Shown here: positions 1 to 64,000 of the stretch, in pieces | Layout: each line of letters starts with the position of its first letter | Numbering within the stretch: the first letter of the stretch is position 1 | From: Lepiota brunneoincarnata | Taxonomy: Eukaryota > Basidiomycota > Agaricomycetes > Agaricales > Agaricaceae | Assembly: GCA_023014365.1 (NCBI GenBank) | Contig: JAEBUN010000007.1 | Coordinates: forward strand, 248,001 to 312,000 | Direction: 5' to 3' | DNA length: 64,000 bases | Translations under genes and position numbers: made by a program | Notes under the pieces: model-generated | Databases searched by the model: none | Seen by the model: only the letters and a program-made list of their open reading frames with translations | What the model was told of the DNA's origin: nothing

Positions 1-1
1 C

Positions 2-3000
2 AACCTGTCAAATGTTGACCTCGACACCTTCTCTCTAGAAAGAGAAATGAACCCCATGCTTCTAACCCCATTAGAAGTAAACGCCAAAGCGACACACGCC
101 ACAACGCTCCACAATGAGCAACATAATCCGACAAGATCGGCAAACCAAAAGGGAAAACAACCGGAACCAAACAAGGAAACACCCGAAATCCCTCGGAGAT
201 TCACCTGATGGGCTAAAATATTCAACAAGAAAGCCTCCGAACGATTCCCACCATCAAGAACGTTTGATCACGAAATCGAACTAAAACCGACATTCGAAGC
301 AAAATCTATGAAACCTTATCAAGTGGCACCTGCCGAAGAAAAAGCGTTAAAAGAATTCATAGATGAAAACCTCCGAAAAGGGTACATCCGACCCTCAAAA
401 TCCCCTATGGCATCACCCTTCTTCTTTGTTGCCAAGAAAGGAGGAGATCTCCGACCCTGCCAAGACTATCGTTATCTAAATGATCACACCGTCAAAAACG
501 CTTACCCAATCCCCATGATTTCCTCTATCATGGACAAACTCAAAGGAGCTAAGTACTTTACTAAGCTCGACGTCCGCCTAGGATACAATAACGTCAGAAT
601 CAAAGACGGCGATCAATGGAAAGCAGCGTTCAAGACTCCCATGGGTCTTTTCGAACCGACTGTCATGTTTTTCGGACTCTGCAACAGTCCCGCAACGTTC
701 CAACATATGATGGACACGTTATTCTTCGAAATAATGGAGAAAGGAGGAATCATCATCTACATGGATGATATTCTGATCTATGGTAAAACCCAGGAAGAAA
801 CCGACCGACTCACGGAAAAAGTACTGCAAATCCTGCAAGAAAACGACCTCTACCTCAAAACGGAGAAATGCGAGTTCAACAAACAACGACTCGAATATCT
901 CGGTATGATCATCACGCCAGACGAGATCAAGATGGATCCCGGAAAACTCAAAGGAATAGAAGATTGGCCCGTGCCAAAAACAGTCCGACACGTTTGGAAA
1001 TTCATCGGATTCTGTAACTTCTACCGGAAGTTCATCCGCAACTACTCCCACCACACCAAACCCCTGAACCAACTCCTTTCCAAATCAAACAAATTCGAAT
1101 GGAAAGAAGAACAACAAAAAGCGTTCGAAACGCTCAAGAACGAATTCCTAAAAGAACCGGTACTCCTCATGCCCGACTCCACAAAACCCTTCGAAATAGA
1201 AGCTGATGCTTCTAAATTCGCATCAGGAGCTGTCCTATACCAACACGACATCAACGGAATACGGAAACCCGTATCATTCTATTCAAAGACGTTCGGACCA
1301 GCGGAACGCAATTACGACATCTACGACAGGGAACTCCTCGCTATTATCCGAGCCCTTGAAGAATGGCGCCACTACCTCCTTGGCAGCCCTCATACTGTCC
1401 GTATCAGAACGGATCACCAAAACCTAACCTACTGGCGTAAACCCCAGAAAATCAACCGCCGACAAGCACGATGGGTACAGACCCTCGCAGATTACAACTT
1501 CAAACTAGAACACGTTCCAGGATCAAAGATCCCCGCACCAGACGCACTATCAAGACGTCCAGACCACATCCCTGATGAGGATAACGATAACGAAGATGTC
1601 ACCATACTTCCAAGGAACCTCTTTGTCGCCACCGCCGACATAGAAGATCAAAATCTGATCACAATACTCCCAGAACACCTCTTTATCGCCACCGTCGATA
1701 TGGAACTCCAAGAAAGAATCACAGAATCACCAAAATACGACGCTAGAACCACCGAAGCGTTCAAACTCCTAAAAGAAGCCCACCCTAACGCCGCCGATAA
1801 AGACTTCGGAACAGTTCCAACCCCGAACGGTTCACTCCTCACGTTCCAAGAACGTGTCATCATTCCAGAAGACCTCCAACTCAGACGCGATGTCATCGCA
1901 AGATACCACGACCACCCTACACGTGGTCACCCTGGAGAACAGGAAACATACCGCCTCGCCAAGAAAGAAGTATATTGGCCAGGAATGTCGACATTCATAA
2001 AGAACTACGTCAAAGGCTGTCCAGAGTGTCAGCAACACAAAATCATACGCAGACCGGATCGCGCGCCGACTCAACCGATCCCTCCACCGTCCTCTAAACG
2101 CCCATTTGCCCAGATCTCATGGGATCTTATCACCGGTTTACCGCCTAGCGCCGGCCATAATGCGATATTGTCCGTGGTGGACCACGGCCTTACGAAGGGG
2201 GTAATTTTCATCCCAACCTCAGATCGATCAAACGCCGATGACATCGGATGACTATTAATAGAAAAAGTCTTCACCAGATTCGGACTACCTGACAAAATCA
2301 TATCAGATCGAGACCCCAGATTCGCCGCCAACTCCCTCAGACAGCTAGCCAAACGCCTTAACATCCAACAAGCATTTTCAACTGCATACCATCCCCAGAC
2401 AGATGGTTCCACAGAACGATACAATCAAGAAATCGAGACCTATCTCGCCATATACTGCACCAGGAATCCCCTTGACTGGTCAGAAACCCTCCCTATCGCC
2501 GAATTCGCACACAACTCCAAAATACATGCCTCAAGGCAGAAATCCCCATTTGAACTAATCATGGGATACAACCCTCCACCGATACCCACGGTAATGGAAA
2601 CTTCGAACTTTCCATCAGTAGACGAACGCATCAGACTCCTTGATGACGCCAGAAAAGAAGCACACGCGGCACACCAACTCTCCGCCGACATTATGAAACA
2701 AAGAACCAGAAGAACTATCAAACCCCTTGAAACACATCAGAAAGTATGGCTAGAAGCCAAGAACCTCAAACTTCCCTTCATCTCCAACAAAATATCCCCA
2801 AAACGACTAGGACCTTTCCCTATTTTGGAAGTCTTATCGCCACTCACATACAAATTAAAACTTCCGATCAAATGGAAGATACACCCGGTGTTCCACTGAA
2901 ACCTCTTAACCCCATACAACGAAACAGAAGCATACGGACCTCATCCGACGCCACCACCACCAGACATCATCAATGAAGAAGAAGAATACGAAATAGAAGC

Positions 3001-3232
3001 TATTCTCAATCACCGCCGATACCGAGGAAGACTCCAATACTACGTACATTGGAAAGGATACTCCCACACGGAGAACCAATGGATATCCGAAGAAGAACTC
3101 CACAATAACGCCGATGAATACTTGGAAGAGTATAAAGAGATACATCAACTCAACAGCAACAACCAGGAACTACCCAGAACCTACCAGAAGCAACTTCGCT
3201 CTACCAACAAACGTACTCAACAATGTCCATGA
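2..3232 (+). pseudogene. Ty3/Gypsy pol, family E1 copy A (5' truncated by window)
   Basis: Gypsy polyprotein in one frame from the window edge: protease-RT linker, reverse transcriptase (YMDD box near 760-775), RNase H, HHCC zinc finger (about 1900-2040), integrase core (D,D,E with YHPQTDG at about 2390) and a chromodomain (about 2980-3110; YEIEAIL and YVHWKGYS). The frame is broken by TGA at 206, 2249 and 2897. At 206 and 2249 the related copies in this window have CGA; at 2897 they have AGA. The pol frame ends at TGA 3230-3232, overlapping the next ORF. The product would reverse-transcribe the element RNA and insert cDNA, with the chromodomain targeting chromatin (family knowledge). Gag and the 5' LTR lie outside the window. 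Non-functional as it stands. Confidence 0.93.
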
Positions 3233-4233
3233 ACAACCTCGACCTCGTCTGTCCCCAATCCACTCCTCCCTTCTCCTCCTCCTCCACTACCTCTTCCGTC
3301 ATCATCATTGACGATCCCAACGTCGAAAGAAACTCCCCAACTCCAATCCCAAGGCCATGCCCATTCACGCCCTCCAATGCCTTCATCAACGTCAGAGATG
3401 AAACTCCTGATCCCAACGCTACACCCAAACCAGAACCAGTAGCCGCCTTACCCATCCACTTCCACACAGCCGGAGTAAAGAACATCGAACCAATCACAAC
3501 AAATGTAGAAGATTTACGCACCATCGCTTCTACTCAATTCCTTACCGACAAAGTCAACAAAGCCCCCATCAGCGACTACGACCGAGAAGTATGGTCGAAC
3601 TACACCCATCATGTCAAACAGACAAAACTCCTCCACGACGCCTTCCACGCCCAACGAAAGTGGACTGAAAACTATGAGGCATTCCTCCTCACTCGTCAAG
3701 GACTCATGTCCCAAATGCCAAGAAAGAAACAAACCAATACGGCAACTCCCAACAAAAATATTCCAAACCCCATGTCAGGAAGGAAGAACCCCGTCGGAAA
3801 CAATAACCCCTTCCGCAAAAATACCACCAAACCAACCCCAATACGGAATTCTCCTGCTCCTATCCAACAAATTCCGAACCCTAAACCTAACGACAGATCC
3901 CGATGCATTCAATGCAAACAAGTCGGACATTGGGCTATGGACTGCCCCCAATTCGCATGCCTCGGTTGCAAACAATATGCCCCAGGTCATTACTCATACG
4001 ATTGCATCAAGTATAGATGCCCACATTGCGGAGTATTCCAACCCCGCCACAAACGAACCGAATGTCCTTCAAAAGGAACGAGACATACACCATATAACAG
4101 ACCTATGGCAACTCAACCATCCACCCATTACCAATACTCAGGACTCGAATACCCTGAAGAAGATGACTTCGACGATGGATACGATAATATCGCCATGTCC
4201 AACATATGCGGAGAACCAGTAGGAGATTTCTGA
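3223..4233 (+). CDS. ORF3 of E1 copy A: triple zinc-knuckle protein downstream of pol
   Basis: Unbroken 336-codon frame. ATGs at 3223 and 3229 overlap the end of pol; the second forms ATGA with the pol stop. The N-terminal third is Ser/Pro/Thr-rich, followed by a conserved block (DYDREVWSNYTHH, about residue 110), a Pro/Asn-rich linker and three tandem zinc knuckles: CX2CX4HX4C at residues about 228-241, then CX2CX6HX4C at about 246-261 and 266-281. It ends with the motif SNICGEPVGDF, recognisable in copies B, C and D. Gag of this family has its own knuckle (copy C), so this is an additional nucleic-acid-binding-like protein. Function unknown; an accessory chaperone or second Gag-like protein is inference. 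Confidence 0.75.
   Translation: MSMNNLDLVCPQSTPPFSSSSTTSSVIIIDDPNVERNSPTPIPRPCPFTPSNAFINVRDETPDPNATPKPEPVAALPIHFHTAGVKNIEPITTNVEDLRTIASTQFLTDKVNKAPISDYDREVWSNYTHHVKQTKLLHDAFHAQRKWTENYEAFLLTRQGLMSQMPRKKQTNTATPNKNIPNPMSGRKNPVGNNNPFRKNTTKPTPIRNSPAPIQQIPNPKPNDRSRCIQCKQVGHWAMDCPQFACLGCKQYAPGHYSYDCIKYRCPHCGVFQPRHKRTECPSKGTRHTPYNRPMATQPSTHYQYSGLEYPEEDDFDDGYDNIAMSNICGEPVGDF
3611..4222 (+). other. ORF4-equivalent frame, copy A (+1 frame inside ORF3)
   Basis: 203-codon open frame, +1 relative to ORF3 and wholly inside it. It corresponds in position and frame to ORF4 in copies B, C and D but stops at TAG shortly before the end of ORF3, so it lacks the C-terminal tail of the other copies. Low confidence that it is translated in this copy. 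Confidence 0.3.
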
Positions 4234-4272
4234 GCTCCACTCAAACACAACAGAAAGGAAAAAGACATAAAT

Positions 4273-4292
4273 GGTTATAATGGAATATAACC
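4273..4292 (+). promoter_or_regulatory. Hairpin upstream of polypurine tract, copy A
   Basis: Stem GGTTATA (4273-4279) and TATAACC (4286-4292) around loop ATGGAA. It lies 15 nt before the 3' LTR. Copies B and C have a hairpin at the same place with the same loop core but a different, still fully paired stem. The purine-rich AGAAACGGGG tract follows it and is probably the plus-strand primer. Confidence 0.6.
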
Positions 4293-4307
4293 TTAGAAAC
4301 GGGGTAA

Positions 4308-4725
4308 TGTTATCAGAAGTCCCCTTAAACTCCCCTTATCAGAAGCCTCACCAGAAGGAACTCTTATCAGAAGCATCCAAGTAATATAAATAGATAGAAG
4401 ACCTGTCATCCTGAAACCATCAGAAGAACTATCAGAACAATCTATACTTAGATAGATAAGGATATGACTCACTTACCTGGGTCCAGACATATATAGTAGG
4501 AGCACAGCCACACATAGTAGTATATAAGGATACTGTACCATACCCTTGTATCCTTATCTTAGTGTTATACAGTTCTTGCCTCCTATACCTCTTTGCCCTT
4601 AAACCGGCTGGACTATAGTGCTCCGTCGTCTCTAAGTCACGCCTAGTAGGACAAGACCAAGTCTGTATAGACATCTTGCCACGAACGCCGTGCTACTCAA
4701 GAGCGAACCCCTAACCCGGGTAACA
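4308..4725 (+). repeat. 3' LTR of E1 copy A
   Basis: Begins TGTTATCAG and ends GGGTAACA, so it has TG...CA ends with short inverted termini TGTTA/TAACA. About 418 bp. A TATA box lies near 4523 (GTATATAAGG), followed about 35 nt later by TATCTTAGTGTT, the predicted RNA 5' end. Matches LTRs B and C. It directly abuts internal sequence of copy B, so copy A probably inserted into copy B; the matching 5' flank is off the window. Confidence 0.88.
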
Positions 4726-6951
4726 AGAAGACCTTTAACTCAGACGTGATGTCATTGCAAGATACCACAACCACCCTACATGTGGCCACCCCAGAGAACA
4801 GGAAACATACCACCTCGCCAAGAAAGAAGTTTATTGGCCAGGAATGTCGACGTTCATAAAGAACTACATCAAAGGCTGTCCCAAGTGTCAGCAACACAAA
4901 ATCATATGCAGACTGGATCGAGCACCGACTCAACCAATTCCTCCACCATCCTCCAAACACCCATTTGCCCAGATCTCATGGGTCCTTATCACCGGTCTAC
5001 CACCTAGTGCTGGCCATAATGCAATATTGTCCGTGGTGGACCATGGCCTTACGAAGGGGGTAATTTTCATCCCAACATCAGATCGATCAAATGCTGATGA
5101 CATCGGACGACTATTAATAGAAAAAGTCTTCACCAGATTCAGATTACCTGATAAAATCATATCAGATCGAGACCCCAGATTCACCGCCAACTCCCTCCAA
5201 CAACTAGCCAAATGTCTAAACATCCAACAGGCATTCTCAACTGCATACCATCCCCAGACAGATGGTTCCACCAAACGATACAATCAGGAAATCAAGACCT
5301 ACCTTGCCATATACTGCACCAGAAACCCTCTTGATTGGTCAGAAACCCTCCCTATTGCCAAGTTTGCACACAACTCCAAAATACATGCCTCAAGGCAGAA
5401 ATCCCCATTTGAACTAATCATGGGATACAACCCTCCGCCGATACCCATGGTAATGGAAACATCGAACTTTCCATCAGTAGACGAATGCATCAGACTCCCT
5501 GATGATGCCAGAAAAGAAGCACACATGGCACATCAACTCTCCACCAATATTATGAAACAAAGAACCAGAAGAACTGTCAAACCCCTTGAAACACATCAAA
5601 AAGTATGGCTAGAAGCCAAAAACCTCAAACTCCCCTTCATTTCCAACAAAATATCCCCAAAATGACTAGGTGTCATATCCATGCCAACTCAGAGTCTAAT
5701 CACTTAAACTTCGGCTTCTCGATTCCACGTGTGCTCCACACAACAACCCTCTGCCCTCCGACTCGGCCCCGACTTGCTCCGACCGCAACCCACTGCCCCG
5801 ATTACGCGACCACCTCCACACGTGCCGTGGTCACCTGACCCTTGGTGTCTCTAGTTCCAGTCTCCATTTCCTGTCCGTAGTCAAGATACGTTATCGGTCT
5901 CCATACCTGTACCGGTTTCCATTCCATTCGTAATCTGTTCGTAATCCGTTGTAACTATATCGGCCTCCGCTTCGCTCCACACGTAATCAGTACGAGTCAT
6001 AGTTCGTAAGGCCAGTAGTATATATACTGTAGGTACTTGGCTTGTACTCCTCAGTCTGATAATCGAATCGAGCAGCGGACCAGCTCCCTGTTCCCTATCC
6101 TCTCCTCTCTTCTGCCTCGCTCTGCTTCGGCTCCGACTTCCTGAAATATGGACTAGGACAGTAGGAGGGCACAGCACATACGCTGAGGCCGCAAGTCCAA
6201 CCCCCCGCCTGACGTACTCCACCTCAGTCCCAAAGTCTACGTACTGACTTTGCCCTGTCCCCCGGTTACCTTATATCAAGGTTACCACCCTGACCCTCCA
6301 CCTCGGTCCTGACCCGCACTGGCTCTAACACTAGGACCTTTCCTTATCTCAGAAGTCTTATCGCCACTCACCTACAAACTAAAACTTCCGATCAAATGGA
6401 AAATACACCCAGTATTCCACAGAAACCTTCTAACCCCATATACCAAAACAGAAGCATACGGATCTCATCCAACTCCACCACCACCAAACATCATCAATGA
6501 AGAAGAAGAATACGAAATAGAAGCCATTCTAAATCACCGCCAACACTGTGGAAAACTCCAATATTATGTCAAATGGAAAGGATACTCCCACATGGAGAAC
6601 GAATGGATCACCGATGAAACACTCCACGCAAACGCTGAAGAATACTTAACCGAGTATAAAGAAGCTTATGGAATTCTCCAGAAAGAACAGAAACCCACCA
6701 GAACTGACCAAAGACAACTTTGCTCCCACACCAAACGTACTAAAGATGCCCATGAACCTCGATCTCACTCACCCCCAAACCACTCCCCCCTTCTCAACAA
6801 CACCCTCGCCAATGTCCTCATCATCCTCAATCATCATCATCAACAATGCAAGCATCGAACATACTACACTTCAGACAACTCCCATTCCAGCCCCGTCTCC
6901 CTACACCCTCTCTCACACCTTCGCCGCAACATACGCCTCCCCCAGGGATGA
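4726..6951 (+). pseudogene. Gypsy pol, family E1 copy B (5' truncated, split by solo LTR)
   Basis: Starts abruptly at the position equivalent to 1867 of copy A, just before the HHCC zinc finger. It runs through the integrase core to a TGA at 5663 (CGA in copies A and C). The frame resumes in register after the solo LTR 5671-6330 plus one 5-bp duplication, giving the chromodomain (YEIEAILNH, YYVKWKGYS at about 6510-6600). The pol stop seen in copy C is lost here by a one-base difference, so the frame runs to 6951. Many differences from copy A are CG to TG/CA. Non-functional. Confidence 0.9.
5671..6330 (+). repeat. Solo LTR of family E2
   Basis: 660 bp from TGTCATATCC to GGCTCTAACA, flanked by the 5-bp target duplication CTAGG (5666-5670 and 6331-6335). 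Same length and sequence type as the two LTRs of the complete E2 element at 29,670-37,536. No internal region remains, so it arose by LTR-LTR recombination. It contains the TATATATA box and the AGTCTGATAAT start-site motif. Confidence 0.93.
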
Positions 6952-7870
6952 GACCCCCAACCCCAATGACACCCCAGAACCAACAGCTGCCCCAGCCACC
7001 TCCCTTAGATACCATACAGCTGGAGTATGATTATATGGACCAGATCACCCTTCTGACAGAGATCTGCATGAGGCTGCCACTGATGGAACCTTTATGACTA
7101 AATTGGAACACACTTCAATTTCAGAATACGACCAACAACTCTGGTACAACTATACCCACCACGTACGACAGACTAAGGCTCTTGCTACTGCATACAATAC
7201 ACAATGTGCCTGGGCAGAATCACTCAAGCAACTTCTCCGCTCAAGATCGGGCCTCATGTCCAAGGTGTCAAAGAACCTACCCAAACGAGATGAGGTACAT
7301 ACCTTGCAGCCCCCTACCACAACCATCCCCACCACTACTATGACAACCACTGCTGCAATCATCACCACCATCCCCAACAAGGGAAGAAAGCCCACCAGTG
7401 TCAGAAATCCCTTCAGACTTCTCACCCCCACCAAGAACACCACCCACACCGTCGCCAGTAACAACGTCCCCATTCGGAACTCCCCCAATCCTGTTCACTC
7501 ACGAACCAACCCCCGAACCACCGACAGATCAGTCTGTATCCAATGCAGACATACAGGACACTGGGCTATGGATTGCCCCCAATTTGCCTGCCTCGGATGC
7601 AAGCAATATGCCCCAGGGCATTACTCATACGACTGCATCAAGTATAGATGCCCCCACTGCGCCGTTTTCCAACCATGCCATAAATGAACCAAATGCCCAA
7701 GTCGAAAGACTCAACATGCCCCTTATTCCAGAAATCCAGCAACCCGTCCCTCAACCACTCCCACAACTCACCATAGATACATCAACCTCACCCATGACGA
7801 CTACTACGAGGAATGCTATGACAACGTGGCCAAATCAAATATTACAGGAGAACCATGCAGTTCCTTCTGA
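6746..7870 (+). pseudogene. ORF3 of E1 copy B, zinc-knuckle protein, two stops
   Basis: 375-codon frame starting ATG CCC ATG at 6746 and ending ..SNITGEP.. TGA at 7870. Same length as copy C ORF3 (1125 nt). Interrupted by TGA at 7028 (also present in copy C) and TGA at 7685 (CGA in A, CGG in C). Between these stops is the conserved YNYTHHVRQTK block, a Thr/Pro-rich linker and three zinc knuckles (about 7540-7685). Degraded copy of the protein seen intact at 3223-4233. Confidence 0.8.
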
Positions 7871-8114
7871 AGAAGACCCAACCACCCCACCAGAAGAAAG
7901 AATAGAAAGTCCCCATTTCAGACACCTACTATACGACATCTTCTATCCAGGACAACCCCCATCCCCAGAAACTGCCACTATACTTGATCTCCACAGAACT
8001 CCCACTCCCACTTTCTCTCCCGTCATTCCTCCCAGACCAGACTCCACTGACCAAACTCAGATTGAATATTATGAACCAAATTACTTAGCTGAATACCTGG
8101 AAGAAGGAAATTAA
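7398..8114 (+). CDS. ORF4 of E1 copy B: +1-frame ORF overlapping ORF3 with Pro/acidic tail
   Basis: 238 open codons in the +1 frame relative to ORF3. The overlapped part is Pro/Ser/Thr-rich. Downstream of the ORF3 stop it continues about 80 codons with an acidic, Pro-rich tail (NQILQEN, EEDPTTPPEER, then IEYYEPNYLAEYLEEGN), nearly identical in copy C. Element D has an ORF in the same relative frame with a longer acidic tail. No recognised domain. Whether it starts internally, is reached by +1 frameshift, or by splicing cannot be told from sequence alone. Confidence 0.5.
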   Translation: MSEIPSDFSPPPRTPPTPSPVTTSPFGTPPILFTHEPTPEPPTDQSVSNADIQDTGLWIAPNLPASDASNMPQGITHTTASSIDAPTAPFSNHAINEPNAQVERLNMPLIPEIQQPVPQPLPQLTIDTSTSPMTTTTRNAMTTWPNQILQENHAVPSEEDPTTPPEERIESPHFRHLLYDIFYPGQPPSPETATILDLHRTPTPTFSPVIPPRPDSTDQTQIEYYEPNYLAEYLEEGN

Positions 8115-8115
8115 C

Positions 8116-8136
8116 GAGTTGTATGGAAAACAACTC
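8116..8136 (+). promoter_or_regulatory. Hairpin after ORF4, copy B
   Basis: Stem GAGTTGT/ACAACTC, loop ATGGAAA. Starts one base after the ORF4 stop and 15 nt before the 3' LTR. Same position and loop core as the hairpin in copy A, with a different but paired stem. Confidence 0.6.
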
Positions 8137-8151
8137 TAGAAATGGACCTAA

Positions 8152-8534
8152 TGTTATCAGAATTCCATCAGAAGGACAGTTATTTTTAGCTATATTTCCC
8201 ATGTCACTATGAAACTATCAGTAGTGTACATCAGAAGGACGATTCTTACCACATGCCTCATGTTTCTTATCTCTGACTCATAGTTACCTTGGTCCGGACT
8301 GTTATAGTAGGAGTACAGCCACACTTAGAAGTATATAAGGATACAGTACAATACCTTGTATCCTTATCTTAGTGTTATAAAGTTCTTGCCTCCTATACCT
8401 CTTTGCCATAACCGGCTGGACTTATAGTGCTCCGTTGTCTCCAAGTCACACTTAGTAGGACAGGACCAAGTCTGTATAGACATCCTGTGTCAAACCCCAT
8501 GCTACTCAAGAGCGAACCCCTAACCCGAGTAACA
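8152..8534 (+). repeat. 3' LTR of E1 copy B
   Basis: TGTTATCAG...GAGTAACA, 383 bp. TATA box near 8332 and TATCTTAGTGTTATA downstream. Its right end abuts codons of the Tc1 transposase T1, so the element inserted into T1. Confidence 0.88.
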
Positions 8535-9418
8535 ATACCCTTGGGAGGAGATTCATACTCTCCCAACTTTCTCTTCACATATTCCCATAAGTGTTCAATG
8601 GGATTGAGGTCAGGTGACTGTGCTGGCCAGGTTAGGAGCCTAAAATGATTTTTTTGAAACCATTCTTTGGCCAGTGTACTCTTGTGTTTGGGGTCATTAT
8701 CTTGCTAGAAAATAATATCTCGGGGTTTAAGCTTGTACCACCGGAGACTCTTCTTCAAATCTTCCTCCAAAATTTGCACAAACAACTCTGCATCCATCCT
8801 TCCATCAATCCTCACTGCATAGCCTGGGCCATCCCACAGCATACAGCCCCAAACCATCACTGATCCTCCTCCATACTTCAGAGTTCCCTTGACCAATCTT
8901 TCACTAAGCCCCTCTCCCTTCTTTTTCCATCCCCACTCCCTCCCATCTGACCCCAAACAATTAATTTTGGTCTCATCAGACCATACAACCAGCTTCCAGT
9001 CCTCCACAGTCCAATGCTGGTGTGTCAGAGCAAAATCCAGCCTAGCCCTCCTATGCTTGTCAGAGAGTAAAGGCTTTTGTTGCTTGACTACAGCCTTCAT
9101 TCCTGCCTGTTTGAGATGCCTTGCTACAGTCTGTGAAGAGACTGATGTCCCAATGATGGGAGCAAGAGATTTGGCTATATCTACAGCAGTTTCAGCCTTG
9201 CCAGCAGAGATAAGATGGATAGTATGCCGAATATTAGTGGTAGAGAGTTTTGAAGGACATCCTCCAAGTGATTTAGTAAGGCTGGAACAATTTTTAGAGG
9301 CTAGCCTGGATATGGTACTGCACCCAACACCAGTAATTGCCTCAATTTTAGTATAGGAATGATGAGAATTTAGCAAAGAGAGGATGGTTTGCTTTAGAGT
9401 AGAAGATAATGGCTTCAT
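8535..9418 (-). pseudogene. Tc1/mariner transposase T1 (DD34E), C-terminus cut by LTR B
   Basis: Reads from ATG at 9418 leftward. N-terminal helix-turn-helix (about residues 15-40), catalytic block WSDETK, an in-frame TAG at 8705, then QDNDPKH and NPIEHLW. The second D and the E are 34 residues apart, the Tc1 DD34E signature. The TAG sits where related transposases have Gln (CAG to TAG). The last residues run straight into LTR B, so the C-terminus and left terminal repeat are missing. A cut-and-paste transposase by family; dead here. Confidence 0.92.
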
Positions 9419-9489
9419 GGTAGGTAGGGGGATTGAGAATGATGGGACATGGCTGTCAGCACATCTATTTATATGTCAAAGACACGTGG

Positions 9490-9530
9490 TCACATGATCT
9501 TGTTGATTCACAATCAACAGAGTCATGTGA
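9490..9530. repeat. 41-nt near-perfect palindrome upstream of Tc1 T1
   Basis: TCACATGA and TGTTGATT on the left are mirrored by AATCAACA and TCATGTGA on the right with a 3-nt centre. It lies about 70 nt upstream of the T1 start codon, so it may be a subterminal transposase site or a hairpin. Confidence 0.6.
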
Positions 9531-9555
9531 TTGCTTGGATTAGTATTAAAAATTA

Positions 9556-9767
9556 CCATTGACAAAACCATTCCAATGACTTAAAATGCTTACAAAATCC
9601 ATAATTGCCTCATTTAGAAATATTACATAACGCGACTTTGCAGGGTCAGATATGACATATTTGGCTATGTTTATAAATATATTCACAAATTTAGCTATTT
9701 TATTTACTGAGCTATTACTACTTTAAGTCAAAAGTACAAAACATTGGAACGGTTTTGTGGGTCACTA
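9556..9767. repeat. Inverted repeat, possible Tc1 end or small MITE
   Basis: ACAAAACCATTCCAATG at about 9564 is mirrored by CATTGGAACGGTTTTGT at about 9742-9758, followed by GGGTCACTATA, which resembles a Tc1-type end at a TA. Arms of about 17-25 nt enclose about 160 nt of AT-rich sequence with no coding potential. Confidence 0.45.
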
Positions 9768-10690
9768 TATAAAAGGAGCACTGCCATCGCTAGCATCTGT
9801 AAGGGGACTGGCATCGTATGCTCTGCGTTGCGCTACCCCTTACACAAGGTACGTCTAGGGACCTGTGGTTGGACATCCAGGCTCGGCCTTCTTAGCTGAT
9901 GTCCAATGCCTAAGCCCGGTCTTGGCCTTTGGCCACCCCCATCCCCAAGCCTGACCTGCGGACAACTTCCTACTATTAGTTGTTTGTTTATTGTTTGCAT
10001 ATGTTATTACTGGTAGCTATTGTAGTGGTTGGTTACCTGGTCTGTGCGCAGACCACTATGTACATATATAGCATGGGTGGCAATTACAATCGCTATCTGA
10101 ATATCAACTTGGTTCTGGTGCCATATCCTCCCCTAACAGCATCATCAACTTACAAAATGGTGTGAGTGTAATGTCAGCAGGAGACAATTCCACCAAGGTA
10201 GGCAAGGGTGTACAAGATCTGGTTGCATCACAAGGCTCCTTCAACTTTCCTGTGGTCAACATAGGGAACTGTGCACCTGGTAAAATGATAGTAGACTCAT
10301 GAGAATACCCTTGAGTTCATCCTCACCCAGCTCGTTCACATCTGTCATGTCCTCAATCTTCCCCATGTATCTAAACAACCTGGCTGGGGAGTATTGTTCC
10401 TTTGCTGGGCATCATAGTCAGTGTAGATTAAAGTGCATATGCAAGTGTGATAATTGCATGGACTATTTTTGACCTTCTCTTCAGTGTGTTGCACAGGCCA
10501 CAATGTTGGTGTGAGGTGACTAGAGAGGATGCTGTATCGCCCAAGTTAGCCCCATGGCCTGAGTAAGTGAAAAGGGTCTGACACAAGCACCTTCAAAGCC
10601 TGCGAGGCTGCATGCTTCTTGGACAAATGGATCATCAAATTTGACAAACACAAAGCCACACCTAAATTCAGGCCTACCTCCCATCCATGA
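9768..10690. other. Unassigned stretch
   Basis: No supported gene. It begins with a TATAAAAGG-like box at about 9767. Short open frames here, such as a hydrophobic 61-codon one at 9980, have no recognisable features. Confidence 0.5.
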
Positions 10691-11230
10691 TTGAAGACTA
10701 CAATGACCACACATATCCCATCCTCATTGTCACTTCACCTTTGACCATGCCTAACTCCTACATCTACTCACACACATATCTGAACCTGTCCCCAGAAGAG
10801 AGAGCAGAGGCAAAGATTGCCTTGGTGGTCACTGAAGAGACCTATAAGTGAAGAATATCTGGAATGCTCACAGGTTGGGATCTGGAATGGGTCTTAATGT
10901 GAGTATCAATGGAATGGATGTGATTAGTGGTTGAGCAGGAAGATGAAGGGGAAGAAAGTATACCTTGTGTTCCAGATAATTATTGGATGGTGCAGGGATT
11001 CTGTGGCATGCATGTCATTGTGACTTTCCATATCTACAGGGGCATTGTTTCAGCAAAATTTTATCCAAATTGTGGAATGTGGTTGTCTGGGTGAAGGCAC
11101 CTTGATAGAGCCCAATATCAATCTTGGTGATACATAGATTAGGAGTGTGTACAAACTCAAAAATGATAGCCCTGCTATATTGTATTATATGCCACCCAAT
11201 GAATATCCCAATAGGTTCCTTCTAGCTGAT
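10690..11230 (+). repeat. Decayed repeat H1 (inverted partner at about 55.97-56.5 kb)
   Basis: Shares many blocks with the reverse complement of 55,965-56,500, for example CTTGATAGAGCCCAAT at about 11,101, GGCATGCATG at about 11,010, and an open stretch reading SPEERAEAKIALVV (about 10,790) against SLEERKEAKTALEV in the other copy. Together with H2 it flanks the Plavaka-type transposase, so it is probably part of that element or hitch-hiking sequence. Function unknown. Confidence 0.65.
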
Positions 11231-11640
11231 AGTACTTGGAACGACACTTGCTGGGATAAAGTCAGAAAAGGAAATAAAGAGCACTGACTAGTAAAGCATT
11301 GTATGTCTGTGAAATTCTCTTTTGTCTGACTGAAGCAATAAGGAACATCTTCAAATCCTTTTCAATCCTTCAGTTTCAGTTGGTTTTGGCCTGTTTCAGA
11401 TTGTTTCACTTGGCCATTTCTGCCCCAATGTGATCCACCTGTAGGAGAGTCACTCTGAAGAGGGTTGTACAGTACAAGAGGCAACATGTGGTGGCCATTA
11501 CCTATGTAGCTACTCATTTACCTTTACACCCTTAATCACTATTCTTCACTGGACTACATGCACAATGCAAATTGCACCATTTACAGTTCTATACTAAGAT
11601 CTACAGTAAATTGGAAGATGAATAGATGATGGAAGCATTT
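11231..11640. repeat. Unassigned, with a repeated 35-nt block
   Basis: Contains TTTCTGCCCCAATGTGATCC followed by ACCTGTAGGAGAGTC (about 11,415-11,450), almost identical to 19,600-19,636 and related to 18,810-18,870. No gene seen. Confidence 0.5.
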
Positions 11641-11645
11641 GCAGA

Positions 11646-14266
11646 CTAGATGGTTTGAGATAGAGATGCAACAACTACCACCTGCTGGTCATCCCACTGC
11701 AAATGACAGCATGCAAATTGTGATACAACCCTATCCATGTCAACAATCTCTAATTCCCCAAGCTGTGTACTATAAAGACTAGATCTAAGCACTGGATACC
11801 TCCGGAATGGGTCATCAGTGACAGGTGGAGGAAGGTGGCTTTGGACTGCAAGATAGTGCTTGGTGTCTAGTCTGAATATATACATAATTCAGGCTGGGTA
11901 GAGTGAGGTCACCAAGGGGCCACAGTAAAATAAAACTTGCAAGTTCCCCTCATGTTTTGCCATTACTGAATAGTGGATACCTAGAGCTGTGTAAGAAGAT
12001 TGAAAATGTGCCTTCTCTGGAGGTTGAGTTGCAAAGGTCCTTTGGTAAGCAGCATCCAGCTCATGAGGGAAGGTAAGAAATTGCCAGACAGATGTGTCAT
12101 CATCATTGGAATCAGGGTTGGAGGTAAATGGGGAGGCCAGCATATCAGTGATTAGCATGTCTCAAACTTGTGGTTCAATGAATTTGTTGAAGATTGCCTT
12201 GCAATTCTGCAAAGCAGGTGACTCTGATTTATGGATGACAGCACAAAGATTAGCCATCCGAGTATAGGAGCGACTGGTGGTCTCCTCATATTCACCTGGA
12301 AACAATATATTGAGGAGGAGAAGAAAAAAAGCTGCTAGTTGCTCACCAGGTTTTGTATTGTTTGGAATCCACTGAAGAATACCAATCAGCCATTCAAAAG
12401 GAAAGGCCCACCAGCCATGGACTGGTCCATATTGTAGTAGAAACTCATGAAGGTGGAGAGCTATGTGATGTTTGGGTTGGAATTTGTAGCCAGGGAAGAG
12501 TTGGTTGATAGTTGAAACATATGCCTTTATATGATGGAAGTATTGAACTGCATGTGATGCTGAAGTGACACATGAAATTGCAATAATTACAGCTGAGACA
12601 AGATCCACAGTTGCTTGTAAAATCTCATGACAGTGCAGAGATTGGGAGTTGCCATCCTCTATCTTGCTCCAAAGTCAAATCAAAGTGATAACCAAATACA
12701 GCATCCCAAGCATCCGCCACTGGTCAGCCTTCACTTTGCCATGTCTCCCTGATCCAATGTCTCCAGGGACTGATGTCACCCAGGAAGGTGTCGACATCTG
12801 CGCAATATTGGACCAGATCTCCTTATGCTCAAGTTCTGTAAGAATAGCACCATGATGTGCCCAGTCATCTTCAGATTCTGGCAGTATTGGCTGTGCCATG
12901 CGCTATACATGCTATATCTTAGTATTGCATATAGATGAAGAAAATGGCACATTACCCATTCCAGAAGAAACTCCACAAGTTGCATCCTTGTAGCCTGCTC
13001 ATGGTATGCAATCTGGAGTTGGTCGCACACAAATTTGAGTGCTTCCTTGGAACATGCTGCCCATTTCTGGCGTGCACTGTCATCATTTTCAATGTGATTC
13101 TTGAGGTAGTTCCTTAAGCAAGTCACGGATTGTTGCTCTTGAGGCTGGAGGTGCATACATTCACTAAACAGGGGGATAGTGCAAACAAATCCATCTTCAC
13201 CTGCATGTTTACCAAGACAAATACCGAGAATGCCATCGAAGTGCTCTGCAAGCAGGCCCAAGAACAAGTTGTGCATGGGATCAACAACCAACATTTGAGA
13301 AACATCAAAATAGGGGAGGTGAAAGAGTTCAGATGATCGAATGCCAACCTGGCTGACTATAGCACCTTGCCTATCCCAATTGGGAGCAGCTAAGAACTGC
13401 GCAGCCCACTGGCAGGACTCTTCATTTGTATGACATTGCCAGGACATATAATTCACGTTCCCATAAGCATGAGCCTGTTGAGTGCAGTAGCAGATGGTGC
13501 ACATGAAGGTATGGGTAGGTGATGCAAATCCCACTATCTTCCAAGCTGCCACAAGGTCACAAATTATTGTCACAAGTGTGCAACAGATGTGGCGACCATG
13601 GGGATGACCATGCATCTGAGTAAAGAATACACTGGGCTCCCAGAGTTCAAGGAGATCATTGACAGGGGGTTTAAGGTAATGATTACCTGCAGTCAATGGC
13701 AGCTCACTTGGGCCAGGGATAATACCAGCTAGAAACATGTTCTCGGGTTTGTAGCACTGGTCAAGAGGGAGATTGAGGCACACCAGGGAGATTATGCCAT
13801 TGGATATTCTCTTCCCTGCTTGCTTGTTGCCAAGGGGGTTGAAGAAGTCAATGCACAAGCCAAACACGTACTGGCCCTCATGCCTAGCAGAACCAAAATG
13901 TTTTCCATTGGGACTGGAGAATGTGTGAAGAGTAGAACCATCGAATATGTCATGCATCTCCTGAGGGCTATTGCAGCGCATCTGCTCCCACACACCATCC
14001 ATCATTGTTTCAAATCCAGGGTGAGAGAGAAGGCTGGCAAGCCAATCTTTGAAGTGGAAGTACATGAAGGGCTTGACAGGTATCTGTATCTCCTTTCCTT
14101 GAATGAGTTTTGAGGTAGTGAGGGTGACCCCACACTCCTCTCCACTTGGGAACTCCTTGTGGTCGCATTGAGTTGGGTACTTGACAGGAGTATCCGAGCC
14201 GCATGTGTACATGGGGGGATATATTATATGGCAGTTGGGGTCAGGACAGACCACGTATGTTGTCAA
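11646..14266 (-). pseudogene. Plavaka/Tnp2-type DNA transposase, multiply frameshifted
   Basis: Starts at 14,266 and reads leftward. Cys-containing N-terminus (VVCPDPNC, then CDHKEFPSGEECG), then a core with VVDPMHNLFLGLL (about 13,290), the hallmark I associate with basidiomycete Plavaka/Tnp2 transposases. After shifts of frame it continues with PSWVTSVP and ADQWRMLGMLYLVITLI (about 12,680-12,800), NHHIALHL-like KHHIALHLHEF and GWWAFPFEWLIGILQ (about 12,350-12,480), and the C-terminal tail at 12,158-11,646. At least three frame changes and stops separate the pieces, some of which could be introns. A cut-and-paste enzyme by family, non-functional here. Assignment is by motif recall only. Confidence 0.8.
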
Positions 14267-14499
14267 CTTGCCTTCAAGGTGTAGGTGGTTTATGATGGAG
14301 CGACTGTCTCATGGGAAATCTGATAAAGGTTTTCTCTCAGGTGGGCTAATATTTGAGCCAGCATGTATGAGTGACAACTGGATTGCATAATAATTCATCC
14401 CAAGCAGAAAGTCTGCACCACACCTAGGGAGTCCAAGAATTGCCTGGCAGGTGGCAATTGAGAATAAGTTGATCTGGAGGACGGGATCAGTACCTGGCA

Positions 14500-15857
14500 G
14501 GATACCATCAAAATGGTGTCCTACATGACGATTTAGTTAATTGTGCAAACTAGAAGCTGTTGAATGTATGAACTGGTATCAAATGCATTGACCTGGTCCT
14601 GCGCAGAACGCTTTGCTGCCTTGTAGTCCTCCCTAATCTGAGTGATTTTGTTTAGCACAGCTTGTGCTGTGTGCTGGAGCTCCTGCGTTTCCCTTTCAGA
14701 GAGTGATAGGCCAGCAAGATCTTCTAGAAAGGCATGATAGGACCTAGCGAGATCCTTGAAGGCACGCTTAGAGGCCCCACTCAGGGGATAGTTTAATGTG
14801 GAGAGTGCCTCTGATATTTGGCAAAGGCGCAAGGTAGAGGCCCCAAGCTGGGAAGGTGCATTGTCACTGCTAGTGGGAGCTGGTGCTACATTGACACTAG
14901 TTTCATAAACTCATTGCACACCACTGGCCGGGGCAGGGGCACAGTGTTCTATCCTGGGCAGTGGCTCGACATCCCTGAGCTGCAGGTCACCTAACATCAG
15001 TCCAAGGTTATCAACAGAACCATGAGCCCCACCACCATCAGCCGAGGATAAAGACATATGAATATGTCTTTGAGGATGCAGGAGTGATCTATCCTCCCCC
15101 CTAACATTGTTACCATCAGGCTTCAGACGTTGCGGTGGGGATGGTTCAGAGGCATTGGATCAGTGGGGGGATATATTCTGATCATGGTCTACAAGTGTGG
15201 CATCCAAGATTCTGTGGCTTTTGATGGTATGACAATCTTGAGCTGCACCTTGGCATCCACAGCTGATACAGTTGCAGTGGGGCATGAGGAGTAGTGTGTT
15301 TCTGGAGATCCAAAAAACACAAGAGGAAAACTGAGTGAGGAACAAGTGACTCTCTGGAGCACCAAAAGAGTCACAAGCAAGAGAATGCAAACTGTGAAAT
15401 TAATGACCCCTTCTTCTTGACTAAGCAGCATTGGGTACATGAATGCATGCAAAATCCTCTCATCACATCCATGATAGGGTTCCTCGTGCACATAGTACTG
15501 TTTCACCCCTGCGTGACCAGACACCTCCATTATGGATCCACCAGATGCAGATTTTTATCTAGGATGTGTTTTGGTTTCCAGACACATTCATTCAAATCAC
15601 TAATCTTCTGCTGGGCTATCTACTATGGCCTTTAGGCCTTCTTCAGCCTTTCTCCTCCAGCGTTCATACTCTCTTTCTATTAGGGCTAGTACTTCCTCAT
15701 CATAACCCATCTTTCTAGCAGATTCCACCCAATCCCATTCCTCTCTATCATCATCATCATTCCCAAGGCCCCAACTCGCAAGACCAGGAGTCGTCTTGTA
15801 CTGCACAGCTTGATCCAGCTTCAATTGCTGGCTCAGCAAGCCCTTAATCCAAGCCAT
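14500..15857 (-). repeat. H2: upstream/N-terminal part of the Plavaka-type element
   Basis: Broken open frames (15,857-15,600; 15,530-15,189; 14,832-14,533), including an acidic YDEEVLALIEREYERW segment, SHRILDATLVDHD and SYIQQLLVC. The same blocks recur in the same order on the plus strand at 53,560-54,792, for example LLLVTLLVLQRV, SHRILDSTLVD and QQLLVC..N. So this is repeated element sequence rather than a unique gene. Confidence 0.65.
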
Positions 15858-16248
15858 TGGAGAACAAACCCAATCCTGCAGTTACTAAGGTGACCACTAG
15901 TTCATTTTTTGTCGTGCACGAACTTACCGTGTGCATGGAATCGTTAGCTGCGACTGCCAGGAGAAGCAGCAAAACAATGTTAAGGATCAGCAGCGTTCCC
16001 ATTGCTGAGTCCTTCACTGAGTCCTTTGCTGCTGCCCCTGTTGCTCCCTCCTCCTTTTGTAGGATCTACCCACATTGTGTTCAGGCTCCCTCGTACGTTT
16101 AGAGTGGCTACATACAGGTTTGGCCCACAGGCAAATGTCACAAGTGGGATCCAAAGCTCCGCTTGCAATATAGTGGTGTTTTTTGGTCAAGACTGCCTGA
16201 ACTGTCTGAATTGGTACCGTATCTACAATCTCAAGTAAGATTTCAAAC

Positions 16249-16908
16249 TGTCATATCCATGCCAACTCAGAGTCTAATCACTTAAACTTCGGCTTCTCGA
16301 TTCCACGTGTGCTCCACACAACAACCCTCTGCCCTCCGACTCGGCCCCGACTTGCTCCAACCGCAACCCACTGCCCCGATCACGCGACCACCTCCACACG
16401 TGCCGTGGTCACCTGACCCTCGGTGTCTCTAGTTCCAGTCTCCATTTCCCGTCCGTAGTCATGATACGTTATCGGTCTCCATACCTGTACCGGTTTCCAT
16501 TCCATTCGTAATCTGTTCGTAATCCGTTGTAACTATATCGGCCTCCGCTTCGCTCCGCACATAATCAGTACGAGTCATAGTTCGTAAGGCCAGTAGTATA
16601 TATACTGTAGGTACTTGGCTTGTACTCCTCAGTCTGATAATCGATTCGAGCAGCGGACCAGCTCCCTGTTCTCTATCCTCTCCTCTCTTCTGCCTCGCTC
16701 CGCTTCAGCCCCGACTTCCTGAAATACGGACTAGGACAGTAGGAGGGCACAGCACATACGCTGAGGCCGCAAGTCCAACCCCCTGCCCGACGTACTCCGC
16801 CTCGGTCCCGAAGTCTACATACTGACTTCGCCCTGTCCCCCGGTTACCTTATATCAAGGTTACCACCCCGACCCTCCGCCTCGGTCCCGACCCGCACCGG
16901 CTCTAACA
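16249..16908 (+). repeat. Solo LTR of family E2 (second)
   Basis: 660 bp TGTCATATCC...CTCTAACA with target duplication CAAAC at 16,244-16,248 and 16,909-16,913. Same family as 5671-6330 and the two LTRs of element E2. Confidence 0.93.
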
Positions 16909-17089
16909 CAAACTGGATGAGGAACCCCTACCCACCCTTTCCCCCATACCACACCTGCGATGTGTGGGTGAGGACCTGTGTCCCCCCAGGAGATGTAGTA
17001 GGCATCACGTAGACCATCCCGTGGTCACTTCCCCCAATCACCCTAGTTCCATCTTCCCCCAGTGCATCACCAAGTCACATATGGTTCAT

Positions 17090-17271
17090 ACACTCTGGCC
17101 GCTCTCAACTCTCCAGAGCTTAACTTGTTCATCATCACCTGTTAACATACAGCTTTTGCTTGCAACATTTGGAAGCCACTTCTCAAGAGACTTACCTCTG
17201 CTTGTGAGATAATTGCCATCTTGTGTGAAAGCAAGGCAATTCACAGCCCTGCTGTGACCCCTGAGCCTCAC
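17090..17271 (-). pseudogene. WD40-repeat gene fragment with one intron
   Basis: Reads GHSRAVNCLAFTQDGNYL (exon 17,271-17,196), a GTAAGT...AACAG intron (17,195-17,139, 57 nt), then GDDEQVKLWRVESG. Splicing in phase joins a typical WD40 blade (GH...V..LAF..DG..L.S...D..VKLW). Only about one repeat is visible; the rest is missing or too diverged. Probably a piece of a larger WD40 protein gene. Confidence 0.7.
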
Positions 17272-17675
17272 TAGTAATTGGTAGCACTGGATATCAGTTG
17301 GTCAGCGTGCACTTTGAGATTTATCACCAAGTCTCACATTGGTTCTTTGATTATAGAGTAAAGTCATGTCTGGTGGGTTGTATGATAGATAGTAATGCAA
17401 CCTCAATCTCCGATTCCAGTGATTTTTAAGTGAGCCTCCCCAGTTGTCTTGTCAACTTGACTTATGAGCGCTGATCACCACTTTACTTAGTCACTCCAAG
17501 TTGCTCTTCTGTGTACCGCTGATAGACAATGTTGTTGTTATTTGATTACCAGAGTGGTTACCAATGAAGCTATTATACTCAGATGCCTTTTGTTCCCACT
17601 TGTTCCCAATGCAGAACTCTTGTTTGTGCAGGTGGATATAAGTCTGTCCTGTTTACTGTGGAGGGATAACTAACT
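17272..17675. other. Unassigned stretch
   Basis: No open frame or motif that I can support. Confidence 0.5.
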
Positions 17676-18408
17676 ATGCATGGCCAGTTTGTACAACGTC
17701 ACCTCCCTATCATTACCAAGCATGTCCATTTCACCAGGCCACCCCCACTCACAACACCTGAAATCACAAAGTGCACCACCTGCAAGGCACCACCTGCTGG
17801 ACTTGGGGAGCAACAGTCTAGGGTTGGTGTACCAGCTAGGCCTGAAAGTGACATGCATACAGGTCCCCCATCACCCCTGACCCCAAACCCAAGTGACGAT
17901 GACATGTCTGGTATATCTGAAACTGAGAGCAATCTAGATCTTATCCCAAAGCCACAGGGGGAACCAGGACAACCGCAGAGTGGTGGCTGGACAAAAAGAA
18001 AACTTGGAAGATTCCAGGTACATTATTTTACCATTCCAGGACTTGTTCATATTCTCACAATTGGACTATAGAAGGATGTACATGAGCTTGCAGATGAAAA
18101 ACTGGACACAAGTGTGAGCTTCCAATTCCAGGATGCCACCAAAATGAAACAATTTCGTGCCATGGTAACAGGACATGATTTACGTGATACAACAGACACT
18201 AATTGTCAGCTACCAGGTTCTGAAGCACCACCCAATTCTGGAGAAGTATAAACGCTACTGGCCGCTTGATTCAATGCTCAAGCTATACCTTAAGAAAACA
18301 TCTGAAGGTGCAAGGTGCAAACAAGACCAAAAAGGCAAGACCAGGAAGGTGAGTAAGGATCTCTGCTATTGTCGCTCCACACTGATAGTGGCAGTAGTGA
18401 AGGTGTGA
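17676..18408 (+). CDS. Three-exon gene of unknown function
   Basis: Exons 17,676-18,017, 18,072-18,164 and 18,217-18,408 join in phase to 208 codons. Both introns (54 and 52 nt) are GT...AG. The product has a Pro/Thr/Ser-rich N-terminus with CTTCKAPP, an acidic middle (PNPSDDDMSGISETES), a KPQGEPGQPQSGGWTKRKL linker, and a helical basic C-terminal half (about residues 115-190) with ILEKYKRYWPLDSMLKLYL. I have the impression of a multicopy basidiomycete hypothetical family but cannot name it. A further donor-like GTGAGT at 18,349 suggests the true 3' end may differ. One of the few unbroken genes in the window. Confidence 0.6.
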
Positions 18409-19910
18409 AAATAGCGGTGTGTATTGTAGAGGTGGGCATGTGGCTACACATGACTGCCCCTCTCGTAGCGTTCGGAACCTGAACTCGGAATGGAGTCAAA
18501 CTCAGAACCTGAAACCTGAACCCGGATTGAACCCCAGATCAACAAAAATTTACTGCTTTCCCCCAGTTTCACCTTCTCCATCTCTCAAGAGTAGTGTAGC
18601 TTCATGTATCTTGTATTTTCCTATCTTCTTTGGGCACAAGAAAAGCACAACCCACCATAGAAATACCTGTATGTAAAGAACATATTTCAGAGACCCGTCC
18701 TCCAGTCAATCGTTTCCCACTTGTGCCACGTCTCCCTCATTGGACAAACCCTCTTGGTTTCAAAGCCCAGTTATTGCTCCACCGGTTGTGCTTGCATCTC
18801 AAATCTCGCTTCACATTGTTTCACTTCATTTTGTTCTGTTTTGTTTTGACCTGATTCACTTGTAGGAGGAGCCGCCTACTCTTCAACCCAGCTGCAGCAA
18901 ATCCAATGTAGAGGTGGGCATGTGGCTGCATGGTGCAATGGCTGCCCCATGCCACCTCTCATAGTTTTTGGAAGCCGAACCTGGAATGGAGTCAAACTCG
19001 GAACCTGAATCTGGATCAAACCTCAGATTATGAAACCCGGAGCACTTGTACAAAAGAAACAGGTATCATTTGATGGCGTATCTGTCCTGTCGATAGCCTC
19101 ATATGTTCAAGGACAGTCAATTTTTTATTTAGTCCTCCATTCTGTTTCACAAGCCCGGTTGTAGAGTAAAATTTCTCCCTCTTTTTGGTTTTCTCTGTGC
19201 TTTGCACATCACCCCTTTTATCCTCTTGTTTTCCGTTGCCTAATCTTCTGCTAACATAGTCAAGAAAAACTTCACAATTCTCCTGTTTCACGTTCCCTAC
19301 ATCCCAGATATGACCTAGCTTTAGTATCCGACATTTTTTTCTCCATTTTGGTGTAGGAAAATTATAATTATTCATAGTTTTTGTGTATATAAAGTAGGAA
19401 CCCCAGAGACAAGTTCTCCAGTCAAGAAAAGACCCAAAAACTTTCTCTGTATCTCGCTTTCTATCTCTCTATCCTATATAGTGTGTCTCTGTGGTTTTTG
19501 AAGCCCTGTGATTGTTTTGCTGATCACACTCACACCTTGTTTTGTTGTGTTTCATTGTGCTTCATTTTGCTTTCAGTTGGTTTTGGCTTGTTTTGCTCAG
19601 CCATTTCTGCCCCAGCGTGATCCACCTGTAGGAGAGTCTGAGCCTCTTCACCAAACTTTCTAGAAGGCCCAAGGTCATGAGAGGACTGGAAGCTGGTGGA
19701 ATCTGCAGCTGGCACATGAAAATCAAATGGGCACCTGTGACCAGCGTGCACTGACTTGAAGCAAAGTCCTGCTGAGGCTTGCCACTACTCGAGAGCTTGC
19801 AGGTAGGCAGCTGCTTGGAAGTTTGAAATGGCCATGCCCAGCAAGCCAGCTAGGAGTGGCTCAAGACCAGAGGGAGCCTGGAGAGGTGGAGCTAGACCCA
19901 GGCACTTGGC
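18409..19910. repeat. Repeat-rich non-coding stretch
   Basis: Two direct copies of a diverged unit of about 120-130 nt start at about 18,424 and 18,909 (shared AGAGGTGGGCATGTGGCT and GGAATGGAGTCAAACTC). The block TTTCTGCCCCAGCGTGATCC near 19,600 matches 11,415. No gene seen. Confidence 0.6.
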
Positions 19911-19915
19911 TAGCA

Positions 19916-20304
19916 TGTCAAATATCGAGTGTACAGCTCGATGTTTGTTGTTTTTTCTTTTATGATATCTCTATTTCATATATTTCCATGGACACTGTAG
20001 ACACGTTTTTGCTCCTATTATAATTAGGTAGCAACTACAATCAGTCTCAATTTCTCCATAAACAGTGCTACATAGCTCGCATCATACTTAAGTAGACAAG
20101 CAGAATTACTAGGATCCAATCTTCCTGTTTGGATCCTAGGTGCATAGCATACTCACTAGTTGTCTCTGGTAGACACTAATTAATCTTCCTGTTTGGATCC
20201 TAGCAATCCTATATATTCTAGCCCTATATATCCTTTGTCTCGACATGATACTACACATACATTCTCATTATAGCAGCCTCACCAGGGACAATACCCAAGT
20301 CTAA
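19916..20304 (+). repeat. Possible solo LTR-like element
   Basis: Starts TGTCAAATATCGAG, is AT-rich with TATATA boxes, and contains a 22-nt direct repeat (20,118-20,139 and 20,182-20,203). The first copy forms an 11-bp stem with CTAGGATCCAA at 20,109. I could not define a right end or a target duplication, so this is tentative. Confidence 0.3.
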
Positions 20305-21410
20305 TTACCGAAGGTGTGTCTTGGCCTGGTGGCTAGCTAGCACCGGCTCTGGGGTACTGGCAGGAGAGGACTGGCTAATGTGTTCCATGCACTTGCAGGT
20401 ACTCGCCTAGTGCAGTGATAAATGACCAGAAAACTTGATAGAGTCAGGTCTCTCACTTCCTCCTGCAAATGGCATTGGTCCATTTCAATGCAATATTCTG
20501 GGTCATTCTAGTTCAGTGGGGAACAAGTTCCAAATATCCGCACTTTGTGTACAGCTGATTTACACAATATTCAGAGGTAAAAGGGAGTGAATGAGGCAGG
20601 GGCAAAGGTAGGTTAACCAAAGGGGAGTTTTACATATGCAGGGACAGCAAAATGGGAAGAGTGGGGGCCACTTACAACCAAGAAACAGAATCCAACATCT
20701 CTAGCATGTGCTTTGTCCAAGTGGGGGTTGTTTGGCTGGGGCATAACTGCACTGGTGTGGGGCTTTCCCTCTCTACCATTCAACCTCCCCTCAATGCGCC
20801 AATATACCCTGCAAGATCCCTGCACCACGCTGTGGTGTATAGAGCTACACCCCCTCATTTTCTTCTGCAGGTACTGTATCTAGCTACCATATTCAATTCC
20901 TGTGCGAAACGAGTTGTGTGATGATTGGGAAGTATGGCATACAGGAAGGCAACCTTCTTTGACTCCACACAAGAAATTTGCTCGCAGAAGCTAAGTGGAG
21001 AATTTGCCAACAATTTGAATTTGAAGGGGATAGTGGGCGGATCACGAGCGCTCCGAGAGCCTTGATCCGAGTCTCAAGGCCTCAAGGTTTATCCTGAATT
21101 TGCCCCAAAGATCATCTTTCAAAATCAATAAGAAGTGATGGGCCCACCACTACCTGACTACTACCACAACTACTGCTACCCACACATGCCATCACCATAT
21201 GTGGTGTTGTACAGCTGAAGTTGAGTGAGAGGCTAATGCTCAGTGGGCGAGGGAGGATTGGACACTCACAGGCTGCAGTGCCTGAAATCCTCCATTTCAA
21301 AAAATTAGACATTATGGTAGATTCAAGAGTACCAAAAACAGGAGCTATTAGAGGATAATTCACATATGAGTATTAGTGCTATTCAAAACTCTACATATTG
21401 TTTGATGAAT
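20305..21410. other. Unassigned stretch
   Basis: Only short open frames with no recognisable motif. No supported gene. Confidence 0.4.
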
Positions 21411-21419
21411 TCCCTTGAC

Positions 21420-23747
21420 CTAAGTTTCTAGCTGTTTGTGTGTGTAGCGGGTGTCCCCTTGTCCCCTCAGTCTATCTCTCCATTTATGTGCTGGAAGGGG
21501 ATTGCGAAGGCTTTGGGATGAGTCTTCATCTAAAATGGCCTGGACGCGGTCATCATAGAGCTTATTGATGTGGGAGGTCCAGTGGCCTTGATCCTCACCA
21601 CTCCCCTCATAGGTGGTCACAAGAGGGAACCAGGAAAGTTTTGCTTGTTGAGAGCCTTGGCCTGCAAGGGGGATCAATATATATGCAACATTCTGGTTAG
21701 TAGACACTTACCTGTGAATGAAGTATACATTCCACAGAGGAGATTGAGCTCATCTGTGCTGAGATCATCGTCGACATACTCATGACCATTTATATCATAA
21801 ACAGAGAACATGTTGGGGTGTAGGCATGTGGGCCCATGCAAGGCTTCATGAGTACTAACACTGTTGATTGCAATGCGCCAAATGAATCCTCCACAAAGCA
21901 AGGTAGCACATGCATGGGGTAGGAACAAGATCTCTTGACATTGCTTTCAATAAAACTCAAAATCAATGGCTGTAAATTCATGCTGCGATCTGATTGGGAT
22001 GGCTAGGGAGAGGGGCTTGCCAGAGGGGGCAATTGGGAGTGTGCAAGTCTGTTGTAGAGTGCAAAATGGGATCCCTGATTGGACAAGATCAAAAGCAATG
22101 TCCTTCTCTGTCATCATCCTGTCCAAACGGCAGATATAGAGTGCAGCAGAGGCTCTATAGACAGCAAGCTTCCATGATACTGTTGAGGAATCGCCAAAAT
22201 CAAACATGTACATTTGGCAGGCCAAATTCTTGACACTGCGGATGCATGCTAGCCACTGGGAAAATGAAAGTGGTTGACGATTAGAGTGGTCCAAGTCCCA
22301 GATGTCTGTGGGGGTTCTTGGGCCTCCTCGAGGAGAAATTTTTGATGAACTGGACACATAGCTTCCCAATTGGCTGTGAGAAAAAGAGACTGTCAGGCAG
22401 CACCCATGAAATGCCAAGAACTGCAAGAAAAATTTTGCAGTCCTGCATGTTGATGTCACCCTCAAAGGTCATAGGGTGGGGTAGAGGAGGGACAAAACCA
22501 TAGAAGTAAGTAAGAGTGTGGAGGATTTCATACTGAGCACACTCAGCAATGAAAGCTGGGTTTTTGGATGGATGATCAGGCACCACCAGGTGTTCTTCCA
22601 TTGCTACTGGCGGAGAAACCACTGCTGCAGGGGCCACAGGATTGGCTTTATCACCCAGGAAACACTGCTCCAAATTCCCAGCAGGCATTTCCCAGCCGGT
22701 GCCATCCACAAAGGGCAGTTCATCTGGCTCATCATCTGGGTCTAGATCAGGCCCCCATTCCCTGCAGCAATGCCAATCATTGAAGAATGAATCATAATGC
22801 TTCTGACATTCGCTGTGTTCCTCCAATGTGGCTTCCTGCTCACTGCAAAGAACTGGCTTGCAAGTGAACTGGTCTGGATGATCGAAGTCCCAGTCCCAAA
22901 CGTAAACCACCACACTAGTGCAAGGGGGGTTCCTTTCATGGTTTTCTCTCGTCTGGCACTCTTGTGGTGTCTCCCGTTCCCTCTTCTTCTTGTGAATGGC
23001 TTCTCTAGATGCAAAGTAAGGCTCCCAGAATGTTTGCGCATGCTCAACAGTTTGAGCTGCGATAGTGGCTGAATACTCACTTAAGGAAAAGGTCTCTTGG
23101 GCAGGATTTGAATCAAGGGCAGGATCCACTTCAAGGGGTAGGCCCAAGTCCTCAGAGAATGTAGGTTTGGAAACCAACCAACTTGTAGCATTCTGTAGGT
23201 GCCATTTTGAAGGGGCTATGAGAGGAAAATATGAGTTCAAAGCAGAAGTGTGCTTTTCACGGCTTCCCCAGCAGTACCATATTGGCATGCCCAGCTTGAC
23301 AAACCATGGGGGTGGTGGTTGAGATGTGTGATCAGTAGGGAAATGCAGTACCACCCTGATGCAATCGATGTGCCAGATCTTCTGCAAGAGTGGGGCTGTA
23401 TGGAAGCCATCAAGGAAGACTTGGCTGAGATGCCATGGAACCGCCAACTGAACAAACCACTGAGGTGGTGAGAGGCCCTCCTGGTATCCAGGGTCTGGAA
23501 TTTTGGATATCATCCAATACAACAAACCAATCCAAAGTGAAAACCAATCCCAAGCCTGAATGGCAGAGGAACAGGCTAAGGCCTCCTTTCTATGACCTCA
23601 GTGGTACTTGAAGTGGTAGGGAGGGAAAGGACATTTGTAGTGGAGACCATTTGCCTCACCCAACAGCTTAGTCGTTTGAGCTAATAGCTCATCCAATGCT
23701 AGCCATTGCGCAGCAAGAGAGGCTTGGAGTATGTATCTGTGCAGAGG
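21420..23747 (-). pseudogene. Decayed multi-exon gene, unnamed repeated basidiomycete type
   Basis: Read leftward. 23,747-23,526 encodes HRYILQASLAAQWLALDEL and CPFPPYHFKY; 23,525-22,281 is a long frame with PPPPWFVKLGMPIWYCWGS, a charged KKKRERE segment and an acidic DPDDEPDELP region. After a frameshift near 22,330 it continues 22,300-21,950; a TGA at 21,947 interrupts. Then GGFIWRIAIN and LNLLCGMYTSFTG splice through a perfect GTAAGT...CTAAC...CAG intron (21,711-21,662, 50 nt) into GQGSQQAKLSWFPLVTTYEGSG. Tc1 element T2 sits at its 5' end, so the N-terminus is lost. Function unknown. Confidence 0.6.
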
Positions 23748-23749
23748 TA

Positions 23750-25165
23750 CAGTGGCGTCCAAAAGTATTGCACCATCATGTGACCTGATCTCTTGATCTC
23801 GCTTATCTATTTCATGTAACACTTGAGGTGAAACAAAGTATGCTGTTTTGTGCTCCAGGACACAAGGAATCATCATGGCAATGAAACTTTGCTGTATAAT
23901 GTATTCTAGGAATAAAATTCATGTTTTAGTGCCACACCTATGGTACCTTTTTGGACATCTAAGTTCAATCACCTTTGAAGCTATATAGGCGAAGCCAGAG
24001 TGAACAAACCTCAAGTTTTTTGCATCATTCAGCCTCATTACACCATGGTCTATACTTCCCCATCTAAAGTCACTCGCATTGTTGAACTCCGGTCTTCTGG
24101 GATGGCCCATAGACAGATTGGGTTAAGGATCAGTATCCATCACTCTACTGTTGGCCGTGTACTTGACAGATTCTCCAAAACTGAAGATCCATATTATGTC
24201 AGGCCCAAATCTGGTTGCCCTCGAAAGCTGGATGAGTGCCAAGTGCAAGTTGGGGCCCGGCTTCTTGCCCGAATGGAGGTATCCAATGCAACTGAATTGG
24301 CTAAAACCACCTTCCTGGGTGTGTCATGCCAAACAGTAGCATGCTCCCTAAAGGAGAAAGGATTGATATGCCGAGTCAGGAGGCCCCATCCCTACATTTC
24401 TCCAATCAATCAGAAGAAGCAACTTGCGTGGGCATGCCAGCATTCTGATTGGACAGTTGATGACTGGAAGGAGGTAATTTTCTCTGATGAATCTAAATTC
24501 CTCCTTTTCAAGTCAGATGGCTGTCAATATGCTTGGATGAAGCCCAGACAGGCCCTGGACCCTCAATTTACCAAGAAAAACATCAAACACGGGGGGGGGG
24601 GGGGGGAATATTATGGTTTGGGGGTGCATCACTAGTCAGGGGGTAGGGAGGTTACATCAGATATCCGGCATCATGTGTGGTCTGGATTATGTCAAGATCC
24701 TTGAAAAGTCTTATCTAGGGACTCTCAAGGGTCTTAATCTGAGATCCACAGGTCAAAGCGCACCAATTGTCCAGCAGGATAACGATCCGAAACACAGGAG
24801 TAAAGTTGCCAAGGAATTTTTCAAGAAGAAAAAAATTTGCCACTTGGACTGGCCACCCTCAAGCCCTGATATGAACATTATAGAACATGCATGGGACCAA
24901 TTGGATTGTCTTGTGCATGCCCATGACCCTCTTCCTCACAACTGGGATGAGATGTGGGCTGCTCTTCAGGAGGAATGGGGTAATATATCTCAAGAAAATT
25001 TGGACACCCTTTTTGAGAGTATGCCTCATTGTGTTGAGGCAGTAATTAAGGCCCAGGGTGGAAACACCAAGTACTAACTTGTTTTGAGGTGAATGGTTTT
25101 GTTTTCATCCCACAATGCTCTAATCTTATCTCTTAATAGGTGATGTCCAAAAGTATTGCACCATC
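23750..25165 (+). mobile_element. Tc1/mariner element T2
   Basis: Left end CAGTGGCGTCCAAAAGTATT (23,750) preceded by TA (23,748-23,749) and inserted into the gene at 21.4-23.7 kb. Contains the transposase 24,045-25,077. No inverted right terminal repeat is visible. Instead GTCCAAAAGTATTGCACCAT occurs at 25,145 in the same orientation as the left end, immediately before LTR C. The right end is therefore rearranged, or this second copy belongs to another element. Confidence 0.75.
24045..25077 (+). pseudogene. Tc1 transposase T2 (DD34E), frameshifted in a G16 run
   Basis: ATG at 24,045. Helix-turn-helix domain (about residues 10-45), then the catalytic FSDESKF block. A run of 16 G (24,591-24,606), where the family has HGGGS, shifts the frame. 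The second frame restores MVWGCI, QDNDPKH and MNIIEHAW. The second D and the E are 34 residues apart (DD34E). Apart from the G run the protein appears complete to the stop at 25,077. Confidence 0.92.
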
Positions 25166-25550
25166 TGTTACCTGGGTTAGGGGTTTGCTCTTGAGTAGCA
25201 TGGAGTTCGACACAGGATGTCTATACAGACTTGGTCCTGTCCTACTAAGCGTGACTTGGAGACGACGGAGCACTATAGTCCAGCCGGTTTTAAGGGCAAA
25301 GAGATATAGGCGGCAAGAACTGTATAACACTAAGATAAGGATACAAGGTATTGTACTGTATCCTTATATACTTCTAAGTGTGGCTATACTCCTACTATAA
25401 TAGTCCGGACCAAGGTAATTATGAGTCAGAGATAAGAGACATGAGGCATGTGGTAAGAATCGTCCTTCTGATGTACACTACTGATAGTTTTGTAGTGACA
25501 TGGGAAATGTAGCTAAAAATAACTGTCCTTCTGATGGAATTCTGATAACA
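25166..25550 (-). repeat. 3' LTR of E1 copy C
   Basis: Reverse-orientation LTR, 385 bp, TGTTA...TAACA ends, nearly identical to the 5' LTR at 40,838-41,222. The outer flank CCATC does not match the flank of the other LTR (TTAGC). Confidence 0.9.
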
Positions 25551-25565
25551 TTAGGTCCGTTTCTA

Positions 25566-25586
25566 GAGTTGTTTTCCATACAACTC
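25566..25586 (-). promoter_or_regulatory. Hairpin after ORF4, copy C
   Basis: GAGTTGT/ACAACTC stem as in copy B, located between the ORF4 stop (25,588) and the 3' LTR. Confidence 0.6.
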
Positions 25587-25587
25587 A

Positions 25588-26109
25588 TTAATTTCCTTCT
25601 TCCGGGTATTCGGCTAGGTAGTTTGGTTCGTAATATTCGATCTGAGTTTGGTTGGTAGAGTCTGGTCTGGGAGGAATGACTGGAGAGAAGGTGGGAGTGG
25701 GAGTTCTGTGGAGATCGAGTATAGTGGCAGTTTCTGGGGATGGGGGTTGTCCTGGATAGAAGATGTCGTATAGTAGGCAGCTGAAATGGGGACTTTCTAT
25801 TCTTTCTTCTGGTGGGGTGGTTGGGTCTTCTTCAGAAGGAACCACATGGTTCTCCTGTAATATTTGATTCAGCCACGTTGTCGTAGCATTCCTTGTAGTA
25901 GTTGTCATGGGTGAGGTTGATGTATCTATGGTGAGTTGTGGGAGTGGTCGAGGGACAGGTTGTCTGATTTCTGGAGTAGGGGGCATGTTGATTCTTTTGA
26001 CTTGGACATTTGGTCCGTTTGTGGCGCGGTTGGAAAACAGCACAGTGGGGGCATCTGTATTTGATGCAATCGTATGAGTAATGCCCTGGGGCATATTGCT
26101 TGCATCCAA
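25588..26109 (-). CDS. ORF4 of E1 copy C
   Basis: 173 open codons in the +1 frame relative to ORF3, with the Pro/acidic tail almost identical to copy B (NQILQEN, EEDPTTPPEER, NYLAEYPEEGN). Upstream of 26,109 the frame contains a stop in this copy, so only the C-terminal part is open. No recognised domain. Confidence 0.45.
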   Translation of the reverse strand: MDASNMPQGITHTIASNTDAPTVLFSNRATNGPNVQVKRINMPPTPEIRQPVPRPLPQLTIDTSTSPMTTTTRNATTTWLNQILQENHVVPSEEDPTTPPEERIESPHFSCLLYDIFYPGQPPSPETATILDLHRTPTPTFSPVIPPRPDSTNQTQIEYYEPNYLAEYPEEGN

Positions 26110-26956
26110 GGCAAGCGAATTGGGGGCAATCCATGGCCCAGTGTCCTGTGTGCCTGCATTGGATACAGACTGATCTGTCGGTGGTTCGGGGGTTGGTTCG
26201 TGAGTGAACAGGATTGGGGGAGTTCCGAATCAGGACGTTGTTACCGGTGACAGTGTGGGTGGCATCCTTGGTGGGGGTGAGAAGTCTGAAGGGATTTCGG
26301 ATACTGGTGGGCTTTCTTCCCTTGTTGGGGACGGTGGTGATGATTGCAGCAGTGGTCGTCGTGGTAGTGGTGGGGATGGTTGCGGTGGGGGGCTGTGAGG
26401 TATGTACCTCATCTCGTTTGGGTAGGTTCTTCGACACCTCGGACATGAGGCCCAATCTTGAGTGGAGAAGTCACTCGAGTGATTCTGCCCAGGCACGTTG
26501 CGTATTGTACGCAGTAGCGAGAGCCTTAGTCTGTCGTACATGGTGGGTATAGTTGTACCAGAGTTGTCGGTCGTATTCTGAAATTGAAGTGTGTTCCAAT
26601 TTAGTCGTAAAGGCTCCGTCGGTGGCAGCCTTGCGCAGATCTCTGTCAGAAGGGTGATCTGGTCCATATGATCATACTCCAGCTGTATGGTATCTAAGGG
26701 AGGTGGCTGGGGCAGCTGTTGGTTCTGGAGTGTCATTGGGGTCAGGGGTCTCGTCCCTGAGGGAGGCGTATGTTGTGGCGGAGGTGTGAGAGAGGGTGTA
26801 GGGAGACGGGGCTGGAACGGGAGTTGTCTGAAGTGTAGTATGTTCGATGCTTGCATTGTTTATGATGACGACGGAGGATGATGAGGAAGTTGGCGAAGGT
26901 GTTGTTGAAAAAGGGGGAGTAGTTTGGGGGCGAGTGAGGTCAAGGTTCATGGGCAT
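25832..26956 (-). pseudogene. ORF3 of E1 copy C, zinc-knuckle protein, two stops
   Basis: 375-codon frame from ATG 26,956 (two bases after the pol TAA) to TGA at 25,832. TGA at 26,672 is shared with copy B; a second TGA at 26,456 is where B has CAA. Three knuckles are intact at about 26,180-26,030 and the end reads ESNITGEPCGSF. Degraded version of the 3223-4233 protein. Confidence 0.8.
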
Positions 26957-26958
26957 CT

Positions 26959-29669
26959 TTAAGTACATTTGGTGTGGGAGCAAAGTTGTCTTTGGTTGGT
27001 TCTGGTGGGTTCCTGTTCTTTCTGGAGAATTCCATGAGCTTCTTTATACTTGGTTAAGTATTCTTCGGCGTTTGTGTGGAGTGTTTCATTGGTGATCCAT
27101 TTGTTCTCCATGTGGGGATATCCTTTCCATTTGACATAGTATTGGAGTTTTCCGTGGTGTTGGTGGTGATTTAGAATGGCTTCTATTTCGTATTCTTCTT
27201 CTTCATTGATGATGTCTGGTGGTGGTGGAGTTGGATGAGATCCGTATGCTTCTGTTTTGGTATATGGGGTTAGAAGGTTTCTGTGGAATACTGGGTGTAT
27301 CTTCCATTTGATCGGAAGTTTTAGTTTGTAGGTGAGTGGGGATAAGACTTCTGAGATAAGGAAAGGTCCTAGTCGTTTTGGGGATATTTTGTTGGAAATG
27401 AAGGGCAGTTTGAGGTTCCTGGCTTCTAGCCATACTTTTTGACGTGTTTCAAGGGGTTTGACAGTTCTTCTGGTTCTTTGTTTCATAATATCGGCGGAGA
27501 GTTGATGTGCCATGTGTGCTTCTTTTCTGGCATCATCAAGGAGTCTGATGCATTCGTCTACTGATGGAAAGTTCGATGTTTCCATTACCGTGGGTATCGG
27601 TGGAGGGTTGTATCCCATGATTAGTTCAAATGGGGATTTCTGCCTTGATGCATGTATTTTGGAATTGTGTGCAAACTTGGCAATAGGGAGGGTTTCTGAC
27701 CAGTCAAGAGGGTTTCTGGTGCAGTATATGGCGAGGTAGGTTTCGATTTCCTGATTGTATTGTTCAGTGGAACCATCTGTCTGGGGATGGTATGCAGTTG
27801 AGAATGCCTGTTGGATGTTTAAACGTTTGGCTAGTTGTCGGAGAGAGTTGGCGGCAAATCTGGGGTCTCAATCTGATATGATTTTATCAGGTAATCTGAA
27901 TCTGGTGAAGACTTTTTCTATTAATAGTCGTCTGATGTTGTCGGCGTTTGATTGATCTGAGGTTGGGATGAAAATTACCCCCTTCGTAAGGCCGTGGTCC
28001 ACCATGGACAATATCGCATTATGGCCAGCACTAGGCGGTAGACCAGTGATAAGATCCCATGAGATCTGTGCAAATGGGCGTTTGGAAGATGATGGTGGGA
28101 TCGGTTGAGTTGGTGCGCGATCTGGTCTGCATATGATCTTGTGTTGCTGACACTCTGGACAGCCTTTGATGTAGTTCTTTATGAATGTTGACATTCCTGG
28201 CCAATATACTTCTTTCTTGGTGAGGCGGTATGTTTCCTGTTCTCCAGGATGGCCACGTGTAGGGTGGTTGTGGTATCTTGCGATGACATCGCATCTGAGT
28301 TGGAGGTCTTCTGGAATAATGACACGTTCTTGGAATGTGAGGAGTGGACCATTTGAGGTCGGAACTGTTCCAAAGTCTTTATCGGCGGCGTTAGGATGGG
28401 TTTCTTTTAGGAGTTTGAACGCTTCAGTGGTTCTAGCGTCATATTTGGGTGATTCCGTGATTCTTTCTTGGAGTTCCATATCGACGGTGGTGATAAAGAG
28501 GTGTTCTGGGAGTACTGTGATCAGGTTTTGATCTTCTATGTCAGCGGTGGTGACAAAGAGGTTGTTTGGAAGCATGGTGACGTCTTCATTATCATTATCC
28601 TCATCAGGGATGTGGTCTGGACATCTTGATAGGGTGTCTGGTGCAGGGATCTTTGATCCTGGGACGTGTTCTAATTTGAAGTTGTAGTCAGCGAGGGTCT
28701 GGACCCATCGTGCTTGTCTGCAGTTGATTTTCTGGGGTTTGCGCCAGTATGTTAGGTTTTGGTGGTCTGTTCTGATGCAGACAGTGTGAGGGCTGCCAAG
28801 GAGGTAGTGGCGCCATTCTTTGAGGGCTCAGATAATAGCGAGGAGTTCCCTGTCGTAGATATCGTAGTTGCGTTCTGCTGGTCCGAACGTCTTTGAATAG
28901 AATGATACGGGTTTCTGTATTCCGTTGATGTCATGTTGATACAGGACAGCTCCTGATGCAAACTTGGAAGCATCGGCTTCTATTTCGAAGGGTTTTGTGG
29001 AGTCGGGCATGAGGAGTACCAGTTCCTTTAGGAATTCATTCTTGAGCGTTTCAAACGCTTTCTGTTGTTCTTCTTTCCATTTGAATTTGTTTGATTTGGA
29101 AAGGAGTTGGTTCAGGGGTTTAGTGTGGTGGGAGTAACTGCAGATGAACTTCCGGTAGAAGTTACAGAATCCAATGAATTTCCAAATGTGTCGGACTGTT
29201 TTTGGTACTGGCCAGTCTTCTATTCCCTTGAGTTTTCCGGGATCCATTTTGATCTCGTCTGGCATGATAATCATGCCTAGATATTCGAGTCGTTGTTTGT
29301 TGAACTTGCATTTCTCTGTTTTGAGGTAAAGGTCATTTTCCTGCAGGATTTGCAGTACTTTTTCCGTAAGTTGGTCAGTTTCTTCCTGGGTTTTACCGTA
29401 GATTAGGATATCATCCATGTAGATGATGATTCCTCCTTTCTCCATTATTTCAGAGAACAATGTGTCCATCATATGTTGGAATGTCGCGGGACTGTTGCAG
29501 AGTCCGAAAAACATAACAGTCGGTTCGAAAAGACCCATGGGAGTCTTGAACGCTGCTTTCCATTGATCGCCATCTTTGATTCTGATGTTATTGTATCCTA
29601 GGCGGATGTCGAGCTTAGTGAAATACTTAGCTCCTTTGAGTTTGTCCATGATAGAGGAAATCATGGGGA
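26959..29669 (-). pseudogene. Gypsy pol of E1 copy C, RT to chromodomain
   Basis: RT from MISSIMDKL (29,664) with YMDDILIYGK, RNase H, HHCC finger, integrase core and chromodomain (YEIEAIL, YYVKWKGYP), ending at TAA near 26,959. Interrupted by stops near 28,828 and 27,868. The N-terminal part of the same pol lies at 37,542-38,660, separated by the nested E2 element. Confidence 0.92.
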
Positions 29670-30329
29670 TGTCATATCCATGCCAACTCAGAGTCTAATC
29701 ATTTAAACTTCAGCTTCTCAACTCCACGTGTGTTCCACACAACAACCCTCTGCCCTCTGACTCGGCCCCGACCTGCTCCGACCGCAACCCACTGCCCCAA
29801 TCATGCGACCACCTCCACACGTGCCGTGGTCACCTGACCCTTGGTGTCTCATACCCCTGTCTCCATTTCCCGTCCATAGTCAAGATACGTTATTAGTCTC
29901 CATACCTGTACCCGTTTCCATTCCATTTGTAATCCGTTTGTAATCCGTTTGTAACTAGATCGGTCTCCGCTTTGCTCCGCACGTAGTCAGTACGAGTCAT
30001 AGTTCGTAAGGCCAGTAGTATATATACTGTAGGTACTTGGCTTGTACTCCTCAGTCTGATAATCGAATCGAGCAGCGGACCAGCTCCCTGTTCCCTATCC
30101 TCTCCTCTCTTCTGCCTCGCTCCGCTTCGGCTCCGACTTCCTGAAATATGGACAAGGACAGTAGGAGGGCACAGCACATAAGCTGAGGCCGCAAGTCCAA
30201 CCCCCCGCCCGACGTACTCCACCTCGGTCCTGAAGTCTACGTACTGACTTCGCCCTGTCCCCGGTTACCTTATACCAAGGATACCACCCCAACCCTCCGC
30301 TTCGGTCCCAACCCGCACTGGCTCTAACA
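29670..30329 (+). repeat. 5' LTR of E2
   Basis: TGTCATATCC...CTCTAACA, 660 bp. TATA box TATATATA at 30,019-30,026. AGTCTGATAAT at 30,053-30,063 is 34 nt downstream, at the expected transcript 5' end. Confidence 0.93.
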
Positions 30330-30331
30330 GT

Positions 30332-30342
30332 ATTATCAGACT
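30332..30342 (+). promoter_or_regulatory. Self-complementary primer-binding site of E2
   Basis: ATTATCAGACT, two bases after the 5' LTR, is the exact reverse complement of AGTCTGATAAT in the LTR (30,053-30,063). Such pairing defines the Tf1/sushi self-priming class, where the RNA 5' end primes reverse transcription instead of a tRNA. Confidence 0.75.
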
Positions 30343-30384
30343 CACACTCCTCCTGTCCATCACATTTTCTGATCCCTTCTAACC

Positions 30385-31764
30385 ATGGTCTCTCGAACAG
30401 TCACCCGTACCCGCACTCTCGTGTCCCCGGCTGTTTGCCATAGTAGACATGTCGCTCGACAACCCCTTTCCGAAGAACTGCAACCCGACTCCCCGAGGGC
30501 TCCTTGCTCTCGTCTACAATCGGTCACACCATCGACTCCCGACCGCTTCTCTGAAGATATCCAACCTTCGTTATTTCAGACTCCCGATGGTCCCGACGAG
30601 GGCCCCGACCCCAATCCTGATCCCAGTGACCCTGGTGATCCCGACGACAATCCTGATCCCAGTGACCCTGGTGATCCCGACGACAATCCTGACAACGGGG
30701 ACGGGCCCCCGGGCGATGACAAACCATCAGACAACAGCGACAACAACAACATCCCACCTGGCAACACCCGAGATGACCATGATAGACTCATACTCCGAGT
30801 TTTCCAACGCATAGCCGATCAAATGGACAGCCGTGGGAACTCTCAAGCCCCACAGCCTCCTCGATCTCCCTGTACCAAAGCTCGCAAACCTGACATCTTT
30901 ACAGGTTCCGACCCCGCCAAACTCAAACCCTTCCTCTTCCAATGTCAGCTCTATTTCCGTACTAACCCGGCCCAGTTCGCTATCCCCGCCACCAAGGTCA
31001 ACTTCACGTTGACATACCTCACAGGCATGGCACAGCAACACTTCAAAATCGGCCTCGACGAGGCCGACAACCATGGAATAATACACGACTGGATCGAGGA
31101 CTGGGACTAGTTCACCCTGGAACTGCAGACCAATTTCGGTCCTGCAGATCCAACCGGAGAAGCTGCTGAGCAGCTCGACTCCCTCCGAATGCGCTACGAC
31201 GAGAAGATTGCTGTCTACAACATCAACTTTCTCTGCCTAGCTGGCCAACTCCGCTGGGGTGACGAAGTATTTTGTCACCGCTACTACAAGGGCCTCCCCG
31301 ACTGCATCCAGGACATTCTGTCCAATCAGCCCGATGGCAAGCCCGACACCTTCATCGAAATGCGAGCAGCAGCGATGAAGATCGACGCTCGCTACTGGGA
31401 GCGCCAACGCGAGAAGGCCCACGCCAAAGCCGCTTCGGACCCAACCACCTCTAGGAAACCTGGAGGTAACCCATCCCCTTCCACCTCGACTAACCCGCAA
31501 CCTGCTGCCAAGCCTGCCAATAATAACAGAGGCAGCACCCCCAACAACAACTTCAAGGGCAATCCGCCCAATCCACCTGCCGGTCAGAAATCAGCCCCAC
31601 CCAAATCCGACCTTACTAGTAAACTTGGTAAGGACGGTAAATTAACCCCCGAGGAACATCAACGATGTTTCGACAATAACCTCTGCCTTGTCTGCACAGA
31701 TCCCAATCACAGGGCTGCCAACTGCGACAAGAAGAAATTCCCTGATGCCAAGGCTAAAGGCTGA
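30385..31764 (+). pseudogene. E2 gag
   Basis: Single frame from ATG 30,385. Disordered acidic N-terminus with two tandem 36-nt repeats (30,613-30,684, DPSDPGDPDDNP). Capsid-like domain about residues 165-360, Pro/Asn-rich linker, and zinc knuckle CLVCTDPNHRAANC (about 31,681-31,722; CX2CX4HX4C). An in-frame TAG at 31,108 interrupts. The frame ends at TGA 31,762; pol continues in the -1 frame. Structural nucleocapsid protein by family. Confidence 0.9.
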
Positions 31765-31799
31765 CAGGCTCAGCTTCCCGAGACAGACGCGCCGACTCT

Positions 31800-34700
31800 C
31801 CCGAGCTCGGAAAAATAGTCGGCGGTCCTCAGGCCTCTGCACAGACTGAGGATCGCATTGAACTCTGCTGTGCCCCAGAGAGTTTCCGTCTCAATGCGTC
31901 CACTCTTTCCAACCCAAACTCTTTTCATATTACATTAACTTCTCCTGTAGTTACTTCTTTATCTTCTGTTTCCGCTTCCGTACTCTCCGCTTCGGACCCG
32001 ATTTCTACAACGGACAATGTAGTTAGTTCTGATTTCTCTTCTCTTTCTCCTTTCAAAGCTCTTGTTGATAGTGGTTCTACTCACTGTTTTGTGGACTCAT
32101 CTTTTGTTCGTTCTCATAGTATTCCAACCTCGTCCATCCCAGCTATTGAACTTCAGTTATTTGACGGGACCTCAAATGCCTACATTACGGAGCTTGCGCA
32201 ACTGCCTGTATCTTTCCCCTCCGGTGAATCTATTATCTTGGACACTTATGTCACCTGGCTCGACTCTTCCTGTTCTGTGGTCTTAGGACATAACTGGCTC
32301 ACCCGCTACAATCCGTTGATTGACTGGACTTTGGGCAGTATCACTTTCCGGCCATCCCTACTCGAGAATCCTGCTTCCGTCCCTACCTGCGTCGCACCCG
32401 CATCGGCCCCGCCTATGGCCACCCCTGACACTCCTGACCTAGGTTCACCACCCCTGTCTGGGACCTCGTCCCAATCTGTCCCCCTTGTGAAACCGCACAT
32501 ATCCCTGATAAACGCTCCTGCCTTTATCTGCGCTGTCAAGCTCCCTGGCTCCCAACAATTCCGAATCAATCTCTCCGCCGCCTCCACATTGGCCGCATCC
32601 TCTTCTGTCTCCAAAGACCCGGCTGACCTCTCGTCCATCCCCGAGGAATACCATGAGTTTGCTGATGTTTTCAGTAAATCGCGTGCTGACACACTCGCTC
32701 CACACCGCCCTTATGACCTCCAGATTAACCTAGAGGATGGCAGTCAACCTCCGGTCGGTACCATTTATTCCCTTTCACAATCAGAGCTTGGAGCTCTACG
32801 TGATTTTATTAACGAACATTTGTCCATTGGTTTCATTCACCCTTCCACTTCTCCTCATGGAGCCCCGGTCCTCTTCGTCAAGAAAAAGGACGGCTCCCTC
32901 CGCTTATGTGTTGATTTTAGAGGTCTCAACCATATTACCAAGAAGGACCGCTACCCCCTTCCGCTCATCTCCGACCTCTTAGACTCCCCTCGCAAAGCCC
33001 GTGTATATACCAAAATCGACCTCTGTCACGCCTACCATCTTGTCCACGTTGCTGACGGCGACGAATGGAAGACCGCCTTTCAGACCCACTACGGCTCCTT
33101 CGAATGGATGGTTATGCCTTTCGGCCTCACCAACGCCCCTGCCACTTTCCAGCGGTTCATGAACAATATATTCAAGAACATGCTCGACGTCTGCGTTACC
33201 ATCTATCTTGACGACATCCTGATATACTCCAACAATCATAGTATCCATCGTGACCAAGTCAAGGAGGTCCTTAAGCGGCTCCGACAACACGGCCTATATG
33301 CCTGCCCCAACAAATGCCAGTTCCACTCTGACACAGTGGAATATCTCGGCTACATTCTTTCCCCTGATGGTCTCCAAATGGACCAATCTAAGGTCAAGAC
33401 CATCCAGGAGTGGCCGGAACCCAAGAAAGTCAAGGACATCCAGTCCTTCTTAGGTTTCGCCAATTTTTACCGTCGCTTCATTCACGGTTACTCCGACATT
33501 GTCGTTCCACTCACTCGCCTCACCTGCAAAGACGTGAAATGGAATTTCACCAACGAATGCCGCGAAGCCTTCAGTTCCTTGAAAGAAGCATTCATATCTG
33601 CCCCTGTCCTCACTCCTTGGGCCCCCAACGCTCAGATCATTGTTGAGACCGACGCCTCCGACTATGCCCTTGTGGCTATCCTCTCTATCATCACCGATGA
33701 CGGTGAGGTTCACCCTGTTGCATTCCATTCCTGCACCTTTAACACGGCCAAACTTAATTATGACACCCATGACAAGGAACTCCTGGCGATATTCGAGGCT
33801 TTTCGTATCTGGCGGCACTATCTTGAGGGTGCCCCTCTCACTATTGATGTAGTCACCGACCACAAAAACCTCGAATACTTCTGCACCACCAAGATCCTTA
33901 CTCGCCGCCAAGCTCGTTGGTCCGAGTTCCTATCCCAATTCCACCTCATCATCCGGTTCCAACCCGGCTGCCTCGGCACCAAGCCTGATGCCCTAACTAG
34001 ACAATGGGACGTCTACCCTAAAGGGGGGAATAGCGACTATGCATCAGTCAACCCGCACAACTTCCGGCCTGTGTTCACTCATGAACAGCTTGCGGCCTCC
34101 GTCCATGCCACCACTCTTTACGCCCCTTCCCTTCGCGCAGCTGTAGTCATGGATCTCAACCAACTACACCGCGATATCCTCGCCGCTCTACCAGCGGATC
34201 CAATCGCCTCCGCCCATCTTGCCAGCCCAGAAGGCCATTGGTCAGTTAACGATAAAGGTTTCCTCCTCCTAGACGACAGAATCTACGTCCCTGACACCGA
34301 CAATCTCCGACTTTGGGTCCTCCAGTACAAGCATGACCATGTCCTAGCTGGCCACTTCAGTCAGAATAAAACGCTGGAACTCATCCGGCGCGAATACACC
34401 TGGCCTAGTGTCCACACCTTTGTCAAAGATTTCTGTAAGTCTTGTGTCACCTCTCTGAGGTCTAAACCCCAGCGCCACCACCCCTATGGTCTCCTCAAGC
34501 AACTCCCCATCCCTGAACACCCTTGGAATTCAATCTCCATGGACTTCATCGAGAAACTCCCCGCCTCCTCCGGCTACGATGCCATCCTAGTAATAGTCGA
34601 CAGACTCACCAAGCAATCCTTATTCATCCCCACCTACGATACCGTCACCTCCTCCGACCTCGCCCGCCTATTCGTCCTCCACGTCTTCTCCAAGCATGGT

Positions 34701-35618
34701 GTACCCAAACATGTTACCTCCGACCGTGGCTCCAAATTTGTCTCTCACTTCTTCCGCTCATTGGGACAAGCCCTCAACATGAAACTACACTTCACTTCGG
34801 GCTACCACCCAGAAGGCGACGGACAGACAGAACGCACCAACCAGACCCTGGAACAATATCTCCAGGTCTATTGTAACTACCAACAGGACAATTGGTCCGA
34901 ATTACTACCGCTAGCTGAGTTTGCTTACAACAATGCCCCTAGTGCCACCACTGGTATCTCCCCGTTCTTCGCTAATAAAGGATACCATCCGAACATCACG
35001 GTTCATCCTGAACGCGATCTCACCTCCGCTTGGGCCCACTATTTTGCGGTTGATCTCGACAACCTACATACCACCTTGAAGTTGGAAATAGCGTTAGCCC
35101 AGCAACAATACCAGACCTCCGCCGATGCCTGCCATCTCCCAGCTCCGGACTTCAAGGTTGGGCAAAAAGTGTTCGTTAAAGCCCAGTTCTTCCGCACCAC
35201 CCGTCCCTCCAAAAAGCTCTCCGAAAAGTTCCTTGGACCCTATGAGATCATCGCCCAAGCAGGTACCCACTCCTTCACCCTCCGACTTCCTGACTCCATG
35301 CATGGAGTACACCCAGTTTTCCATGTTTCTATGCTCGAACCGGCCACGCCTAACACCATACCCGCCTGATCGGAACCGCCACCTGCGCCAGTTTCTATCG
35401 ATGGCGAACCAGAATACGAAATCGCTCGCATTGTCGACTCAAAGATCGACCAGCGCTGCGCATGCAAACTCCTCTACAAAGTCATTTGGTTAGGTTATGA
35501 AGACACCGAAGAAGAGTCTTCGTGGTTACCGGCTACTGAGCTTGAACATGCCATAGATTTAGTAGAGGCTTTCCATTCCTCTTACCCTGCTAAGCCTGGC
35601 CCCCTCCATTCACTCTGA
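31800..35618 (+). pseudogene. E2 pol (protease-RT-RNase H-integrase-chromodomain)
   Basis: Frame is -1 relative to gag and open well upstream of the protease motif LVDSGSTH (32,061-32,084). RT has YLDDILIYS near 33,205, then RNase H, then the zinc finger (GHFSQNKTLELI, CKSC) and integrase core (SMDFIEKLP, SDRGSKF, YHPEGDGQTER). TGA at 35,367 separates integrase from an in-frame chromodomain (YEIARIVDSK, LYKVIWLGYE) ending at 35,618. Apart from this stop the 1,092-codon stretch 32,091-35,369 is intact. Confidence 0.93.
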
Positions 35619-35677
35619 ATTTTCCGCTGACCACCCACCACACCAAGAAACAAAAAAAAATTATTGGACAAGTACAA

Positions 35678-36745
35678 CTACCTGTCCATATCGTTCCCAG
35701 AGGTGCGGGGTGGCGCCGCTGCATCCTCCATCATACCTCGCACCTCCTCTTCCGAAACACCTCCGATGCTCTCCGACTCCTCCGACTCCTCCGTCTCCTC
35801 CGTCTCCGTAATACCCCTACTCGACCAGTTACCATCCACCTGCACCTCCCAACGCCGCAACTGTTCATAGCGGCCAGCCGTCAGCTCGACCTTGTCCACC
35901 CTCTCCCCCAATCAAGTGATGGCCTGTGCAAGCCGCACCTCCATGATATTGACCCGCTTGAGGGTCTTCTGGTGCCCCTCCTCGATAAGTCGCTTCAGCT
36001 CTACAGGATCATTTGGTCAGCAAACCTCGCAGTCAGAAACTCCTCACTCACCTTCAAATTGTTGGCCTGACATCCCCCCGGCCCCGCTTGGCTCCGTCTC
36101 CTCTTGACCCCCGCACCATTTTTTCATTTTGCTGCACCAACGGCAACTCCTGGTGTTACTAAAAAAACTATCAGTATGTAGCCTGGAAACCCTCAAAATG
36201 ACTTACCCGCCAGCGACCTCACACAGGACCTCGTCTCACTGGCACCTCCAGCAGGGGTTCTCGCCCCCGAATACGTTCACATGGCCCTGTCGTGGGGCCG
36301 CCCTTGCCTTTGCCTTCCCCTTGCCCTTATCCCCTGAATCCCCGGAGGCCTCCTCCTCCTCCTCCTCCTCATCTCTCGCCTCATCCCTATCCATGTATTC
36401 GGAATCTGACTCCTCCGTATCTACCTGCATCGGTTCTTCCGACGGATGGCTTGACGAGGCCCCCGTAGTCGTTGTGATGAGTTGGGCCCGAATCGCCCGA
36501 CGCTCTGCCTCGGCAGCCTCATCTTGTTGCCGCCTGATATCTTCCGCCATACGCTCTCTCGCCCGCTCCTCCGCTTGTCGCTGGCGCAGCGCTATCATCC
36601 GCTGCCGCTCCTCCTCCTCTCGTTGCTCCTCCTCCTCCAGCCTCTCAATTTCCAGCCACTCTCGCTCCTCTTGCTCCGCCTTCTCCCTCAACAATTGCGC
36701 CATGCGCTCCGCAGCGGTCGGTTGTCGGGAGGGTTGTCTGCTCAT
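35678..36745 (-). pseudogene. Antisense three-exon gene in E2: Glu/Arg coiled coil plus Zn(II)2Cys6-like cluster
   Basis: Opposite strand to gag-pol, between pol and the 3' LTR. Exons 36,745-36,207, 36,149-36,052 and 36,000-35,678; introns of 57 nt (GTAAGT...CAG) and 51 nt (GTGAGT...TAG) join in phase to 320 codons including stop. Residues about 10-90 are a Glu/Arg/Gln-rich coiled coil, then an acidic stretch, then GKGKAKA. Splicing unites CWRC, LC, CRWC and KKWC into CX2CX6CX6CX2CX6C, the fungal binuclear zinc cluster spacing. A second helical and Glu/Ser-rich part follows. Two TGAs (36,236 and 35,912) interrupt, both explicable as CGA to TGA. A DNA-binding role is inferred only from cysteine spacing. 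Confidence 0.7.
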
Positions 36746-36876
36746 GGGAGTAAGAGGTCAAGTTGTGTTTTTTGGAATCAAACCAGTTCACCGTTTTTAT
36801 ACCCTGCTGGAACTTTCCGATGGGCCCCAGCCTAGACCGCCTTGGGCCTCAAGGCTCGGCCCTAAAGGGGGGGCAC

Positions 36877-37536
36877 TGTCATATCCATGCCAACTCAGAG
36901 TCTAATCATTTAAACTTCGGCTTCTTGACTCCACGTGTGTTCCACACAACAACCCTCTGCCCTCCGACTCGGCCCCGACCTGCTCCGACTGCAACCCACT
37001 GCCCTGATCACATGACCACCTCCACACGTGCCGTGGTCACCTGACCTTTGGTGTCTCATACCCCCGTCTCCATTTCCTGTCCGTAGTCAAGATACGTTAT
37101 TAGTCTCCATACCTGTACCCGTTTCCATTCCATTCGTAATCCGTTTGTAATCCGTTTGTAACTAGATCGGTCTCCGCTTTGCTCCGCACGTAGTCAGTAC
37201 GAGTCATAGTTCATAAGGCCAGTAGTATATATACTGTAGGTACTTGGCTTGTACTCCTCAGTCTGATAATCGAATCGAGCAGCGGACCAGCTCCCTGTTC
37301 CCTATCCTCTCCTCTCTTCTGCCTCGCTCCGCTTCGGCTCCGACTTCCTGAAATACAGACAAGGACAGTAGGAGGGCACAGCACATAAGCTGAGGCCGCA
37401 AGTCCAACCCCCCGCCCAACGTACTCCGCCTCGGTCCCGAAGTCTACATACTGACTTCGCCCTGTCCCCGGTTACCTTATACCAAGGATACCACCCTGAC
37501 CCTCCGCTTTGGTCCCGACCCGCACCAGCTCTAACA
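36877..37536 (+). repeat. 3' LTR of E2
   Basis: 660 bp, preceded by AAAGGGGGGGCAC (polypurine tract), followed by the GGGGA target duplication. Confidence 0.93.
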
Positions 37537-37541
37537 GGGGA

Positions 37542-38660
37542 TTGGGTAAGCGTTTTTGACAGTATGATTGTTTAGATAACGATAGTCTTGGCAGGGTTGG
37601 AGGTCTCCTCCTTTCTTGGCAACGAAAAAGAAGGGTGATGCCATAGGGGATTTTGAAGGGTGGATGTAGCCTTTTCGGAGGTTTTTGTCTATGAATTCCT
37701 TCAGCGCTTTTTCTTCGGCAGGTGCCACTTGATAAGGTTTCATCGATTTTGCTTCGAATGTTGGTTTTAGTTCAATTTCGTGATCAAACGTTCTTGATGG
37801 TGGGAATCGTTCAGAGGCTTTTTTGTTGAATATTTTAGCCCATCGGGCAAATCTCCGAGGGATCTCAGGTGGTTCTTTGTTTGATTCTGGTTGTTTCCCT
37901 TTTTGGGTTGCCGATTTTGTCGGGTTGTGTTGTTCATTGTGGAGCGTTGTGGCATGTGTCACTTTGGCGTTTACTTCTAATGGGGTTAGAAGCATTGGAT
38001 TCATTTCTCTTTCTAAAGAGAAGGTGTTGAGGTCAACGTTTGACAGGTTGACGTATTCTTCAGGGTTTTCCTCAGGTTGAGAGATCTTCCCAGCCATTCT
38101 GTCCATGGCTATAGAGTTGAGTTCGACAGGTTGTCGTAAGGTTCTGAGGAGTTTGGAAAAGTCTTGGTGATTGATTTGGGGTTTCCAAGAGAATGTCTTG
38201 GTCTTCCAGTTGATGTCGGGATTATATTGTTCCAACCAGGGAAATCCGATAATGAGGTCTTTCTCACCAGTGTTTGTGATGTATGCTTCTAGCGTGCAAT
38301 CTCTTCCATCGATGATGGTTCTGATTTTGATGTATTTATGGATCTTGCCATGTTGATTATCAGTTCCGTCGACGTTACTGAGTGGAATTGGTTGGTCCAG
38401 CCATTTTGTTTGATAACCATGTCGTTCAACAACTTTGTGGGAGATGAAATTCCCTTGGGCTCCTGAGTCTATCAGGGCGGTGATGGCCATGGGTTTTGAT
38501 GTCCGTTCACTCCAAATCTCGATGGGTAAGAAAAGGGATCATTTATTCGGGGATAGTCACAATTGTACAGAGTTTATTGAGAAAGTGTCCTTCTGGGAGT
38601 GAGAATACGAAATGTCCTTCTGAGTTCTGGAACGTGCAGGGGCACATCGGTCGACAGCAT
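37542..38660 (-). pseudogene. Gypsy pol N-terminus of E1 copy C (protease to RT start)
   Basis: Protease motif ALIDSGAQGNFIS near 38,470, aspartyl-protease fold continuing to GFPWLEQYNPDI, then the RT N-terminus (SKSPMASPFFFVAKK) up to AYPIP, where E2 is inserted. Upstream of ATG 38,490 the same frame reads back to the end of gag, with two TGA codons near 38,530-38,550. It is -1 relative to gag. Confidence 0.88.
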
Positions 38661-38666
38661 TCCTTT

Positions 38667-40466
38667 TTAAAAATCCTGGAATGGACACATCTCCAGGTCC
38701 TCAGCTAGCGTGGAGTGGAGTTCTTGTTGGAGTTCAGGGTCGAGATCATTGACCATTTGGTGCATTTGAGATGTGACTTCTGCGACGGCAAGGGAATACT
38801 TGTGTTGCGGTGATTGTTGGGCATTCCAATTTGGAATTCCGGAACGATTGTTTTGTTGTCCAAGGAAGGGATGGTTGGGGTTTCTCGCAGGACAAGGAGG
38901 GTTGGTACGCATTCCTGGGAAGCGTCTAGCTGGCGGTGGTTGAGGGCATTTGCTGACCCAATGATCTTTGGCTCCACATCGGAAGCATTCTTGGTTCTGG
39001 TATGATTTCATTTGTTGTCCAGTGACAACGGCATCTATCTCCAATGGTTCTTGTGCGGAGTCTTCTTCGGCATATTCCAGTTGTGGAATTTCGGGATAAG
39101 GATCTTTGAATCCTTCTTCTATTGTGACATGGTCTACTTCCATGGCGTGTGGGTCGCGTGGGGTGAATTGTGGAGCATTGCTCCTTTGGTAGAATTGTGC
39201 GTAGGGCACATTGTTGTTTGGATGGCTCGGTCCGCGGTTGGGTTGGTATTGGTTCCTTTGGGGAAATGTGTTTCTGGGGATGCCGTAGAGGGCATTGATT
39301 CAGTGGAAATTGTCATCAAGCTTATTGGCTCGGGTGTACCAAGCGGCAATAGTTGTCGGAGGGTTTTCCAATTTGTCGATCTTCATGGCAATGCAGCGGT
39401 CTATTGCCTTGCGGTATAGATCGATCAGGGTGCGATCTTCATTTAGTCTGGATTGTCGGACAAGTTCCTTGAACTGAGCATTAAACTCAGTCATTGGTTT
39501 GCCTGCTTGGTGCAGAGTTTGAAGTCTGGTATGCATGTATGCATGTTCGTCTGCTGGGGTGAAGTCAGTTCTAAGTCAAGCAGTAAAGTTGTCCCATGAC
39601 TCCATGGCTATGGGTTGCCCTTGTTGAGTTTGGGCATTTCTCTCGTGGAGGTATTGTCTAGCCCAGGCTCGGGCATCTCCTGATTGCATTGTTGAAAGGA
39701 CAAATAGGGTCCTAGCGAGGTCGGTGTTGTAGGTGGTCGCATTAGTGAGCACATAAACTTCACATTGGAAGATCCAATCTTCGAATAGTCTTCTAGTTCC
39801 ATCAAAGGCGATGGGTTTGAGGAGTCCTAACTCCTTTGGGGTAGCTGCAGCGGCCATTATTTGTAATTGTCCGGGTGGTGGTGGCGGTGGTGGTGATGGT
39901 GGTTGTGTTGGTCGTAAAGGAGGAGCCGGTAGGGCTAAGGGTGCGATTGGTGCAGGTAATGTGGGTGGTTGTGGATCGGGATTTGATTGGTTGTCATCTG
40001 TTATATAGACATCGGAGTCGTTATCTGGTGGGGGAGTTCTTCCCTGATTTACTGCATATTTGTGGCGTGTGAGTAAGTTTTCTTCTGATATGGAAAGTCC
40101 TCTTGGTTGCTTGAGGGCGTTTTTGAGTCTCTGGAGTTTGTAGTCGTTTAATGGGTCTACTTTAGCATGGTATTCTTCGGCTTGTTTGCATCTTCTTTCT
40201 TCTTCTTCATAATGTTCTTTTAATTCTCTTTTGTGTTGTAGTCTTTGTTGTTCTGCTAGTTTGTCAGCAAAACTTGTTCTTGTACGCGTTGATGTACTTG
40301 GAGTGGGTGAGTCGAATGGAGATGGAGGATAGAATGGGGATGGTGTCTGAGCAGGGATAGGATTTCTTCTGGGATCCGGGTTTTGGGTTCCTGATCCTGA
40401 GATTCTACTTCTCGATTTGGGAGGAGGTGATGGAGTTTCTTGGGCCGAGAACTTCTTTGGAGGCAT
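38667..40466 (-). pseudogene. E1 copy C gag
   Basis: One frame from ATG 40,466 to TAA 38,667, about 600 codons, interrupted by TGA at 39,576 and 39,300. Pro/Ser-rich N-terminus, a Glu/Arg coiled-coil segment (residues about 65-100), a Pro-rich linker, capsid-like domain (AFDGTRRLFEDWIFQCEVY), and zinc knuckle CFRCGAKDHWVSKC (about 38,980). Ends CPFQDF then TAA within a T5A5 run. Confidence 0.9.
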
Positions 40467-40824
40467 GGTGGCAGTTGTCTAGCGATTGATTATCGCTAGA
40501 AGGATGAAAAATTGGGTTGCAATGATGGATATCCCTGAGTATAGGTTCCACAATCTGATGATGCAACAGTGGCAGGGGCACGTGATACGTTCGAGTTCTA
40601 GGGTGATGATTCAGTAGGCGATGAGAGTGGCAGTAGAAGTGAAAACGAAGATGAGTAGGTAAGCCAGGTCTTCTGGTGGGGAGAGGTTGAGAGATGTAGC
40701 GATGGCTACACAGAGAGGCGGTTTTCTTTTGCACGTCGTTTTGAATGACCAGGGTACCTCGACGTGTTCAGTACGTTGGCAGAGAGGAGCAGAGTGGAGG
40801 GCGAGCAAGAGATAAGCAGCAGAG

Positions 40825-40836
40825 TATCTTAGTGTT
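40825..40836 (-). promoter_or_regulatory. Self-complementary primer-binding site of E1
   Basis: On the minus strand AACACTAAGATA begins one base inside the 5' LTR end. It is the exact reverse complement of TATCTTAGTGTT in the LTR (complement of 40,998-41,009), which lies about 35 nt after the TATA box. Indicates Tf1/sushi-type self-priming. Confidence 0.75.
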
Positions 40837-40837
40837 T

Positions 40838-41222
40838 TGTTACCCAGGTTAGGGGTTCGCTCTTGAGTAGCACGGAGTTTGACACAGGATGTCTATACAG
40901 ACTTGGTCCTGTCCTACTAAGCGTGACTTGGAGACGACGGAGCACTATAGTCCAGCCGGTTTTAAGGGCAAAGAGATATAGGCGGCAAGAACTGTATAAC
41001 ACTAAGATAAGGATACAAGGTATTGTACTGTATCCTTATATACTTCTAAGTGTGGCTATACTCCTACTATAATAGTCCGGACCAAGGTAATTATGAGTCA
41101 GAGATAAGAGACATGAGGCATGTGGTAAGAATCGTCCTTCTGATGTACACTACTGATAGTTTTGTAGTGACATGGGAAATGTAGCTAAAAATAACTGTCC
41201 TTCTGATGGAATTCTGATAACA
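40838..41222 (-). repeat. 5' LTR of E1 copy C
   Basis: 385 bp, nearly identical to the 3' LTR at 25,166-25,550. Its outer end abuts element F sequence (TTAGCGTTC). No target duplication shared with the other end of the element. Confidence 0.9.
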
Positions 41223-41267
41223 TTAGCGTTCTTTTGGCTCCAATTGTCTCCTCATGTATAAGCTTAG

Positions 41268-42084
41268 CCTTGCAAAGGTCGCAAGGCCCCTGTCTCTGCT
41301 GCTGTTGTGGTAGACACCGATACCAAGCTTGCTGAGAGTATGACCAGTGCTTCCAACTCCCGAGCAACCAGTGCTGACACGGTAATATAGCTGCTTCTCA
41401 ACCTATTACATTGGCTGAGATAATTGCTCACCTTCAGGACATGATGGTCAATGAGGAGGTCTCTCAAGCTATCGTTAAAGAGGTTCATGTAGTCTCGCCT
41501 TATCGCAAGCATCGTTTGTCTACCTCCGACATGGTACGCCAGCTCTACTCCCCCTAACCACTGATTCTGACTTCATCCTTTGCTAGGAGGCCATCAAAAA
41601 GTCCTCCTCGTCTAAAGGCACCATCTGTCTTCTTCCCTATTGTCAAGTTCCCAATATGAACACTAAACACTGCTGTTATGCCCGGGCTGAACAGGTTCTA
41701 GCCAAAGCCAATGCCAATACTGCCAAGCGTGCCCATACTGAGTTTACTTCCGATGAGCACACCTTTGCAGGCTTATCTGGTGGGCAATTTCCCACTTCTA
41801 TTTGCTAGGCTTAACAGTTCTGACACTTCTCCCAGGCAGCTCATTTGCTCCAGGAACTCCAAAACCTCCTGTCTCACTCTCGTGACGAGTACAAGTCCGA
41901 ATCTTGTGGTGACGACACTCGGTCAGTCAAATGCGACCTCAATTCGCTCAGCCAGGACTTCATCAATGCTATTCCCTCACTTGAAGCCAACTTAAAGAGG
42001 TTCCAATTCCTCATTCAAGAGCGCATCCATCTCAAAAGCCTTTTGCGCAACCTCTCTGACTTGGACAAGTCCTCCCCTGCTTAA
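41268..42084 (+). CDS. Antisense spliced reading frame at the 3' end of element F
   Basis: Opposite strand to F gag-pol, between the integrase end and the LTR of the E1 element that truncates F. Exons 41,268-41,381, 41,438-41,533, 41,587-41,779 and 41,840-42,084 join in phase without a stop. Introns of 56, 53 and 60 nt are GT...AG; the second has a CTAAC branch site. The product begins incomplete (PCKGRKAPVS), has a Cys-rich patch (ICLLPYCQ, KHCCYARA) and a helical C-terminal half (HLLQELQNLL, AIPSLEANLKRFQFL) ending at TAA 42,082. The acceptor of intron 3 is the less certain choice. No family recognised; the 5' exon is probably removed by the E1 insertion. Confidence 0.5.
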
Positions 42085-42249
42085 GCTTAACGCTTTTACA
42101 GTCCCCAGGATAGTTTTCCTTTGATAAGTAGATAGTTCTGTCCACAATATCAGGTTTTTCCTATCCCTCCAACTCTTCTGGCTCCCATCTGTCACTAGGC
42201 TCATCCTCAGTAGTCTCCTCCAGGGTCTTCAGTCCCTCTGGCGACAGAT

Positions 42250-43330
42250 CTAACAACTCTTGTAACTCCAGCGGCAACAGCATATGTTTCTGGCTAAGTA
42301 GGGAATTACTCTGAATGCCGCCACTTTATTCTGCCATACAGAGCCATCCAACTCTGCCAGGATATATGATCCTCCCTTCAATCTAGATATGACCACCATG
42401 GGTCCTAGATACCTGGGTTTCATCTTCCTGTCTGCTGAGCTCTCTATAGCTGTGTTTCTCACTAATACTAAATCTCCTGGGCCGAAGCGATAATCTTTTA
42501 TCTTATGTGCTGCTTGTCGTTCCATCTCCCAAGCCTTGCTAAGCTTAGTGTCTGAAACATGCTGACGCACCTCCTCAACATGCCGAACATGTTTTGCCAA
42601 AGCCTGAGCTCGGTATCCTATCAACTCGGCTGTGGTTAAGTACTTATTTGGTAGTTGTACTAGCCAAGTGGCCTCTTTGACATCCAGAGGTAGCGTCGGG
42701 TGCACTCCGGTTACCAGAAAGTACAGGGAACACCCCATTCCTTTTCTAATGGTTATCTGATCTGCCCACATAATGTGCGGTAGGTGCCAATACCACTTTT
42801 TGACATCTCCATCTGTAGCTTTGTACAACATTTGCCGCACATCCCAGTGGGCTCTTTCAATCATCCTGTTCGCTTTGGAATTGTAAGGAGATATCATTAC
42901 TCCTTTTATCCCATATTTTTCTTCCAGCCATTGAACAGCTTTCTTAAATGGAGAACCGTTGTCCATGACAATCTTCACTATACAGCCCCATCGGCAAATG
43001 ATATCTTCAAATAACCACTGTGCAATCAAACTAGCATTCTCTTTTCTCAAAGCTTTTGCCTCCATCCAGGATGACAGTCCACACCTTCCATGCACAATGT
43101 AGCTACACCCATTAGAGCTTGGTGTCATATGTAGCATGTCCACATGTAGCACTTGGAATATTGATGGCGTGGGCATTACTATTGGCGGCATCTCAATGAT
43201 CACCTTTTGCTGTTGCTGGCATAGATGGCATGATTGCACATACCAAGCTACATCTCCTTCAACTTCTGGCCACCAGAACCTCTGCATTATAAGCTTAGTG
43301 GTTGCGTATATTCCTGTGTCCTAGGAAGTC
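42250..43330 (-). pseudogene. Element F integrase
   Basis: GHR/YATT region (about 43,330, with a one-base shift), [12 protein letters not shown], zinc-finger CHLC, then the catalytic [30 protein letters not shown]. The C-terminal [16 protein letters not shown] block ends at 42,250. Distinct from the integrases of E1, E2 and D (no chromodomain seen). Confidence 0.88.
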
Positions 43331-43549
43331 ATGGCTGGCTCACAACATATACATACACTGCTCCTTATCCACTACTAGCTGATGTTGACTGCTAGGACTC
43401 GTCCTATACAGTCTCCCCTCTTCATCCAAGAAGAAATGCTCCACCATATACTTAAGCTTATGCAGATCCGGCTCATCCAAGCCTTCAGCTGCGCTACTGC
43501 CCCCTGTTTTCAGGAATTCCCTGACTTTGGGTATTCTTCCGTCTTGTAT

Positions 43550-45907
43550 TCACACTGTATCTGTCCTACGCGATTCATCATACGCTTCCTCTATCTCAGT
43601 CAACTTTTCCTCTTCGAAATCTGGCACTAGCCTGACATCCATCATTAAGCTTAGTACTTGTCGGTAGTTTTCTGGGCACGCTGGGTCTTCTATAACCCTA
43701 AGCTTAGCCTGTTGTTCATCCAAGTACTCTTCCCAAGCTTGATCCAGCTCATACTCAAAATCATACACATCACGCACCAGACCCTGGTTGAAGCCAGAGC
43801 GACTGTCAATCTCATCACAGAAGGCTTCCAAGGGTAAAGGATCTGCAGCCCCCAGATCTTCTTTGATCAACTTGAACTCCTCTCCCTCATCCTTGGATCC
43901 ATCGTCAAAACGACAGGCTGTCTCATCACCAGGATAGTAACATCGTCTGGACAGTCCATCCAGCCCAAATGTCTTCCCTTCTTTGTGTACTAGCATGAAG
44001 TGGAACGATCTAATGAAGTCCACCCAACGGTTTACAGTAGCGTTCAGGAGTTTTCCTGGGTTGTTTAACATCCCAAAAAGAAACTTTGCATCTGTTTCCA
44101 CTACTAGATTTCTCGATCCCCACAATAAATATTTCTCCTGTTCCAGCACCATTCTTAAGCTGCATAGCTCTCACTTGGGCTGAGAATACCTCTGCTGTCT
44201 CTCATCCAATAATATTGACCCAAACTTTGCATAATGTATAAGCTTAGTGTCTTCTACATCTCTCTGATATATATAGTATCCCACTGCCCTCCATGAGGTA
44301 TCCATGGCTACTACTATGGGTTGTTTACTTGGAAATTTGGGGTTCCTGGTCAGGAAACAGCACTGAATCGCATCTTTCAGCTCCTGCTGCACTTTCCATT
44401 TGTTTTCTCCCCATTCAAACTCTTGTCCCTTCTTAAGCTTTTCGTATAGAGGTGCAGCAATGGCTATGAACTTTGGGATATGATTCCTGCAGCGCGTAGC
44501 TGTTCCTAGAAAACCCCTTAGCTCTGAGACATTCTCGCAATCCCCCCATCTTAAAACTTTTCCGATAGTGTCTGTGGCGGGCAACCGTCCTTTATAGGAG
44601 CATTCAAAACCCACTACGGTGATTTCATCAGTGCAGATAGTCATTTTGGGCCCTGAGAAGGTTCCCCCTACATATTTCATCCTCTGTAGAATCCTATTGA
44701 CCATCTGCATGTGTTCCCATACAAATTGTCGGATCCCTGGGTTCTTTTTCAATGTCTCTTCAGTGCCATCTGGCAACTCATATCTGGTTTTCGGTCCTCT
44801 GATAGGTACATCATCTATGTATGGCATCGTGTATTCTGGTATCTCACTGGCTAGGATTGCTGTTACATCCTCATGAAATATAGGCACTGAATTGGTCCAT
44901 CCCATAGGTAGCATCACTAAGTGTAGCGCTCCAAAAGGCATCTGGAACATTGTTAAGTCCTGAGACAACTCAGCTAACAATTGCTTGTCATATCCAACAT
45001 ACAGATCCAGGATGCCTCCCCAAGCCCTGCCTGCAAAGTGCATTGCCAAATCTTCCATTGCTGGCAGCAGCCCTGAATGCGCTATTGTTACTCTGTTCAG
45101 CAGTTCCAAGCTGTGTACCAGTCTCAAACTTTTTCCATCTTTCTTTACCACACAGAACCATCTGGATCTATAGGATGAGTTCAACGGCTCATATACACCA
45201 GCACTAATCTTTCTTTTTATAATGGCACAGACTTCATCATAGATTGCTGGTGGAATCGGAATGGGCTTTTCCACCCATGGAGTATGTTCTACCATCGGTA
45301 TCTCGATCGGCGGGAAGAAATCTTCCCTAAAACATCCCTTTTCCTCATCTGTCCAGGCGAATGCCTTTTCTTGAAGCATCATGATGTGGTGCATCAGCTT
45401 TCTTTCCTCTGGCCACAAGAAATCCCCTGCATGGGCTTCATCCAGCTTAAGCTTATGCTCCTCAGTATATCTGCCTGTTGGGACAAACTCTGGAGGATGC
45501 ATGCTAAGCTCAGGCATTTCTGCCAGCGGGTCCCCTTTTATTTCTTGTTTTATCCTGAATCTCTCCAGTAGATCACCCAACACTGGCCTCACTTTTAAGG
45601 CTACTGGTTTATATTTCTTCCCAGCCAGGCATTGTACCGTATCTTCATCATCTTCTTCTGTTTCAAAGACAGTTATTCCCTGGTCCTCTGTACCCTGCGC
45701 GTTGGCTATGCGTCCTAGGCACAATAACGCTGTTGCTTTATCTTCTTGTGGACAGTCCTCATTGCATATGACTCGGTCAATGAACATTAGCTGTAGCTCG
45801 GCCTCTGAGAAGCTTCCTTTCACTAAGCTTAGTGTTTGTGCAACGACAGGGCCCTTATCATTATCATAGTCTATTATACAAGCCACCTCTCCTTGTCCCT
45901 TAGTCAA
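43550..45907 (-). pseudogene. Element F reverse transcriptase and RNase H
   Basis: 45,907-44,171: linker, RT with SRWFCVVKKDGKSLRLVHS and PYIDDVPIRG (YxDD), connection, and RNase H start (VVAMDTSWRAVGYYIYQ). TGA at 44,171 interrupts at SQPK/ELCSL; the same frame continues as VETDAKFLFGML and AVNRWVDFI to TGA at 43,550. An acidic spacer leads to the integrase. Confidence 0.88.
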
Positions 45908-45969
45908 CTCATTGAGGTTTCTTGAAAATTTTGACTGTTTTCTCTAAGCTTAAGAGGATTACACTCTCC

Positions 45970-46704
45970 TCAAGCATAAGTTGGCAACACAGCCCTTTCT
46001 CTGGTATTTGGGTCCATAATAACCAAGGTTTGCTCACCACTGGTGCTATTCCTGACTTTGCTAGCAGTCATTACATCAAACGGTCGTCCCAGCAGTACTC
46101 GATACATGGGGTTGCAAACTATGTGAACTTGCAAATAGATTGTGACTCCCCTGCAGGTAAAGCCTACATTCTTTGCCAACCCACAAGTCTTTTCAACCTG
46201 CCCATTCGCACTCTGCAAATTAATTGTAGTGTCTGGGTCCCAAGAAACTTGACATGCAATTGCCGCTTCCTGACTCATAGATACGATCTGTGACCCACTA
46301 TCTAGCAAGGCCTCTTCCTGCCAAATCCCATTTATCAGAGTCAGAACTACTCTCAATGGTTCGCATTCTTTAGCAATAAACACTTGCTGTCCCCTGTCTC
46401 TTCTGGGAAGTGACTCCAAGTACTGCATGATTGGATCTTGAGCTACCCAGGCTTGCGTTGCCAAGCCTTCTTGGAGCACTGTATCATACTTCCGAGAGCC
46501 ATCTGCCAGCTCCATTATCATAACCTGTACCGGCCCACTATTAATTTCCATATCTTCTGTATCATCTTCCAAGGATCCAACTCCTGCTATTAAGCTTTGA
46601 TTCGTGGGTACCCATTTTCTCATAATTTGCTCTCTATAAGCATTCCTGTATAAAGGTGACAATGCCAAGAGTTCTCCATGCGATACTGAGGCTTCTCGCT
46701 TCAA
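45970..46704 (-). pseudogene. Element F protease region
   Basis: Aspartyl protease with EALLDSGSQIVSMS (about 46,290) and GRPFDVMTASKVRN, ending at TGA 45,970, after which the frame continues a short way. The upstream frame to about 46,990 has further stops. Confidence 0.85.
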
Positions 46705-49112
46705 TACCCTGCTGAGTACTTCCTCAACATCAACATTCCTCTCTATAGGGGCCTAGTGCTTATATGCAGGCTCCTTCTTGGATGATTCCATCCTTCTGAC
46801 AGGCAGCAGTGGTACCTCAACGACCAGGCGCAGTGGTTTCACATTCCTATATGGTAATTCCCCTGCTACCGCACACGGTTGTTTCTCTGTTGTCTGCCCT
46901 ATTTCCTCATTTTCTGATTCTTCTGATCACTCGGAATCTGACGCGTCCTCAGGAGTCTGTCCTCTGACGAAGGCGACCTTCTTCTTCAGAGCCAGCTCCT
47001 TCCTCAAACCCTTTAGAAACCTGACTCTGAGTTCCAAGTCTTTGCACCACTCCTGGTGTCTAAATACTGGCTTGCCGAGGGCATACCATCCGTCAAACCA
47101 CTAAGCTTAGCCTGTATCTGGGCCAATTGCTCAGCCAAAGACTGTATCTCAACATTATCATCCTTTCTGGTCATAAGCTTAACCTTTGGGGCACTCCCGG
47201 CATGGATGGCAGCTGTTTCCAACATTTCCATGCGCTGCTTCAGACAGCGGATTTCTTCTTCCGCTAGCGACCTTTGGTTTTCTGACCTCGGGAACGCTTT
47301 CTGTGCAAACACTGCTGCCACTGGCACTTGCGGTAACTCAGGCTCAACCTCCAGCAGTTCTGGTACCTGAACAAAGAGTTGTCCCTTTGTCGCATAGTAC
47401 TTCGCTACTTTCTCTTTAATAGGCCCTTCCCCTCAAGGGATACTCGAGCTGTCTCCCATATATATTTTGTTCCCTTTGACTCTAATTCGGCCAGCTTGTT
47501 TATCTGCCTCCATGTCCAGGCGGAATAACCAACTATGCCCCAATAACCAACAGTAGAAACACTTGCAATTGGAAAGCGACCCTGCCAGCCCACTTCCAGT
47601 ATTCCTCTGAGTGTGATTATAGCCGGCATGATTATGTCCGTCCTTCGCCAAACTCTCTAAGTATGATTTTAAAGTATGCCCCTGGATATTCATGAGGTCC
47701 TTAAGCTCAGCAAGACTGCCTGCCATCTGCGAGACTTCATCCTGAAACTTCTGCTTTAAGCTTTGCAGCTCTTGCTTTACTACAGGGTCATAAGTCCCTG
47801 TTCCGGACGTTGCAGGTGGATGGCTCATTGATGCTGAGTTCACCAGCCTTGAATCCTGATGAAGGAATCGCATAAGTGTTTTGCCAATTGAAATTTTGAT
47901 GGCTTTATCCATGACGATCCTCCAATCATAGGGGTCCTCTTCACATAAATCCTTCGCAGTTAGTGCCGACCCATTGCTTGCAGTTCTACGCACCCTGGTG
48001 ATCGCTAATCTCGCACTGAGTATGTCCTGGAACATGGAGTCCAGTGCGCTTGTAAATAACTCGACTAGCTCTCGGTTTGAGACTACTGCCGGCGACTTCA
48101 GGCACTTTTCTGCTTCTAGAATGAATTGCCTTTTGAAGTCCAAGATTCTATGCTCCTCATTCATTGCAATGCCTCTACTCTCTGCGCAGAGTTCCCTCAA
48201 TCGTTGCACTGAGCCCTGCTTGGCTGCCACAGTCTCGGGATACTCTTTCTTCAATCTCTCTACGAAGCCTGTCCAGCTTCCTGCTGGGAACTCCGCAAAA
48301 CTCATCCACTCTTCATGGATATCCTGGTCCACATATGACACTGCCCAATTTATCCTTTCTGCATTGTCTGTCATCTTCGTTATCATGAAGAGCTGTTCAA
48401 GCATCCAGAGATAATTTCTCAATGTCTGTGGTTTTGATGCATCCCATCTGGGAGCATTATTGCTAAAGGGAATTGGCATATGCTCATGTCCCATTTTTCT
48501 AGCTGTAGTCGTCGTAGACAGCATAGTTTGGTTTGTCTGTACAGTTGGAGTTGACTGTGATATCTGTGGTACCATAGAGGCACCAGGAGGGTTCGTATGA
48601 AACGAGTTTTGGTTTGTAAACACTAAGCTTAGCATAGGAACGGTCTGACCATCCTGGCTTTTGGTGTGCAGAATATGCACTATGTTGCAAGCTGAGGCTG
48701 GAAGCCTTATAGTAATTCTGGGAGCAGTAGAGATCAGTGGTGCGACTTCTCTCGATACTGCAACTGCTAAACTGCTCGCTGTGCTTGCAGTTATAGAACT
48801 AGTAGGATCTTTTTGCTTTCGAGAGGTACTAGCGGCGATGAGGCCTTCAGAACCTTCTGGACAATTAGAATTCCAAGTAGTCTCTGTTTTGGGGGGTCGA
48901 CCTTCCTGAGACTGCTCTCGAAGGACATTTTGGGTGACTTTACAGTCTTTGCTTGAACCTTTTTCTGCTTTGCAGGTGAAAGATGGGCCAGTGTCCAAGT
49001 CTTTTGGTGTTTGTCTCGTGAAATTCAACTGAAAACCCCCCTCGTGGTGGGCTCCAGATGAAAAGGTGGAAATGTTCGTGGGTTTTAATATAGATAAATG
49101 GCTTGTTCTCAC
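46705..49112 (-). pseudogene. Element F gag
   Basis: ATG at 49,112; 559-codon frame to 47,433. Ser/Thr-rich N-terminus, capsid-like central domain (RWDASKPQTLRNYLWMLEQLF, WTGFVERLKKEYP), and a damaged zinc knuckle (CKCFYCWLLGHSW, second half out of frame). A frameshift near 47,560 leads to the continuation 47,327-47,013 (coiled coil SLAEEEIRCLKQRMEML). Confidence 0.85.
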
Positions 49113-49324
49113 TAAGCTTAGTCAAAATTCGATAAGCGTAAGTTAATACAAGTAGTATGAGATAGATAATGAACAGTTTTGTCTTTTAGGGTGTTCTGGG
49201 GGTGCGTTCTGACAGCGAAATTCAAGAGAATAGTGTTTTTAGAGGTTAACAAACAGCCATTGAAGTTATCTTAGCCGTACGGTGCAACAGTGAAAGGACA
49301 ATCCCTGTCAATTCAAAGCGTGGG

Positions 49325-49435
49325 GTCTCTAGTCTCTGGTCTCTGGTCTCTGAACTCTGTTCTCTGTCTCTGTCTCTGTCTCTAGCACTCTGGAACTCTA
49401 AACTCTGGACTCTGTTCTCTGTCTCTGTCTCTGGG
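49325..49435. repeat. CT/TCTCTG simple repeat
   Basis: Imperfect tandem GGTCTCT and CTCTGT units, for example TCTCTGTCTCTGTCTCTG. Confidence 0.85.
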
Positions 49436-49816
49436 TTGGTTGATGACCAAAGAAATCACACTTAACGACGCACACTAAATAGTCCTCTGAAACCATTCTT
49501 GATCACGGCTCACAGACTTGCGTTGAAATGCGGATTACTTTACGAGATTGAAAACGAAGTTTGTTAACAGGTTCGCTAATTCCGACTTTATAAGTTCGTG
49601 GGGGAGAGGTTGTCACAGATCTCCAGAAATATATTCAATTCTAGTGTTTTTAGGGTTTTGGTACGTTATTCTCTTAGTCTCCAACTAGACAGACAGTTGT
49701 TCTATCTGAATACAATGGGAACTTTTGACGGTCGTTGCTATATAATATGTTAACTAATATCTTCACGATTCGATAAGTCAGGCAAAACACAAGCTTTCGC
49801 AATCAGTGAACCTCCG

Positions 49817-50150
49817 TAGACCTAGCAGACAACGTGTTCTAACGGGCCCTAGCGTACTACATCCTTTTCTCTTGACAATACTGTAAATTTACACTACCCA
49901 GCGAGACAGGCTTTTGACAAGCTCCTGCAGTAAGTGTCTTTAAGCTAGTAGGCCTAGCGGACGGCGTTATCTAACAGGCCCTAGTGCACTACAGCTTCTG
50001 AACAAGGCAATAAAACTTTTATACTACTCAGCGAGACAGGCTTCTAGTGAGCTCCTGCAGTAAGTATCTTTAAACTAGATAGACCTAGTGGACAGCGTTT
50101 TCAACGGGCCCTAGCGTACTATGTTCACTTCTCAATTAAACAGCTCTACA
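49817..50150. repeat. Tandem repeat, about 131-132 bp, about 2.5 copies
   Basis: Units start at 49,817, 49,949 and 50,080 with TAGACCTAGCAGAC-like sequence, share GGGCCCTAGCGTACTA and CAGCGAGACAGGCTT, and diverge by scattered substitutions. Third copy partial. Position suggests a regulatory array in the F leader or LTR. Confidence 0.8.
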
Positions 50151-52100
50151 ATTCAATGGTATACTTCTGAGGCAAGGCCTCTAAGAGGAACCCAAAGAAA
50201 CGGAAGTTAGTGAACTTTTCTACTTAAGAACCGAAGAGGCGTAGCAACTCGTATTCAGTTCTCGAGTCAAGCAGAAGGGTCTGTCAATATCTCAATCGTT
50301 TCAAAGGGTCTGGTTTTAAAGAGTATAACTCTTTAAGTCTCTGGTGGTCTTATGACCGAAGAAAATCGCGTAAAATTGCTTTATATTCTTATCCTAATCA
50401 ATCATACAATCAGGGGGGGAAATAGGCAAGCAGTTTCTTGCCTCCCATGTAATTTACAGACGAGTTTTTATAACAATATACAATTAACTTATGGGTATAC
50501 CTGAAACAAGCCTTCAGCTTCATCATTTTATTGTCTCCTCATCATTTAGGAGCATCATTCTAGGAGTTCCGATATCAGCGACATCAATTTGCTCTCAGGG
50601 ACTTGCTCCCTAGGTGCCTGGCTATTTATATCACAGCCAGCTGGGTTAGCAAGTTTCCTCGCTAACATTTATCTATTGGTTTTTATTTTATTCTCGGACT
50701 CTCCACACCTGAGCTTTTCAACCCTAATGTTCTAAAGTCCACTTCCATAGTCTTCAGGTAGTAGACTAACACTAGAATTAATTAGCTTATTCTATTCTTA
50801 TCAATCTTCATTTTCTAGTTCATCATTTCTGATCTCTTTTTGTTTCTATGAGGGGGCATCCTTCCCTGAGTACCCTCAGGGATACCCCCATTCGATCCCT
50901 TAGGTTTCAATATCATCAGAACCGTTTCAAGGGGACATTCTTGTCAGGGCATTCAGCTAATCCCTACATTCTTTTGTCAAGATTCACTCCCAGACCTGTT
51001 ATTATGACTAGGTACCATCCGGATGACATAGGTGTTGCGACTCGTCCGCTTTCTAGGGCAGAGGCGAAGAAATGGGTCTTTTTGTGCAGTCATGAGTATC
51101 TTAACTAATATCTTAGTTAACACGGTATCGGATACAATGCTCAGGTACATTCATACCAGAGTCATTCTTCCATAGCCTTGTCACCCATAAGTTAGTTAAC
51201 ATCACTTTTACTTGTCTGGGTGTTCTGGTTCTGTTTCTGAGATGTCCGCCTTCACATATTTTAGATAGTATTCTAAATCTCTCGCACCCAGTGTCTGACC
51301 ATGGCCATATACTGATATTATTCAGTAACGGAGAGTTAGTTACTTTATTAGCTAGTGATTTCACAAATGAAATGATTTTGCGGCGCAACAGCGTGTGGAA
51401 GCAGGGGTGAGACCTCTTCTTCTCCACGAACAAGCGCGACCGTATTTATATTGTTTAGATACATGCAAGAGATAGTAAATATGAAATAGAAAACAATAAG
51501 CTTAATTGTTACAGGTACTGCAGAATATTTTGGAAGGTTTGGCAGCATTTCTACCTTGCCCTGGGTTATGGGTTTTTCTCTGATTGACAAATGGCAATCC
51601 AGCCAGACGTGTTCCATGCTTGTCTGCATTATTCTGCGTCTACGCGAGCGCGTTAAGTTTCTGGATCAATTATGATCGGAATGTATAGCAGATGGACAAT
51701 CCCTTGATCCGTTGTAATTAATCTCAGTTAAGCAGTATGCCGAAGTGCCGGGACCCACAAAGCACTTGTTAATTAGGAGTCTTTGATATTTCTAGGGTTT
51801 TGGGCATCGGGTATTGCCTCCCGAACGTTGGACGTTCTGTTCCGTGGTCCGGTCATCATTATTGGGCTTGCTATGGGCGTAATACCCCTGCAACAGCCGC
51901 TATGTACATTCTTTAGGTTCCAACAAATCCGAGTTCATCAGAAAACTGCTTGTAAGGTCCCTTGATGTGACCAGAGTATACTTGATAGGCTATGTAAAGT
52001 CCGGAATCCCTCCAGAGAGTGTTCTGATAGCTTGGTTCACTAAGCTTAGTGATAATAAGCTGGTTTGAACACTTCCGAGGCTCAAATATCCTCAGTTCGG

Positions 52101-53550
52101 TCAAACTGGCTACTACAGGACAAAATACCAATCCTCTATAGGGTTCTTTAATAATATAACCAATGATTCTATGTAGAGAATCGTTCCGGAGTACGGAATT
52201 GGTGTATCACTGGGGACAGCGTAGCATATTTCCCAAACTTCTCTTTAGCAGATGGGAACTTGTGAGGTCATAGTGAGAAGACAGGGTTTCTCATGGCAGG
52301 CTCCAGTTAAAGAACAGCCAGCAATGTTGACAACAAAAATAATAGAAGTGAGTGTAATTGGCGATACAGCTACTCGGGCTCAAGTTTGTCGAGAGGGGAG
52401 AGAGACAAAAGGGTAATATTATGGGAGTACAAGTGAAGACAGTGGGGGAGAAAGAACAATAGATGGATGAAAGAAAAAAGAGGAAGGGGGTCTGCTAGCT
52501 AGCGAGGTGCTCAAACACCTGAGATTTATACTATGAGACTGAGACAATTAACTATGGAAAATAGAATATGTCATGACGAAGAGTCAATGGTATCTATGAA
52601 AATTATGAAAGCAAATGATGCTAGAGGGGGAGGGGGTATTGTGCCACTGGCAGTGACAACGCTTCGGAGTTGAGATGCGTTGGGAGCTGGTGGGACAGCA
52701 GTGAGGGAATGTGCACAATGCTATGCGTGCAGGCATGTTTCCTCCCTCACATCACCTCCCTCTCTTTGATTACGCCATGGCATGAATGCCATTGTTCAAT
52801 CTGAGGTATGTTACTCAACATTGCACCCATCAAGAAGTCCAATTTTGACCACTACCAGATTCTTGCAAGTTGCTGTATAGAGATATGCTATTGTATTACT
52901 AGCATGTGGGGTGTCCACTTGTCTTTCTGTGAGTGTAGGATTGAGGGGCCAGCATCCCTCATATTTCTTCATAACAAACAAGCCTGGAATCTTCTATCTC
53001 TTCATCCAGCCATCATTGAGAAGTGTTGTTCCAAAGCTAAAGCTGCCAGAGCCGGGATGCCCTAGTGGGTAGGGCAGTTTGGGTATAAGATGTCAGACGT
53101 ATTGTCATCACTTAAGTGGAGAATTAGAAGCGATGGGGAGTCTGGGTATACATCCCCATTTGGTGCAGCCGGGGTTCTGCCTTGCATCTTGCCCTTTGAG
53201 TCCAGCAAGTAGCTTGATGATTTAGGGTGCTGAGGTGGTCTGGTGAGGTGGATGCCCTTGGTAATGATGGGAAGGTGCTTGTAAGTTGGTGAGGCAGTTT
53301 GGAGACTCTACAATCAAGAAATTGATGAGATCTTGGCAATAAATCTTGGAAGGTTTAACTGACCAAATGGCATCCAGTACTACCCATTATGGGGCTTGGG
53401 AGTTGTGGCGGCACTATCAATGGCCTTGCTTCCATGCAAGGCAGTGGGTATCTCACAAGCAGAGGTCAGACTCCTGAGAAGTAACTTTTGATTATTGCAG
53501 GCAAAAGTTGTTACACAATCGCCCACAACAATGAATGAACTTGTAGCCAC
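52101..53550. other. Unassigned stretch
   Basis: Contains a purine-rich tract (52,380-52,490). No supported gene. Confidence 0.5.
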
Positions 53551-53559
53551 CTCAGTAAC

Positions 53560-54792
53560 CATGCAATTGGGCTATGCCCAATGGATTGGATTAAGGACTC
53601 CTGAGCGGATGCGCTGGAGCACACTGCACAGTATAAGATAACCCTCAGTTCCGGAAGTTGGGAGTATGATGATGAAGGAGAGGAGGAATGGAATTGAATG
53701 GCATCTATTGAGAATCAGGAGCGTGATGAGGAAGTTTTGGATTCAATGAAAAGACACTTTAAGGAAATGAGGAAATGCATTTGAACCCAGAGGGATATGT
53801 CTGGAAAACCAAAACACATTTTAACCGGAGTCTGTGTCTGAAGATATCCATAACACAGGCGTTGCAGGAGCAGGGTGCATGACGAACCCACTGTGAATAA
53901 GTTTTACAACTCTCTCATGTTCACGTGCCCAATACCATCAGCGATCTCTCAGCAGCCGGCTTGCACTCTCCTGCTTGTGACTCTTTTGGTACTCCAGAGA
54001 GTCATTTGTTCTCACTCAGCCCATCTTGTTTTCTTTCCCATCCCTAATGAACATGAATTTCAGAGAGGGGTGGGACTGCTTGTGCTTTTCGGGTTCCCAG
54101 AAACACACTGCCTTCCATGCCTCCCTGTTACTGTACCAGCAGCTATGCCAGTGCCTAGTTCAAGATCTCTGCATATTGAAAGCCACAGAATCCTGGATAG
54201 CACTCTTGTAGACCTTGATTGGAGTGTTTATCCTACTGTGCTGATGCCCTCAGACCCTCATCTCAACATCTGAAGTCTGATGCTGGCTGAGGGAGTACGG
54301 ACCATAGCATATATTCATATACTTTCGTCCTCAACATCGTTGAGTCACTGCACAGGATGGAGCATCACGCCCTTGTATCTCCCAGGCAAAGTTGCAGCAC
54401 CACCTCTTCCCCTGACCAAATTCTGTGTAGTGGGTTCACGATTCCAGTCTCAATTCAACCTGGTTCCCAATAGCGGTGACAATACACATTCTCAGCTTGG
54501 AGGCTCCACCTTGTGTTTTTGCCAGATGTCATAGGTGCTTTCATCATCAAGTGAACCCCCTGCCTGCAGTCCTTGAAGAATTTTGTCAGGTTCTAATACT
54601 TTTCTGGGGGATTTTGCCCTCCTATTTCTCTTTGGAAGGGAGCACAGGAATTGTGGCATGCAATGCAAGCCAGGCTGAGCAAAATCGATCATATTTGAGG
54701 AGACAGCAAAATGTTCTGCACAGGGCTAGTCAATGCATTCGGTACTGGTTTGTACACATTCAGCAACTTCTAGTTTGCATGATTAACTAAAT
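53560..54792 (+). repeat. H2 copy 2: decayed Plavaka-type element segment
   Basis: Inverted relative to 14.5-15.9 kb and collinear with it: AQWIGLR.., RDEEVLDSM, LLLVTLLVLQRV, SHRILDSTLVDLD and QQLLVC.IN in the same order. The transposase core found at 11.6-14.3 kb is absent; unrelated-looking sequence starts at 54,793. A non-autonomous or deleted derivative. Confidence 0.65.
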
Positions 54793-55964
54793 CACCACCA
54801 CCACGCTCCTTCTTCGGCCTCACCACCTGGGTTGCCAAGACTTTCCTCGAGCACCGTCTCCCTCATCTCAACCCACCCAGTATTGAGGCACCTATCATAG
54901 CACAGAGTGCGGCCTTTGCGACCAAACTGTCTGCGGGTTCTCCCATTTTCACACCAGTAGGAAAGGTACTGCATAGTGCCATACCCGTGGTGATGCTGCC
55001 GAGCATTATCACCTCCACTGTTTGGGAGCGCCTATACTTATATTCTAATATGTTAATTTGTGGGAGAATCCCAACTTGCTATTTGCTTCCTGGTGCTCAA
55101 ACCGCATCAGGGCCATGTTGGATCTTGCATCAAGTCCACTGAGGGAAGGCAAAGATGGACATATTCAATACTCACCTATGTTCCACACTCATCAGTATCC
55201 TATGATCCCCTTGCAGCTGCACTGCACCCCCCATCGGGGGAGACGCCTAGGCAGCAAAGGAAGAGAGGGCCAGCCAAGGCATGAGCCTTGGAGGTTAGTA
55301 ACCAGATGGATGCGGAGATCAAGGCTGCCAAGCAAGCTATGAAAAAGCACAAGAAACTGGCTCGAGTGCAAGTGAAGTGTCCAGGGTGACAAGCGATGCC
55401 TATAGGTTTCCTTCAACTCCCACATCATTACTAACTCATGTGGCTAGACTTCCGAATGGCTTACGCACAAAAATCATGGGCCAAGGAACGTACACCTTGG
55501 CATGTTGTTTGTTTTCTTTAACATTGTGCAGAACATAAACACCATTGTCGACGCCTTGAATGAAGAAACTGAATCAAGCACCTCTCTGGGTCAAAGATTC
55601 ATTCTGACAGAATGGCACCAAAGCATTCTTCCCACCTGCCCCCCCCCTATGAAGGATCAAAAAGGATTTGAAGATGTTCCTTGGTTCTGGCAGCAATGAA
55701 GAGGATGTCTCCAAGGAACCCATCGCTCCAGTTGGGCAAAAAGGGAATTTGCAGATATAAAATGCACTGTCAGTTCTTCATTTACATTTTTGACTTGATC
55801 CCAGCTAGTATTGTTCAGAGCATTATCAGTCAGAAAGAATCTGCCGAAATACCCAAATCAGCAAAAAATACAGGCTGCTGAAATTAGGAGGACTTTACTG
55901 TGTCAGCTCCACCTATGTATGCCACCAGGAATGAGCTTCAGATAATTTGAAAGTCTGGATATTT
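54793..55964. other. Unassigned stretch
   Basis: Short open frames only. No recognised gene. Confidence 0.5.
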
Positions 55965-56500
55965 ACATACCCATGTAGGCTACCATTGGGTGGCATATGC
56001 AATACAGCAAGGATATTTTTTTCAAGTTCATACACGCCTAATCTACATATCACCAAGGTTGACATTGGGCTCTATCAAGATACCTCCCTCCAAGTGACCA
56101 GATTCCACCATTCTTAAAAATCTTTGTTGGGACAGTGCCCCCATAGATGTGGAATGTCACGATAGCATGCATGCCATAGAACCCTCAGACTGTCCAATGG
56201 TCCCTTCCCTCACTTTCTAAGCCATGTTTCCTTCCCCTTCACCTTCTTGCTTAGCCACCAATTGCATCTGTTCAGTTGGTACTCACATTAGAACCCATTC
56301 TGGATCCTGACCTGCAAATATCCCGGATATATCTCACTCATAGGCCCCTTCAGCAACCTCCAAGGCAGTCTTAGCCTCTTTTCTCTCTTCCAGGGATGGG
56401 TTTTTGTGCAGGTGTGAGTAGAGATATGAATACAAGGGCAGCATGGTCGTAATGTGAAGTTGATGGTGAGGGGGCGGTGGTGAAGGTGAGCGCAACAGTG
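55965..56500 (-). repeat. H1 copy 2
   Basis: Reverse complement matches 10,690-11,230 (shared TTGATAGAGCCCAAT, GGCATGCATG and the SLEERKEAKTALEV frame). Together with 53,560-54,792 it shows that one element type lies in two opposite orientations in this window. Confidence 0.65.
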
Positions 56501-57580
56501 ACGCAGCACTCATCACACACAAAGGCACTCACCAGCAGTCACAGGTAGGTATTAGCACTTAATACAGCAGCACAGCAAATACAACTTCATAATCTACCAT
56601 TTCCTGATGACTACAAAGGCTTCCATTCTAGTGACTGTGTTTTTCAGCTTCAGGAGGGAATATGCGCATTGGGTTGCCGCCTGCCAATAGGCAGTCATGT
56701 ATCCACCTCTAAATTACCTTAACATATATCCTCTCTGTATGGCACACCTGATGGTCAGACCTTGGTTCAAGTCGAATTTGAACCAGAAGTGAAGAGAATA
56801 AATAAATATTATCAGTAATATTCGTGAGTGGAAGATAACAGAGGGTAGGGATTGTGCAGGGCTTATGCGAGTGGCTGAAAGAAAGCGGTGGAGAGGGTTT
56901 AGACAAACTGAGCATTTCAAGCCCAGGGGAAAGGCTGAGCTGGGTGTGCAGGTACCCAGCGAGTGGTGTCCATTGGTTTATGTATGCTTTTGTTGTACAG
57001 TACCTCTCAGACATAGGGCATGCTGAGACTGTTGGAACTATGGGCTGCTCAGAACCCTGGCTGCCGAATCTGCAACTGATTGGGGTGGATTTTCCTCATC
57101 GTATTCCCTCTCAAATCCAGCCATTCAGATTCAATACAATTTATCTACCGGTATCCTCGTAGCATGGACCCATGAACCTCTTGTCATTTATTTCTCACGC
57201 ATGAGCTAACATTAGCAACAATCCCACATCTAAAAACAAAAGCCAATGAAAACTGCATGCTGACAGCCCACTTTCCCAGAAACTGATATCCTTTTCAACA
57301 ACCAAGATAACGACTGCATCCAGACATGACCAGCGGCGCTGACATCAAAGTCAAGTTTAACTCAAAGAATATGCTGTTCAGGTGGCTGGGGTCTAGTGGT
57401 CTTCATGTGCCCATTTTTTCAGTTGGAGGATGTCAGTGATCATGGGTAATTGCTTCAGCTCTGCAGACACTCATCCATCGCTTAGGGCTTACTCTCGGAG
57501 GCACAGTTGTAGGTGATCCGGCCAAGGGATCCCATAGAGCTGTACATCCCAATCCTGGATCGTGTCATATCTAATCTATC
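56501..57580. other. Unassigned stretch
   Basis: No supported gene or repeat. Confidence 0.5.
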
Positions 57581-57587
57581 AACTAGG

Positions 57588-58700
57588 AAATCATGAAAAT
57601 TGCCTTTGAAGCCAGAATAAACCTGTTTGACACTGCTGAAGATATACTGATGGTAAATCAGAGATCGAAATGTGGGTTTCACACCTTGGCCCTGGGCACC
57701 TGCACTTCACAGAATGCTGCGATCTATTGCAATGCAGGGGGAGGGTGATCAAAGAACTTGGGTTTCACTGTACGGATCTTGTCATCACAACCAAGATTCA
57801 TTGGGGTCCAAGAGGTGGCCCTAATAATACTGGATTGTCCTGAAAACAGTGGAGCTATTTGACTCTGTCATTTCAATCGACATCAACTCACTAACTCCTA
57901 GCATAATTGAAGGAACAAAGGAAAGCTTGCAGCAGCTGGGGCTGGATTATGTAGACGTTGTTTTTGCCCACTGCCCTGATATTACAGGTACGTACCTTCC
58001 TTCCACACCTGACCATTGGGTTAATAGTGCCGGTGCGTGCAGTCCCCATGGAAGAGGTTGTTCAGGCTTTCAACTGGGTCATTGACAAAGGATTGGTAGG
58101 ACTAATGGGAGCTTCGCTTACCAACGCACTGACCACTGACAGCGGACCAGGCATTCTACTGGGGGACGTCCAAATGGAATGCTTGCCAGATTGAAGAGGC
58201 TTGGCATAAGCAAGCACAAAGGTTAAGCTAACCTTACAACTAAATTCTGAACTTGGCAGACTTCGTGGATAAGCACGGACTCATGGGTCCAGTTGCTGAA
58301 CAATGCCAGCACCAGTGAGTTAAATAACTCCAGGGCAGACAAAAAAATGATGCCTCCCCTTCCATAGCATGTTCCACCGTGAAAGAGCAGGGAGTGAATA
58401 TGAGTGAGGACAACTAGATGAGCACGGAGTACTTGATCTCATGTCCCTCCCAGTCCACTGTACAGGAAGTGTAGGCTTGGAACCACCACATTCTCCTGCT
58501 TGGCAGGTGGTCTCTTAACTGGAAAGGTGAGTGTGTTTGAGTCAGACCTAAAGAAGGTTGTTTCACCAATTGACTCTGTGCAGTACAACAATGGTATCCC
58601 CCCTGGCTCTCGTTATGATACTCATGTGTGCCATGCTCATGGCACTTGGGTTTCCGCTATCTTGCTGCACACTTGTACATGCCCACTGGGCTGTTGACTG
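57588..58700 (+). pseudogene. Aldo/keto reductase (Kv-beta-like) pseudogene with introns
   Basis: Pieces in order: IMKIAFEARINLFDTAE (57,590), VIKELGFHCTDLVITTKIHWG (57,750), IEGTKESLQQLGLDYVDVVFAHCPD (57,905), a 55-nt intron (57,988-58,042, GTACGT...CAG) leading in phase to VPMEEVVQAFNWVIDKGL, then WNACQIEEAWHKQAQR, GPVAEQCQH, MFHRERAGSEYE, GTTTFSCLAGGLLTGK, a 57-nt intron (58,527-58,583) and YNNGIPPGSRYDTH. These match the NADPH-dependent aldo/keto reductase family related to K+ channel beta subunits, including the active-site DTAE. Multiple frame changes and stops make it non-functional. The only clearly host-metabolic gene relic here. Confidence 0.88.
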
Positions 58701-59109
58701 GAAAAAAATGTCAAGGAGCATTAGTCATGATGCGGATTTGTTCAAAGCCTTAAGTGGATATGGTGTCGATATTGTGAGGGTGGTATCTAGCTTGTGTGGG
58801 ATGATGCACAGGTGTCAGTATGTCTTTCACTGTCCTAATTGACTCACAATAAATCTTCAGTGGGACCCCTAGGTTGGTCCAAGCCTCAATTTGAGAAGTA
58901 TAGCCAGGAAATCCAATCAGTGTTGGAAAACTATTTTCTTCAAGTCCACCTCCCCTGAACCTGCTGCCCGTGCAGCCAGCACTCATTACGCCACTAAGGA
59001 AGACCCCACCTTGTTGCAATGCAATGCAAAACTCCAGATAAAGTGTTATGATCCGTGCTCCTTCTGTATCCGAGGATAACTGGAGACGGCCTTCAATCAC
59101 TCTACAAGG
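58701..59109. other. Unassigned stretch
   Basis: Possibly the decayed 3' end of the reductase gene. Nothing clear. Confidence 0.4.
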
Positions 59110-59373
59110 TGTCCGAGACGGTTGGCCTTATAGAGCTTAGTGGATCGCGCTCAATGAGATAACGAGGGAAGACGCCAAGTTAAGGCAAAGAGGTAAACGA
59201 CCGCTGTTAACAAGATTAAAGCTTGAGGCTTTAATCTCTACTTGTACAGGCCTTATATACCTATGAGATGCTATATACTCGTTATAGGCTACTTGGCTGT
59301 TCTACTGGTCGTGCGCAGTCCTGACCATGATGCACATCCTGGGTGATGGCATCCTAGCGTTATTTATATTACA
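59110..59373 (-). repeat. Probable 3' LTR of element D
   Basis: On the minus strand TGTAATATAAAT...GTCTCGGACA, about 264 bp with TG...CA ends and a TATAAGG box near 59,255. The second LTR is off the window and no purine-rich tract is obvious before it, so the limits are tentative. Confidence 0.5.
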
Positions 59374-60940
59374 ATGAGTCAGTACTCTCGCTACTGCTGT
59401 GCGATGTTCCATCGCTTTCCTCTGACTCATAATCTCCTTCTCCCGATTGTATCTCCATGGAGTCTTCTCCATTCTCGCTCTCCATTCTCTCGGTGCTTCC
59501 ATCCGTATCGGAGGTTGGATCGGTTGATCCATGGTTATCTTCCTCGTCCTCGGGGTATTCCAATATATCCTCCAAGGTTATCTCCATTCCTGCTTCTCTC
59601 ACCAGGTCCTGCATGGCGGTGTAGTATTCCCCTTCCTCGTCTTCGTATTCTTGTGCCCGTAGTTGGTCTGTAGTCTCCTGTACCCATCTTGTAAAGTCGA
59701 ACAGTAATTCTTGTTCCTCCCGGTCTGGACTGTTCATAACATTATCCCCTTCGTAAGGTCTGATGTCCTCATCAGACATATCCTCAGTATAGTCCGACAG
59801 GCTCTCCTGTAATATTTGATTCGGCGATGGGGTCCCAGTCGAAGTATGGGTCGGGTTCTGGGGAGTCGCTTCGGTAGCTTGGTGGTCTGGGGATGGCGGG
59901 TCTTGGGTGAGGTCGATGACGATGGGTTCTCTGGAGTGAATGGTGGCGGGTGTGCCGAAGGATCGATTCAGGAAGTCGGTGGCTTCCACTAGCAGATGTG
60001 GTGGTGGCGTTGGTGGTCGGAATGATGACGGGGGCATTTTGAATTCGGGTGCGGAGGGGTCTGGCTGAAGCGGGGCGCTGCTCGGTGCTTGCAACAATGT
60101 GTCGAATATTGTTGTTTGTGGTTTCGCGTGTGAGGGATCGAGCTCTGCTTGGTATTCCTCGTGGGCGGCGATACAGGCCAGGTACCATACTTGCGGGTTG
60201 ATGCTGGTAAGGGTTTCTCTCGCAGTGCTTCTCGTAATGGCCTGGGGCAATCTTTCGACAATATCGACATTGGTAGCGCGGGCATCCTGCTTTGATATGG
60301 CCAAATCGACGGCAGCAATTGCAGCGAGTTCGGGTGGTGGATAGGTGAGTGGTGGTAGTCCCGATGGGGGCATCATTAGAAGCAGATATAGCTTGTACAA
60401 CACTTGATGATTGGTTACTCGTATCCACCATGGGAGGGTTGGAAGGTTGGGTGGTGGTCCCGATAGGTAGGATAGGGCGGTCCTGACTTCCGCTTCCATT
60501 GCTCGGGCTTGGGATTGGACTCTCGAACGGGAATTCGGTGAGAGCGGTTGATAGCATGGCAGAAATGGTATTGCGGTCCTGTTCCTCTGTTGCGCTAGAA
60601 AGAATAGTGGCGCATAGTTTTTCGAATTCTGTTGCTCGGTCGTGGACGAGGCGCTTGTGATACAGAAGAGCAGTAAATGTCTTCCAGCAGGTGTTGACCA
60701 GGGGTACCATCGCTGGACTGCGTTTAAGACGGGTTCCGGTAATATGAAAGGGAACTTCGTGTAAAAGGATGGATCGTATCTCGGGTTGGTTGGAGGGAAG
60801 GAAGGTATGCCGGATGATATAAGGACTGTTGGTCCTGTCTGGTTGGTCGTCAGCGGTATCGGTGGCAGGGTTAGGTTGGCTATTTCCTTCGACGCGGTTC
60901 GCCAGGGATATGATTCTTTCCCGGATGAGAAGGCGTCCAT
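59369..60940 (-). CDS. ORF4 of element D: 523-codon +1 frame overlapping ORF3
   Basis: Unbroken frame, +1 relative to ORF3, overlapping all but its first 58 nt and continuing 138 codons beyond it. The overlapped half is Pro/Ser/Thr-rich with a few hydrophobic stretches. The non-overlapped tail is strongly acidic (YTEDMSDEDIRPYEG, LEDILEYPEDEEDN, ending SSSESTDSL). It carries the NQILQE junction also seen in copies B and C. The TAA stop overlaps the predicted LTR start. No known domain; expression mode unknown. Confidence 0.6.
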   Translation of the reverse strand: MDAFSSGKESYPWRTASKEIANLTLPPIPLTTNQTGPTVLISSGIPSFPPTNPRYDPSFYTKFPFILPEPVLNAVQRWYPWSTPAGRHLLLFCITSASSTTEQQNSKNYAPLFFLAQQRNRTAIPFLPCYQPLSPNSRSRVQSQARAMEAEVRTALSYLSGPPPNLPTLPWWIRVTNHQVLYKLYLLLMMPPSGLPPLTYPPPELAAIAAVDLAISKQDARATNVDIVERLPQAITRSTARETLTSINPQVWYLACIAAHEEYQAELDPSHAKPQTTIFDTLLQAPSSAPLQPDPSAPEFKMPPSSFRPPTPPPHLLVEATDFLNRSFGTPATIHSREPIVIDLTQDPPSPDHQATEATPQNPTHTSTGTPSPNQILQESLSDYTEDMSDEDIRPYEGDNVMNSPDREEQELLFDFTRWVQETTDQLRAQEYEDEEGEYYTAMQDLVREAGMEITLEDILEYPEDEEDNHGSTDPTSDTDGSTERMESENGEDSMEIQSGEGDYESEESDGTSHSSSESTDSL

Positions 60941-60998
60941 CGTTGTCTGGCTCTGGGAGGTCTGGAGTGGTTGCTCGAGTGTTGGGTGGTTGGGTCAT
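59784..60998 (-). CDS. ORF3 of element D: double zinc-knuckle protein
   Basis: Unbroken 404-codon frame from ATG 60,998, overlapping the last 119 nt of pol in another frame. Helical N-terminal half (about residues 20-150, including LVNTCWKTFTALLYHKRLVHDRA), Ser/Thr/Pro linker, then knuckles CX2CX4HX4C (about residues 226-239) and CX2CX6HX4C (about 244-259). Arg/Pro-rich basic C-terminus ending ESNITGEPVGLY. Same position, architecture and terminal motif as ORF3 of family E1 although overall sequence is very diverged. Confidence 0.75.
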   Translation of the reverse strand: MTQPPNTRATTPDLPEPDNDGRLLIRERIISLANRVEGNSQPNPATDTADDQPDRTNSPYIIRHTFLPSNQPEIRSILLHEVPFHITGTRLKRSPAMVPLVNTCWKTFTALLYHKRLVHDRATEFEKLCATILSSATEEQDRNTISAMLSTALTEFPFESPIPSPSNGSGSQDRPILPIGTTTQPSNPPMVDTSNQSSSVVQAISASNDAPIGTTTTHLSTTRTRCNCCRRFGHIKAGCPRYQCRYCRKIAPGHYEKHCERNPYQHQPASMVPGLYRRPRGIPSRARSLTRETTNNNIRHIVASTEQRPASARPLRTRIQNAPVIIPTTNATTTSASGSHRLPESILRHTRHHSLQRTHRHRPHPRPAIPRPPSYRSDSPEPDPYFDWDPIAESNITGEPVGLY

Positions 60999-63900
60999 TG
61001 GTGGGGTTGTCTAATTTGTGGGCCCTTTTATATTCTTCAATGACTTCCTTGGCGTTCTCCAGGTTTGCTTCTGGCTCCCAGGAATCCTCGGTGGGAAGGT
61101 ATCCTTTCCATCTGACTAGGAATTGATACTTGTTCCGGAATTTTCTGTGGCGCAGTATTGACTCGACCTCGTATTCTTCTTCTCCATTTACAAGGTCGGG
61201 TGGTGGGGCTGTGTTGTATTCCCCATGTGTGTCGTTCTCTTCTGCAGGCATTAGGAGGCTCGCATGAAACTTGTTGTGGATCTTCCATTTGATGGGTAAT
61301 TTTAGTTCATAGGTTACAGGTCCGAGTTTTCTTGTTATGGTGAAGGGACCTTCTCGGCGTTGGGCCAGTTTCTTTGAGGCGTACTGAATTGGGAGGTTGC
61401 GGTTGTCGAGCCAAACCTTCTGTCCAACTTTTAGATTGATATCTGGCCGGTTATATCTTGCAGCCATTTTTAGTCTGGCTTGTTCATGCGCAGCTTGGGC
61501 TTCTTGGCGTATCTTGGCGAGGTATTTAAACTTCTCTCCTATTGCTGGAATGTTCGTTGGCTCCTCGGAGGTCGGAAATCCTTTGGGGCTTGATCCATAG
61601 AGGAGTTCAAATGGGGTATGTTGGTGTTCGGCGTGTGTTTTCGAGTTGTGGACATATTCCAGGAGTGGGAGTGCCTTTACCCATTTGTTCGGGTTCGATG
61701 AGCAATAGATGCCAAGGTAGAGTTCTATTTCTTGATTGAATCGCTCTGTTTGTCCGTCTGTCTGGGGGTGGTAGGCGGTAGAGAGTGCTTGTTCGATTCC
61801 GAGTTGTTTGTAGAATTCTTTCATGGATTTGGCAGCAAATCTGGGGTCGCGATCACTGAGAACTTTCTCGGGAAGGCCAAATCTAGAGAATAGCCGTTTG
61901 ATAAGAATTTCGGCGATCTTGTCCGCGTTGGCGGTTTTCACAGTAGGTTCTAGAATTATCCCCTTCGTAAGCTGGTCGACCACGACCAGTATAGAATCAT
62001 GGGGTCCGTCCGGGGGTAGGTCTGTGATAAGATCCATCGAGATGTTCGAGAATGGATGGGTAGAACGGGGTCCAGGGATAGGTTGAAGCGGTGGTTTTAG
62101 GGGGTGGCGATTGATCTTGTATTGTTGGCAAGCACCACATCCTTTGACGTAGTTTTTGACAAATGATCGCATCCCGGGCCAGTAGGCGTATTCCTGGAGT
62201 TTTCTAGTTGTTTCTGCGATTCCAGGGTGTCCTGCGGTGGGTGAGTCGTGTACTCTTTGCAGTAAGCGGCGTCTGAGGTGTAAATCTTGTGGTATAAATA
62301 GCTTTCCTTGAACACGTGGGTGTCCTGAGTCATCTTCTTGGGCGATGTCGGTCTGTTTCTTTTTCTTCCACAGCTCTTTTATTTCCTTTTTAGTGTTTTC
62401 GTCGATAATATGGATATGTTGTGGCTGTTCTGGTGTGAAGAATTTGTCAGGGAGTGCAACGACCTGTTTGTTGTCTCTTGTCTTGGGTTCATGATCGGGT
62501 CGTCTGGAAAGGGCATCTGCTGGTCCGTTTTTCTTTCCAGGGATGTGTCGGATTTCGATGTCAAATCGTTGCATGTAGGCAATCCATCGGGCTTGTCTTC
62601 TGCTGAGGTCTTCAGGTTTTCTCCAGCGGCGAAGGTTGTCGTGATCTGACCATACGATGGTTTTGTGTGATGATCCTTCTATGTGATGACGCCATTCTTT
62701 GAGTGCTCGGATGATGGCGAAGAGTTCCTGTTCGGAGCAATGATAGTTGCGTTCGGCTGGTGAGAATCCTTTCGAGAAGTATGCGACTGGGTGTTTAACT
62801 CCATTGTTGTCGCGTTGAAGTAGGACTGCTCCTGATGCAAATAGTGATGCGTCGCATTCGATTTCGAAGGGTTTGTCTCGGTCGGGGACCATTAATACCG
62901 GTTCGCTTTGGAATTTTCTTTTGAGAGTATCGAAGGCGTTCTGGCATTCTTCTGTCCATTCGAATTTCTTGGTTTTGGACATTAGGGCATTGAGAGGTTT
63001 TGCCCATGTGGCGTATTGGTGTATGAATTTTCGATAGAAGTTGCAAAATCCTATGAATTTTCGTATGTCGCGTGGGGTAGTTGGTGTTGGCCATTCAGCG
63101 ATGCCTTTGAGCTTTGCTGGGTCCATCGAAACTGAGTCGGGAGTGATAATAACTCCTAGATATTCGAGTCGTTGTCGTTCGAATTCGCATTTCTCGGTTT
63201 TGAGGTATAGATCGTTGTCCTTGAGTATCTTGAGTACTTCTCTTGTGAGGCGTCGAAGTTCTTGTTTTGTTTTTGCGTGAATGAGGATGTCGTCCATGTA
63301 AACAATTACTCCTCCATTGTCGATGAGTTTTCGGAATAGTGAGTCCATCATGGTTTGGAATGTTGCTGGGGAGTTACACATTCCAAAGAACATAACCGTG
63401 GGTTCGAATAATCCTCGGGGTGTCCTGAAGGCTCCTTTCCATTCATCTCCCTTGCGTATGCGGATGTTGTTGTATCCTGCTCGTACGTCGAGTTTGGTAA
63501 AGTACTTTGATCCTCGGAGTTTGTCGAGAATATGAGAGATGAGGGGGAGGTTGTATGCATTTTTGACAGTATGCTCGTTGAGGTACCTGTAGTCTTGACA
63601 GGGGCGTAGTTTTCCATCTTTCTTTCCTACGAAGAAGAAAGGTGATGCCATTGGCGATTTGGATGGTCGAATGTATCCCTTTTGAAGGTTTCCTTCTAGG
63701 AACGTGTCGAGTTCCTTTTCTTCATTGAGGGAGAGTCGGTAGGACTTCATGGCAATTGGTTTGAATGATTCCTTGAGTTCAATTTTGTGATCCCATGGTC
63801 GTTGTGGGGGGAATCGTTCGGCTTGTTTCTTGCTAAATACTGGGAGGTATTCGTGGAATTCCGTGGGTACGACTTTTCTTGGGTCGTCGCTTTTCTTTTC

Positions 63901-63999
63901 TCCGTGTTGTACGGCAAGGAATTGTGATGCTGAGGCTTTGAAGTTGATTTCTTCGAAGCTTGTGGGCTCTAGTGTGGAGATGTGGTTGAGTTGGTCGTT
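60880..63999 (-). CDS. Element D Gypsy pol (N-terminus off window), apparently intact
   Basis: One open frame from the window edge to 60,880, with no stop through ATG 63,750. RT with YMDDILIHAK (about 63,300), RNase H (ECDASLFASGAVLLQ), HHCC finger (HDSPTAGHPG, CGACQQYK), integrase core (SMDLITDLP, SDRDPRFAAKS, YHPQTDGQTERFNQE), LPIKWKIHNKFH, and chromodomain (YEVESILRHRK, FLVRWKGYLPTEDSW). Basic C-terminal tail to PRRRK. Upstream residues (HDKIEL-like HKIELKESFK) are the protease-RT linker. The best-preserved element here. Confidence 0.95.
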   Translation of the reverse strand, partial: NDQLNHISTLEPTSFEEINFKASASQFLAVQHGEKKSDDPRKVVPTEFHEYLPVFSKKQAERFPPQRPWDHKIELKESFKPIAMKSYRLSLNEEKELDTFLEGNLQKGYIRPSKSPMASPFFFVGKKDGKLRPCQDYRYLNEHTVKNAYNLPLISHILDKLRGSKYFTKLDVRAGYNNIRIRKGDEWKGAFRTPRGLFEPTVMFFGMCNSPATFQTMMDSLFRKLIDNGGVIVYMDDILIHAKTKQELRRLTREVLKILKDNDLYLKTEKCEFERQRLEYLGVIITPDSVSMDPAKLKGIAEWPTPTTPRDIRKFIGFCNFYRKFIHQYATWAKPLNALMSKTKKFEWTEECQNAFDTLKRKFQSEPVLMVPDRDKPFEIECDASLFASGAVLLQRDNNGVKHPVAYFSKGFSPAERNYHCSEQELFAIIRALKEWRHHIEGSSHKTIVWSDHDNLRRWRKPEDLSRRQARWIAYMQRFDIEIRHIPGKKNGPADALSRRPDHEPKTRDNKQVVALPDKFFTPEQPQHIHIIDENTKKEIKELWKKKKQTDIAQEDDSGHPRVQGKLFIPQDLHLRRRLLQRVHDSPTAGHPGIAETTRKLQEYAYWPGMRSFVKNYVKGCGACQQYKINRHPLKPPLQPIPGPRSTHPFSNISMDLITDLPPDGPHDSILVVVDQLTKGIILEPTVKTANADKIAEILIKRLFSRFGLPEKVLSDRDPRFAAKSMKEFYKQLGIEQALSTAYHPQTDGQTERFNQEIELYLGIYCSSNPNKWVKALPLLEYVHNSKTHAEHQHTPFELLYGSSPKGFPTSEEPTNIPAIGEKFKYLAKIRQEAQAAHEQARLKMAARYNRPDINLKVGQKVWLDNRNLPIQYASKKLAQRREGPFTITRKLGPVTYELKLPIKWKIHNKFHASLLMPAEENDTHGEYNTAPPPDLVNGEEEYEVESILRHRKFRNKYQFLVRWKGYLPTEDSWEPEANLENAKEVIEEYKRAHKLDNPTNDPTTQHSSNHSRPPRARQRWTPSHPGKNHIPGEPRRRK

Positions 64000-64000
64000 G

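What the first reader, a model, noticed from the sequence alone, without database searches (positions are those of the whole stretch)
35678..36745. Antisense, intron-containing zinc-cluster gene inside a Ty3/Gypsy element (E2)
Between pol and the 3' LTR, on the opposite strand, two consensus-like introns (57 and 51 nt) join three exons in phase to 320 codons. Splicing creates CX2CX6CX6CX2CX6C, the spacing of fungal Zn(II)2Cys6 DNA-binding domains, next to a long Glu/Arg coiled coil. The cluster exists only if the first intron is removed and one TGA is read as an ancestral CGA. An element-borne spliced gene cannot pass through the sense RNA as a spliced copy, so antisense orientation would preserve its introns during retrotransposition. 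It may be an element-encoded regulator.
Basis: partly seen in the sequence, partly recalled or inferred. Interest (0 to 1): 0.9.

Follow-up and report, generated by a model that had tools for sequence, protein, structure and literature searches.

The report
Retrotransposon's own antisense zinc-cluster gene
A fungal retrotransposon family carries, on the strand opposite its own genes, a gene that selection has kept in frame and whose predicted spliced product would be a zinc-cluster DNA-binding protein, and the paired CGG sites it would likely bind are repeated in the element's own ends, so it probably lets the element control itself.

Summary
Window 36745-35678 (minus) carries three exons and two GT-AG introns between chromovirus pol and the 3' LTR. 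The window copy is dead, but 205 exon-1 matches lie in the same genome. Of 40 near copies, 39 keep both GT-AG introns; exon indels are mostly multiples of three, non-coding indels mostly not. dN/dS in the spliced antisense frame is 0.24 in deep pairs and the lowest of six frames. Six cysteines (CX2CX6CX6CX2CX6C) are near-invariant. New here: an antisense TATA box in 42 of 46 copies; everted CCG-N3-CGG pairs in the LTRs (3.1 per LTR, about 24-fold over the genome, first or second of 1024 dyads in five LTRs scanned); CGG-N6-CCG just upstream of the antisense TATA (strict in 30 of 46); and a four-copy lineage with an internally deleted antisense gene beside long open pol frames. Paired CGG triplets are what fungal zinc-cluster dimers typically bind. 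I read it as an element-encoded zinc-cluster-like regulator; expression, splicing and binding are untested, and the LTR sites show no clear extra conservation. Antisense accessory genes are known in plants and Botrytis Boty; the zinc cluster, introns and LTR sites make this a new variant. Formal Zn2Cys6 membership is borderline.

The parts
29665..37541 (+). Ty3/Gypsy chromovirus copy E2 with 5-bp target duplication GGGGA, nested in another Gypsy element
   Evidence: LTR ends and flanking GGGGA on both sides; neighbouring Gypsy ORFs on the minus strand on both sides
29670..30329 (+). 5' LTR, 660 bp; CCG-N3-CGG at 30122 and 30297
   Evidence: 28 of 660 mismatches to the 3' LTR, all transitions
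30373..31764 (+). gag, broken by an in-frame stop in this copy
   Evidence: ORFs; weak Retrotrans_gag match, below cut-off,
31758..35369 (+). pol: protease, RT, RNase H, integrase, SH3_Tf2-1; stop at the end of this ORF in this copy
   Evidence: Pfam
35370..35615 (+). chromodomain stretch after the pol stop
   Evidence: Pfam Chromo 32.6 bits over cut-off 25.1
36207..36745 (-). antisense exon 1: charged helix, acidic stretch, basic stretch, first cysteine triad
   Evidence: helix residues 11-95 with high pLDDT in a single-sequence model
36150..36206 (-). antisense intron 1, 57 nt, GTAAGT...CCAG
   Evidence: branch-like CTRAY in 40 of 40 copies
36052..36149 (-). antisense exon 2: second cysteine triad, 98 nt
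36001..36051 (-). antisense intron 2, 51 nt, GTGAGT...GTAG
   Evidence: CTRAY in 35 of 40 copies
35678..36000 (-). antisense exon 3: predicted coiled coil, acidic tail and stop
36795..36801 (-). antisense TATAAAA, 56 nt before the ATG
   Evidence: in 42 of 46 copies at -56 to -60
36808..36819 (-). CGG-N6-CCG pair upstream of the antisense TATA, one base off in this copy
   Evidence: strict in 30 of 46 copies, degenerate in 8, absent in 4, no TATA in 4
36877..37536 (+). 3' LTR; CCG-N3-CGG at 36964, 37329 and 37426

Best explanation
The sequence is an antisense gene of a Ty3/Gypsy chromovirus family that selection has held in frame across copies; it is predicted to be spliced twice from its own TATA promoter, and its product would likely be a nuclear zinc-cluster dimer that binds paired CGG triplets in the element's LTRs and antisense promoter and so sets the element's own transcription. 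Shown by sequence: position, exon and intron structure, near-invariant cysteines, purifying selection, the antisense TATA box, enriched CCG-N3-CGG in the LTRs, CGG-N6-CCG at the antisense promoter, and deletion derivatives with long open pol frames. Inferred: transcription, splicing, nuclear entry (from a basic stretch), dimerisation (from exon 3 heptads), binding to these sites, and whether it activates or represses. Inferred too: because the introns lie on the antisense strand, the sense RNA that is reverse-transcribed would keep them. The derivatives suggest that the protein acts in trans or can be done without in cis.
For: Splice sites kept in 39 of 40 copies; 43 of 47 premature stops are TGA (copies whose spliced length is a multiple of three), fitting CpG decay after insertion. 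dN/dS rises from 0.24 in deep pairs (343 of 630 pairs) to 0.64 in the closest (22 pairs), as expected for a gene selected while mobile and neutral once dead; antisense frame lowest of six. Five of six cysteine columns invariant, the sixth 0.97, in 36 in-frame copies. In 8 of 8 divergent copies pol lies opposite at 92-94% identity and an LTR upstream; 118 of 148 listed pol places have a listed exon 1 on the opposite strand. Antisense TATA in 42 of 46. CCG-N3-CGG: 3.10 per LTR in 42 LTRs against 0.198 per kb genome-wide; rank 1 of 1024 dyads in 4 of 5 LTRs chosen, rank 2 in the fifth; none in the stretches around the repeats flanking the neighbouring Gypsy. CGG-N6-CCG at the antisense TATA strict in 30 of 46. 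The only three PDB matches, weak, are zinc-cluster factors. Such factors typically bind CGG pairs as dimers through a following coiled coil (PMC5559640, passages); the exon 3 helix shows heptad order at p 0.003-0.007 in three copies tested.
Against: No RNA, protein or binding data. The full protein scores 15.1 bits on Zn_clus, under the cut-off of 21.0; the isolated region of one copy scores 21.5, of two others 14.3 and 18.5; the second triad alone matches nothing. Pfam's best stretch matches the first triad to the second half of its profile, and the basic residues lie in the second triad. The LTR site search was made after the protein was known. A first conservation test on four of the six recurring LTR sites looked strong (1 transversion in 1008 triplet cells), but with all six sites it vanishes: 13 in 1506 against 44 in 3602 at other CpG columns, p 0.31. 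Two copies with open antisense frames have few strict LTR sites (L032 none, L015 one; the other eight have four to six), and 6 of 42 LTRs have none. A second dyad, CGG-N2-CCG, is also enriched, 2.40 per LTR, so the LTR may simply hold CpG-rich words. Intron 1 has fewer substitutions (0.050) than the exons (0.09-0.13), while intron 2 has more (0.209). Deletion derivatives show that the gene is not strictly needed in cis.
Confidence: 0.5

Rival explanations
1. The protein is a real nuclear DNA-binding accessory protein, but it serves integration or nuclear entry of the pre-integration complex rather than transcription; the CGG pairs in the LTR would then be coincidental or mark the ends.
For: Roles of this kind are proposed for plant antisense ORFs (PMC7264820). 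The gene has a basic stretch and a zinc cluster. LTR sites show no clear extra conservation.
Against: A derivative without most of the gene reached four copies with long open pol frames. The CGG-N6-CCG pair sits at the antisense promoter, which fits transcription better.
Confidence: 0.2
2. The main product is the antisense RNA, which pairs with the sense transcript and silences the element; the protein matters little.
For: Antisense RNA roles are discussed for plant elements and retroviruses (PMC7264820; PMC10186651 passages). The TATA box is conserved.
Against: An RNA-only role does not predict dN/dS of 0.2-0.3 in one frame, in-frame exon indels, or invariant cysteines.
Confidence: 0.08
3. 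It is a captured host zinc-cluster gene in decay, carried as cargo without benefit to the element.
For: Introns and a zinc cluster are host-gene features; the window copy is dead; a lineage lost the gene and multiplied.
Against: Purifying selection across families. Of 32 listed exon-1 places without a listed pol I opened four, and all had pol nearby, three on the opposite strand and one (L053) on the same strand. The 25 genome places of a Zn_clus search do not coincide with the listed exon-1 places; ancestry was not tested.
Confidence: 0.08
4. The open frame is a shadow of a sense-strand ORF or of GC-rich composition.
For: A 265-codon sense frame overlaps exon 1 (36108-36905), and over exon 1 in 37 copies sense frame 1 has fewer stops (29) than the antisense frame (45).
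Against: dN/dS is lower in the antisense frame (0.20 against 0.31 in exon 1, ten open copies; 0.26 against 0.43 in all 36). In exons 1 and 3 every sense frame has stops in the ten copies; in exon 2 two sense frames have none but give dN/dS above 1. The ten were chosen for being open in antisense. Splice sites and cysteines are conserved.
Confidence: 0.03

Closest known systems
[quoted passage not shown]
   Same: Same place and orientation, present in most copies; gene23 is nuclear with its own promoter; TRP28 is predicted to bind DNA (PMC7264820 parts 1 and 2 of 3 read; PMC11963269 passages).
   Different: No zinc cluster is mentioned in what I saw, and the word intron does not occur in the Retand paper's main text. 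Different host kingdom. Homology not tested.
Boty brtn in Botrytis cinerea (Zhao 2011)
   Same: An antisense additional gene in a fungal Gypsy element with a chromodomain (PMC8365987 and PMC4227169 passages).
   Different: The brtn paper is not held, so its domains and any introns are unknown to me; no sequence comparison was made.
HTLV-1 HBZ
   Same: Antisense, spliced, nuclear transcription-factor-like accessory gene of an LTR element (PMC10186651 passages).
   Different: bZIP, not zinc cluster; promoter in the 3' LTR; retrovirus. Works alike at most; no relation claimed.
Fungal Zn2Cys6 factors (Ppr1, Pho7, Gal4)
   Same: Six-cysteine spacing followed by linker and heptad helix; CGG-pair sites nearby.
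   Different: Basic residues in the second triad; Pfam score borderline; Pfam finds no other domain.

Membership tests
Ty3/Gypsy chromovirus | Protease-RT-RNase H-integrase order, chromodomain, LTRs with target duplication | tested here: met
Antisense accessory ORF between pol and 3' LTR | Opposite strand, between pol and the 3' LTR, in most copies | tested here: met
   118 of 148 listed pol places have a listed exon 1 opposite (both lists capped); 8 of 8 divergent copies
Antisense accessory ORF between pol and 3' LTR | Homology to a described one (gene23, TRP28, brtn) | not tested
   brtn paper not held; none of their sequences fetched; the Pfam scan of the spliced protein lists only Zn_clus
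Fungal Zn2Cys6 cluster | CX2CX6CX5-12CX2CX6-9C (range recalled) | tested here: met
   36 of 40 near copies; near-invariant cysteines
Fungal Zn2Cys6 cluster | Pfam PF00172 above its cut-off of 21.0 | tested here: inconclusive
   Isolated region 21.5, 14.3 and 18.5 bits in three copies; full protein 15.1
Fungal Zn2Cys6 cluster | Basic residues between the second and third cysteine (recalled) | tested here: not met
   The basic run lies in the second triad; the first triad aligns to the profile's second half. Hence filed as 'works like', not as a member
Fungal Zn2Cys6 cluster | Coiled-coil dimerisation helix after a linker | tested here: met
   Heptad periodicity of a 41-residue exon 3 stretch p 0.003-0.007 in 3 copies tested; by sequence only
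Fungal Zn2Cys6 cluster | Binds CGG triplets | not testable with these tools
   Candidate sites only

The most novel reading that the evidence does not exclude
An LTR retrotransposon family encodes its own intron-bearing zinc-cluster transcription factor on the antisense strand, with cognate CGG-pair operators both in its LTRs and at the factor's own promoter: a self-contained autoregulatory circuit whose product would also serve derivatives that have deleted the gene.
Probability: 0.38. Interest if true: 0.88.

Novelty: new variant of a known kind. Interest (0 to 1): 0.73.

Why it matters
Antisense accessory genes of LTR retrotransposons are described in plants and in a fungal family, but their function is not known (PMC7264820). 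Here the protein type, a candidate binding grammar and candidate sites occur together in one element, so the question becomes a simple binding and reporter test. It would also be an intron-bearing gene kept through retrotransposition by lying antisense, with gene-less derivatives of a regulator-bearing element as natural controls.

Tried and rejected
Homologues elsewhere: the spliced protein of one copy and a six-row exon 1 alignment gave no hit among the 7996 and 7982 candidates scored. This is weak evidence, since Glu/Arg-rich words probably filled the candidate lists; a pol query (residues 300-800) does find named Agaricales proteins, so the database holds such fungi. Viral contigs: no pol match, and no exon 1 relative among 600 pattern matches. 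Other species could not be tested.

LTR site conservation: first taken as support (four sites), withdrawn after a recount with all six recurring sites; confidence was lowered from 0.55 to 0.5 and the novel case from 0.42 to 0.38 for this.

Shadow ORF rejected by six-frame dN/dS. First helix as a coiled coil not supported: heptad p 0.23-0.27. The LTR pair 5671-6330 and 16249-16908, first taken for a second element, is two solo LTRs.

Rows dropped: the 40 places were aligned closely, plus 8 of the further exon-1 places. L030, L031 and L035 were left out of codon and indel work, and out-of-frame copies out (36 kept of 48). L047 carried a 3' overrun there and was not counted open, although one search shows it open. 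The splice script required a 98-nt exon 2 and modelled 6 of 8 divergent copies (not L043, L048). LTRs were cut from 42 of 48 copies; 5 of 42 were used for the dyad scan. The E1 control stretches were taken around the repeat, not cut at exact ends.

Papers: ten searches (listings with abstract starts) showed no paper that I recognised as describing a zinc-cluster antisense gene in a fungal LTR retrotransposon; the library lacks most subscription papers. PMC10799480 was searched by terms only and showed nothing on the point.

Full report
WHAT IS THERE. The element E2 spans 29665-37541 with 660-bp LTRs at 29670-30329 and 36877-37536 and a GGGGA target duplication; the LTRs differ at 28 of 660 sites, all transitions. 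It sits inside another Gypsy element on the minus strand. Its pol has protease, RT, RNase H, integrase and SH3_Tf2-1, followed by a chromodomain stretch. Gag, pol and the antisense gene of this copy are all interrupted. Among named proteins the nearest to pol residues 300-800 are from Leucocoprinus birnbaumii (81%) and Agaricus bisporus (75-76%), so the host is probably one of the Agaricales.

THE GENE. On the minus strand the exons are 36745-36207, 36149-36052 and 36000-35678. A DNA search gave 41 matches at 40 places in the same genome. A protein search with exon 1 gave 205 matches, the 150 listed being 61-100% identical. In the 40 aligned copies both introns are GT-AG in 39, and a branch-like CTRAY is found in 40 (intron 1) and 35 (intron 2) of 40. 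Exon 2 is 98 nt in 39 of 40 copies and 99 nt in one, while introns vary from 56 to 65 and from 48 to 51 nt. Distinct indels are multiples of three in 16 of 26 exon events (exon 1 10 of 13, exon 2 0 of 1, exon 3 6 of 12) and in 4 of 34 events in introns and near flanks, or 10 of 55 with events outside those segments. Seven of 40 copies and L041, L042 and L045 of the eight more divergent ones have an uninterrupted spliced frame as they stand; L047 does too.

SELECTION. In 36 in-frame copies dN/dS is 0.24 in pairs with dS above 0.25 (343 of 630 pairs), 0.34 (210), 0.44 (55) and 0.64 in the closest (22). The zinc region gives 0.17 in the deep pairs. In ten open copies the antisense frame gives 0.20, 0.21 and 0.34 for exons 1-3, the lowest of six frames each time; the next is sense frame 1 with 0.31, 0.30 and 0.52, which also has stops. 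Because those ten were chosen open, the test on all 36 matters: 0.26 against 0.43 in exon 1 and 0.33 against 0.53 in exon 3. Openness alone would not decide the strand: over exon 1 in 37 copies sense frame 1 has 29 stops and the antisense frame 45. Of 47 premature stops in the spliced frame 43 are TGA (copies whose spliced length is a multiple of three).

CONTEXT. All eight more divergent copies fetched have the gene facing pol (92-94% identical amino acids) with an LTR (85-93%) upstream. The antisense protein is 51-91% identical in the aligned pieces, some of which run through introns, so it differs more than pol. Of 148 listed pol places, 118 have a listed exon 1 on the opposite strand 0.5-2.8 kb away; one same-strand neighbour pair was seen; both lists are capped. 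Of the 30 pol places without, I opened four: three had internal deletions of the antisense gene, one held the gene in pieces. Of 32 exon-1 places without a listed pol I opened four: all had pol nearby, three on the opposite strand and one (L053) on the same strand. One deletion is shared by four copies, beside pol frames listed as open for 1286, 1286, 1286 and 1181 residues. Two of the four were opened: both keep the antisense TATA, start and tail, one of them with a further stop in the tail, and both keep six LTR CCG-N3-CGG sites. A lineage without most of the protein has therefore multiplied. Either the protein acts in trans or it is dispensable.

PROMOTER. TATAAAA stands 56-60 nt before the antisense ATG in 42 of 46 copies. 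Just upstream lies CGG-N6-CCG, strict in 30 of 46, degenerate in 8, absent in 4, with no TATA in 4. AATAAA or AATAAT follows the stop in 22 of the 23 copies, of 48 searched, in which the stop context was found.

LTR SITES. CCG-N3-CGG occurs 3.10 times per LTR in 42 LTRs; 6 of the 42 have none and 12 have five or six. The genome has 10,997 such places in 55.6 Mb, 0.198 per kb, against about 4.7 per kb in the LTR; spacing N4 has 8,188 genome-wide and 0.00 per LTR. Of 7 sites in the window outside E2, 5 lie in the two solo LTRs of the same family. Among 1024 triplet dyads it ranks first in L033, L040, L045 and L041 and second in L002. The sites fall at six recurring places (8 to 27 strict of 42) with five different spacers. 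Conservation is a mixed result. On the four places that align without gaps, triplet cells have 1 transversion in 1008; with all six places it is 13 in 1506, against 44 in 3602 at other CpG columns (p 0.31) and 235 in 25421 elsewhere (p 1.0). I therefore claim enrichment, not extra conservation. Among the ten copies with open antisense frames eight have four to six sites, L015 one and L032 none. The stretches around the repeats that flank the neighbouring Gypsy have none.

PROTEIN. The order is charged helix (11-95, pLDDT 96-98 in the blocks from residue 11 to 90, single-sequence model of the window's exon 1), acidic stretch, basic stretch, six-cysteine cluster, short linker, heptad helix, acidic tail. 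Zn_clus is the only Pfam match, borderline. The only three PDB matches are Ppr1, Pho7 and an entry named C27B12.11c that aligns as Pho7 does, E 0.15-0.64. The first triad resembles the second half of the profile and the basic residues sit in the second triad, so the cluster may be arranged the other way round. Factors of this kind typically bind paired CGG triplets as dimers through a following coiled coil (PMC5559640).

VERDICT. A real, selected antisense gene with predicted introns: about 0.95. A CGG-binding regulator of its own element: about 0.45-0.5. Antisense accessory genes are known from plants and Boty, so this is a new variant of a known kind.

Noticed in passing
window 5671-6330 and 16249-16908: Two solo LTRs of the same family, with target duplications CTAGG and CAAAC.
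   Followed up: partly
L032, L033, L041, L045, L046: Exon 1 types and exon 3 types occur in several combinations, suggesting template switching between families.
   Followed up: partly
L049, L050; G000:C25:79751, C52:12354, C52:28970, C69:468703: Four copies share one in-frame deletion of most of the antisense gene beside long open pol frames; L052 has a different deletion.
   Followed up: partly
40 near copies, introns: Intron 1 has fewer substitutions than the exons (0.050 against 0.09-0.13) yet many indels, while intron 2 has more (0.209); unexplained.
   Followed up: no
LTRs of the family: A second dyad, CGG-N2-CCG, is also enriched, 2.40 per LTR.
   Followed up: no
L041-L048: The antisense protein diverges far more between families than pol does.
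   Followed up: partly
window 12776-14308 and 8705-9475, minus: A tnp2-type transposase ORF and a Tc3-like transposase ORF.
   Followed up: no
window 30604-30692: Short internal direct repeat in gag, period about 36 nt.
   Followed up: no
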